NCBI GenBank assembly: GCA_949152475.1
Contig: OX424570.1
Coordinates: forward strand, 6,436,181-6,500,180
DNA: 64,000 bases
Source of the DNA: Terebella lapidaria
Lineage: Eukaryota; Annelida; Polychaeta; Terebellida; Terebellidae
Direction: 5' to 3'
Shown here: piece after piece, positions 1 through 64,000 of the stretch
Position numbering within the stretch: position 1 is the stretch's first letter
Layout of the letters: every line of letters starts with the position of its first letter
Made by a program: the position numbers and the translations under genes
Notes under the pieces: generated by a model
What the model saw: the letters and a program-made list of their open reading frames with translations, nothing else
The model's database searches: none
Told to the model about the DNA's origin: nothing

Positions 1-126
1 AGCTTGGTATTCACTTGCAATTGGGTCAGGCAGTCGGCGGACGGTATTTTGTTTCAACATTTCGTCATTACTATGCGAGGAATTAACTAACAATTGAAGG
101 ATTTTCGACTAGTGCAACTTGGAACA

Positions 127-190
127 ATGGCTACTCCTCCTTACGGATTACGAAAAACTAACGGACTGAACTATTACCATGGAAACTATG
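127..190 (+). CDS. TNS: Tensin candidate first coding exon (exon 1a)
   Basis: The ATG at 127 sits in a good context (ACAATGG) and opens a short frame, [20 protein letters not shown]..., of 21 codons plus one base. It stops at a GTAGGT donor at 191. The leftover G completes a codon with the GA that begins the next exon, so the phase fits. The peptide has no phosphatase or C2 residues. I infer an alternative first exon used by a promoter inside a longer tensin gene. It could instead be an internal exon of that longer form, because sequence left of the window is not visible. Confidence 0.55.
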
Positions 191-3100
191 GTAGGTAGCA
201 GAAATTACCCATATCTTGGATATAAAATCAACTATAAATTTTATTTTATCGTGGAAAATTCCCGAAGCCTGGCGCCAATTTGATCCAGTTTGGTGTCCAG
301 CTGGCTTTGACGTTCTGTATTTCTCTACAAGCTTCTCTCTCTTTATATGGGTTTGTTCAATCTGTCTGAAGCTGGGACAACATTTTCGCTTCTGACTGAA
401 TTAACTTTTGACAGTGGTATATTGCAGTACAAAGTCATCTTTTGCCAAGTTTATTGGGAAAAATTGTGAAGGGAACTTTGATTGACGGGAGTAAATCTCC
501 TCGCTTCATTGAAAAAATAGGGTGATATTTGGATATACTTCTAGAAATCAGTTTAGCGACTGGAATTCCCAGTTTCCTACTGGCGAGTGCACCTAGTTCC
601 ATCCCTATTTCCCTGCCGATCCCCTCTGTATTCGGACGATGAATGAACGTCCTTCACGCATTATTCAGTGGGTTTACCCATCCCCTGATTCATTCATCGA
701 ATTAGGTCATTGTGTTAGGTAGGGTGCCTACAAAAACCAATGAACCTCAAACATTACCCCCCTCCCCCTCCCCAACCCTAGAATCTACCGTTCCCATCTC
801 CCATGATGTAGATCTATTTATCCTGTACCCCCCACAAACCGAAACACTCCCCCCCCCCCCCTCCCCTCCACCCCACCCCAGAAATGCCTCAGCACCCGCG
901 AAATAACCCCAATATCACTCCGACCCCCGTTAACGTCCCAAACCCAACTCTGCCAATTTGCCGTAGCAAGGACGTGACAGTCACTACATTACTCTATCAC
1001 TTTGTTGATCAAGCGCACCGTGGACCGAAAGTGTCCCATGAACTCCCGCTGGATTCCACCGCTGTTATTTCCAATTCGCTTTCCCGACCGATTATTGATC
1101 TGTGGACAAAAATCGTGGGCCTGAAACCCCCAAACAGGACCCAAACGCCAGGCGGATTTGTTATCTATTAGTAGAACACCCCAAATGCATCCACCATGCG
1201 ATACAGCCCGCAAACCCCCTCATGAAGTCATCCTGCTTCGAGCCGACATCCTCTAACACTGCTAGCGGGGATAAGGGAGAAAAAACTGAACAAGATCGCT
1301 TATTCCCTTCGTAGTCTTGGCGACAGAATTCTTGGGATGTCGCTCGAGCGTCTCGAACCAGAGGGAGAAAAATCAAAGAATTTCAGCGACTTTTCTCGGG
1401 TGTCCTGCCGATTGTAGACGCGTTTCCATCTCTCATGCGACATTGCATGGATTTAGTCGGCCTAAAGGGACGTGCCGCAGGATAGAATCATGGCCCGAGA
1501 TATGAGCGATAGTGTACCAGGCGGGATTATTTCGGGATAAGTGGAGTATGGTGTATCATTTATGGATTAATGTCGTTTAGGCCGAGAGGGACGAAGTGGT
1601 TAAGTGGCAGCTTCATGATTGCCGATTGGCGAAGTGCCTGCACATGTATTCGTCTAAAATCAAAAGTGAGTCTTTCATTGATTATATAAAAATGTGTACA
1701 TTTTTTGTGAAAATTCTACGTATGACCCACTGCCTCATATTGCAAAGTGCTGCACTGTGTCTATGATAAATGCTATGCAACTGGGGCTCATCGAAGCTTT
1801 ATGATTTCATAGCTATAAAAAAACTGCTCCGTAGTTGTTTAGTCTGCACAAGAATTGATTTTATAAGCAGATCTACCTCGGTCGGAAGAAGATGAATAAA
1901 CGTAAAGCTCTAAAAATCCGAAGTTATATTTGAGAAACAACCATAGCTCCAGCCTGCGAAGGATCCCTGGTGAATGTACCTCTGTGTTATTTCAGTTTTA
2001 AGCTGTCTATTTCGTTGGCAGAAGATTCATCATTTTGTAAGATTTGTGGTTCTTCTTTTCCTAAGTTTTTCTTGGACGCCCCCATTTCAGCACTTTAATT
2101 AAAATCGCTGTAAGTCGAGTGCGTTTACAGATACCCGCACTGGGAAATGTTTGTTTTTCGGGATTCCCTGTTTATCTGTATTCTGATTGGTCGGAACTGG
2201 GCATCGGAGAGGTTCTTCTGGCCCACGATAAAATCTGCAGCGAATTTCATGGATGCCTGATAAACAGTTTTCTTCACTTCTCTGGGGAAAAGTCAGGGTA
2301 AAAAAGAAACTAACGTCTGGGCGGGTTATATATGTGAAAGGAAGATTTTAGTCGGTTCAATTTAAATTTTGTGGAGATGGGTCTGTGGCAGTTTTAGCAC
2401 TTTTGATGCAGAACTTTCCACTTTCTTAGTTCATGGTCGTGGAAAAACGTGGGCTAAGATAAATAAGTAGCAGCATTATGGAGAAATATTCGTGCAAAAT
2501 TTTTTTAATTGTGTAAAATCCACGTGGTTTTGCTCTGGAAAGACAGACTATTCGTTCAATTGAAAGTTGAATGTTTAAAATGTCCAAAATTTGGAAATGC
2601 AAATGATCCCGGCCGAAAAATAGGTCTTTTATTCCATAGAATTTTCACAGCTGTCTCCAGAATATTTTTTCAGAATGCGAAAAGTGTTTTTTACAGTACA
2701 TGCTCATCGACTGGGAAAACTCACATGTGTGTCCATATTGATGGAGTAAGGAAATTGGCAGGGAGGGTGGGGGGGGGGGGGGAATGTGGGAGTTCCGAGT
2801 GAGTATATTCTATGAACTGCATGTTGGGGTAAGGCATAATGGCGATAGAGTGAGGAAAGGAAAAAGTGGGGGTGTGAGTTCGAATCCGAGTCATGATATA
2901 CAATGTGTTTAACCGCTTTTCCGTGAATGCTTTGAATTCCTTTGCTCTTGCTAAAATGCAGACTGCTGGTTGTTATTATGTAGCGGCTGGGTTGCATGCG
3001 GACGTTTTGGCTACTGTTTTCATCTGGCAACCCACAAGAACGGCAGTGAGTTTGATGGACTTATTCCCAAGGAAACGATTGCAATAACGCTTCTTCCCAA

Positions 3101-6100
3101 TTTCTATTTTCGGCTGATGACGCCAACTTGGGTTTAATGGTAAAACTACCAGGAATATTTATAGGGGAAATGCTGCATCGCGATGTACTGATTGATTGAG
3201 CTCGGATATGCAGGGGAAGATGCGATGGACCATGACTATGTTTATGAATATTGGATATTGTGCTCGGACGAATAGGAAGTTGGTATCATGATAACTGGCT
3301 ATGGATATCGGTGATAATTGTAACGTCACACAAGGATTTATCGTTTCCAGGTTCGATATAATCTGGTGTTCTTGAATATCATGAATTAAACGAATAATTA
3401 GGATTTCTATGAAAGCAGTGTGATATCATGCAGTTGATACCAGCAACTTCTCTGATTTCTCTGATTAATTAGAGAATTCGCTTTCAATATATTACAAAGA
3501 TAATGCGACAATTATGAATGAAATGATTTCTTTATTTTCTTCTTTCCTTCTGTTAAGATTTGTTTTCTATGTATTTCCTAACATATATTGTAATATTATG
3601 CTTTGATTTCTGTACAATGTTCTTAACAAAACAAAGTTGTACTTGTGCTCTGTCGAAAATTCTCCATTGTATTATTACAAAGAAAATGTTACAAGCAAAA
3701 CACCAGATAGTTCTTGGAATGGGGCGACTGTTTCCTTGATTTTGACTGGAAGAAACGTGTGAATGAAACCTTTTATTGTTGCACCTCGATTTTTGCATTT
3801 TGTGTTTGTAGAAATGTACTTCTGCTTTGTTTGATTCGCTTGCTTCCTTTGATGAAAAGTACAGACAATCACTGATTGAATTTTGTACTTTTTATCAAAA
3901 CAGCTTTGGACCGAAAGCTACGCAGAACCCGTAGTCTTTCTACGGGCTCTAGTTCGCGCTATAATAGCTTACGAACTGGCCGGAAACGTAAGAAAAAATA
4001 ACTAACCCAAGGCACTGCTTCATATCTCTTGGCAGACACACAAGTATATGTGATATATGTTCATATGAAAAATAAAAACTAACAAAACACATTTATGCGA
4101 TATCTCTAACATCAAGATTGTCTGGTGTTTGACCCAGAAGTTGCATGTTTCGACAGCGCGAAAAACTTCCGACGAAGATGTTATGTTGGTTGCTATGACA
4201 ACTTGTGATAAACTATGATTTTATAGCGACTTAACAACGCATGCCCACTGAACATCTATTGAGTTGTTATCAAATACTTGTAGTGTTCTAAATATAGCCT
4301 ACTTTACATCAATATTTATCTTGTTTACATATGTCGGTAACCATGGCGATATTGGGTGATGGCAGGGTCTGGATATTTCGTACGTGTATCAGGAGATTTC
4401 CATGGTGACTCACCTCAAAGATAACGGTTAAGGAATGGCAAACGTCCGTTTCCAATTTTCATCAAGGCTGTTGTTCGGAACTGGTTGTCGATAATTCAAT
4501 CACTCACACACACCTACACTAAAAACTTACTGGTCTACTTGCCGAATTTATGTAGATTTAAAACAGATGTGGAATATTCAATTTGGGAAAAGCAATATCC
4601 ATGTAAATTACAATAAAAATATGATATCTATGCAATTATTATTAAGCTCTTCGAACTTTATTTAACAGACCTGAATATAAATGTTGTGCAAAATTCAAAA
4701 ACTATTTTCTTTCCAAGTGACTGCAACAAAAATATATTGTGCTTTCATATTGCATTGTGATTATATACAATATTTTAAAACCATGATCATTGATACTCAA
4801 CATGTGCATGTTTTCTGTTGCTAGGATACGATTTACTGCGGGATCAGCACCAGCCCGTGGAAGCCGCAGTCGAGCCGCTAGAACGCTGGGACTCGTACGA
4901 AAACTTCAACAGCGGTGTAGAGGACGTCAGTTCTGATAGTATGTGTTTAATATTCTCAGCTTTCTTGATATATAGGTGAAATACATGTGGATACACTCAA
5001 AGAACCATGATCACAACTTTGATAAAAAGGTGCTGAGATTATTGCAAATAACAAATGAAAGTAAAAACATGGTTACATTATGACAGAGTATCACATAGTT
5101 ACCAACAATATTAAGAAGTGACTGCGAGAAATATATTTATATCGAGAAACTAATTGCATGCGGTCTGCATCCAAAACAATTCATACATTTACATTAGATC
5201 CATAATTCTCTAAAAATTATACTATATATTATGATTCCCGTCTCTTCCGCAGACCCACTAGACATAGACGTCGGTACATTGCCGCACTCGGAGTCGAGAG
5301 TTCGTGTGATGCACGTGAGTCACACTGCGGCCCCCGACGGAAGTCTATACGCGACTGTGAACAAACCACGTCGGGAATCGACCCCCAAACACGCCCCAGC
5401 ACCGACAAACACCGCCACGATACCCAACGGTGGCGCCACCGTGCTGCAGAATGGGCCGCTAAATCACAGCGCCGACAGCGGCATCTCATCCTCAGGTACG
5501 AATTGTGGAAACTGAAAATTAGAGGGAAATACCGGAGAATAAGATAGTTATTACATATTGAGTAATCCATTTAAGTCAATGTTATTCGTTCATATTTGTG
5601 AACTCTGAAAGGTTCACGATAGTTCGTCTTTCAAGAACGACCATAAGTTATTCTGAATTGGTGAAAATATTAAATTACAGCCTGTGTAGAAACGCTCGAA
5701 TTTGTCAAGTAAATTTGATATAATCTGGATTCAAGGAACTATCAATAATGTTACTATTCCCTGACCCCCAGCAGCAGGTTACCCTGGTAGCGGCCCCTCG
5801 TCCGGCAGTCAGACACGCTCACCCGCAATGTCCAGCACAGTCGCTCAAACTCCGCCACGCCCACCCGTCGATCAACAGACGCAGCTAGATGAACTTCTCA
5901 ATGACCTACTCAGTGATACCCTCTTCAAGGACCCGACTGGAACCCTCGACCGGACACTCGAGCGGCGATCTGACAAGGATTTAGCGGTTCCCTCACATGG
6001 CAGCTTGACGACTCATAGCGGAAATAGCAGGACAATTGTATCATGGGATACCGCTCAGTCGGGGCCGTCTAGGAGTGTTACTGTAACAAAGGAGACATCG

Positions 6101-9100
6101 TCAAAACCCTCGCCTAATACCAGAGTTGAAACTGTCACGAAACAGACGGAGGAAGTGTCCTACGGGAAAAACCCATATGGAAAGTCCCAGGTTATGAACG
6201 GTTCAATAGCAAGAGACGATTTAGATAGGTCTTTCGGCTCAAGTGTACATGAAAGTCGGACTTTTGACTCTAGAGCAAGCACGATGACACGAGAAGGTCT
6301 TTCACCGCCGGCGCCACCGCCTCGGGACATGACAAAAAGTCCAATTTACCGCGACCAGATCGCAAGCCCCACACTTCGAGAGGGCGTGCAAAGTCCACCA
6401 ACGAACTATAACCCCACAAGCCCCACACCGCCCGCTCGATACCAACACTTGCCTTATCGTGTGGATTACGACAACCAGGACATGCACACGGACTCGTACA
6501 ACATGTCGCAGTATCGAGGGTACGCGTCTGATTCCGAGGAGCCTCTCTCCTGGCTAGAGAAACAACAGGAGAAGCTGCAAGCGAAGCGCGACGGCCGATC
6601 CTGGCGAAACCGCTCTGAGCGCGAGCGAGCTCTCGTCTCGGAACTCCGCTCAGCACAGAACACAATGCTGCATCGAAGAGTTCAGAGTGATGTTGAGGAT
6701 GCAGTAAGTGAGCGTGTCGAGCGAGAAAAGAAACCTGCAGTTTACGCAAAGCAGGAACCGTTCAGTTACGCATCAGGTCGGCGTCAGATGTCACCTGAAC
6801 CAATGCGCAAGGCTATGACTCCGGACCCCATCCGCCGCAGTCATTCGGTCCAAGGAGACAACTACAAGGCTGAGCGAAGCTACTTTGTATCCGGGGTGGA
6901 ACGCCCTCCGTTCACCACACACCAAACCAAGTATACTTTCAGCGTCTCCCCGCCAAAACCCGCTAATGCTCAGATGAATGGCGACGCGTTCAACGTTGCT
7001 TCCAAGCCGCCGCCATCCCCAAGTCTTGGACGGTCGAGTGCGCCCAACTCGCCAATCGTCCCGCAGCGAGGAACTAGCAGCCGTGACGCCGTCCGAACCC
7101 GGACACTTACCCGAGACACCAACGGTAGGCTTCGCAGACAGCTCTCCGACTCGTCCTTTGAGAAATCCTTCCCCTGGTTCGGCAAACACACGCCAGACCC
7201 CTGGTCTCCCGCCCCGTCGTTCGACTACCAGACCTCCACTCTTCCCACTCATAGGCCTCCACGTTCCTCCACAGCCGCCCCAACCCCAGCCCCCATTGAT
7301 GATTACCATGACGACATATCCTTAGTTCCAGTTGGCCCCTACCAGACCATCTGTCCTGACCCTCGGCTGCAGACGCAGACGCTCAATCGCTTCGAGTCAC
7401 AAGGTCACCGTGGCAATGTTAGGGCCGAGTATCGTCAGCAGCAGTTTGAGTCCACATATCAGGACGTATCCCCTGTCAATAGCATCATAGAACCTTCCGT
7501 TACTAAGACGACCGTCCCGCCTAAAACATCAGGTAACCGTGGATACGGTTCATAGGATCAGTGCTTTCTAATGCTTTAATTTTGGGCTGTAGACATTATG
7601 ATTTCTAACTGTTTTGAATCAGTTCATTTTGTAATTTTGATCTGGAAACAAGTTATGTACATGACATGTATACGTATCTAGATTCATCAATTTCAATGCT
7701 GAAGCTTCCACCTAACTTGGTCCAGGTCTCTTATGATTTTGCACAGCTTCAAATTTAACATGTAGATTTGAATTATTTTGCACTTCAATGTCGCTCTCAT
7801 TTCTCTTCTGTCAACCAAAGTACATGATTTACCGATATGAACTTCTGTGGTATTCAATCACGAAAATTCAGATCAAGAACCAGGATTTCTTTACACTCCC
7901 ATCCCCACATTATGCACCTCTGTGCCAATGAAGTGAATATTGATTTTGTCATGTCCGTCTTCTGTGTTGTTCAGTATGATTTACACCGTCTGAGTCCCAT
8001 GTCCAAAATTTCAACTTGTATAGTTGTAGAAAGTGTCCTACACCTGCAAAGGTAAATATTCAAGCATATGATTAGATGGAGTCGCTGAATAGTGAATTTA
8101 TTTATATCATTGAATAGTGATTTGTATGATTCATTTCGAATATTCGTGTGATTTTATTTTGTTCCGTGACATCCTAGTCTTTCTCATAAACAGTAAATCG
8201 CTTTTAACTTCTAATTTGCACAAAGCTTATTAATAATAATATATAGTAAACAATTCTGTATATTCTGAGCAATCACAACTTCGCAAATGACAAATTAAAA
8301 GATGCACTAAAATTTATTCATATTAAGCACTTGTTATATACACTCAAGTTTCCAACCAATGCAACAAATGTGCCCGGTTATAAATAAATTTTCTGACAGA
8401 CCGACCCAATGCATTTTCCAGCGGGATACAGTCCCAAGTTAGACGAACTTGAACGAAACTTGCAGGCGGCGCTCCAAGCCCCGAACCAGTCTGCACCCCC
8501 ACGTCGCAGTGCTAACTCAGGCTACGAATCGGACGACATTTCGAGAAGCACGAACTACCAGCATGAGTCGCGGCAAACTGCCGAGCAATCGTACGAAACG
8601 CAAACGAGGCAGATGTTCAGCTATCAGACGAAAACGTCGCAAGAAAAACGTGCTGCTGCAAAGGTAAATTTTGTCGGAATGTTTTTTTTGGGGGGGATGA
8701 TTTTCAATTTTCTTTAAAACAAAATAGGTGCCATTATATATCAAGCGATTGTACATAGATATTTCGTAATAAATCCATTGATCAGGACAATTTAAAAGTA
8801 TTTGCAAATTCCGTAGGCTAAAAAAACGGGAGCCAACAGGAGATTGTTTTCTCCTATTACCACTTTGACAAAAGTCAAGGTCAGTTATCAAGTGCAGATG
8901 TACCTGGTGTGAGTGCACTTGTACTCACAGCAGTACTTGTACTTGCTCTTAGTTTGGGTACGGATGTACTATATCTTAAACTACACGAAGTGCAGATGTA
9001 CTTTCACATTTATATTGGGTGCAGGTGCACTTTCAAAATGTTTCATTACCTGTTTCAAATTGGTGAAGGGTTGCAAACTTTTGCATGTAGACTGCGATTT

Positions 9101-12100
9101 CGCCAAGTATTCAGTGGGGTAACCGTGCAGTGACCGTTACAGCTGATATTTCAAGTTTATACTGTCAATTTTAAAATGTATACTTTGACTTCACTGAAAA
9201 ATATTTCACAAACTATTTTACATTCATATCTGTGAGAAAAAAGCTTTCCTATAGCTTGGTATCAGATGAGCTTTTTGCTTGTTTAAAACAAATGCAGAAT
9301 ATATTGGGAATATATCGATTTACATTTCATTCGCATGTTCTTTATCTTCGATATTATTGTAGTGCAAAATAAATTGATCAATTTAATGAAATTTGTTGGC
9401 AGTAATACTCGAACAAAAATTAACTTTGAAAAATCATATGTATTTGAAGGTGGGTCATTAGATGTTAACAATATGCATGCATATACAAATTTTAATCTTG
9501 CATGTTTTTGACATGATATATATTTTTTCTTGTGATTTCACACAATCCGGTCATGATGTGACAATATTTTGCTGGTCTTTCATGCAGAAGAATATATATT
9601 CTGTTGCGCTTTGCCAACCAAGATATGAATGGACTGCTTAAACAATGCATCATTTCCACTGCAACACATTACTTTCTTCTGAAAATATGTAAATATAATT
9701 CCCACTCGTGCCACCAGGTGGAGCCTGAGGAGGAAGAAGTAATCGAAGAAGACGTAATCTCGCTCCAGCCGATTGGGGTCGGAGTTCACGAACTGGAGCC
9801 GAACGCGACCCTGCCACGCTCGACCACACCGCGGGCGACCACCCCCTCCTTCCCCGTACAAGGTAAGGGGGATAATATCAAAAATATTGCACAAATAACG
9901 TATTTGATTTTTAGGAGACTTGATTTGATGGCTGATGGTATTATTAGGTTACCGGACCTTTGGTCCGATAACCTATTGGCATGGCGTTGCGTCCGTCTAG
10001 CCGTCCGTCCGTCCGTCCGGCGTTAACATTTTTATCTTTAAAGTTAACGATCGAATCTTTCTGAAATTTTGCACAAAAATGCCTAAAAATATTTTGAGAA
10101 GGAGGTATTTTTTTGTTTTTTGATTTTCGCATTTTTTTCAAAATGGGGGCCGTTTTTGTCGAAAAACGCTCAATTTTGGACTTTGACGGCCATTTTCTCA
10201 AAAACTGTCTGATCAGTTTTGAGTTTTTGGTTTCAAAAGATTCCCCTCATATACCTCTGTGATATGTATAAGTTTGGATGCCCTAAATCTGCCGGTTTCC
10301 GTGTGGCGGCCATTTTGAATTTTTGGCGGGTCGGCGAAAAAAAAATTTTTCGCCCCAAATCGCATTACTATCCATTTTGGGCCATTTCTAGTGCAAAAAT
10401 TTTTTTTCACCCTTTGAAAAAAATTTTGGACTTAGAAAATTTTCGGCACTTTTTCCCTTCATAATGGGAGCTGTCCGGACTGTACTCATAGAACGCTTGA
10501 AGATAGAGCTTAGAAATTGGCACTTTCAAATGGGAAGTCATATATGGCGACTTGTGTGGTGACCTTGAATTTGACCTTGGATGACCTTGAAAGGTCAAAA
10601 CAGCCATTTTTGGGTCGAAAAACGCTCAAATTTGCACCTGGTCTGTATTTTCTCAAAAACTCTCTGATAAGTTTTGAGATTTTTGCTTAAAAAGATTCCT
10701 CTTATATACCTCTGTGACGTGTATAAGTTTTGTTGCCCTTGAATCGCCGATCTCAGTGTGGCGGCCATTTTGAATTTTTGACGAGTCGGCGAAAAAAAAA
10801 TTTTCGCCCCAAATAACATTACTATCCATTTTGGGCCATTTCTAGACAAAAAATTTTTTTCACCCTTTGAAAAAAATTTTGGACTTGGAAAATTTTCGGC
10901 ACCTTTTTCCTTCATAATGGGAGCTGCCCGGACTGTACTCATAGAACGCTTAAAGATAGAGCTTAGATATTGGCACTTTCAAATGGGAAGTCATATATGG
11001 CGACTTGTGTGGTGACCTTGAATTTGACCTTGGATGACCTTGAAAGGTCAAAATAGCCATTTTTGGGTCGAAAAATGCCCAAATTTGCAGCTTTTCTGTC
11101 TTTTCTCGAAAACTGTCTGATCAGTTTTGAGATTTTCGTTTTCAGAAGATTCCCCTTATGTACCTTTATGATGTGTATAAGTTTTGTTGCCCTTGAATCA
11201 CCGGTCTCCGTGTGGCGGCCATTTTGAATTTTTGACGGGTCGACGAAAAAAAATTTTTTTGCCCCAAATTGCGTTACTATCCATTTTGGGCCATTTCTAG
11301 GCAAAAAAAAATTTTTCACCCTTTGAAAAAAATTTGGGACTTGGAAAATTTTCGGCACTTTTTTCCTTCATAATGGGAGCTGCCTAGACTGTACTCATAG
11401 AATGCTTGAAGATAGAGCTTAGAAATTAGCACTTTCAAATGGGAAGTCATATATGAAGACTTGTGTGGTGACCTTGAATTGCTCAAAAGGCTAGAAATTT
11501 AGGCTGAATAGGCCCAAAATTTAATTTTTGGTCGTTTTCCTTCAAATTTATCTGATCAGTTTTGAGATTTTTGTTATAAAACATGCTAATTGGGGTCCCT
11601 GACATTGTGTATGAAGATGGAGTGCTTTGAATTGCTTAAAAGGCCCCTTGAGTGTGTAAATTGGCCTCTACAGCCAAAAAATGTTTGTAGGTATAGCTGG
11701 AATTGGAAGTCATATACATGTATACCACATATATATGTGGCTTTTTTGGGTGACGTTGAACTTGACGTCAGATGACATTGAGTGCTATATCTCACGTCCA
11801 ACAAGAAATGTGTAAATTTCGTTTATAGACAAAAGACTTGTAGATAGACCTTGTATTTGTATTTTGAACATACATGAATACAAGGTTATATGCTGCACAC
11901 TTAATGATGACATTGAAGTTCACGAAGATGATTGGTTTATCTTAACGTCATATCTCACCTGTCCTGTTTCAACTAAAGTTGTCCGGTAACCTATCTTAGC
12001 CCTTGGGCTAATTTTTTTGTATGTGTGATGCTTTGATTGAATAATTTGCTCCACAGTAACTTTTTTTTTTCGCTTGTTTTTAGGGCAGTTCACTTCAAAC

Positions 12101-15100
12101 AAAATTTGCACATAAATTTCACATGGCACATTTTTGAGGCACATTTTTTCAACATTTTGCACAAGAATATTATATGTTCCACATCACCAGCTCGACTTCT
12201 TGACATGAAGCACAAAAATTATTTTCTGATCCTAATATTTGTTGTTCTGTCTAATTGTATAGTTAAGATGTCTTAGATGTTGATTTTGTTGAAAAACACA
12301 AAATTCAGGTCTAGTAGATAGAATTTTGTCTTTGACATAAATTCGATGTCATATCTTACCATGGCAAAGCCTATAATTTCTGTTGAATATATAGAAATTC
12401 ATATGCAGTGTATTCAAGCCCTTGCTTCCGATCTGTTGAATTTTCTTTGAATATTTAAATTTGTGTTGCTTTTCTGCGAGATCTCTCAGAATAGTTTAAA
12501 ATATTTCGAGTTGATTATCGTGGAACTCTCGAAAAAAATCCTGAAGCATATCGACTATGTTTCAGATGTTACATGTTTATATATGTTTATGTATTCCGTT
12601 GTGTTTGATTTTTGTGTTGTAGTCTTTGTTTAATGTTATATTTGATATACCTATGTTTAAGTTGACTGTCTTGTTTATTGTTCACCATGTGTTTTATGTT
12701 TATTCAATGTAAGATTATCCAAAAGTCAACAAAATATGATTCTTGCGATTAAATATTACCCAAAAAGGAAGGTGTGTACCGTTCTTGGACATATGAATAA
12801 ACTATTTCAAGGATATTTGACAATTGGATAATCTTAAATCAAGCATGTGAGCCCCTTAGAAAAACTAGTTCAACATGCTTGGAATCAAATGTTTGTGATA
12901 TGATTTAAGTTGAGTTTTGTGTATTATTTTGCTTTTCATTTCACGTTTCTAAAGTAGTTGTGACAACACCCCCCTTCCCTACAACTCCGAAGACACCTTA
13001 TGAAAATAAAGGTATGCATGGAAAATAACACAAAATAACAAAATAATCATCCATAACATGAAGAAACAAAACAGCTTTTTATCCAACCATAATAGGTGTG
13101 TTCAATAACATACTTTTGCATGAATATGCATGATATCTTGAATTATTTGCATGCTTTGAGATAATAGTGGGCAGTTCACCAATATTATACTAGCTAATTA
13201 CAGTGTAGCATGACTTTTACCTTGCAGGGAATACTAAAAAATATTTCATTACTGTGCTTATAACATATGGAATTGAAAATATATACCACTCGGCATGGTT
13301 TCATTAATTAATGTTTTATCTTAGAATGACAATGAGTATAATTTAACTTAGTTTCAGAAACTTTTATTCCTAAAAAATTCAACTATTATTGAACGTACAT
13401 GTAGTTTAACAGTGATAGTTTAACAAAATGATATTTTAAGACCTCAAATGATCCTGTCCCATTTGTGGTCTTAAAGCATAATTTACGATATTTATGTTGA
13501 AAAATAAGGCTTGTCCGTGCATAATATAAATTTGTGATATAAGTGTACCAGTGGTAAAATATAAGTGCTCGAAAAAAGCAATATATATATATACCCGGAA
13601 ATGTATCAATGCATTTTTCGCTTATCTCATCTGGCCCAGAACCTGACTGTTCTTGCTCTATCTTCCCTGCCCTTTTTGCCTCGCAATATCACTTGCTTTG
13701 TTCCTGGTTTCCATAGCGATGACCCCTCAGGCTGGAATGACCCCCTCCCCGGGTCTCCCCGCTGCTACCCCACCCCCACAAGGCTTCCAATCGCCACGGC
13801 AACAGGAACCCATCGTGCAACCGTTGGCAACGCCTCCACCCGTCCAATCGCAACCCCAATCGATGACGCAAGCGAGCGTGGACGATATGCTTTCTGATGT
13901 GGAACGAAGCTTAGAAGCTCAGATGATCGAATCCAGCGAAATTACAAAATCTGCGCCCAAAGCTAAACCCTCCACCGACGCGAAGCCTTTGCATAACCAA
14001 GTCCCAGACCCGGACTATGCGACGATCAATGACGTCACCGGTACGAATCACCATCGTCGGAACCCATCGTTTGACCACCGTCAGCATGCGAATGCTCGGC
14101 ATGACGAATCTTACCGAGTCTCGCCTGACCGAGCACCGCATGCCCCGCACGATCGCTCAAAGCATGACCGCTTGCATGACACACAAACAGGTACAGAGTT
14201 GAGTCTGTGTTCTCCGGGGGTCACTCGCTAAGCTAGTACGCTAGTTTATGAATAAGTACTTTGCCTTCACTTTGTAGAATCCTGTTTTCTTTTCCCTGCA
14301 CAGGTATTGAACAACACTTACATGTGCAAAACGGAAGTAGACATTTTAATATATCTCATTCAATTTTCTGGATCATACATATGATTCATATTTATTGAAT
14401 CTGTTGTTGTCACCATTTTAATTTGTCATCATTCTATGATGACAAATTCAATAAATAAATAATAATAATAATAATATCTAATTTTGAAATCTCCCACCAT
14501 AATATGACATATATGGCAAATATATACATGTACAAGAGTCTGATAAAATTTGAATGTGAATAAAATGATGTATAAAATTGTCTGGGGAAGGATAAAAATG
14601 TTCATATTCACCACTGACATGCAGTGAACACAAACTGAAATTTCAATGAGTGTTCCGACAAATCTAGTAGATCCTGCTTTAACATTATGTTAAATAAGTT
14701 ACTATATTTCCGCTATATGGGTGGCACGGAGAACACAGATTAAATAAGGCATGTTATTGCATGGTTATAGTGTGTAATACGTACAGGTTATTGCATGGAT
14801 ATTAATGGGTGATGGTGTATAATTATGTCTTGTTTCCATCAAGAGTCTTTGTTCTGTATTATTTCTTGTCATGCACTGTTCTGTCCTACGCTTGTCATAT
14901 TTTCCACAATGTGGAATTTCTCGATTCTCGTTTTCCCACAGATTTTTTTGCATACACACACAAGAAAAATCAACACACCTAACATATTCACCACGTTTTA
15001 CATTGCATATGTAAATTTTGAATAATCCGCAAACTTGTAGGTGTAAATAATTCACTTGCATTCTAGTAAACTAGATGTACTTTTGGTATGAAAATTGGGC

Positions 15101-18100
15101 ATTGCAGTATCTTTTGAGTCGTCGTTGAGTTTTGACAATTGTTTTGAATGTATGATATATGATGTACAGATTCACAAGCTTGTTTAGTTGTGTGCAGTCG
15201 AATGATGCAGACTGTGACATTTTGAGAATGCTTTGTGAGATCTAATACAATTATCGCAAATATCGGTAGTTTCACAGATCATTCTTTTAATTTAGCTCAT
15301 AAATGTGATTTTAAGCACAGTTATCAGTTTACTGTGTATGTTCCATCTTTGATTATATTTAGACCGTTTCTTAGGTTCTCATGTCCATATACAGCATTTT
15401 ATTGGTACATGCATAGACTATAATACGTAAAATATCCCATGTACTTTACATGCAATATATTTATGGTGACTTATTGATCTGAATAATATGGAAGATTAAC
15501 CATGAATTTGGACCAATATTTCCCTTCAAATTTATCCAATGCTAATATACTTGTTTTCCCAAATAACACCTACAGGAACAACATCGCCCCTTTCTGCGAC
15601 CCTGCCCCCAAAGCAGACGGCTCCGATGACCCAGCAGCCACAGCATCACTCGGCAACCGTATCCAGGCAACAGCATTCGACCCAGCAACACGTCCAACAA
15701 CAAAACTACCAGCAGTTTTCGTCCCCACAGCAGGCGTCCAATCAAAACGCCGCACCGCAATTCAACGCCCAACCGTCCCCAGTCGTCGGCGTTGGTGGCA
15801 ATGAAATATCGCAAGTTCATGGCGGGACCGCCCTGCAGACCGCCCCAGGTGGTTACCCCCAGGGCGTATCACCACCCGAGTACAGTACGCTACAGCGGGA
15901 TCAGCAAGTACAACAGCAACAGCAGTCGTACAGTGTACAACAGAGCGTACAGAAACAGTACAGCACTGCACCTCAGACGGTCAGTGTACACGCAAAACTG
16001 CTACACAATAGAAATATTGATATACAATATCATACATTATAATGAGGGATAAACTGAAAACATTGAAATTTAATTTTTATTATTTGGAGCTAGGGGATCA
16101 TTCAAGTATTTTTTGTTGGAAGAAGTTAAAATATGCATTTTCCAAAACTTTTATAGCATCAGTATTACTATGAGTCACTATCACAGGAATTTATTAAGCG
16201 ATATTGAAAAACGCTCCTACTTTTGACTGCAGTCGCCAGGTGGCAGCATGGTGCCGGGCGGCCAGACGATCACTCAACAGAACGTCCAGCGATCGTACAC
16301 TCAGTCTGGTACGCCCCACGGGGACGGCGGCGTACAACAGCGAGAGGAGTACAGTACTCGCAGTGTACAGTACGGCGTGGACGGCAGTCATGGTGGGATG
16401 GTCGGAACTCCGCAACCTGGAGCCGTACAAAACTATCAGACAGGTTCGTGAGTACTGAGTAGATGATTACAGATTTTGTCAATATTCGACGATTGTGATG
16501 AAATTCGTATGGAAGAAAAGGTTTTCATTTTTTGACATGAAAAAATTTCAATTTGAAATTTATTCAACGAAAACATAACTATGGAAGGATATGCAAATAT
16601 TTATGTAGCTTTTGCAATCAATCTGGGCTTCTCAAAATTTTATCAAGCAGAAAACAAAATTCGTTTATGGTGTTTCTGTTACTAATAAATTTACCGATAA
16701 ATTATACTGTGTAGAAAAAACAATTTGAGTAAATTTTCTGGAATATATTTTTTGTTGTATCCAAACAGGCACACAGCAAGATAACTTCCAGCAAAGACAA
16801 GATCAAATACAACAACAGAGAATCCAGCAACAACAACAACAGCATGTTCAACAACAGCATGTTCAACAGCAGCATGTTCAACAACAGCATGTTCAACAAC
16901 AACAAAACGTTCAACAGGCTCAACAGCAGCAGTTGCAGCAACAACAACAACAGTTGCAACAACAGCAACAAATACAACAACAGCAAAGAGAACAACAATT
17001 TCACCAACAGCAACAACAACAAGAAGCATTCAACCAACAACAGCAACAGCAAAGAGAACAACAATTTCACCAACAGCAACAACAACAAGAAGCATTCAAC
17101 CAACAACAACAACAACAGTTTCACCAGCAGCACCAGACATCGTCGACCGCCGCGCACCACCAGCAGCAATTTGGCCACCAAGGCGGCGCCGTCCACAATG
17201 GCACGCTGCACGTCGACACGACTCTCCGAGGTGGCACGATGCCAAGGAGTCCCTCGTCCGCCGGCAGGTGTGTTGTGGGATGCACAAAGCTTGAAATGAA
17301 ATATTTGTATCTATAGTTTGAATGCTATCATGAATCACTTGATTTATCAGCGAATGAATTTGAAGTGACTCCAAAATGTACCTTTATTGTCAAAAAAATC
17401 ATAGACCTTTCCTTCAAAGCTAGTGGCTCGGCCTGGGAATAATAATTGTTCACAAAAATAAACTTGAGAAATATAATATACTGAGTTATAATAAAATGAA
17501 TGTAGACCAGTTCATCAACTTTTCGATCTATACAATTCAGAGATTGAAAAAAATATTGCTTTTGTTTCGTTTGCACAGTGGTGGTATCCACAGCCCACCG
17601 TCCCCCGGAAGCGTCCAGATGATACGCTCACAGCTAGCACAGGGTGGCACTATGACGCCCGGCGCCCACTCTATGACGGGCCAGAGCTCGCCTAGCGTTT
17701 ACTTCGGACAGTCACGACGCGGCAGTCTCACCTCACTGGGGGGTAAGTTTATATCTATAGGTATTACATTAGTCGGGATGGCTGCAAAAAAATATAAGTT
17801 TTGTTGGAAAACAGATCATTTTGCGTTTTTTGGCTCTTTAATGTGCCTGGTGATTTGTGGCCACCCTTTTGACGCAGATGGAAACTAAATTATTATGAGA
17901 TATGAGGGAAATAAGTATGAAAATTTATTCGTTGAAGGACTGAAGGTAAGAAATTGCAGAGTTTGTGGTCATGTTTAGAGTGACAAATGGTCGCATAATA
18001 AAAGGAACACAGAAAAGATTTTGTTTATTGCATAATGGCCGACGCCAGGAAATTACTCTGTGCAGTTGCAGAAAATTACCTCTAAGAAGATGTTGATGGT

Positions 18101-21100
18101 TCCCGTCTCAAGCTTATACCTGTGCCTAGTTATGTAACTGAAAAATCACTGACAGTCGCTAATGCTTTCCCTCGCAATGAAAGATGAAATTGGTTGCTGC
18201 CTGGAAGACGGCACATGTGCGCATAATCTGTTGTTCGCTTTGGCAATGGTTTTCCCATTTGAAAGACTGCGGAATCCTTGATCTCAAGAGTTGGAATGGT
18301 CGGTTTTCCAGAAACAGCCGGCAACGGCAGCTGGCCCTAGAAGAGTACATGCGGGAATTTTATCAGGATTTTAAGTATATGTGTAGATCTACGACTTGGG
18401 AAGGGGGAAGAAGGGAGAAAGACCGGGCTGATCCCAGGGAAAAACAGGATAAGGATTTTCCTAAATCCATGGTGCCGTTGTAGTGTGGGGAGCTATGTTT
18501 CCATGGCAACGGTTGTGTTAATGGCCAGATTCATGGCAACAATTGACTATCCGATGGGAACAATAGAAATGATAGCAAGGGAGGGTGAGGGGGGGGGGGT
18601 TCCAATCTATTCACTTATATACATGGGCAAAGCTTTTGAAGGTCATGAAGAACTCTGTTGCTTTATGAGATTGGGAATTACCGGACAAGGTTGGGAAATT
18701 TTTTTGGGGAGAAAAAAGGCCTGTGTGGGTTTCGCTCACGCTCAAGTGGTCACTCATGACCCAAAGTATGTTCTGGAAATCACTCGGGGAAGAATCTAGC
18801 ACCAAGCCAGTGCAAAATAAAAACAGTACAGTTCAAGAAGTTGGCACCGTAAAGTTTACCGAAAATCATATTCAGGAAAAAGATTCAGGAATCGACCTCC
18901 TTCTGCTTCCGGCAATGTTCAAAATTCAGTAAATAAGGATCCATCCTCGACACTATAGCACAGCAGGTATTGAGCAAAGCGGTTATGAAGCTACCGACCA
19001 TTCTGAGATTCCTGGACTGGACTTCGGAAAAAAAACGCACCTGGAATATTTTTCTGTGTTGACTTTTGTGGTTTGGCATTTTACATCAGAGTTTGTCGGC
19101 CGAGGTTTAAATGACCAGTGCCTAGCAACAGCAACAAACAACAGGGAATTCGGTGCAATTTTGTTCGCGGAAATTCTTTCTCGGAATTTTCCTTTAATTA
19201 CAGTTAAGAGTGAAAAACTTAATGGTTTATATTTGGAATGAGGATTGGTTTGGAGAAAAAACAAGGTTAACTGACCTAAAAACTTGAAGACGTAAACAAT
19301 TCTACAAGAAAGGGCGAAGGGTTCGGATGATGGATTATTCTTAGGTCAAGTAGAAGAAAATATTACTTACATGCAAATGACAATATTGTGCACCATTTGG
19401 AAGATCTATATTTCAATTTGAACTTTTATAATTCTTCTTTGAAAATCAATGTATAATTCATTGAATGACCAATGATGTAACCAAACACTGTAATGAAAGA
19501 AACTCAAAAATCACTTGACTGGAATAATCGAATAATATTTGACACCCGCACATGTACCTATGATATTGAATGACTCCAGAAGCTAATCACTATAGATTAG
19601 CGATTACACCTGGATATCAGAACGTGTTTGCTAGTTCCCGATGCTGATCGAGATAAAGACATGGGCGTATTTTCCTGTAACTGACAAACAAAAAACGAAA
19701 ACAACTTCTTTGAGGAGTGGCTATTGTTATCTCAATGATAACAGCTCGCCTTTATTGCCAAGTTTCCTGGACTTTCCGGATTTCGTATTTGCGGGAATAG
19801 TCTTCCGAGGATCATGTATTGAGGCAAAGTTTTTGCAATTCAAACATTGTATTGGCATTCCTCAACATATATAATACCGGTAGATCTATATAGTATTGAT
19901 ATTATACTAGTAAGCAATATGTGTAGAGCTTTTCACACCAAAATTATATGTTATTAGTGAAAACTCGTAAACGATTTGAGAAACTTGGATACAATGGGTA
20001 CGAAAATTGACTTCGATGCGGAGAAAGAATGGAGTGCAATCTTTGACCAAAGTATTGAAGCCCTTTGTGCGAGTCTGAATATTCTTGGAAACTTTGACAC
20101 CAAAGGAACAAGCCCCTTCAGTGGTCCCAAAGACTATGAAACGATAGATAAAACTATTGCGGGATATGGCCATCAAGGCAAAAGAAACTATACTTTTAAA
20201 GATTTCGCGGAAGCCAGCAAATCTTCAGCGGATCAAAAATACCAAACCAATAGTTTACAGAGACATGGTCACCATGGCAACAAGGATCGAAATCGCCATA
20301 GCAACAAGGTGTCTGCCAATCATAGTAGGAGAAATAGTGATGGTAACCATGGGGATAGCAGTGGTTACCATGGAAACATAGCAACAGGACGCAATGGCCA
20401 CGTACCATGCGTGCAGCCTGAGTCAGTTTATTCCCACAGTTGCCATGCCAACGTACACCATAGAAAACGCCGCGACACATATCCTGAAGGTATGAAATAT
20501 TATTGATGAGCGAAAAACAAGTCTGATTGTAAACTTCTGTCATATGCTCAAGACATTCAATTCAATTAAAAATTACTGGTGAAAATCTACATTCGACATC
20601 ATTTGGTAGCCAAAAAATGTACCATTTTGGTCCACTCTGTACTGTATGTGTGTGATTTTGTGCTCTGTTTATGTTTACTTGTACCACTGGGGTGGCAACT
20701 AGAAATTGTTTTCCCAGTAGGGGGCAACTCTGTCGAATGTATGGCAGTTTCGTAAACATCGCACATGTATGGTATGAGACTGTACTGGCTATGGGATGGT
20801 TCGAACAATCCTGGTACTGTCCACCCATGGAATTTAATCTTGTCTGGACAGCGTGCTTTACAACAAACAGGTCATGCGCTTTGTCAGTACCGAATTCCGA
20901 TCCCTTGAGACAAGCAAAATAATTAACACTTAACGGGAGAGAAACTTGATTTGAAAGCATTCCACAGGTGGCTGTGTGGTGTAAACTTTCAGCCAAGTGT
21001 ATCACTATACATGTTTGGGGGGGGGGGGGGCAGGGTGGCTTGGATTGGTTGAAATACAGGGGGTTTTACTTTCAAGGGCAATTATCGAATTACAACCAAA

Positions 21101-24100
21101 TAGCTGTGAACGTTAGGACTTGCTAATTTCCATTTATCCTGTTTATCGGGACCAGACCTACCTTGAAATTAAACGGACTGTTATGTCACTGACCAATTTA
21201 TTGTCTGCAGTAATAAAAGGGACCCCATAAAGGTCACTGTTGATTCTCAGATGATCTGTTTGCCAGATTTCCACTGATTTTTCCCCACGTCGGGGGCTGT
21301 GTCAGATGCAGATTGAGTTCTGGATATATCCATCTGGATCACATCAACGTTACTTTTCTGGATAGACGTCTTTTTCTCTGTTTTGCTCTGGGGTGTCTAC
21401 CCACTTCTAGAGCAGTCACTACATTGGCAGTATCAGGGAGTTTTTTCTCGGGATTTTCAGTGGCAGTTACGGCTAAGTTGGATGTGATCAGCCTGTCTTG
21501 ATTTTGGATTTTGGGATTTTTTCAAGGAAGTGGCTTCTGGGAGCAAGTTGCCAATCAATTTATCTTGAATCCAGGCACTGTTTCGTTCCAGTTAACGCGA
21601 GCTTTGCAAGCAACAATGTGTCTTTTATATCGTTAATTGGCTGGTGTCCAATTTGAAGAATTATGATAAAAGACTTGGAGGTTACAACTTGATTTACTCT
21701 TGAAAGTGTAGCAGCTTCAGTTACAACACGTTGGATTGAATTATAAGTTCGTGATGGTTTTTAATCTGGATTATGACTTACTGATGGGGATTTCATGGAA
21801 ACTCAATGTAGGCCGAAGAATTACCAAACACTCGTAAACTAGAAATCAGGATTTCAGTCATATTTGTTGGAGTTCACAAATTTGGAAATTTGAATATGGA
21901 AACAGTTATTGACTTTCCGTATGAACCAAATGAGTCAGACGAAGGTCATGACCTTGACCTTACTAATGAGGACTATGACCTTTGTGACAATGACCTTGAA
22001 TTGTCAGCAGAAGATGAACTCATAAACAGCTTCCTTCAGGAATTTATTTCAGAAAATTGTGGGGGATCATGTCCTCAAAATATCGGAGGTAGCAAATAAG
22101 ATAATATATATCAAAATACACTCATGTAAATAATAATGTGATTTATTTGCTTGTGGCAGTCTATAATATCATTAAATTTCATAATACAACTACATTATGA
22201 CACATAGTAAAAAAAAAAAAAATTCCACAAATATGAGCTGGCAAAATGATACGATTATATCTATTTGACTATATATCTACTGTGCGTCAAGTTATTTGGT
22301 TTCTATGCTTACAGAAGGCGGGGAGATTGTACACCACACCCCGAAGTTTGTACGAGACACATCCAAGTATTGGTACAAGCCGCACATCTCCCGAGAGGAA
22401 GGTACGCAATATTTAGCGGAAATCTGGATATAGAAATGTACTATGTTGCTGTATTTGTGGACTATTAATGATTGAAAGCTTAGATAGCGATAATTTTGAA
22501 AAAATTAGAGCAAATTAGTTAACGTGATAAGTACTGGTAAGCTGATTGGCCCGATAGTGAACATGAAACAAAATACCAAAGTAGAAATTGTTCAGAAATT
22601 TTAAAAGAAACATTACCTTGTTATGTTTCGACCTTCATTATGCCTCTACTATAAAGATGCATTTCTATGATTGTGTAAAATGTGTGTCCATAACTTGACT
22701 TCCTTGATGCGATGCGATATCGTGGGAATGATGAGAAAACTGATTTATTTTGCTTGTATCCATGGTTACAGCGATCACCCTGTTGAAGGATAAACAGCCC
22801 GGAACATTCGTGGTCCGTGACAGTAACTCCTTCCCTGGGGCGTTTGGACTCGCGCTCAAAGTCGCACAAGTCCCGCCGAATGTACAAACTAAAGGAGGTA
22901 GGCTGAAGTCATATATATAGTGTGCTTGAAACATAATAGATGCAAAACACATACACATGTATAATGATACATGTACATGTGAAATTTGCGCAGAATTATT
23001 TTTTTTGGCCAAAAATAATTTTGTTGAAATTACTAAAATTACTACTGAATGAAATTGAAATTCGTTGATATTAGTGTTTCAAAAGATATCTTGGAAATTT
23101 ACTTAAGTTGAACTGCAAATTTATTCTATATAGATAAAATATTTATTATATCTCAAATGTTACACACATACCAACTGTGAATATATGATAGTATCGTATC
23201 CTTTCGCAGGTGACCCTCTGGCGGAACTGGTCAGACATTTCCTGATCGAGCCGACACCAAAAGGCGTCAAACTGAAAGGATGCAGCAATGAACCTGTCTT
23301 TGGTGAGTGTGTTTTAGTCCAAATTTATGTACCTAAATTACCAATAAACTAAATGATTTCATATTATTGGTAAATTCCTGAGAAAAGAAAAAAAAATTAT
23401 CTCGTGAAACTTGAAAGAGTTTCTACCCTCTTCTCTTTATGAATAAAAAATTGACATATCATTGAACAATTTGAATTTCCAGGAAGTCTGGCAGCCCTGG
23501 TTTACCAACACTCCATCACTCCGCTTGCGCTGCCGTGTAAACTGTTGCTTCCGGAAACCGGTGAGTGTCTCGATCAGCTATCGACGGGGTTTGAATTATT
23601 ATGGGTCTTGTATAGCATCATTCGATGAAGTAGTCCATATGTTTATTTCTTCTATTGATTTCTATTAGTCGATATCTTGTTATTTATGGGGCAAAAATTT
23701 GCATGTCCTTGGGTCTGCATGCCGTGATTTATGTCGCACTGGTGCACAGTAAGAAAATTATCGGTGAATGAATATTATGTTCTGAATTTGTATAAAGACA
23801 AATTAAGGAAAATTTTGTTCAAATTGGTCAATCCAACTTGTGTGGTTTTGACTAGTTTTAGGATTACAATGTTGTGAATCAAAGTTTTGTACATGTGCAT
23901 GGAAAACCTTGACAAAAGTTCAAAGGTTTTCCAAATTTAGCAAACCATTTGTGTATTTTCAAATGTGTATAGACGCTAATGATAATATACGTATCTCCAA
24001 TGTTTTGTTACCTTTGTGTTATATTTGTGTCATGTTTTAGTATTTTTTAGTTAATGAAGTTATGTGTTTGAAAATATGGCATATACTCACTGTACAAAAG

Positions 24101-26565
24101 CTTTGAATATTTATGCCCCCAAAATGAAAATAGGTAAAAGTTTTATCAAATCTTAACCCTTGATTTTACACTTGTAGCTACGAATGCAGAATTAGCAATG
24201 ATTTATAAAACAGGTAAGAAATTAGGTCAAAGGTCATGCCTTGACCCAGTTCTAGCTTAAGCATGCCATCCAAAACCACAGTTGATAAGCCCATTCTGCT
24301 TGAAAGGAATTTAAGGAAAAAAGCTGACCTGTCAAATTGTCATTCTGAAATTTCACTAAATAGAGCTCTGAAAAAAAAAAAATATTGAGATTGACATTCG
24401 TTTAAAAAAATTGAGGGTTTCTACTGAGTTTTGCCTTGCCCTTGCCTTGATATGATTAGTTATGGAATTTTCCATAAAATAGATATTAAGCACACTGCAA
24501 TATGCTTATGATCCACCAAACTAACTGTGAAAATTGCTGTAGTTTTCCAGGCATGCTCCATTTCCGAACATCAAGCATGCTGTTATATAGCCCATCAAAA
24601 ATTTCCAAAATTATTAGGTACAAAGCAAATTAAATGGATTATTTCCGTGTGTATGAAATAAAAATCATCTATCGTGTGCCACAAAAAATGTTTCATTTGT
24701 GTGTGACTTTTCTTTTGTTGTGTTCTAACTGAGTTGTGTGATGTTTCAGACTAATTTCCTGAACACAATAGTTTTACTCAACAAAGTGACCCCTTCAAAA
24801 AATGGAAGAAATGTTTTCGGAAGTGCATGGAATCACCCAAAGGAACTTAGATCATTCTCAGGTTTAATAAGAAGAAAAATCATTTAAATGTTCACAGTGT
24901 ATTTTGCAGGGGTCATCGTATTTGTATGAACAAAAAATATTTTATGTGTACAGTGGATCCTGTGTTAAAGACCACCTGGTTTGAGAGACCACCCTGTGTT
25001 TTGAGACCACTCCACTTGGTCCCAAGTGGCCTTTTATCATAAATGAACCTGTCATGAGAGACCACCTGTCATTTAAGACCACTTTTTGGGGTCCCTTGGG
25101 TGGTCCTAAAACACAGGATCCACTGTATAATAATTAGCGAATCGAACCCAATGCATGTACGTGTTTCCTTCTATGCTTTCGAATTGAAACCGAAGCATGG
25201 CTCCTATGTATCAATCCACCAACTTACCCCTGATTCCGTATCCTATGGTTACAGACCCCGCTGGGGCCGAGGATACGGTGGACGCCAAGAAAGATTCCGT
25301 CAGCACTTCTACCATCATGACGCAGGGCGCAGGTCAGCATAACAATATAATAATATTTGAAACATTGTTTATTACTTTTTATATCAACAATGACAAAATG
25401 ACTGGTTAAAGGTATTTCCACATAATGTGTCAAACTTATGTTTTGGGGAAAAAAAAAATGTTGTTTTCTACGAATCAAGCTAATATTTTTTTCATTTCAA
25501 ATTTTACTTTGCAACTACATTTCTACAATTTCTAGAAATTTGGAATTTTTAATATTATTGCAAAGTTTTGATGACCAAAATTATGAAAATTATCTACATT
25601 ATATATGTAACAATAATGATAAATTATTTTCGTACTTTTTCGTACTTTTCTCCCCGGACAGCCTGTAACGTTCTGTACCTGAACAGCGTTGACATGGAGA
25701 GCCTGACCGGGCGGGAGGCGGTTGCCAAGGCGATCAAGGACAGCTTCACCGTGCTGCCTCCTGTGGCTAAAATCACGGTCGTGCACTTCAAGGTTTCGTC
25801 TCAGGGTATCACCCTCACCGACAACAAGCGAAAGTATGTTTGACTTTCAGACGGATTCTCTTTGGTTAAAAATGCCTTGGATCCACTGCTAAATTTGTCT
25901 CAAGATATCAAATTGTTCAAGATTCAAATGTTCTGCAGTCAGACCATTCTGTTATGATTGTATCTATGTTTTGATTTTCCATTGTTAGGCTGTTTTTCCG
26001 TCGCCACTATCCCCTGAACACTGTTACGTACTGCGGCATGGACCCTGAGGACAGGAGGTCAGTAACACGCACCCCGAGAAATACTGCCATAAATTAGTAG
26101 ATTAGCGGAGAGTGGAATATGTGGTTGTTTTATATGTATAATGAGTTTTGCTGAGGATTGTGATTTGTTTTTGACAGATGGAAGGAGAAAGCTGAAGAAC
26201 AAGGACCTCAACTCAACGCCAAGTGAGTTTTCATAACGATAATTTCGTGTGTAAAGTAAAAAGCATGACCTCAAAATTTGGGATTTCGGCACTTTGAGAT
26301 AAAAAAACAAAAACATGAAAATGTGCATTCAAGCCATGGGTATTATGTCCTGATGAATTGATGTACACAATATTTTCTTCGCCTTCATATCATTTCCAAA
26401 ACATTTAATCGTTGCAGACTGTTTGGTTTCGTGGCGCGTAAACCTGGGAGCAATTCGGAGAACGCTTGCCACATCTTCGCTGAAATCGACCCTGATCAAC
26501 CCGCTCATGCGATCGTCAGCTTCGTTGCCAAGGTGATGACCGGCCAGGGCCAATTCATGAGATAA
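127..26565 (+). CDS. TNS: Tensin, whole coding span (about 20 spliced exons)
   Basis: Tensins are focal-adhesion adaptors: the SH2 domain binds phosphotyrosine proteins and the PTB domain binds NPxY tails of beta-integrins, linking integrins to actin and to Rho GAPs. Joining 127-190, 4825-4938, 5253-5495, 5772-7532, 8422-8663, 9718-9862, 13717-14190, 15576-15979, 16233-16443, 16769-17267, 17579-17742, 22315-22401, 22772-22897, 23210-23302, 23483-23560, 25255-25332, 25662-25833, 25989-26057, 26178-26222 and 26418-26565 gives one open frame of 1738 aa with matching phase at every join. SH2 is at about residues 1457-1568 (KYWYKPHIS, then FVVRDS) and PTB at about 1594-1733 ([17 protein letters not shown]). 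Residues 60-1440 are disordered, rich in Ser, Pro and Gln. The phosphatase/C2 module of long vertebrate tensins is absent from the window; it may lie left of position 1 or be skipped by this promoter. The family call is very secure; the paralogue is not assignable. Confidence 0.93.
191..4824 (+). other. Tensin intron 1 (4.6 kb)
   Basis: A donor GTAGGT opens the intron and TTTTCTGTTGCTAG closes it. I see no coding exon in it. It holds a C-rich pyrimidine stretch (about 757-870), a G-run near 2770, a weak tRNA-like box-B patch near 2880 and two adjacent hairpins at 3902-3946. An X-box-like GGTAACCATGGCG lies near 4336. The first 1.6 kb looks more GC-rich than the rest and could hold regulatory sequence, but nothing decides this. 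Confidence 0.6.
4825..4938 (+). CDS. TNS: Tensin exon 2
   Basis: Phase 1 to phase 1, 114 nt, acceptor CTGTTGCTAG and donor GTATGT. It encodes a stretch containing [17 protein letters not shown]. The DSYENFN motif resembles the segment that follows the C2 domain in vertebrate tensins (from memory), so this exon marks the join between a lost or skipped phosphatase-C2 unit and the disordered middle. Confidence 0.82.
5253..5495 (+). CDS. TNS: Tensin exon 3
   Basis: Phase 1 to 1, 243 nt, acceptor TCTTCCGCAG and donor GTACGA. It encodes [16 protein letters not shown], which resembles the GSLYAKV-type segment of tensins, and ends in [18 protein letters not shown] fits the DSGxxS pattern read by beta-TrCP when phosphorylated; that is a motif match only. 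Confidence 0.88.
5772..7532 (+). CDS. TNS: Tensin exon 4, large disordered exon
   Basis: This exon is 1761 nt (587 codons), phase 1 to 1, and opens at a CAGCAGCAG tandem acceptor. It encodes a disordered region rich in Ser, Pro, Thr and Arg, equivalent to the poorly conserved middle of tensins. An LD-type helix, [11 protein letters not shown], lies at 5885-5917. Basic Ser/Thr sites such as [13 protein letters not shown] and many SP/TP sites suggest regulation by phosphorylation. The exon ends at ACATCAG with a GTAACC donor; read-through would stop a few codons later. Coding status is supported by its length and its in-phase joins on both sides. Confidence 0.9.
7533..8421 (+). other. Tensin intron 4
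   Basis: AT-rich intron of 889 bp from GTAACC to GCATTTTCCAG. I see no repeat or coding signal in it. Confidence 0.6.
8422..8663 (+). CDS. TNS: Tensin exon 5
   Basis: Phase 1 in and phase 0 out, 242 nt, acceptor CATTTTCCAG and donor GTAAAT. It encodes a second LD-like amphipathic helix, [15 protein letters not shown] (8433-8477), followed by [14 protein letters not shown], a tyrosine and serine motif that echoes [10 protein letters not shown] of exon 3. Confidence 0.85.
8664..9717 (+). other. Tensin intron 5
   Basis: AT-rich intron of 1054 bp. The word AGTGCAGATGTAC occurs twice (near 8891 and 8988) with a diverged GGTGCAGGTGCAC copy near 9019, a small local repeat. Nothing else is seen. 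Confidence 0.55.
9718..9862 (+). CDS. TNS: Tensin exon 6 (acidic)
   Basis: Phase 0 in and phase 1 out, 145 nt, acceptor CGTGCCACCAG and donor GTAAGG. It encodes an acidic run, [17 protein letters not shown], then a Pro/Thr tail. It begins exactly at the phase left by exon 5. No known domain is visible. Confidence 0.82.
9945..12017 (+). mobile_element. Non-autonomous Helentron-like element (HINE) with internal tandem repeats
   Basis: The 5' end carries TAGGTTACCGGAC (9945-9957), and its inverse GTCCGGTAACCTA lies near the 3' end (11981-11993). After it comes a perfect 7-bp hairpin, TTAGCCCTTGGGCTAA (11996-12011), and a T run. A second hairpin fills the 5' end (9947-9973). A 5' terminal repeat matched to a 3' subterminal repeat, followed by a short terminal hairpin, is the layout described for Helentrons and their non-autonomous HINEs. 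Inside are a CCGT microsatellite (9991-10022) and about three 455-bp tandem units. No Rep/helicase coding is seen. Read plainly as inverted repeats with a TA duplication, it could instead be a MITE. Confidence 0.6.
10150..11470 (+). repeat. Tandem array of about three 455-bp units inside the Helentron-like element
   Basis: The landmark GTGTGGCGGCCATTTTGAAT recurs at 10301, 10756 and 11210, a spacing of 455 and 454 bp. Each unit repeats the same order of words: GGCGAAAAAAAAATTTTT, CATTACTATCCATTTTGGGCC, TTCATAATGGGAGCTG and a cluster of TGACCTTGA words. Minus-strand open frames in the units resemble one another only because the DNA is repeated; they have no coding support. Confidence 0.85.
12710..12836. 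mobile_element. Small candidate MITE (127 bp)
   Basis: TAAGATTATCCAA at 12710 is matched by an inverted copy, TTGGATAATCTTA, ending at 12836. The match continues imperfectly to GTCAA. Terminal TA on both sides could be the target duplication. It is short and seen once here, so the call is tentative. Confidence 0.4.
13717..14190 (+). CDS. TNS: Tensin exon 7
   Basis: Phase 1 to 1, 474 nt, acceptor GGTTTCCATAG and donor GTACAG. It begins with a Met/Pro/Gln-rich stretch, [20 protein letters not shown]. It then carries a third LD-like helix, [17 protein letters not shown] (about 13875-13925), a candidate phosphotyrosine site DPDYATIND, and a His/Arg-rich tail. All of it looks disordered apart from the helix. 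Confidence 0.86.
14191..15575 (+). other. Tensin intron 7
   Basis: AT-rich intron of 1385 bp with an ATA/AAT microsatellite near 14450-14476. No coding or repeat structure beyond that is seen. Confidence 0.55.
15576..15979 (+). CDS. TNS: Tensin exon 8 (Gln-rich)
   Basis: Phase 1 in and phase 0 out, 404 nt, acceptor ACACCTACAG and donor GTCAGT. It encodes a Gln/Ser/Pro-rich segment ([19 protein letters not shown], later [19 protein letters not shown]) with several YST tyrosines. It leads into the stronger glutamine tract two exons later. Confidence 0.83.
16233..16443 (+). CDS. TNS: Tensin exon 9
   Basis: Phase 0 in and phase 1 out, 211 nt, acceptor TTTTGACTGCAG. It encodes [19 protein letters not shown] and later [19 protein letters not shown]. 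The donor that keeps phase is GTTCGT at 16444, a weak consensus; a stronger GTGAGT four bases on (16448) would shift the frame into exon 10 and is therefore not favoured. Confidence 0.78.
16444..16768 (+). other. Tensin intron 9
   Basis: AT-rich intron of 325 bp ending TATCCAAACAG. Nothing else is seen. Confidence 0.55.
16769..17267 (+). CDS. TNS: Tensin exon 10, polyglutamine exon
   Basis: Phase 1 in and phase 2 out, 499 nt, acceptor TATCCAAACAG and donor GTGTGT. It is dominated by CAA/CAG codons and encodes about 120 residues of near-pure glutamine. Within it, QQHV occurs four times in a row and a block containing [18 protein letters not shown] occurs twice (about 16987-17046 and 17053-17112), a recent internal duplication. 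The final third (GQ-poor, [20 protein letters not shown]) returns to ordinary tensin-like sequence. CAA and CAG are mixed, which tends to stabilise such tracts. Expected variation is in length between alleles. Confidence 0.85.
17268..17578 (+). other. Tensin intron 10
   Basis: AT-rich intron of 311 bp ending GTTTGCACAG. No further feature is seen. Confidence 0.55.
17579..17742 (+). CDS. TNS: Tensin exon 11
   Basis: Phase 2 in and phase 1 out, 164 nt, acceptor CGTTTGCACAG and donor GTAAGT. It encodes [18 protein letters not shown] and ends [22 protein letters not shown] is a basophilic (PKA-type) serine site. It is the last exon of the long form before the SH2 exons 4.6 kb downstream. Confidence 0.85.
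17743..19993 (+). other. Intronic region before the internal first exon
   Basis: This 2.2-kb stretch lies between exon 11 and the candidate internal start at 19994. It contains X-box-like GTTTCCATGGCAAC (18497-18510), a nearby TTCATGGCAACAA, and a run of ten Gs near 18590. Two overlapping open frames (18184-18799) have no protein signature. It may hold the promoter of a short tensin form, but I see no decisive core-promoter element. Confidence 0.45.
19994..20489 (+). CDS. TNS: Tensin alternative first exon 1b (His/Asn-rich)
   Basis: ATG at 19994 (ATACAATGGG) opens 165 codons plus one base, ending GAAG with a GTATGA donor. That phase 1 matches the first SH2 exon at 22315. No phase-compatible acceptor lies close upstream, which favours a first exon over an internal one. 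The start, [18 protein letters not shown], is acidic and helical; the rest is low-complexity with repeated HGN/HGD steps ([26 protein letters not shown]). These are translations of repeated CCATGGYAAC palindromes in the DNA. The product would be a short SH2-PTB tensin of about 465 aa, analogous in layout to vertebrate TNS4. Confidence 0.55.
20490..21895 (+). other. Region between alternative first exons
   Basis: This 1.4-kb stretch has a G-run (21011-21022) and a near-duplicated GGGGTGGCAACT / GGGGGCAACT pair near 20690-20730. No coding exon is seen. It is a plausible promoter region for the exon at 21896. Confidence 0.4.
21896..22088 (+). CDS. TNS: Tensin alternative first exon 1c (acidic)
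   Basis: ATG at 21896 opens 64 codons plus one base with donor GTAGCA, phase 1, matching the SH2 exon at 22315. The peptide is strongly acidic ([37 protein letters not shown]) and ends in a hydrophobic helix, [13 protein letters not shown]. The frame stays open upstream, and an AG at 21856-21857 would also fit as a phase-1 acceptor, so an internal cassette exon is possible. The DNA is dense in TGACCT words. No known domain is seen. Confidence 0.45.
22315..22401 (+). CDS. TNS: Tensin exon 12, start of SH2 domain
   Basis: Phase 1 to 1, 87 nt, acceptor ATGCTTACAG and donor GTACGC. It encodes [15 protein letters not shown], then [13 protein letters not shown], which is the first beta strand and alpha-A helix of a tensin-type SH2 domain (vertebrate form WYKPxISREQA). 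Confidence 0.93.
22402..22771 (+). other. Tensin intron 12
   Basis: 370-bp AT-rich intron ending TATCCATGGTTACAG; its acceptor overlaps an X-box-like word. No other feature is seen. Confidence 0.55.
22772..22897 (+). CDS. TNS: Tensin exon 13, SH2 core with FVVRDS
   Basis: Phase 1 to 1, 126 nt. It encodes [19 protein letters not shown], followed by [22 protein letters not shown] is the FLVRES equivalent, and its arginine is the phosphotyrosine-binding residue, so phosphopeptide binding should be intact. The [12 protein letters not shown] continuation is characteristic of tensins. Confidence 0.95.
22898..23209 (+). other. Tensin intron 13
   Basis: 312-bp AT-rich intron ending TCCTTTCGCAG. Nothing else is seen. 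Confidence 0.55.
23210..23302 (+). CDS. TNS: Tensin exon 14, SH2
   Basis: Phase 1 to 1, 93 nt, acceptor CCTTTCGCAG and donor GTGAGT. It encodes [20 protein letters not shown], then [11 protein letters not shown], the central SH2 strands and loop of the tensin type (LVRHFLIE, KGVxLKGC). Confidence 0.94.
23483..23560 (+). CDS. TNS: Tensin exon 15, end of SH2
   Basis: Phase 1 to 1, 78 nt, acceptor GAATTTCCAG and donor GTGAGT. It encodes [20 protein letters not shown], then LLLPET. This is the alpha-B helix and last strand of SH2 ([22 protein letters not shown] in tensins). Confidence 0.94.
23561..24177 (+). other. Tensin intron 15
   Basis: 617-bp AT-rich intron before the candidate microexon. 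Nothing else is seen. Confidence 0.5.
24178..24213 (+). CDS. TNS: Candidate 36-nt cassette microexon between SH2 and PTB
   Basis: The acceptor (GATTTTACACTTGTAG) and donor (CAG|GTAAGA) are both good. The 36-nt exon is a multiple of three and keeps phase 1 on both sides, encoding [12 protein letters not shown] with no stop. It would lengthen the SH2-PTB linker by 12 residues. Tensins without it are complete, so it would be an alternatively used cassette. Evidence is consensus and phase only. Confidence 0.5.
24214..25254 (+). other. Tensin intron 16 with a MITE
   Basis: 1041-bp AT-rich intron. Its only feature is the 175-bp inverted-repeat element at 24951-25125, described separately. The acceptor is TATGGTTACAG. 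Confidence 0.6.
24951..25125. mobile_element. Tc1/mariner-like MITE, 175 bp
   Basis: The terminal inverted repeats are CAGTGGATCCTGTGTT at the left and its inverse ending GGATCCACTG at the right. They are flanked by TA on both sides, the target duplication of Tc1/mariner elements. The interior repeats GAGACCAC words and a CCACTTGGTCCCAAGTGG palindrome. There is no coding capacity. The superfamily follows from TA duplication and CAGTG termini only. Confidence 0.75.
25255..25332 (+). CDS. TNS: Tensin exon 16, SH2-PTB linker
   Basis: Phase 1 to 1, 78 nt, acceptor ATGGTTACAG and donor GTCAGC. It encodes [20 protein letters not shown], then IMTQGA, corresponding to the linker that ends QGAACNV in vertebrate tensins. 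Confidence 0.9.
25333..25661 (+). other. Tensin intron 17
   Basis: 329-bp AT-rich intron with a doubled TTTTCGTAC word just before the acceptor CCCCGGACAG. Nothing else is seen. Confidence 0.55.
25662..25833 (+). CDS. TNS: Tensin exon 17, PTB domain part 1
   Basis: Phase 1 in and phase 2 out, 172 nt. It encodes [20 protein letters not shown], then VAKAIKDSF and [19 protein letters not shown]. This is the first strand, alpha-1 helix and following strands of the tensin PTB domain ([14 protein letters not shown] in vertebrates). Confidence 0.95.
25989..26057 (+). CDS. TNS: Tensin exon 18, PTB part 2
   Basis: Phase 2 to 2, 69 nt, acceptor TTCCATTGTTAG and donor GTCAGT. It encodes [20 protein letters not shown], then EDR, the strand typical of tensin PTBs ([15 protein letters not shown]). 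Confidence 0.94.
26178..26222 (+). CDS. TNS: Tensin exon 19, PTB part 3
   Basis: Phase 2 to 2, 45 nt, acceptor TTTTTGACAG and donor GTGAGT. It encodes [15 protein letters not shown]. It is a small exon within the PTB fold that joins CGMDPEDR to LFGFVAR. Confidence 0.92.
26418..26565 (+). CDS. TNS: Tensin last coding exon, end of PTB
   Basis: 148 nt including TAA at 26563-26565. It encodes [20 protein letters not shown], then [19 protein letters not shown] and a short tail MTGQGQFMR. This is the final strand and C-terminal helix of the PTB domain. The protein ends shortly after the fold, as in other tensins. Confidence 0.95.
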
Positions 26566-28805
26566 TGGCCCAAGTAGGACTCCATACCGTTACATGGCAC
26601 TTGACTTATGGCTCCTGTGGTGTTCCATAGGACCGACTGAAAATTTTGTTTTTGAGATGTACTCATCGCCATGGCGATAGATATGATACCACGTCAGAAA
26701 TTGGCCTGTGTTCTTTTGTTTGAGATACTGTTAATTTATGTTTTGTAAAGACTGCTTGTACTGAATTGTAACATGTTTGTTTATGTTTATTTCTTCGTTT
26801 TTTTTTTTCCAACAAAACTCCTCACACATATATATATATATGTATAGTACTGCTGATCTGCCCGGGATTTTTTTTTCATGCATTAAGAAAAGGAGTAGTG
26901 TGTATAGTGTAGTTAGATCTTTGTTTTGATTCATTTGTGAAGAGAAAATGACCTTACGTTAGTCGCCGAAGAGAAATTCAATGTTAGTGGTCATTTGAAT
27001 GTCTTGCTTGGTCTATAACCTCAATATACTTGATGGTGCTGTTAAACTGAAAATATTTTAGCGTGATAACAAAGAAAATAATCAAAGTGGTCAAAAACGC
27101 AATGTAGAATTTAGCTTAGCGTGTGAGTTTGGGAAGAAATCACGAGATTTCTCATTTGTTCTGACACTTGTTGGGAAATGAATTTGTTTTGTTGATGTGT
27201 ACAGAAAATTGTACGCCCTTCAAAATATTTCTTGTACCTGTACCTTGATGGATCGTTCAATATGTAATGTTGAAAAAAATATGGTTATCAATATTAATGA
27301 AAAGCATGGTTTAGTTTAAACGAGCATTATTTTTGTTATTTTGTATGTATAATATTTGTATGTCCATATAATATAACGTAATCATGGGTCAAGCTTGTTT
27401 GTTAGTGCTATATGTGGTACACTGAGCATTGTTTGCTTGCAGCGAAAATATAAACAGTGTCATTACTTAGAGGAACTTCAAACGTAATATTGTACACTGT
27501 ATTTTACGTGAATAATGCTTATTTATTTGAACACTTTCGCATGCAGCTTCTATTGCCTAATTTAGTGTATCACATCAAATGTACCTGACCAGTTTGAGGG
27601 ATCTTGCTTTGATCAATTCAAGATCTTTGACTCAAATGGCAAATGATTAATGAACTATCGGTGTATTTATGTGTGGTTCGAAGATGAACATGTATTGGAA
27701 ACATAGTTTTGGCTTCTGTTTTTGTACTATGTTGTTAATTCACTGTTTAAATTTCAACTGCATTATTCTCGAGTTTTTGGGCGTTAGGGCAAAAGTGCAT
27801 TGCATTTGATTGTAACATGCTTGTAGTGTGTATAACTTCTCTCAATTCTGCAATATTGATATCGCTATTCAAGTGAGGGTATCTATTTGAGAAGGCTTTG
27901 AACAGCTGATTTTATGAAGATATACTTAGCTGCTTTCTTCTCTTTGTATTTAAAAACTTTTTTTTATCGTTTCAGTGCTTACGTTTGCATTAAGCCGTTG
28001 TCTTTTGTTTAACGTGAGCTGATTATAAAAACCGGAACATATTGGTGCTGTAAGAGTGAATTTGAATCGTAGAGATTCACGCTCTTTTGTAAATATTTAC
28101 CGCATATATACATATGTTTACAGTTTTAGCATGTTGTTTGCAGGTTCGATAGAAATGTATGTATGTTTATATATTTACGTGTACAAAAAAAAAATACCCA
28201 ACACTTGAAATTGTTCATAGGCACGTGACATGCATCACCCAGATTTGAAGAATTTGTTATACCTCTGCCACATGCCCTGCAACTCTCACAATTTAGCAGT
28301 TTGCTCACAGAAAAAAAATATTCTTAAAAAACAGTTTCTGATTCTAGTCAGAATTCATCATGTAGGATTTTAAATTTATGAATATTCAAATGTTGATTTT
28401 GAACTGATTCATTGTGAAAAGATTTTAGCGGAAACAAATTGCAGTGCCGATCTTTATGTCGACTAAATATGTCTTTGTTCAATTATTTAAGAAATGACAA
28501 ATAATGAATTTTGCTGACAATTCTTTATCAGGAAAGGGAAAAGTAGTGTCTAATGTTTGAAATAAGTTCATATTTTACCAACTGTTTCCCCAACTGAAAT
28601 CAGGATTTTTCTGGATATTGCATCCCAATATATTTATTATCAAGAGCTACCGTCTTATCCCCGCTTATGTCCTTTGGAATGTTGTGTAAATTAGCAGTAC
28701 GTATAACCCTTACTCTTTAATGTTATTATTCAACGCATATTGCATATTAATTGGTCACATTTTTGTGAAATTGTTTATCAATAAAATGTTAATTTTCACG
28801 GAGCT
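26566..28805 (+). other. Tensin 3'UTR (2.2 kb)
   Basis: Non-coding, AT-rich, with no other gene. It begins after the TAA at 26563-26565 and ends near a single canonical poly(A) signal. An (AT)n stretch lies near 26826. The extent is inferred from the signal. Confidence 0.65.
28780..28805 (+). terminator. Tensin poly(A) signal
   Basis: AATAAA at 28780-28785 is followed by a GT-rich stretch (GCTGTGTGTTCGTTTC, from 28803). It is the only AATAAA I found after the stop codon, so cleavage is expected near 28800. Confidence 0.7.
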
Positions 28806-28945
28806 GTGTGTTCGTTTCAAGTTTTACATTTTAGTTTACGTATCCTCAATTATGAAAACAATTAAGATAATCTTACAAATATATATCACTTTTTAAACTT
28901 TAGCAAGCTCGTGAAAACAGACACTAAAATCATGTATTTGTATTA

Positions 28946-29850
28946 GGCCAACAAAAAAAAATTCTGTGTTTCTGGTTACAATGGTCTTCCAAAAGTGATG
29001 CGGTGATGCGAATTTTTTTTTTTCTTTTTTTTTTCCTAAATCGGCACGAGTCGTGTTAACCGAAGCCATGAAAGCTACATTTGCCTCAGTAAAACACCTA
29101 TCTATGTTAAATATATTATGTGCATAGAACATCCTACTGTTTTTTTTATATTCTAAACAAAACATTTGTATTCTTTGATAAACTTCATATTACCTAAGCT
29201 TTATGTTGCCCTGATGCTTTGTAGCATTACGCATGTGTTGTACATAAGGTTGTCCAAGTTGCTTCCGTGTTTTATTATTTCCTTTCGTCCATATTCATAT
29301 CAATTTGCATCTGCATTTCATTCATCCCATGGGTGTGATAACAGGTAAGTATTGCCGGCCGCGCACGTATAAAACAGTTTGTTACCCGTTCGTAGCCGCG
29401 ATTTGCATACTATTGACGATTACACCGCACAGTTACTCACTCGACATTATTATTGCTTTCAAATTGCCGCACCGACTAATCTACATTGTTATTAATATCA
29501 TCGTTTGTGATATTTGAGCTGACACACAACACAACACGAATACGGCCACATTTATGTATTGATGAACTTTTAGTAAGCCTATGTTCTTCAACACAAACAC
29601 AACTCACACATTTGCATAGCTTAATAACTGCTACTGATTGTAAAACATGTAGAATATGACATTGTATGTGCTCTTTTATCATTCAATAACCAAATGTCGA
29701 GGGCGGCGGTAAAAAAAATATAAAAAACGAAGTGACGCGCGGTATTTTAAGTGATGCGCGCGATTTTTTTTTTTTTAAAAAGGAAATGATGCGCGGGGTT
29801 TGGAGTGACGCGCGCGATAACCAGAAACATAGAATATTTTTTTTTTGGCC
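28946..29850. mobile_element. PIF/Harbinger-like non-autonomous element, 905 bp
   Basis: About 33-bp terminal inverted repeats begin GGCCAA at the left and share TTCT[G/A]TGTTTCTGGTTA; the right copy ends TTTTGGCC at 29850. TTA flanks both ends (28943-28945 and 29851-29853), matching the TWA target duplication of Harbinger elements. Near the right end is a repeated GTGAYGCGCGCG word (four copies, 29733-29818). No transposase frame is seen. Confidence 0.7.
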
Positions 29851-30022
29851 TTATATACTAGACAAATTAATTGTATACCACAAATTTTGCAGTGATAGAA
29901 GTTAAAATACAACGAACAGTTTTGTACTCAAATACAATTAAAGTTGTGGCAAAATTTGGGATTGGAATTTTTTTTTCCAAAATGAGGTTAGAATATTTTT
30001 CATGGTATTTGAAATCACAGTG

Positions 30023-30304
30023 AGCCATCATAACGTTCGGGCACATAAATTGTACAACATGGTGATTTATCAATTGGGATGTGTTTCATCCAAATCTCCC
30101 AAGCACACCCTCACACTGGTTGGGCAAAGAGACAAACAACTGAAAACAGAGATTTTCCGTTTGTTGTGCACGACGTTTACAATTAAAATCAATATTATCC
30201 CTTTGATAATTTGTGGGAAAATAGTGTGGTCCAGGAGAACCATGCATGAATCTGGATGTTTCAGGCAGACAATGAACGAAATGATCCCGAACGTTATGAT
30301 GGCT
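30023..30304. mobile_element. Inverted-repeat element, unclassified
   Basis: AGCCATCATAACGTTCGGG at 30023-30041 is matched exactly by its reverse complement at 30286-30304. The similarity resumes further out with TATTTGAAAT (30006) and its inverse (30329-30338), so the true ends may be wider. No clear target duplication is visible. A 101-codon frame spans it without any protein signature. Confidence 0.55.
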
Positions 30305-30802
30305 TAACTGCCGTTTAAAATAAACAATTTCAAATATTTTGTGAGACAATTTGACGCAAATTTGAAGCTATTTGAGACTTTATGGTACTTCTGCAAACAC
30401 ATGTTGAGGAAAAAAGCCGATGTTTTGGTCACGAAAGATTCCCAAACTATATGTTCTCTATAGCACATGGAGAACTATAGTTGGGGGCATGATGATAAGT
30501 TTGCATGACTACGTTATGACGCCTACATTATGATTTGGATAACAAGGTCGACACTATCATGAATCATAATGCTTCAAAAATAGTCCACAATGTTCCCAAT
30601 TACTGGTAATTTATTGCTTCGAAAAATGTGATTCTATGGTCAAACAACATTTTGAAAGATATTGAATAGAAAAAAAAATAATATCTGAAACTGTAGTATC
30701 AATTTGTTAGATAGCTTCTTAATATGAAACTGGATACTATGATGATGTATTTCCTCGGTCTACTCCCCCTTATTTTGAGAATATTCTTTTTGAAATGATA
30801 TA

Positions 30803-31100
30803 CCGTATTGGTCCTAATACTGGCACGTGCCCTAATAGTAGAGCACCCCCGCATTTTCACCAGAAATGTTCAATTTTCGCAACCAAGTAATTCACTTCAA
30901 ATCTTTCTAATCAGAACTTGGAGATGTTCCAATCCACATACTTATGTTATTTGAATCATAATAAAGGGGATTGAAGGATAAGGGTATATTATTCAGTGAT
31001 TTTCCTAAATCTGCCTTCTAATCTGACCTTCTAATCTTTGCGCGCGCTGCTGCAGGAGGTCTTGCTTCAGCTCGCCGTGCTACTATTAGGAACAATACGG
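30803..31100. mobile_element. TA-flanked MITE, 298 bp
   Basis: The left end CCGTATTGGTCCTAATACTG matches the inverted right end CAGT/CTATTAGGAACAATACGG with about three differences over 24 bp, flanked by TA at 30801-30802 and 31101-31102. A second CCTAATAGTA copy sits just inside the left end. TA duplication suggests Tc1/mariner; other TA-targeting groups are possible. Confidence 0.7.
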
Positions 31101-31340
31101 TAATCGTTTTGTGGTTTTCTTTGCAGAATTTTCCAGGGACTGCTCATGAGGCAGGTGGACATTATGAAATTATCACTGCAAATATTTGATAATAGTAGAA
31201 ATAGTAAATAAGATAACTGTTCTTACAAAGTACATTGTATCAGCTTTCTAATTTCTAATTAAAGTATCTCTTTCTAATTGATTCTGGCATGCAGAATAAA
31301 ACGAGAACAAATCATACATATATATTCATTTATTTTTCGT

Positions 31341-34287
31341 TTTTTTCTTTGCGTTTTATTTATTCGAGTGTACACAACACATTAAAATTTCCAATATGAC
31401 TGTGCTCGCACTCTAGTTTACATTTGTACATGAAAACGACACATAGCATTTGAATTTGTAAACAGACATTATGTAACATGGGCTGCATACAGCAAAATAC
31501 AATCTGTTTTAAGTACATATTCAACATTTATGTACATAACTGACATTTATTGAATGAGTTAACCCACCAATATTTCACAATGCCATCATCATTATGGCCG
31601 CGTGTATCGAAGATATTTTTTAACAACCAGTAGCATACATATTGTAACAAATTGTTTGTCCTTAACATATTCGAAACAAGTACTTTGAATAAATCTTTTG
31701 ATATAACTTGAAACAATATGGGTCTTCTGAGTAGGCAAGACCTTCATTTATGCCCTAATTTTGTAACATTCAAAACAATATGGACTTACCTTTTTTTCTA
31801 GTATGATATTACATCTCAAATGTACATAAATCTCACTAGAAAGAAAAATATCGAAGAAAGTTGAAAAAAATATCTTATCTACTTGGCTCCAAGGTCGCGA
31901 TTGCTCAAGCAAATTTTATCTATATTTAGAGCTTGGGAACATCTCCGAAGAATTTTCCCATTTCCAGCGGCGGGGGAAATGCCATGAAGAAATGGGATGA
32001 AAAATATGGTTGGGGCAGGAGGGAGAGGCCAAACTGTATTTTTGGAGTATGACTAAGCCAATAAGATGCACCTTGCTTTGATGCAGGAGTTCAGTTTTTC
32101 CTCGGGCACTTGAACGATTATGTTCATTCACAGAAGTGCGATCAGATCTATGATCATATTGGCTCGACAGAGCAGCAAATGTTTGATCGACTTATCAATG
32201 ATTTGCACGTCAGAATTTCTGTGAACCAATATCGGCCCTGGCCCTTTGGATTAGCAATGACATAATGAACAAATGTTATCTGCCGAGATAATTCACGAAA
32301 GAATTGCCACAAGAAAGAGTCGCAGATTGTGCGGCAGATGCAATAAATACACTGAATTATTAGTTGTATACTCAGATACAATCAGATTCTAAATGTCTGG
32401 CCAACGTTAACCCATTGCCCCCTTCCGTGTAAATTTTAGTTAGTAACTGAACACAGAATTTACAGTACAGATTTTATGGATGAATCCTTCTGTACCATCT
32501 GCACAAGTTTAGAATTACTGATTTGGCTCTGGTTCTTCGTGGGGCAAAAACCGAATTGGTTTTCCATAAATAACATGGAGTGTTTAACAGCAAAGGCTTC
32601 TGGCCAATATTTTCTGTATTTTGTTCGGTGGGCTTGCCGTTTGCGTCTTTCTCTTTAAACACAACCTGCAAATTTGCACACAAGGCATCCGTTTGTCGGA
32701 ACAAAACACTTTCACTCAGCGGAACTAACTCCGCTAATCCCTAACAAACACATATCATATGTACACTAGAATACAATAGCACAGTATTACAAAGACCCCT
32801 TTGTTGTGAGTGAACAAGACTGTTGAGTATTTTCCCGACAAGGCAGTGTACAAAACTAGACATATAAATCACATAAATTATTACATCTCAAAGCTATCAA
32901 AAGCACCATTATATTATGTACAAGTATTTTCATATCACATGTATATCATGTGATACGATTTGGAACACTTTGAAACTGTATGCATGTACAGATTTGGTGT
33001 ATATTTTTTACGACTCAGTATGTTTTATGTATACAAGAAAAACAATAATTTGTACATTTTTTTTTCCAAGCTCAGATCAAACAGGCAAAGAGATATTAAT
33101 TACAAATCCGTCAAAAAGGTGAAAAAGTATGTTATCATCTTCACCAATATCTTGACCTTTTCTCCCTTTCATCTCTTATGTTCCTCTCCATCTCATAATA
33201 AATACGCCCTGATATTTTTTGGCACCGTTTTTTTTCTTCTATCCAAGCTTATATATCTATTTCCCAACACAAGAAGTTGGCCATGAAAACAAACAATTAT
33301 AGGCATATTCTTGGAAGCTTGGAGGCGAGACTTCTGCCAACAATTGCCCAACGGAAGCATCTACATATCGCATTATTATCTCAAGTCTGGCCGCAAAATT
33401 TGCGCTGGTCGCTATAGCGATATATATCTTTTTGCGTCTATAGCCGATAGCCAGATCTCCGAATGTATATATAGAAAGCCTGTGAGGTTTTTCGATACGT
33501 ATTAACATTGCCAAAATGTAACAAGCAGATATATACAATAATTGAAGAAGACATTTTGATTTCATACTCATTCAAACATAATTTTCATCATATATATTAC
33601 ACCTACTATATCTTCAAGGGAACACATTTCGGGTAGAGCACCATTCAAATCTGGTAAAAATATGGACATCCAAAATATACAATACAGTTGTGGGCAAGCT
33701 ATATATCGAAAAGTAGCACCCATATTAGTGGCTTGTCCATCGCACTGTATACAAAGCTAATAAATTTGATTGTACACACAATAACATTTGAATTGTAACA
33801 AAACCATAACTGGCATTGAACCTGATATAATGTGTGATCTTTCTTCCATCATAATCTTCAGGCAAATCTATCCGGTGAAGACTATCATATATTTTTGTTT
33901 GTTTTCGTGAAAACACAAAACAATTTGTTGCTTCAATTGAGTGTACTGGCCAACGAAATATACTATTACATCAACAAAATAGCAAGTGGTGATCGAAATA
34001 TATATCTGATCAAAAATGAAACTGAAAAACAGTGTACATATTTACATTGAGTTATCACTACATGTTTATATGAGTATAATTATTCATAATCTTTTCATAT
34101 ATCATGTCACAGTGGCATTTATGAATGTACAGTTCCATATAATACAAAATATTTATACATTTATATAAATATAAAGCTATCGACAACAGCAACACACATA
34201 AAAGAGACATCTCCTCAAAAATCAAACCTGAAACATGCAATACATGTTAGAACTTAAGTGAACACCAATAATGAAACCGAAAGTACC
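31341..34287 (-). other. 3'UTR of the minus-strand giant gene (2.9 kb)
   Basis: AT-rich and without coding signal. On the minus strand AATAAA occurs at 31364-31355 (overlapping copies), at 31334-31329 and at 31551-31546, so cleavage is likely near 31340 or alternatively near 31530. The extent is inferred. Confidence 0.5.
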
Positions 34288-35073
34288 TCAGTGTCGACGC
34301 CACTTCGGACTCGGTGGCTGTTGTAAGTCCGTCTTTTTGGCTTGGGACAGGTTCGGATCCGATCCTGACATTTGTTTCAAATTTCGCGAAATTCCCTGGT
34401 TCTCGCTAACACTCTTCGCAACATCCACCGGAATCTGTTCCGACGAGGCCGATCGTTGTGGGTCTTGCGCTCGCATAAATGGCACGGTTTTGGACTCGAA
34501 GGATTTGACAAGGTCTTTAAATGAGGGAGAGTCGAGTGGTTTATCGTCACCTCCCTTGCGGACGATCTCTTTGGTAACGATCTCCCGTTTATGTAATTGT
34601 TCTGTTCGCATCACAGTTCTTGTCACTACGGACTTGTCATCAGATTTCTGCATCACTGTTTTTTCCGTCTGTGACTTTGACACAGTGACTTTCTTGGGTT
34701 TTCCCAAAACCTGTGCCCCTGGAACGCTGTATTCCTGTTGCGAATGACCACTTGAAGAGTCCTCATTCTCGGATATATTATCGCAGAAGTCAGAGAAGTC
34801 CAGTGTTTCTGGGGAGGACGGCCTTGCCAGGTTCGATCGGACCAAACCATCTAGTGTGATGTCCGTTGCGTCTGTCATTTCTCCGTCGCTGAGTTCAAAG
34901 TGATCTCCGACGGCTCTCCTTGGCGGGGGCGAGAGGAAACCTCGTTCCGCGGGAGACAGTCGCATCCTGTCAAGGAGACTCATCGGGCTCTTCCCTGGTA
35001 TCGGAGGGGACAGTAGACCGCCAGACGGTCCTCTTGCCTGGATCTTCACGGAAGGGACCGCCATCTTGAAGAC
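34288..35073 (-). CDS. Giant gene, last coding exon
   Basis: 786 nt including TGA at 34290-34288, 261 aa. The phase-0 acceptor is at CATCTCATGAAG|GTCTTC; a second AG nine bases on (start 35064) would drop three residues. It encodes AVPSVKIQARGPSGGLLSPP, two proline-rich SPP motifs, an acidic LSDGEMTDATDITLDG, and a C-terminus ending SPKWRRH. It is rich in predicted phosphosites. The polypyrimidine tract is weak, so the exact start is uncertain. No family is recognised. Confidence 0.75.
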   Translation of the reverse strand, partial: VFKMAVPSVKIQARGPSGGLLSPPIPGKSPMSLLDRMRLSPAERGFLSPPPRRAVGDHFELSDGEMTDATDITLDGLVRSNLARPSSPETLDFSDFCDNISENEDSSSGHSQQEYSVPGAQVLGKPKKVTVSKSQTEKTVMQKSDDKSVVTRTVMRTEQLHKREIVTKEIVRKGGDDKPLDSPSFKDLVKSFESKTVPFMRAQDPQRSASSEQIPVDVAKSVSENQGISRNLKQMSGSDPNLSQAKKTDLQQPPSPKWRRH

Positions 35074-38000
35074 CTTCATGAGATGGTGAGCGACATTGAC
35101 ATTCACTTACTACCATTTTCAATATATCTTGACACTCATTCTCAACAACAACTACTGCAGCTTTGAGCAACTATGGGCATGAGCATTTTCATAATATGAC
35201 AAATATAGATAACTAGTGTAGGATAGATATAAAGTCTTACCATATAACAGCCAAATTACAGAATCATGAAGTACAGAAAATTCACATTTACCGTGCAATG
35301 ATTCACTGACCTTCTCGTGTGTTGACTTCTGGTTGAGGGTCATCTTCTGTTTCTGCGAGACATCAGAGACTTGTTTGACCATGACTTGTGACTTCTGCGG
35401 CCCTTTGTCTTGTGACCTCTCGATCTTGGTGGTGGACGACGACTCGCTCTGGTGTTTCGTTACCGTGACAACGGGAGGGCTCTCAGGTTGAACATCATTA
35501 GTTGACGGTGCCACTTGCCGAGTTGGAGCAGGTTTCGGTGCCTGTTGAATTTGTGGCTGGGCCTCTTTGGGTTCAGGTTTTGAGGGAGCTGAGACGGGAA
35601 CTCTAGTGGAGGATACCATCTCAATCTGCGTCGTTCTCCGCTGTGTGGTCGACTGGGTTTCCGGCGATTTTTGCACGACACTCTTCACGTCTTTCAAAAC
35701 GAAATGTTTGCCTTTTGGTGACGTTGGCTGGGAAGTTGACAGATCTGACGTAGGACTCTTCACTGTTCCCCTCGATGATGTCTTTGAGCTAGAGTCGGAA
35801 GTTGGAGAGGACACACCTGAACTGGAGTGTGATATTCTTGACTCCGCAGTTGACTGCTTCTTGTAGGCAGGGCTGTATCGTTCAGTGTTGACTGGCGGTG
35901 ATGTGGCTGGTTGTTGTCTCGGAACTTCTGTACCTTTGGATGGCTGTGACTTCTTTGTGATTGGCACGATGGTGTATGACGGTGCTTTCTCTTCAGTTGT
36001 TCTTGTTGTATTCTGAGTGGAGCTTGTTTGCACTGATGAAAATGTGTTTTGGTTTTGTGGCTTGCTTCGGATGACTGGCAACTCGAATTTAGCCTGTTTT
36101 ACAGGCTCCGAAATCTTTGGTTCATGACGTATAGCAGAAGTTTGATGTTCACTCTTCTGAGGTAGTGTTGTCTGTTGTTGCCGTTGAGTCAGAACACTTT
36201 GACTCAGCTTGAACTTATGATCCTTAGCTTCCACTGGAGCTGGCTGCCTCATGTCCACTGGCTTCCTACCATCACTGAAGTCCGTCCCAGAAATAGGTCT
36301 TGACTCGGAAAAGAACTGTGCCCGTCTAGCTGCATTGATTGCAGTCACATCTGGAGCAGAGGATCTTGTATGCGGTGGTATACCTTGGGGCCACTGGTCT
36401 TTCTCTGGTGCCTTGAAAGCAAACTCAACTTTTACTTCTTGGCCGTCCTCTGATCCCTCGAGTGGCGGCTCATGCCACGATCTCCTGTACCTTTTCTGGA
36501 TGTTCTGGTCCACTCCCTGGGAATCTTGAGTCTCTATAGTTGCAGGGTGGGTGATTTCAATCTTCTCTCCTTCCCTTGTTGTGGTATGCTTACTGATGCG
36601 AGACACCGCCCATGCCTTACTGCGATCTTCCACTGTGGCTTGCGACTCGTTGCCAGGTGGTGCATAGTATCGGCCCACGGCAGCTGGCTGTAACTGTGGC
36701 AGATCAGGCCGTTTTGGACCCTCATACCTCTGCTGTGTTACAGGTTTCTGTTCAGAGACTTGTGTAGACTGCTGAATGACTACCTTTTGATGTGTGGAAG
36801 GTTGGGCTTGGAAAGCGGGAACTGTCGGTTTCACTGGCGATGATGGCTTGCCACTGTCTTTCGGCTCGTAGGAAAGAGATGACACTCTTGTCGGTGGGGC
36901 TGGCTTCACTGAAGCCACAGGTTTTGGTTCGGCAATTTTCCTCAAGTCAGGTTTCCGGTACTGTTGGATCTCTTGTAGATGTTGTTGCCAGTGTTGGGCT
37001 CGGGGGTCCTGGGTCTGTCTTGGTTGACTTGGCTTGGTGGATTCCTGCGGTGGTCGGTCCTTGCGAGGTGCCAGGTAGCTCTGCTGTGGCGGTTGGTTAT
37101 TTTGCTGGGGCAGTTTGAAGACGAAGGTGTGAGGTGGCAGGTCTTTTGTGGCAGGTTTTGTTTCTTGCTGTGCGTAGCCCATATTTGGAGGGTAGTACTG
37201 GTTTCTATACCGTGCAGGATCTCTGTTCACGTCACGGTCGGAATTTGGATCACTGAAGCTCAAGTCATGATCACTGTCAAAGTTGCCATCGGGTGGAGAG
37301 GTGCGATGACCATCTGGTCCTGAACTGCTGTGACTAGCGTCGCTCTCACTCTGCTCCATGTAACCAGAATCTGCCGAGTGCTTCAGCAACCGCATCTTCG
37401 ACTTCATCTCATTTCGCATCTTCACGGTTCTAGGCGTCTGCTGTTTCTTTGGCTTCTGTGCATACTTTGAGTACTTTGGATTATCCGTGACCAGGTCGCC
37501 TTGTGCATTGTAGTTATCACCAAAGACGGATGCTTCAGTCAGATCTGGCGCACTCTGTGTATGAACCAGTGGCTGGCTGAAGTGCTCCACCATGTGGGCG
37601 ATACCCTTAGACAGGGAAGCTCTGTCAACATCTTTCTGTTGGTTTGGCCCAAGCGAGTGACTCCTCTCCACCTTCTGCTTGGTGTCTTTCTGTTCAGGTC
37701 TGCTCCTGGATCCTCTATCCAGCGACTGGGATCTGTTTCTCAGACTCTGACCTCCCCTCATCACGTAGTACTTGTCAGGGAGCTCTGCCACAACAGGTGA
37801 CACATCCTTTCTCAGCTGTCGATACGCCATATCGTCATGGTACTTGTCCGCTTGTTTCTCAGGTCGTATTCTCATTCTGCTCCTTGCAGCTTCTGTTGTT
37901 CTCTCATTGAGATAATCCGTTGAAGTTGGTGACTTAGTACTTAGTACCTTTGGGTCGAGGTCGACTGATCCAGGAGACTTAGCTCTTAGCATGTGACGAT

Positions 38001-41000
38001 ACCTCATGTCATCGAGGACCGCATCGGGGGTTTTCGATCGCCCCCTTCGGACGAGACTCTCTACAGATTGTGAGGGAGATACAGTAGGTGACTTCGCCAG
38101 GTAACTCATTGTCGTTGACTCTGGGAGGTCAGGTTGGCTGCCCGTACTTTGTGGACGATTACGGCGTCTGTATGCCATATCGTCTTTCACTTTCCTGGGG
38201 TAGGATGACCTGTTACCAGTTCTACTCTGCGAGGTTCCTGAATCTGAAGGGGCAGCCGGATAGTTGGCCTGGCGTTCATCTTTTGAGCTATCTGCAGCTC
38301 TTTTCCCAATTTGGTTGAAGCCAAGTTCTGAGGCTCTCGTTGAATCTTCTTCGATCCATTTCTTGGCATATTCCAGACTTGGGTTCTCCTCATTCCGCTG
38401 CAAGTCTTCCAGCATTTTCACATTGGTGATTGACAGGCGTTTGACATTTGGTGCATCAGAGTCTGAAGGGTCAAGGTTGTTGCCCTGATGTGCCTGAATT
38501 CTCGCTAGGTATTCCCGCTTTTCAGCATGCTCTATAATATCTTCGCTGTCCAAGTTGAGATTCTCGTATGTTCTCTCCAAATCAGTCAAAACGTCAAAGA
38601 TGTTGGACCTCTTCCTTGCCTGACCATCTTTATACGACACGTAGTGTAGCAGTCTCTCATCATTATCCTCATCTTGTACTGTGGAGGCAGACACCATCTG
38701 CGGCCGTGGCCCAGGTAAGGCCTGATCCTTTGCCGAGAAGATATCAGACTTCAGCTCTGATACCTTTCGCTCTGGACGGTCTAGCACCTTCTCTAGTTCT
38801 TGTTTGAAGGTGGGCTTAGTGAGAGAGTCAACATTGGAGCCAAAGAGGTTCTGTTTGATTTCTGATACACTGATCTTTGGCTGTTCCTCAGCCTCACGAA
38901 GATCATCCTTAGATCTACTCAGCTTCACCACGACTTCAGATGCCAGCTTGGGTTCGCCCTTCTCGACATGGATTTGGAGGCCATATGAGAGTGCGGACTT
39001 CTGGATGACTGGAGAATGATTGCTGTCTGAGCTACCTTTGCGATTTCTGATCACATTGGGGTCAACGTAGTCGCTGTCAAAAGACCTCTGAGACAGGAGA
39101 GTTTTATCAACATCGTCCACGCTGGAAGCTTGGGTCTGTGCCTTGTACTTCTCCTGGGTTCTTTTCACATGCTCCTCGTATTGGCTGCTGGCCCTCGACT
39201 GATGAGGTGATTTCTCATGGGGAGACGAGAGCTGCCTCTCCAGCGGAATAGTGGACATCTGTGGCTTCTCCTTGCAGTAGGTCTGAACCTTCTCATCATA
39301 AGTTTTGAATGGTTGTTTTTGTTTCTGTGATGCTTTGTTATCTGCAACGGCTACAATAGCAAAAGACCTAGTTAGATCTTTCTGCTGTTCGGTAGCTGGT
39401 TGGTTTGACTTCAATTGGGTTGACTGTTCTTGACTTCTCAATGGTTTCATTGCATCAACTTCATTGATTCTACTGCTCCATGACTTGTGCATGACTTCAC
39501 TGCTTCTATCGCTCTCCGGTTTGCGGTATGCCTTATCTGGCATGACAGGATGCTGAGCAGGTTGCATGTCCTTGTTCACTTTGGGAAGATGATCATAGGA
39601 ACTCGACATGAGCTGAGTTTGGTACCGTGACTGTTTCGTCTGAGGGTATGCTTGGTCCTGCACTTCCCACCGCAGTGGTTGATCAGACTTCGGTGGAGTT
39701 TTTGGTGGACCAGGCTGATCTCTATCCAAGTTGTGTCCTGAATAAGGCTTGGGATTCTTCTCTCTATACCTCACTCCATCTTTCAGGAACTGGAAGTCTT
39801 CTTGTGAGCGCCAGTCCTTCATCCCCTCGTGCCGACTTGGATGCAGGGAATCACCTGTATCTAACTTGGACTGTGGGCCAAGATCATAGAAAGTAGAAGA
39901 GGCAGGTCGCCTATTCTCCTTACCCTCTGATGGGGCCAAATTCCTCGGCTGCACTTGGTGGTCTGACTGGGTGTCACTCAAACTAGGACTAGACGCTAGC
40001 ATACCCTGTGGAGTCAGTCGCAGGACTAAACCATACTCCTCATGTCTGGGCGACTGCACTTCACCATGTAGCATCTTATTCTGGATCTGGTGTAGTTCAG
40101 TCTGTGATTTGCTGATTGGAGTGAGTCTCTCTGGTTTAGGAGGAGCAGTCTTTAGTTCCTGACGTCTGTCGACCCACACTGAGTCATCCTTCTGCTTCGG
40201 CTGCGGATGATCTCCGTCTTCTCTGTCATACATTGTGTTGTAGTTCCAGTGAGATGGTTCTTGAGGAGTGAAGTCTTCCCGCTTTGGCATGGGTGGCTTG
40301 GCGGAGACCTGCACAACTTCTGTAGTTTGATAGTTTGGTCTTTGTGTAACCGGTTTCTGTTTTCGCTGATGTTTCAACTCAGCATGTACTGATTGGAGTT
40401 TCTCAAAGATCTTCATCTTATCATCAACAGATCTCCATTCATCTTCTTGACTCTTATCTTGTGAAGAAGGAGTGAGGTCAACTTGGGTTGAATGTGTCAC
40501 TGGTGGAACCCGGGAACTTTCTGGTATTTTAAACTGCGGCATATATCTCTGGTCTTTTGCAGGTTTTTCTGGAATCACGACCTCAGATTTGAAGCTGGTT
40601 GTTCCCTGTGGCTTGCCGAGACTAGAACTCTTCTGGCTCCCTGGGAAGTACTGATCGAGTTCTCGGGAACTCTCCGTTGATAGTTGAGAAGCACTTCTCT
40701 CATGTTGGATATGCAGTGGCAAATGCAGAGAGTGCGTGAAGTTCCCCGGGGGTGGTACCGGTGAAGATTGCATGGGCTGTGTCAGGTATGTTTGTTGACG
40801 TCCCGGTGCTGACTTTCGTTGATCCAATGATGCTGCTTTCTTGGACTCCTGTGGGCTGTAGCTGGGCGGTGTTTCCGCGTAGAATGCATCTTGGCGTTTG
40901 TGGTGTATTTTCCGCAGGATATACTCGTAATCATCTGGTGGGATGATCCTTGACCTGTGCTCTCGATGCTGCTCATCACCACTGGTTCCGCTTGTGCTCT

Positions 41001-44000
41001 CACGTTCCGACAATTTCCGAGCGTATGCTCTCTTGTAGTCTTCAAATTTCTTCTGTTCTTCTTCCATGAGAACCTTGGCATCATAGTTCTTCTTGGCCAC
41101 CTCTTTCTCCGGCATTGGAACATTCTCGTTGTATTTGTGTAGTGGCTTTGGAACATACCACACTGGGCTTGTAGGGGTGACAGGTTGTGAGCCGTCAGAT
41201 TTTGAATCTTGCGGCTGGCATTTCAACCTTGTCAGATTATCCCTGGGTCTTTGGTTTTGAGCTGAATTCAAGGGAGCACTTGGCAATGCTTGTTCTGTAG
41301 ATTGTCTCTGCTTGTTCACATAAGACTCAAAGATCTGTGTTGCTGTTGCCTGGATAGATGCTCGACTCTGTTCCTGGCGATTCTTCTCTTGGCGTAGCTT
41401 GTTGAGGCGTTGTCTCGCTTCGATCAAGTTCTGCCTCATGTACTGATTAACATCAACCTTCTCACCATGTGGTGAATCAACGGACAAGTCCACAGCATCA
41501 TAGATATTCTCGAAAGATGAACTGATGTTCTTGTAATCCTCAAGAGCCATGCGTTGGTCCTGTCCAGGTTGATAAAAACCTTGAGACTCGATACTTCGAT
41601 CTGGATCGTCTTCCAAGCTGAGGAAGTCAAACTGTGACCTTTGACCTTGTCGCTGTTGTCCTTGACCTTGACCTTGCCTTCCTGGGGAAGTCTTCAAGGG
41701 TTTCACTACATGTGGCGAGAGTCTAGTGTTCTGTATGGCACTAACCCTTGGAGACAAGTCACTCTGGATCCTGGCAGATCGACCCTGTTCCTCGTACCTA
41801 ATATCTTCCTGAGAATATGTTCGACCTGGTCCCAGTTGGGACGCAGGTTTATCTCCGTGTTTCCTTGCGTCTTTCCTTCTAGACAGAGCGAGGCTTTCCT
41901 CCGATGTACTCTCTAGTGCTCGCCTTCTCCTCTGGAGCTCTTGAAACTGTTCCAGCTTCTCTTGAACCAAGTCACTGTTGTGTCGAACATTTGTTTTGAC
42001 TGACTTTCCGTTTGACTGTGTGGGGTTGCTCATGCGACGAGGGGAACGTCTATTTCTAGGAGAGTTGAGTTTTTTACGAAGGCTCGGACTCTCGAACCCT
42101 TGTTTGAACTTCCCAGTCGCCAAATCCTCATCTGCAGTGTCATTCAGTGCATTGCCGCGTATCTCTTGTGACAGCCTTCTCTCTGAACGCTTTTTTCTGC
42201 GTACATGCAGTGGGTTTTTCCGCCAAACCTTCGGAATATCATCTCCAGAACTTGAATCGGTCCCATCCTCTTCCAAATCACTTCTTGGTCTGAGTTTTCC
42301 ATTGACAACCTCTGTTTCCATGGTAATATCATCAGTGTCTACATGTCGCAGCCAGTCTTCCTCAATGTAGCACCGCTTGAAGGCCCGTTTTTCGCCTGAG
42401 CCCTTTCTTGTGAAGAGAATGCCGACGTCGAAGTCATGGATGTCCGGGAAGAAGTGATGTGTGTTCCAGTCGTATCGTCTGCGGTTGGAGCAAGGGTGCT
42501 GGCTGTGGTAACTGTCACCGTGGGACTTCAAGCTGTCCTCAGCACTCTGCAAAACACAAAGAAAAGGAAGGAAACATTACTTTTTGGCTATAATACTTTG
42601 TACATTGTATTGACATATTCAATACAAAATATATGAAACCGAATGATCAAATATTGACTTCAGTGAAGGCCATTATGGGACATCATTAATTTTTACTTTG
42701 TAAGATATACTGATGATAGAACCCACAAACTATGATGTATGAAATTTTTGCAGAGAACATAATCCATTAAAATTGCCGACCCCAGCCACAAGAAACCTTC
42801 AATATTGAACATAAAAGATGTTTGCCGGAGAGGCGACTGATGACAAAAAGTGACCTTGAATAGTAGTGATTAGCTGTCATCTCAAGAGTCAAATATCACT
42901 CGGAAGAACAGGTCTTTACATAGAATTTTTATCTTGCACTCTGAACAGTGATGGGACATATTTTGTCAGGGCTGATAATGTGACTATGTGGCATTGTACG
43001 TGTTGTACCGAACATACAATGTACATAATACATGACAGTATAATATACTAGTCGAATACAAAACCTCAAGATTTCAAAAGAGACACATAGGAAGAAATAT
43101 TTCATAGACATCTAGAACAAAAATATTCAAATATAATTGAGCTACCTGTATGTAATTAGCAAAAGCTCCGATGGTTATCATCCTTCCTGTTCTTAGTATC
43201 TTATTAACTTCATAATATTGACATTTGATGGACTTGGCAAGTATACAGCAAGATTACGACCATGAGCGAACTATCAGATAGACTACACTGCAATAATAAG
43301 ATTTTACCCATGATCCAGTAGGATATAAGATTATACTTCCTGGCAAAATAAGCATTCGTTCTAACATTATCATACGAGGCGAAAAGTAATTGTACCAAAT
43401 TGTTCCAAACACAATATAAGTTACTCCAACTAAGCAATAAATCTGATTTTTGACACACAAAACAGCACTAGTTTTTCAGATAGGATTAATGTATTTCATT
43501 TGGATTTGAATGGGATGATTCAAGACATAGGTTCAGCTTTTCCTTTAATTTTTTTTCACTGCACTTTATGTTCAAACATGCGAAACACATGAGCCATTGC
43601 TTCAAAGAAAACAGAAGTTAAATCAGCAAACAGTCGATATATAAACAGAAATAGTAGAAGTGTTAATCTCGAACAACCTTGAAGTCTGAAATCAAACAAA
43701 CGGGCGATTTATTGACTGACAACCAAAGATTTGCTGTGAGTATTTCCTTTTTATCTTCTTTGAATCTGTTTGTGCTGTTTCATTCAGGGCTATAAAAATA
43801 TTCCTAAACATTTGTGAACTGCAGTAAATCTTGCATTTGTAAAAATTGGGCAGAAATACATTGATATATATATATTATTACACAATTTATTATCAACATC
43901 GTTAACAAAGTTTATATGTTTATAACACAAATCTGTGTATTAACTTCTATTTGGTAAACTCCTGATTATTTTTTTTGCTTGAGGAGAAGTCTGTAGTACT

Positions 44001-47000
44001 ACCATGTATGATAACAAGTTGAGTTTTAAACATAAATAGCCTAAACTCTACATATTCCATTACAGTGTCTAGATAATAATATTTACGATCTGTCAGCTTC
44101 TCTGGCAATAGTACGGTGGCTCATATTCGCCAGATGGAGGAATGCACTTTTTTCTTTACAGCGTTATAACGCTGTAATACAGCGTTATAACGCTGTAATA
44201 CAGCGTAATAACGCTCTAATTTACAGCGTAATAACGCTCTAATTTACAGCGTAATAACGCTCTAATTTACAGCGTAATTACGCTCTAATACAGCGTTATA
44301 TCACTGTAATACAGCGTATTAACGCTGTAAATTAAAGCGTAATTACGCTGTAAATTAAAGCGTTATTACGCTCTATTACAGCGTTATAACGCTCTAATTT
44401 ATAGCGTAATTACGCTTTAATTTACAGCGTAATTAAGCTCTAATTACAGCGTTATTACGCTGTAATTTAGGCGTTATTACGCTGTAAATTACAGCGTTAT
44501 AACGCTCTAATTTACAGCGTAATTACAGCGTTATAACGCTCTAATACAGCGTAATAACGCTGTAATTAGAGTGTAATTACGCTCTAATTACAGTGTTATT
44601 ACGCTGTAATTTACAGCGTAATTACGCTCTAATTACAGCGTTATAACGCTCTAATACAGCGTAATAACGCTCTAATTAGAGTGTAATTACGCTGTAAATT
44701 AGAGCGTTATAACGCTGTAATTTACAGCGTTATAACGCTCTATTACAGCGTAATAACGCTGTAATTAGAGCGTAATTACGCTGTAAATTACAGCGTTATA
44801 ACGCTCTAATTTACACTGCCAGAGACATCATCGGACCTGCTAGTTCATCAGCTCAATCATTTGTAGGGAAATCTCAAAATTATTCTGATCTAGATATGTT
44901 TATTACAAATCACAATAATGGAAATATGCTAGGAAGGTGAACGGTTTAATTTAGAGCGTAATAACGCTCTAAAATAGAGCGTTATAACGCTCTAAATTAG
45001 AGCGTTATAACGCTGTATTACAGCGTTATTACACTGTAATTACAAATTTGTGGTCCTCTGTGTGGCGAATATGAGCTTCCGTACAATAGAGTAACTCCAG
45101 AGATAAGCTAAAACAAAAATAAATTGGATAAAAAGAACTTCTAACCTTGGCAACCGTTTAAAAGAAAAACAGATCCCAACCTTTGCCCCATTACTACCAC
45201 AAATTGACAAATACCTGAACCCCCTCCTCCCCCCCCCCCCCCCCCTCACTCTAAACTACAAATATTAACTGTCCAACCTGACACCCCTATAAATTTGTTT
45301 GACACCCAACAGCTGCACAAACTTTGCATATTTCAATGACTACTGACAGTGAAATTCCAGGGCAGCCTATGTTTGGGGAGAGTCCATTTCTTTGAAAGAC
45401 AAAGGGGGGTCAGGGCTGGAGACTTTTTGCCAACTACTAGTATAAGCTTGCATTTATTAAATCCAGGGTGCAATACACAAGTTTATACATTTAAAAATTG
45501 ACATTAACTCGAATGCTTGGGAGTTTTACAAATCACCAAGGTCAAAATTACACAGTCCCAAATTTGTAAATTCCTGTAAACATATCAGTTGTCAGTCTGG
45601 AAAACTATTTTGCAATTTGGCAAAAAGTGAATTCCATTGTTTTACTATGAAAAAACCTGTTTGGATCTCAAGTCAAGTGTGCTGTCATTCAAATAAATCA
45701 AAATTAATTGTCTGTGAGATAAAAGTTAATCAAAGAAATATAAATCTTCCCCTGTCCAAATTCCACTCCATATACTGCTATAAATGATATCAAATTCCAG
45801 AAATGTGTTTGGAAATTGCAGAAAGGGCGGGTATATTTTCATGCCATTATCATAAAGTTTCGAATATAAGTCTCTTTGCATTTTGTGGGGGAATTTTCGG
45901 TGTTGAAAGTACAATAAATCAACAAGGCTTGAAACTGTCATGGCCAATAGTGATTGTTTAGTACAAGTGAATGAAGGGATAGGGTGGGTGAGGTAGAGAA
46001 TTTTTTGGGGGGAGGAGGGGGTAGGGGGGGGGGGGGGCAGTGCTTGGGTGTACCTAGAAGCATGTGGCAACTGTATTAATGATAACATTACAAAGATCAC
46101 ACCCCTCCACCCCCCCCCCCCCCCCCCCAAGTATTTACAGCTGTCCATGGCAATATATACACTGTACTGTACTGATCTGTTACCATGGCAACTGTGATAA
46201 CAGTTTGCAGGGATAGGGCACTGATGAACCTGCTTAGAAAAATGCTTCAACAGCCCATTACATCATAATCCCCATGGTATGATAACCCCACCCACCCCCA
46301 AATCACATTTCCCCCTCCCTATTTGTCTGATTAATTCCCATACTGAGCCACTGACTAATCCATAGATAACTCTGTTTACTTTCCCTGTTTTAGAAACCCA
46401 AATGGATTAGGTTGTGTTTAAATAGGATGCATAGATGTTTCTCAATTTGGACTTCACAGCTGAGACCGAAACAATTTATTTCTTCTAAACTAATCGATTT
46501 AATTTGCAATGTTATGGAAACGAAAAGAACAAAAATCCAGTGTTACAACTTGTTTTTTTCTACATTAATTTTCTGAGAATCATTTATAATCCAACAGAAA
46601 TATTTGTAAATATTTCTTTTTACTGACGAGTAGATTCTAAATTGCATTTTTCAGGTTAAAAAAGCTATCCTAAACTTCTGTTCGATAACATTTAACTTCT
46701 TCTATAAAATGTTGTGCACCATGTTGCACCCATGAAATATGATATAGACTGTACTAACATCTAAAACTCTTAGTAAAGTTTACTTTTATTCTCCAACCAT
46801 ATGTATTTAATGCCAATTGAAACGATTCTGTAAAATTAAATTCTTTCTCTGGCAAGTCTACTTCTGTACCATTTTATCAGTGAGATGAGTCTAAAACTTC
46901 CATTGCAGACAACCGAGAATCCAACAGAAATAATCATTATATCAATGCACCAGTATTTAGACATTATAATTTATACAATGGCCTCAAGTTTGTTGAATAC

Positions 47001-50000
47001 CTACACTTTGTAAACTGGCCTTCCGGTGTTTTTTCCCCATTTTTTCATGCCCTTCGGCTTCCAATTTCTTTGCAGTCTAAATCCAGACTGAACAATTAAA
47101 TGGGAAGAAACCTCTTGTATTTATCTCTACAGTCTATCCGTTAGTCTATATATACAAGGAAATCTCAAAACTGGCTCTTGAGGTTAATTTTATACAGCTA
47201 TTAACAGAAACTGCACAATTGGAAGTAGATGGCATAATTAATGCGTAAAATTATCATATATTTCATGTTCAAGTACCGGTAACGTATTTGTGAAATATGA
47301 TTCTATTGATGAGAATAAGGTCGTCTATTCATTGTGTGAATTGCTTGGTAAGCTAAAATTAGTTTTTAAAACTCATAATTCATGAAAGCTGGCTGAAGGA
47401 TAAATCCAGATCACCTTTGCTGACGAAACCAATACCTTGGCACAACGTGTATTTCCAAATTTAGCCTGCAATCTGGAATACATTCAGCATGGCCCGAACC
47501 ATGCAACTGGTCTGGTCTTTCACCTTTTTTCCCCCTACTAATGATGTAAACGTCAGCAAAAAACCTGGCTAAATTTGTGGCGGAGCAAGATAACTTAAAC
47601 ATAAACATTCGTCAAAAATTCTCTAGGATGATTTTTGCATTTGTTTGCGTTTTTAATCTTTACCTGGCGCAGTTTTTTAACCGCATCTTCAACATCTTGT
47701 TGCGAAAGCTCTTCCAGCACACTTTTAACATGACTGCTTGATGTTTTTTCCTCGCTTTTTGCGCGTTTACGTTTTCTCTCAAATGTCGAAAGGTTCACCT
47801 CATCTCCAATATCCGTCGATTCAATATTCAAAATGGCTGCCATTGATCCAGGAGTTATCAACTTTTTGTCAGGTTCAGATTTAGTGTCTGGAGATGTATC
47901 CTGGGTGGGTTTGGATTTGGTTTTGGTATCCATGGCAATAGTTTTTTCACTAGACTTGGTCTTTTCCTCTTGCTTTTTCTCTTTTTGAGCATCTTTTACA
48001 ATATCCAAAGTTCTTTTCTTCAGAACAACATCATCTTCTTCCTGATCTTGATCCCCTTGAATGTTTATGACATCAATTTGTCGTTTCTGCGTTGTCATAG
48101 TTTTTCTAGTCACTTGACCAGTGAGAACTCCAGATTGCGATATCATGTTCAGTTTGTCAGCCATTGACATTTCTGTAGCGCTTTCTGATGGTGGAACTTT
48201 GCCCTGCATTGAAGGCTTCAATGCTCCAGTTCCTGCCTGGAATGGCAGAGGTGGTTGCCTTGACAACTGCTCATCAAAATAAGTATCAGAAAGTTCATCG
48301 TCTAAGTCAGTATTCATGACGAAGGTACGTTCAGAGTCCTCAGTGAAATCTGTATCAGCGTATTCCTCCCAGGGGGGATCGGGACACGACGGGTCATAGG
48401 CAGCAGTCGCTCCACTTTCATCCCCATGGTCACTGTTGTCCCTAGCAACGGGTGTGGTCCTATCATCAGTCTCCATGACGGTTGAAGAAACTTGCTCGGT
48501 TTCAACTGCAGTTACATCCAACTGTTCCACAGATCCAGATGGAGTGTCATGTGACTCAGGCTCGTCTTTTGACCTGATTTCTAGGCTGAGGTCAATAAGT
48601 GCATCACTTTCAACATCTGCTAGTGGTGCTAATGTTGAATTCCGACTTTCGTTGGATTGTGTGTCTGCTCCGACTCCCTGCTCCGTTACATGTGAGCGAT
48701 CATCGTCATATTGCACGCCTTGACTGTCGATCGCTGAATTATCGACAGATTTCTCCGGAAACCCGGCTGTTGAATCACCATGGCAACCGTCGCGCCCCGC
48801 CCCCACTCCCTGCACTGAGTCTGATGTATCTTTATCACTTTTTCTCGTTTCCATTGATTCATCTTTTTCTGGCAATGACTCAGGTGTTTTACTTTCAGAT
48901 ATAAGTTTTTTCGAGGCAGTATCCAGTTCGACACTGGGTTCCCCCTCGGCCTCCCGATCTGTTTGTTGTTTTTCTGGTGGCGGGCTCGCAAGGGCAACGC
49001 ATGTGTTTTGACCTGGGCTTCCATCCATACTTGTTGCCTTGGGTTCTCTGCTATCGTCTGGCATTGCCTTCTGTTGAGAATCACCGCAATTTGTTGATGT
49101 TTCTGAAGGCGAAGCCCCTAACCCTGCAGTTTCTATGGCACCGCCGGTCTCTTCCAAACCATCATCCGAAGAACTCAAACTCCATGAATCTTCGGAACTT
49201 TCCGCAGAACTTGAACTGCTCGTGAACGAATCCATGCTTGCAACTTCCCCCGAAACTTTTTTTTGATCCTTTGGTTTCAAGTGTTCATCCGCACAGGTGC
49301 TACCCTTCGTTGTTACACTAGCATCGTCTACTGTCCAATCTGGATCAGTTGATCCTGAATCCACCACACCTGACAATTTGCCAGCAACCTCCAGAGATAT
49401 ATCACACGTAATTAACTCCTGTTGGGAAACAAGTTGTCCATCGTTAGCGGCGCTTGTCGAAACTTTCTTTGCAAAGTCCGAAAACTTTACCCCAATGTTT
49501 CCCCCTTGCACAAGGTCAGAAGAATCAAGCAATCCTTTCGTTCTATCTCCAGTGGCCAGGAGTTCAGTCCCTGTCAATATCCCTGCATCTTGTACACTTT
49601 GCTGCTGTCCAGTGGACGCTACAGTCGGCCCTTTTGTTTTATATACATCAGTTTTCCATGCACTGCTCCCCTGCCCTACATTTGGCACACGTCCACCCTC
49701 CTTTTTATGCGTGTCCCCTCCACCATGAAATTTTTGTGCATTTTCACTGCAACTGCCACCATCATCTTTGATTACAGTTTGCCCTTGTTCACTGGTTTCC
49801 ACGGCTGACGGTTTTACTGGGCCAGACTTTGCAGACTGCAATATCCCTGTGTTTGCTGATCCGGATGAACTAGATTTTTTGCTGGATGGTGGATCCACCA
49901 CACGTTCAGTTGCCGTGGCTACATTGATGCCCTGCGGTGTGGCTTGACCTAGCTCCCCGTGCAGCTTCAATAATTGATCACGGATATGACAGGGGGCCTC

Positions 50001-53000
50001 TGGAGCTTCGCCTGGCGATAGGAGCTGATATCTTGAAGCTAGATCCAGATCGTGGCATTTATCATCGCTCTTCTCTGGCCGTGTATCATGACTCCAGCTC
50101 GGATCTTCTCTATGTTTATGGGGTGGGCTTTTTGGCTGGGCACTCTCCACTGTAACAGGATCCAGACTTTGGCTTGATAGCTGTCCCTCCACAGCCCCAC
50201 CCCCCTGATCTCCCGGGGTGGGGGTGGGTGCAATAGGTGGGGGTAGGGGGAGGGATGTGGGGGGTGGCAGACGCTGCCCGGCAAGGGTATGCTCTTTGTC
50301 AGTGACTGGGGCATGAGCCAAGGTCACGGTGGATTGCTCACTTAGGTGTGTGCTTGGTTCTGTGGATTGTCCCCAGGGGGCAGTTTGCTCCAGTTCGTGC
50401 TTGCTGGGAACACTGCTGCCACCTGTAGTCAGCAATGGAAAGCTCGCCCCTACTTTCTGCTTGGTTAGTATAGGGGGCAGCACTGTGTGGGAGGCTAGGT
50501 GGAGCTGGTGTCCAGGTTGATCCCTAGGTGTCAGGACTGAGTCAAGTAATGTTTTTGGCGCACCAACTTTCACGTCTTCACTTTCATTTATGTTCACATT
50601 TTCTTTGTCTGCTTCGAATTTTACACTTTTGTTTTCAGTTTCTGGGGAATCCATATTGTCTAATTCTTCCATTGAACACAAGGGGGCTACTGTTCCAATA
50701 GGTTCCCTCCGGATTCCCTCATTCTCAATCTGCCCGAAGTGTACATGTTTCTGTTGTTTCACTGGACCGAGATCCAACTTTTCTTGTAGCGATCTCTTCT
50801 CTGCTGCCAGGGTGTCACTTCCCTTGACAAGAATTGGCTTTAGAAAAGGCGGTGCACCAGGTAATCTCTCAGCAATGGAACCTTCCTCCATCATGTCCAC
50901 TGGCAAAGATTTTGCAGCCGCAGCTCCCGATGACGCTGATGCTGAAGAAGCAGATGAAGAAGATGAAGAAGAGGAAGACGAGGTCTGTCTCTGTACCTGC
51001 TGTGACGAAGACGACTTTTTCTGCTGGTGACCACCCCCAGGAGCAGACGATGCCACTACCGTTGAGCTTGACTTGTTGTCTGAGGACGAATGCTTGCTGT
51101 GTTGGTCACGTGATGACTGTTTGACAAGTCCTGATGGGTCGACTTTCACAGATGAACTACTCTGTGACAGATCCTTACTTTCAGTTGATTCTGCCTTAGT
51201 GTCCGACTGGCTGATCATTCGGCCATCATTCGTTGTAGCCGTGATATTTGATTGACTTTCTTTTGATTGTTTTTTGTCTGTCCCTTCAACTCTAGTTTTG
51301 TCGTGATGTAAAACCCCGCTCTCTTCTGTGTGACTGCACTCGGCTTCCTTGACCTTGGTCCGGCTGGTTTGTTGATCTGTTTCCATGGTTTCCTGCCTCA
51401 GCTGATCACCGCTTTCCTCAGTAACGACCTTGACCTTGCTCTGTTCAGTACCGTCCGATTTCTCGCTGTCGTACTCAGAAAGTCTCTGTCGTTTGATGAC
51501 GTCTTCTTCTTTGGTCTCCTCCTGAATTTTTTCCTGGAAATTCTCCAAATCAGAAGTTGATTTTTTATCTGATTTTTCTTCTACGACGTTCGTCAAAGAT
51601 AGGTCGCCATCTGGTGACTGAACTTGTAAGTCAGTATCCTCAACGCTTTCCGACCCTTCCACATGTACACGTTTATGACTGGATTTGACATCCTGGTTTC
51701 TGACGGTGCCCATGCCGTGTGGTGACACGATTTCCTTGGTATGATCAATGACTTCTTTTGACTCCTTCTCTGTGTGGTCATCATATTCCGTGACTTTGAA
51801 ATGTGTCACAGCATCTGACTTCACTGCACCGTATTCTGGGTCTAACGCAACACGCACACCCTCCCTAGTGACACTGTCACCATGGCAACCCTCGGAATCC
51901 TTCTTATACCTGGTGACATCATCCGTTTCCATGGAAACCTCTCCCGTGCGTTTATTCACTTTGAAAGTCACTTCCTGCTCATGGGTTTCATCTTCGTCCC
52001 CGTCCTTGCTACAGTGGCTCCCTCTACTTTCAACTTCCATCGTGTCCGCTTGTGGGTGCTGCCCTCTACAGGAATCGCTTGCAGTACCATCTCCGTCGTC
52101 TGTAGCAAGCGTGTCACGAGAATCACTACGACTCAATGAATTCGCGGTGTCGCCACTGTACTGCGATTCTGTCCCATACGCAGAGTCGGTATCCGTTAGC
52201 GACCCGAGGCTGTTACAGCGGTCGCTCGTCATTCCCTCTTGAGACATTTTGTATCTGGTTGTCAGTTACTATTGGAAGGTATTCCTGGCTGACATATTTC
52301 CAAATGTGTACTGTTAGTGTAGAAAGTTGTATTGAGAAGTTTGTGTAGAGAACATTATCCAGTGCTCCTTATATCCATTGAGTTCTCATAAATATTGTGT
52401 CCGGGTTTTGTTGTCATGTTGGAAAACCATACAAACATGTGAAATCCATTTGCAGAGTAAAACAATAATTGTTTGACAAGCGAGTTTTATGATAATTTTT
52501 CATTCCTACTGTTTCAAGTACGACATTTAGGGTCCACCATGTGATTGTTTTTCCTGCACAAACTTTCTAGCAAATAATGACAAAGGTTTTTCAACGCATT
52601 ATCCATTTTTGCACTGCTACATCCAATGGCTCCCTCCAATGAAATGACTGGGGTGGAAAAAATCCGCAAAAACTTGATACGTCTTTCCCAGGAGGCCCCA
52701 CTGTTGCTTACGTTTTTTTCACTGTTGTAATAAGGAGCGCTGATACATGAAACACAGATAGTGAACACATCTTCCTCAAAAGAAACAACTGGGGTGGCCC
52801 CTAGGGCATTATAAATCCAATGTGGTGGAGTGAGGGGGGGGGGGTGTATTTTGATGTGGGTGGGTGGGTGAGTTACTCCGATAGGTCTGTCTTGTTTACT
52901 GTATCACCAATGATACGTTTGCCGTTTGTTGTCTACCAAACTCAAGTATCGTAGTTAGCATGATTGCTTGCATACTGGATCTGCGGTTGCGATCCAATCC

Positions 53001-56000
53001 CGGGCAGAAATGAAAACTTGGGCAGGACTTCTCTTCTTGGATGGATGTTTACGTGAAAAGTGCATTGGTAATGATCGCACTGACGAAAAAAACTCCCCAG
53101 AAGTATATCTGGCGGTTCAAGTTTTGACCAGTTTGTATAATTAGGCTGTCGTTGGTTGGATTAATGGTTCTAGATTTGTTTAGCGATTTGTCCGACGCTG
53201 AACAAACTATGCAGTTTTCTCACTCGAAAGCCTGGACCAGAAATTTCTTCTTTAAAAATTCCAGAAGACCTTCGAAGTTGGATTTATAACGAAGTTATCA
53301 GACACCATGCAGGAGAACACATAATTGACGCCAAGGCCGAACCATTCCCTTTCAGAGCGCCGAACTCAAATCAGGACTCAAGATTCCAGAAGCCGATTTT
53401 ACGACCTGCAATTGCGGAGCAGTTTGTTCTGATTATTCCGCAGTTATTCCGCAGTTTGTTGAACGTGGCTGCTCCTTTTCATAATTTCGCCAAATCTTAT
53501 CCTCTTTGAGTTGCACAATCATTTTCTCATTTGAATTATTTATTTCCCACCCAGCAATCTTATTTCGTCCTAGTTTGATAACGTATCATATCTGGTATCA
53601 ATTTCGTTCAGTTATCATTTGCAGTCACAATATCCGAAGCAACATGACCAATAATACACAAATCCAGAACAGAGGCTATAACACAACCTGTGCTGAGGTA
53701 ATGAACGATGCATTCTTCCCCAAGTGGCCACGCCCTAGATTGGCCTGTTCGAAATACGGGAGTCCAGCGGTTCCCTGCATTTCCCATAAATATCCTAGCA
53801 ATACACCTTCGGGATATGCAAGAAAGTACCAGAAGTTTTCCTTCTCTCTCATCAAAAAGTTTTTTCTGAAATACGGGGCGGTAAAATTGGGTATCAGTTT
53901 TCAAGGCATTGCAAAGTTTCTGTTGATATCTGAAACTTTGTTGGACCAGCATTTGTTGCGTTTTTTATGTAAGGATATTTTTCATTATGGCTTTGGACAG
54001 GTTTCTACTTCTTCAAATCAGTTCAGGGCTGATGATAACTGATACTTGGGAAAAAAAACTACTCATAAATTTGAGTGCTGATAATGCTAAGGAAAGTGTT
54101 TTCTGTTCTGAGGAACCCGGGTCTGAAATAAAAATGACTGGTTTACGGTTTCAATAGCTGTCCATGCTATTTTCCTTTTTCTCTTTATATTTGTTGTGCC
54201 ACAGTGGGAAAGTAGAACCCATATTTTATTTTCCAGGAGAACAAAAATGCACCCAGGAATTCATGCACAGTTGAGTGAATTATGTCCAAGAGAATCTACA
54301 ATGGCAGCTACCTCGAAGTTTACAACTAACAACAATTTGTGCTCCTTGCCTCGAATCCAAAAACCATAAAGCTGCTACAAGCCTCCAGTACACCTGAAAT
54401 TTTACGACTATTTTTTTTTTGGCTTTTTAAATTCTCATATATCCCCCATAATTCAATACACAATTGGTTGTTTCAGGTCGACTTTTGTCGAACAAAAAGT
54501 GATGACACGTGGAATAATAGAAATGTTGAAAATTATACTTTTTGACATCACGCCCCGTTGTAATGGCATAATGCTATGTTATTAGCGTGTTTTATGCATA
54601 CTCGTCAGACTTGCTTTAGAAATCTCCTCCATGTAATTTTCCCGTCATTGTTTTTTTCGCTGTTTTATATGTCTGCTCTCCCACGCATCCAAAGTGATCT
54701 TTTCTATCATGCCAGAAACAATTTCATTCCTGTGGTCAGGTTCATAAATGACTCACTATTTCTGAAATGTAATTGGTAAAGAACTGAGAAAACTAAATGA
54801 TATTTGTACACTTTAGAATCGTTTTTTTACAAATGTAGATCAAATACTGCCTGGTCAGATTGAAATCTGTTGTACTCTAAGGTATTGGGGGAAGATTTTC
54901 CTGCTTTTATAGTTTAATTTGCTCTGGTGAGATTAGCCATAGTGCTGCCCTCTAAATATCAAATACATGTAGTGCTGCCCTCTATCAGTCAAAGAATGAA
55001 TGCATAATGATAGAACAAATCATAATGTTCATTGTCACAATATTGTCAGAACTTATAATCACAATTGTCCAATCCTTATAATATGTAGGAAATTCTAACC
55101 AGTATAAATATTTCACTTCAACCAAACACAAAATAGAAGGTACATGATTGTATCACAGTTAGATTCAGGTAAAGGTGTTTAACAAATATTCTGTTGTTGC
55201 TGTCTAAAAGGTGTTCAAAAGAGATGCCAACATAATAATTGTCCTGGAGAATACTCGGATTGCTCATGATGTGTTTTGTAAAAAAATTGTTATAATAATA
55301 TAGTACATTATAAAAGCAAGCTACAAATGAAGAGATTGTTCTAAAATAAATACATGCATTTACCACTGAATAATGTCCAATAAATACAAAATATATTATC
55401 CGTAAAAATTCTACCATGTAATGCCAAAACATTACTGTTATAGCATAACACAACCCAACATAGTGCTTGCGATTCTAAAAGGTCATTATATATGAGTATG
55501 CAATAAAGCAAGTTGCACTCGCGTAGGCAAATGACATTATGAAACCCATTAAAATAAGTCAATAGTGTATAGTAAAATATATTCCAATCTCATACTCATC
55601 AAACAAATACTCTCCAGCAAATATTCAATCCCTAAAATAATTCATCATACTTATCTAATAGAAGAGTATTTTTGGAACCAGAAATAGAATCCAACTCACC
55701 AGTCAGCCATGGACGTTGATCTGCACAATGACAGTTCACAGAATACTAGTAATATCCACATTACATCATTACACGGATATTCCAGTTATATATTATCTCC
55801 CATATCTTGACAGCCCATTGCATTACTACATTATGCATTATCCAATCCCAAACCACATCCGACTGATGATCACGAAAGAGGTTGATATTATGAAGATACT
55901 GGCATTTTCGGAAGCACGGTACGTTGTATTGTATGTACTGTGCAGACATGAAGACAAACACACTGTTCTAGACTAGCCCATGGACTAGACGATCATTTGA

Positions 56001-59000
56001 TCGACAGCATTGGAAGACCTTCGGTGCCCGCTTCAGTGCCAAACTGAGGAAATACTTTGCCATTGGAATCAGGGATTTAATGGGGGGGGGGGGGGGGTTA
56101 TGTAAGAACATGAAGAAAGGGAGCATTTTGTTGTTTGGAGAATGACCGATTACACATGGGGGTTGATTTTTTCTCTCTTATGTTTGAGAGGGATATTTAC
56201 AAAGTGGGCTTATCATTATACATAACACAAAACAGGGCTAAACTTGGATGTATGGGCTGTGGGGGGAAGGGGATGGGGGGGTTGGTTTAGGATTTGGGAG
56301 GAGGGGGGTGTGGGGGGGGGCACTAAGTAAAGATAATAAAGGATTTTATTGGGACTCTCTGATGATTATGCACTGAAAAAATATTCATAATTTTTTATTA
56401 TCATATGTTCATCATATTAACACATGTTCACAGGCAAAAAACATATTTAATATGACATAATAAAATACTAGTTAATATTGTACCGTTACATTTAATTAAC
56501 GCGCCTACATGTATTTTATCACTGGTGTTGTCATGCCTCACCGAAAACTGTTTCTCACATAATTATCTTATACACTGATAAATTTATACAAAAATATCCC
56601 CGATTATCTCATTTACCATGTTGACTAAATGTTCCATGAAGATATATGAAGTATCTTTGAGTACAATGTAGTATATCAGAAAACTGGCACCTATTCAAAG
56701 TGCATGGAAGATGCCAATAACATTACATGGCGAAAACTGTCGGATATATTATGTGCTGAAAAATATTGGAGATGTATCGCGTTAGAGCACTTTGTAATTC
56801 TCGAAACTTTGCACGTTTTTCAGGGAAACTTGTGACAAACGTGGCTCAGGAAGTGTTTCTGATTATGTCTATAAATGTTTTGGGAATTGTGCTCCGTGGA
56901 GACATATTTATTGCAATGTCCGAGTCGACCGCAATGCGAATACCAAATGTTCCATGTCATTTTCACATTTTCAATCACTTTCTATCTGTCTGCTGGCAAT
57001 ATGTGTTGAAATACACTGCCCGGATGATTAAGCAATCAAAAAAAGTTTTTCCCTGTATTTTTCAGTACCTCACATTACTGTATGCACTTAAATACATGTA
57101 CTCGCACAGAAATAAAACCTAAACAGCTAAATTTCACCTCCTGTAATTCATCGTTGATGCTTTTTTACATCGCACTTTTACCTATTTTGCTCTCAGTTTT
57201 TCCTTGTTTTTTATACGATAAACGCTGCACTTGTATGTGGACGTTCACTCGATTAATTTACCTGGGTTGTGTTTATCCGTCCATGCAAACACCAGAAAAT
57301 GATAGGCCTAGTTTTTCCATCCTACTGCACTGTATAGAATGCATACAGTATTCCTTCGTCAATGTTCACGTATGTACGCTATTTCGTTCACCAGCTGTTA
57401 TCCGTAATTATCACACCTTTCCAGGGCAATATCACAGTGGTTATTACATGGGTAAATATTATACTTCCATAAGTAGACCACTGTCATAATAATAAATGCA
57501 TGTATATTCTGTCTTTGCAGTGTCACCATTTATTGCCAAAGTCACATTGTGAAGCGAAGCTTTCCCATTTTCTATCCATAATATATGTCATGTCGCTGTT
57601 ACTTTTATAGCGTTCAAGGTCAAATGTCCATAATAGAAACTTGGCCTGCACGGACATCCACCGACAAAAAGTAATGATGTTACCGTCAATGTAAGAGTAT
57701 CCATTCAGCGATATACCATGATGAAAACTTGGGACAACAATAATATAAACGGTCCATATAACAGCTTCTTCAAACAGTCGTTATGGTGATAGGACATCAG
57801 AGTGGGGAGGGGACATGGAGGGGGGGGGGGGGGAGGTATACAGGGGCCCAAAAGCACCCTAAAGGCATCGCTTGAACCTCTGATTTGCTGTTCCTTACTC
57901 ACGCTTGTGTGGTCACATTGAATCAGTCATGCCCTATTTAGCGGCAAATCACAGGTGAAAAATTTGCGAGGAAAAACGGCATAGAACTTTGATAGTGATC
58001 ATTTTACAAGTGGGATTTTTTTGCCTCAGCGCATGGTTACTATGGGATCTTGATTGAGTTTCATAGAATTAACTGGTCTGCATTAATAAATAGTTTTGTA
58101 TTTGTGGCTTTGGCTCGGCAATCGTCAGTCCAAAAAGTTGTAAAATCATCAGACAAGAACTCTTAAACATAGCACCAAGGGTTCTGTAGCTTACCGGCAA
58201 TCATGAGAATTGCATAGAATATTGAATACATATAAATTGTTACACTGATCAATGTGTTAAAACATGTTCGCAAATGTTGATAGAAACACATTTTCTGTAT
58301 GGACTATAATACGAAATCAAGTTACATCTTGAAAGATTTTTTTTCGTTAATGACATATTTTCACAGACAGTCGATTCAAAGGCAACAAAACTTATACACA
58401 TCACAAGGGTACATACATGTAAGGAGAATCTTATACATGATTTTGAGGAAAACTGTCTGAATAGATTTTGAGAAAATGGCTGGAAATGGCTCAAAATGAA
58501 TAGTGACTTGATTTGGGACAAAAAAAATTTTTTTGCCTACCCGTCAAAAAATCAAAATGGCCGCCAAACCCAGACCATCATTATACACATCACAAAGGTA
58601 CATAAGGAGAATTTTATACATGATTTTGAGGAAAACTGTCTGAATAGATTTTGAGAAAATGGCCACCAAAGACAAAATTCATCGTTTTTCGACAAAAAAG
58701 GTCGTTTTGACCTTTCAAGGTCATTGAAGGTCAAATTCAAGGTCACCACTCAAACCGCAATATATGATCTCCCAATTGAATGTGCCAATACCTAGGCTCT
58801 ATCTTGAAGTGTTCTATGAGATGACTCCGCACAGCACCCATTATGAAGGAAAAATTGGGTGAAATTCAAAAAAAATTTTCAATGGCCAAAAAAAAAATTT
58901 TTGCTGGAAATGGCTCAAAACGAATAGTGACTTGATTTGGGACCTAAAAACAAAATATTTTTTCGCCGACCCGTCAAAAAATCAAAATGACCGCCACATG

Positions 59001-62000
59001 CAGACCGGCGATTCAAGGGCAACGAAACTTATACACGTCATAGAGGTACATGAGAGGAATGTTTTGAAACAAAAATCTCAAAACTGATCAGACAGTTTTT
59101 GAGAAAATGGCCATCAATGTCCAAAATTGGCAATTTTTCCTCAAAAATGGCCGCCAAGGCGGCAAAAACGATTCAATCAAAAAAATTTAAAAAGTTTTTT
59201 TAGATATTGGCCTAAGGTGTGTTTTTGTGTTTTTTTTAGGTCCGGTAACCGACACCAAATGAAAAACCACGACTGTCTGAATAGGGCCGGTAAGCTGAAA
59301 GGGCGGGTAAGCTTAGGTAAGCTAACTAGCATGGTGTTGCGAAAATTAATGAAGCTATCTGTATAGCTACTAAAATACAGTTATTACTCATTTTTGCAAA
59401 AATATTTATGAACGAGCACATCATCTATGAAACTTCAGCAATTACCTCTGATTAACCACAATTTTACCAAGATAGCATTTAGTATAACATCTGAAACCTG
59501 AAACCAGGCAACTAGTGAAAACCTAATCTGTAAAACTGGCCGATTATCGCTACAAGAATAACGTTGGCGGTGGTTATATGAAAACTTCATGAGATTTACG
59601 CGATAAAACTAGGCGACCACGACTGAAACAGCCAAGACAAATCCACGGAAAGATTTTGGTTCCAATAATAATCGGACGCTAAGAACAAGGATTCTAGTTT
59701 ATTGATCAAACTTCTGCTCCTTCGACCTACTTCCTACCCTCTTGGGTTTCAAGTCTCAGTTAGGGAAGACAAAAAAAATGAAAATACGGGGGCATATAAA
59801 AATTGACAAAATGATGATAGATCATGGATTCGTGGCTTTGGACCAACCAGTTGGAAAATTTTGCGAGAAGGCTTCAGCACGCCGTTTCCAGTTGCATGAG
59901 AGTGATATTTCTTCGCAATATTTCCAGCGGGACTCGGAAGTCCCTACATAAAATGTTATCGTGAACGCTCGGGTTCTCAGCAACAGAAAATTCTGCTGCC
60001 GAGAATAAACCACTGAGGAGGAAATGCTCAGTTCCTGATCAATATTTCATTTTTTTCGTGCAGTACTACATGTATATATATATACATAGAAGGTATTAGG
60101 TAAGCACATTAGCAAGTACTTATATATGCTGCAGTATAGTAAAACACAGAATAATGACATCAAAAACTTCAAAGGCCATCAGTGATTCACTTTTTCCCTT
60201 CGGTGTATAATTACATTAAAATTTTATATTCCACCTCAGGGTAAAAACACCATGTGCAATTTAAATACATTTAATGCTATATTCGAGGCTAGTGATGTAC
60301 CTATCGTATTCAAAAAATAAATAACATTTAATTTGCTAATTTTATGTACATGTATGCCTTGAATGTACCTGGGAGAAATGAATATTGTAAGAGTTTATAT
60401 AGTTTACAGAGTGATTTTCACACGCATTCAATGTTTTAGGTTATTTTCAATTAATTATAAATGACCTGTAAGTGATAGTAATGATTTTTTTATGCATCAT
60501 GAGTCTTATCAGACATTGTCATATCGGTAGTGACATGTACCGGGTTGTACCCACATGTGATAGATCCATGGTACCATGGTAACTGCTTTCATGGCAACCA
60601 CACACAATACTTATAACGAAACCATGCCAACTGCTCATTGACTACTATAATGGTTACCATAGCAACCACCAAGTGACTACTCACTTGTGCAATTCGTAGC
60701 AACGACTCAGCGATGTCCTTCCCGCTTGTGAGGCTTCCGAAAGGATCTCGCGGCGAAAGACTCAACCTCCGACTGACGTGCAACCTTCTATTGTCCCTTC
60801 CCTCGGCAGATACTCGCAAGCGATTCCCCTGGTTCATAGCATTGTCATCTGGTGTTGCCACGGCAACCCTCGGCGGCACCCTGATGGCTCCCTGAGGAGG
60901 TCCCACCCCCAACTTGACCGGGGTGAAAGCACTTGGCGATGACCCGATTTCCCTGGGCTGTGATTGGCTGGAGTTGATCACATGGTCTGGAGGTATCACA
61001 TGACTAGGAGTACCTGGAGTAGGCAAGCTTGGGCTTTTATTCTCTGCGTCGGATAAGAGACCACGTAGAGATGTCGCAAGAATATCCTCAATTGTAATCG
61101 AAGTTTTCCGCTGTGGGGTACCAGTATTCGGAATATGCAAATTAGGCGGTGGTTGTACATGGGGGGTTACTAAGTGTGGACTCGTCTGTCTGGCAGGGCT
61201 CACTGGCGACCGCAAGCGAACACGCCTCGGTTCAGGTGCCATGCGCGTAGTCCCACATTGCTGAACAAAATGACCAGGAACCGTGAGCCGATTCATGGAG
61301 GACACTCGATGTGGACGATTGGGAAACATACCCTCCTGTCGGCTGTCCATACCATACAGGTTATTGTACGATACACTTGGTCTTGACCCTAGCGGCACCC
61401 CGTGACTGTACGGCATGGCTTTCCGCTGCATTGACTCCCCAAAAGACCACCTTCGACATCCAATCCCTGTATCCGCGGAGACTTTGTTTAGCCTCTCCGT
61501 CAGGTCTTGTATGTGTTCTTCTTCCGCGGAGAGTCGTCTATTGCCATGGCAACAAGTTCTAGGTCGCATGGTCGGGTTGCCAAGTGATTCCGGAGACCGG
61601 CGGACTTGAGGTACCGTCCCGGATTTGACCTTGTCCATGAGAATGTGATCCATGGAGGCTTGTAAAACTTGTTCCATTGTCATTGATGTCACGTCTCGCT
61701 GGAAGGGGACAGTGTCCACTAGGACTCGAGGAATGGATGGTCGCCTAGTTGCCATGGTTACCTTGCTTTGATAAGTGATCTCTGGCTTGGCTTTGATCTC
61801 AGTGATACCAGTAGTTGCCTGGTTGCTCGTTGAGTGTCCTGGTTGGTTCAAGTTGGTAAGTGATAACGTAGGTCGTGGAATGTCATGTTCATCTGGATGT
61901 TCCTTGATTACCAAGCTAGTGACACTGTGCGAAATATGGCGTCTGTACACAACATCTGGCTGTTCCACTATAGGATGAAAAATTACATTTCTCTGCAGCG

Positions 62001-62637
62001 CGGAAAACTCATCACTTGAGGAGGAGGATGGTCGTCCCAGGCACAGATGAGTGAAACTTCTGCCAAAGTGCGCTTCTGTCCGGGGCGATAAATCCAGATT
62101 ATGTAAGGCTGGAACGCTGGAGGCAGGTGTGCTTAAAGTTGGCTTCGGTCCCACCAGGTGGCAGCTCTGTCTCTGCTGCCCGCCGCGGAACTGAACTTTG
62201 ACATTGTCACATGCTGCTAAATTTGGGACGCTAAACCACGCTGTATTGTTTACTCCTGCCGCTGGCACTCGACAAATAGGCGACAATGTTGTCGGTGAAA
62301 GGTGCAACTCGGAAGTTTTCGATCTTGTCGCCGACCACACGGGGCCATGGCCGACTGCACCCAGTGACCTGTGTTGGTGTGATGACGAGTCGGGCCGGTG
62401 GCCGAAATCTGTCTGCGTTCCGTTGTTAGTAGCGACTACGGTGGCTCCGGCAGAACAAGTCTTCATGACGCCATCGCCATGGATCTCCTCAAGCTCGGAG
62501 ATGTCTGTCAGTCTGGACGCTCGTCTGCTCGGACTTTTTGTCGGTAGAGTGTTTTCTGACAGGTAAACAGCAGACTTGTACGTGTTTTGCTGGGGAGTAT
62601 CATCGCCAACATTAATACTGAGGGACGATGAAAACAT
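34288..62637 (-). CDS. Unidentified giant disordered protein, whole coding span (two alternative 5' exons)
   Basis: I do not recognise this protein. Four long coding segments on the minus strand share phase 0 joins. Two alternative 5' exons (62637-60685 or 52247-47664) are each followed by a common 7236-nt exon (42546-35311) and a last exon (35073-34288, stop TGA). Products would be about 3324 or 4201 aa. Almost all of it is low-complexity, rich in Ser, Gln, Lys, Glu and Pro, with no transmembrane or catalytic domain visible. The first 75 residues of the common exon (RRRYDWNTHHFFPDIHDFDV, then EKRAFKRCYIEEDWLRHVD) are the only part that looks like a folded, conserved domain. Large size, SH3-type proline motifs and many phosphosites suggest a scaffold of cytoskeleton or junctions; that is inference. 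The two 5' exons could also belong to separate genes. Confidence 0.7.
35311..42546 (-). CDS. Giant gene, 7.2-kb common exon
   Basis: 7236 nt, exactly 2412 codons, with acceptor TTTGTGTTTTGCAG and donor AAG|GTCAGT. An uninterrupted frame this long cannot be chance. It opens with SAEDSLKSHGDSYHSQHP, then RRRYDWNTHHFFPDIHDFDV and CYIEEDWLRHVDTDD, which looks folded. The rest is disordered, very Gln/Lys/Ser-rich. Near the middle DDM[A/R]YR recurs three times at 57-59 aa spacing (38184, 38013 and 37836). SADSGYMEQSESD (about 37376) matches the SADSG style seen in tensin exon 3. Short coiled-coil-prone stretches (EARQRLNKLRQEKNRQEQSR; EEEQKKFEDYKRAYARKLSE) lie in the first quarter. I do not recognise the family. 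Confidence 0.88.
44112..45083. mobile_element. 972-bp inverted-repeat element with 6-bp target duplication, IS3EU-like ends
   Basis: The left end TACGG-TG-GCTCATATTCGCCA and the right end TGGCGAATATGAGC-TT-CCGTA are inverted copies with two mismatches in 21 bp. CAATAG lies immediately outside both ends (44106-44111 and 45084-45089), a perfect 6-bp duplication. The interior is almost wholly a palindromic satellite. A 6-bp duplication with TAYGG-type termini is, as I recall, the published signature of IS3EU DNA transposons; that assignment is from memory. No transposase frame exists, so it is non-autonomous. Confidence 0.75.
44157..45040. repeat. Palindromic satellite, AGCGTTATAACGCT family
   Basis: About 30 units of 20-24 bp lie in 44157-44816 and about four more in 44946-45040, separated by a 129-bp unique spacer. 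Each unit is or nearly is self-complementary: cores AGCGTTATAACGCT and AGCGTAATTACGCT are perfect palindromes, joined by GTAATTTAC-type linkers that are themselves near-palindromic. The two strands therefore read alike. Confidence 0.9.
47664..52247 (-). CDS. Giant gene, alternative 5' exon A (1528 codons)
   Basis: ATG at 52247 (ACAAAATGTC) follows an in-frame TAA upstream, so translation starts here. The 4584-nt frame ends CGCCAG at a GTAAAG donor, phase 0. The start, SLGSLTDTDSAYGTESQYS, is Ser/Thr/Asp-rich, and the remainder is acidic and disordered. A serine run (about residues 421-435) precedes an alanine run. Two RVxF-type PP1-docking motifs occur: KHVHF (residues 500-504) and KSVKF (540-544). 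The final KSVLEELSQQDVEDAVKKLRQ segment is helical. The C-terminal third has a basic KRKRAK cluster that could be a nuclear-localisation signal. Function is unknown; a PP1-binding scaffold is a possibility only. Confidence 0.85.
52940..53007 (+). repeat. tRNA-like sequence, possible SINE head
   Basis: GTAGTTAGCATGATTGCTTG, then CATACTGGA and GGTTGCGATCCAATCCCGGGC, follow the order of a tRNA: D-arm with TTAGC, anticodon arm near TTGCATA, and a box-B-like GCGATCCAATCC. Box A and box B are both imperfect and the acceptor stem does not close, so it is not a working tRNA gene. A tRNA-derived SINE remnant is the simplest reading. Confidence 0.45.
58365..59252 (-). mobile_element. Inverted relative of the Helentron-like element
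   Basis: The sequence is the reverse complement of the family seen at 9945-12017. GGTCCGGTAACC at 59239-59250 is its 5' end, and the interior has AAAATCAAAATGGCCGCCA words 430 bp apart and the same AAGGTCATTGAAGGTCAAATT cluster. The far end (near 58365) lacks a clear subterminal repeat or hairpin, so this copy may be incomplete. About two tandem units remain. Confidence 0.65.
60685..62637 (-). CDS. Giant gene, alternative 5' exon B (651 codons)
   Basis: ATG at 62637 (ATCACCATGT) opens 651 codons ending RIAQ at a GTGAGT donor, phase 0, so it can join the common exon at 42546 in frame by skipping exon A. The sequence is Ser/Pro/Arg-rich, with ENTLPTKSPSRRASRLTDIS near the start. Three similar amphipathic segments appear: MEQVLQASMDHILMDKV, IEDILATSLRGLLSDAE and GKDIAESLLRIAQ, the last running into SAED of the common exon. 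No known family is recognised. It could be the first exon of a separate gene whose later exons I cannot see. Confidence 0.75.
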
Positions 62638-64000
62638 GGTGATAATCTTTCGGCGAGGGTTCGTCCAGATTCGCACACTTTTCTACAAGGCATCAATCCA
62701 AGGCCGAATCCGCCGTAAATTTTTGGGTGCATAAAACTTCAACGGATATCCAATTTCATTCTTTTAATTTCTCCAAATGATAACCGTGATAACTGATGTA
62801 TGTGATGATTTGAAATGAGTTGTTTCTGTAGCAGGGATGGCTGGAAACCTGATCATAGAGTCTAGATTTCATGGACGACTAATGCGAAGTTTTTCTGAGG
62901 GGTTGTGATCGGAGCCTCGTCCAAACGCCGATCAAAATCTGTTGCCAGATCAATAGGAAAGACATATATCCACATGGAACTTTCTTTGCCGAGGGCTGGG
63001 GGGTGGCGGGCAGACGGACTCACATCTTCAACCATAGTCCTCTTTGTACTTGTAGAGTCGGGAATCGTGCGATACCCCTTCCAACGTCTGCATCAGATAT
63101 GGGGTGGCAGGAGAGGGGGGACGTACAAGACTCTAGTTTGGGTCTAACTTATGCACCCAGGTATCCGCGTGGATATCACGTATCATGCTAGGTTGCTGCT
63201 TGGTACGGGGAACAAATAGAATATTAGCACCTGTACTCAACATTCATCATTTCACACATGGTCCACATGGGAATCGCTCCTTCCCGTTCCTTCGTGTTCC
63301 TTCGATTCTGATCCAGAATTGATAGATGCTGAACCCAAACAAGGGACACTGCCAAGAAAAATTGGAGCTGAGTTTTCCGTTCTATCTTTTGTCGCTTTAC
63401 TCTTCCATGTTTATAAAGCAATTATCGTCTGGAACAATAATCAATTTTTGACCCAGGTGAAAGAAGCTAATTCCATTTATTCCACTGTGGGTCCTGGGAG
63501 GTCCCAATAACGTTTTACCATCGTATATTTATCTTGTTTGTGGGGGGGGGGGGGGGGGGTACTCGCAGTACGGAGAGATCACAATGAATGGGTGATGATG
63601 GAGCGAAGCTGAGTCATGCCTCGTGATGGAATTGCTCAAAATTGGCACTGGTTTAGTCCGTGTGGACCGCAAACACATGCATAGACCTATCATATAACAC
63701 AAGAGATACTACACTTACATCCTGAATGTATTATTCATGTATTGGCATATCAGCTCAGAGCTGAAGCTACTGTAACTGTGAACAACATTTACACAATGAC
63801 TCAAAAATTCATTAGACTTTGATAAATTGGCAATTTAAAACACTGTTTTTCAGGCAAGGCTAAGAAATATTATCTGAGAACATATTTCTAAAATAATCTC
63901 ATATAATGATCTGATAATAATCTGATTTGATAGTAGGTCCAAGCATAATTTCGAATGATTATTTTATCAATTTCATGAATGTTACTATACGTTCATTTCA
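62638..64000 (-). other. Upstream of exon B: 5'UTR/promoter region
   Basis: No coding exon is seen. It contains a run of about 19 Gs (63541-63560). The 5'UTR and promoter of the exon B form should lie in the first few hundred bases, but I see no TATA box or clear initiator. Confidence 0.4.

Follow-up and report, generated by a model that had tools for sequence, protein, structure and literature searches.

The stretch of DNA analysed here (64,000 nucleotides, hereafter the window) sits in contig C17 of a 761.6-Mb genome of 438 contigs. It contains at 44112-45083 a gene-less DNA transposon of animal type, about 1 kb in length (972 bp), most of which is formed by about 35 short palindromes. CAATAG flanks the element on both sides, and the originally predicted interval of 44106-45089 spans the element together with both of these duplications, the element proper being the shorter interval. 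The parts of the element are as follows.

44106..44111, no strand: target-site duplication CAATAG, left (read from the sequence)
44112..44132, plus strand: 21-bp terminal inverted repeat (TIR), TG type, TACGGTGGCTCATATTCGCCA (pattern search, window and genome)
44133..44156, plus strand: left subterminal stretch, beginning GATGGAGGAATGCAC (sequence; subterminal comparison of ends)
44157..44808, no strand: main array, 29 palindromic sites of type TASAGCGTWATWACGCTSTA (motif matches, sites at 44160-44805)
44809..44951, plus strand: non-repetitive spacer, 143 bp (sequence; step lengths in 34 pairs)
44952..45038, no strand: second short array, 4 sites (motif matches, sites at 44955-45035)
45039..45062, minus strand: right subterminal stretch, beginning CACAGAGGACCACAAATTTG from the tip inward (sequence; subterminal comparison of ends)
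45063..45083, minus strand: 21-bp TIR, AA type, TACGGAAGCTCATATTCGCCA (pattern search)
45084..45089, no strand: target-site duplication CAATAG, right (read from the sequence)

The inverted 21-bp ends and the 6-bp duplication are present as first described, the two ends being identical at 19 of 21 positions and differing at positions 6-7 (TG on the left versus AA on the right). With up to three mismatches allowed, the end pattern has only these two matches in the window and none in 100 shuffles, while all 33 matches to AGCGTTATAACGCT (also with up to three mismatches) fall within the element, compared with a shuffle mean of 1.37 and a largest shuffle count of 4. These controls exclude chance for both the ends and the units. 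The palindromic units form two blocks, of 29 and 4, flanking the 143-bp spacer, and a partial unit near 44515 accounts for the difference from the earlier count of some 34. To call the element almost wholly palindrome, as was done originally, is a slight overstatement, as 33 sites of 20 bp amount to 660 of its 972 bp. The proposal that the array reads the same in both directions holds approximately: over query 112-708 the array and its reverse complement are 85% alike, while the unit types show no clear mirrored order (judged in copy L001 only, with a best antidiagonal of 19.7/22 over 6 pairs versus a median of 18.5). Folded as a single strand, the element reaches -349 kcal/mol, and 20 shuffles average -122 (sd 4.6). 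The two inverted ends, nearly identical, are just 21 bp long, yet the body is self-complementary throughout. Growth of the array out of the TIR was considered and rejected, the similarity between them being no higher than in shuffles (p = 0.88 and 0.91).

No frame of at least 170 aa overlaps the window copy, which is flanked by two minus-strand open frames (from a list of those of at least 170 aa), one ending at 42576 and the other starting at 45726. Very long open frames of 2474 and 1556 aa occupy the minus strand of the window at 35152-42576 and 47595-52265. Five window frames, including these two, had no Pfam match at E 0.001, and the window had no Rfam match at gathering score. The window also contains a 453-bp tandem repeat at 10158-11480 (2.9 copies, 90% alike) and CAA/CAG-rich repeats at 16834-17132, which translate as a glutamine-rich frame (195 aa).

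Copies and target sites across the genome

The TACGG-ended copies that the original prediction proposed to search for are abundant. With at most one mismatch, the end pattern occurs 810 times in the genome (400 and 410 times on the two strands), and a reversed-pattern control gave none. Exact ends number 653, with A beside the tip at 60, C at 287, G at 214 and T at 92; the count with G or C in this place (501/653), tested against an assumed proportion of 0.40, speaks for a target preference. Positions for exact ends with C or G beside the tip came from the first 100 places of each list. On contig C1, the 100 listed exact ends (to 91.43 Mb) comprise 38 neighbouring convergent pairs with a median length of 1008 bp, and 24 unpaired ends; 34 of the 38 pairs join a TG with an AA end, in orientations numbering 16 and 18.

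We read 45 end pairings, of which 11 were left out of the main count (pairs other than TG/AA and the rearranged L074 locus), leaving 34 in a non-random sample, drawn from the top BLAST matches, from the first part of C1 and from a single class of TIR context. The 6-bp duplication is perfect in 25 of these 34 TG/AA pairs, has one mismatch in 6 and two mismatches in 2, and is out of register in 1 (L019, with six mismatches at 6 bp, where by eye there is a perfect 7-bp GTGTCAG); its sequence varies by site. Random re-pairing of all 45 pairings gave a mean of 0.67 perfect duplications versus the 25 observed, among which L010 and L012, both in the 34 pairs, represent one duplicated locus. With this duplicate removed, the 24 perfect sites show a preference for a palindromic target, SW|SWWWWS|WS, with a mean of 8.4 matches out of 10 versus 5.1 expected. 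Dispersed copies with common TIRs, a duplication of fixed length that varies by site, and the lack of a transposase gene are features of non-autonomous (MITE-like) TIR DNA transposons; the first two are found here, and the copies whose frames were read show no transposase-like frame. At L010 and L012 (C1:3981065 and C1:3991103), a copy and its flanks are duplicated about 10 kb apart with the same target-site duplication, and at L042 a copy is inserted in the terminal repeat of another copy, with a CATATT duplication derived from that repeat.

The spacer carries 6.7 private variants per 1000 letters (22 copies), and this rate points to a recent spread of the element, an age estimate that is biased to young copies, since some of them were selected for being top hits or for having exact ends.

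Inheritance and possible roles of the palindrome array

The original prediction held that the array is moved as a unit with the transposon, and ordered strings of units common to copies on different contigs bear this out. In the 34 pairs, 1046 units follow the site TASAGCGTWATWACGCTSTA, and 961 of 1012 unit-to-unit steps measure 21-23 bp, with a further 28 steps of 163-164 bp corresponding, as judged by length, to the 143-bp spacer. Between L001 and L006, which lie on different contigs, 32 units align, 25 of them identically, with an identity of 0.976 versus 0.857 all-against-all, and in each of seven further copies compared the aligned identity was likewise above its own all-against-all value. 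As the same ordered unit string occurs on different contigs, the array travels with the element. Array length was also to be compared between copies, and it ranges from 4 to 52 units in the 34 pairs, the unit strings of different loci differing by whole-unit insertions and deletions. Together with the shared strings, this indicates that the array was already inside the spreading ancestor and that it changes in length by units, possibly through slippage, unequal exchange or gap repair helped by its self-complementarity.

The element had further been proposed as a source of dispersed satellite, and this part of the prediction is not supported on C1 up to 91.43 Mb. A 30-base seed from the array has 298 exact places in the genome, and for this check we used those 50 of the first 100 listed that lie on C1, to 91.43 Mb. 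They form 36 clusters. An exact end stands no more than 921 bp away from 35 of these; the 36th (L098) has the spacer of the element and is truncated on both sides, with no end in the 1.2 kb read. Satellite DNA with long free arrays was therefore rejected for C1 to 91.43 Mb, the lone cluster lacking an end being a truncated copy. The longest array read (L069, at least 61 units) has both ends of an element, 1.7 kb apart. The array is integral to the element at both ends and is not a satellite into which it landed by chance. Were the palindromes primarily a satellite, of which a piece was merely captured by a transposon, their satellite-like tandem repetition would be accounted for, but we regard this as most improbable in view of the C1 clusters and of the four larger classes of ends, which differ in subterminal DNA and all carry the array.

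The ends, the duplications, the movement of the array with the element and the lack of free satellite on C1 lead us to consider it probable that this is a DNA transposon about 1 kb long that is non-autonomous, with TACGG ends and a 6-bp staggered palindromic target, mobilized by a transposase from elsewhere. Such an enzyme would recognize the TACGG inverted ends, excise the element and join it to its target (SW|SWWWWS|WS) with a 6-bp stagger, presumably by cut-and-paste transposition of the IS3EU/GingerRoot type.

As a supplement to this non-autonomous transposon model rather than a replacement for it, the array might serve as a functional platform, in which each 20-bp palindrome is bound by the transposase or a host protein as a dimer, the sites being about two helical turns apart and their large number leading to better spread. 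We advance this tentatively. Of 99 distinct ends, 92 have their first unit 42-53 bp in from the tip (among the remaining 7, two lack any unit over 420 bp and five have it at another distance), and the four subterminal-sequence classes with at least two ends (53, 28, 7 and 2 of 99) carry one site consensus, singletons being noisier. One consensus shared by four classes and by both kinds of end, at a nearly fixed offset, favours a platform, as do the regular steps and the uniformity of the units, in which variants above 10% are confined to four mirrored S or W places, followed by changes at two CpG at no more than 5%. A homogenised young array would, however, give equally uniform units. Compared with the spacer and subterminal DNA (13:30), the site core has a lower ratio of shared to private variants (6:37), but this difference, from 22 of the 34 copies picked by length, is not significant (Fisher p = 0.12). 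Also against a platform, the end is no more unit-like than shuffles, so that one protein need not bind both, and in a relative that shares the ends (L031 = L051) just 3 weak units are present, the first 420 bp from its left tip being free of them. Whether the array is a passenger or a platform is a close call, with a passenger somewhat more likely. We are doubtful of the full form of the proposal, in which the body would consist of about 35 dimeric protein-binding palindromes, kept by selection as an array that recruits a transposase or host factor and thereby causes the spread; if true, it would make the element an array-driven parasite of another element.

Retention of the units for hairpin or cruciform formation is not favoured, and we judge it quite improbable. 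The strong single-strand folding agrees with it, and pairs within the 14-bp core are mostly complementary, the central W pair at 0.570 versus 0.502 when shuffled. The outer S pair, in contrast, is complementary in 320 of the 928 units that have C or G at each outer place, versus about 458 expected from letter counts, and distinct 22-mers agree with this deficit (0.331 versus 0.445).

Search for a transposase and superfamily assignment

A coding partner with an IS3EU transposase had been suggested, and none was found among the frames read. Integrase-core profiles were used to look for an autonomous partner with an IS3/IS481-related DDE transposase. Searches with the NF033577 profile gave 67 scored matches, none above the cut-off, and those with PF13683 gave 150, many of them in very long frames. 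Eight of the NF033577 loci contained no palindrome unit and no paired end, and L089, L093 and L096, the three matches with frames read, were rejected as partners, their frames being by eye those of LTR-retrotransposon pol. By eye, no transposase partner was seen in 19 scanned loci whose TIR ends have A or T as the adjoining base, nothing transposase-like in the frames of three long copies, and no transposase frame in the interiors of ten ends without a mate in the locus, where the longest frame is 207 aa (L034). These results hold for the loci read; the genome also has wider-spaced end pairs, such as C2:39902093-39909501 (7.4 kb), C4:8357616-8369262, C4:43095796-43099689 and C2:26525248-26528879.

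The long pairs L039, L040 and L097, which by eye also have no transposase frame, are composites of about 3 kb with a Helentron-like insert containing tandem repeats of about 150 bp (by eye), the insert of L040 being partly different from the others. Those of L039 and L097 have a common right end with a hairpin resembling that of a Helentron. L039 and L040 have perfect target-site duplications, whereas the two copies flanking L097 differ at two positions. The left junction between array and insert is present 14 times in the genome, 9 times exactly and 5 times with a single mismatch, which indicates that the composite has multiplied, most simply via the element's own ends, as judged from the three composites read. 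Helitrons and Helentrons are not known to make a target-site duplication or to have a TIR. A Helitron or Helentron identity for the element itself was rejected on account of its TIRs and 6-bp duplications.

Since the loci read yielded no transposase bounded by such ends, the enzyme and its superfamily are inferred. The TA..TA termini (TACGG...CCGTA) and the 6-bp target-site duplications are consistent with IS3EU/GingerRoot, and to this extent the termini make the predicted IS3EU affiliation plausible. Other superfamilies, for instance a hAT group or Dada, also have 6-bp duplications, and the element could belong to one of them instead. How long the duplication is and which few bases stand at the tips are weak guides to classification, and profile searches found no transposase, both of which leave room for this alternative. 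We nevertheless think it unlikely, as extracts of the published description (PMC10045372) give TA..TA termini always and 6-bp duplications usually for complete IS3EU families, with GingerRoot being similar.

Relation to known repeat-bearing elements

A literature search by title and start of abstract returned no paper describing this element, and the only match to the string GCGTTATAACGC among the papers searched was one on E. coli fimbriae. The tandem-repeat MITEs of Donax are reportedly mobile elements with a short tandem array as well, from which the present element differs in its short TIRs, 6-bp duplication and short palindromic unit.

The following comparisons draw on extracts of the cited papers. 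IS3EU and GingerRoot (PMC10045372) share with the element the TA..TA termini and 6-bp duplications and differ from it in that here there is an internal palindrome array and no transposase was found, the likeness being to the published description and not to Repbase entries. Tetris, a foldback transposon of Drosophila virilis (PMC4079207), is also a DNA transposon with no coding capacity, and the copy number of its internal tandem repeats varies too. Its TIRs are up to 1,735 bp long, its repeats about 220 bp and its duplications 8-10 bp, and it seeded satellite arrays of kilobase size, whereas the element described here has short ends, palindromic units of 20-23 bp and no free array on C1 to 91.43 Mb. 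A foldback element has long inverted arms with its repeats in mirrored order; here the near-identical ends measure 21 bp, and in L001, the copy examined for this, no mirrored order stands out clearly. The tandem-repeat Helitrons and Helentrons of oyster (PMC8268682) likewise hold a short tandem array and spread it as they move; the differences lie in the short TIRs, the 6-bp duplication and the short palindrome as unit. TCAST10 of Tribolium (PMC5844308) is a repeat family linked to IS3EU, with a second half 86% similar to an IS3EU transposon, but its repeat is 486 nt long and the extracted account mentions no palindrome array.

Alongside these systems, the present family shows clearly how a TIR transposon can carry a tandem palindrome array as a standing component, here at hundreds of sites. 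Its unit strings act as bar codes by which growth and loss of the array can be traced copy by copy, and the family permits asking if arrays of this kind are mere passengers or serve as binding platforms.
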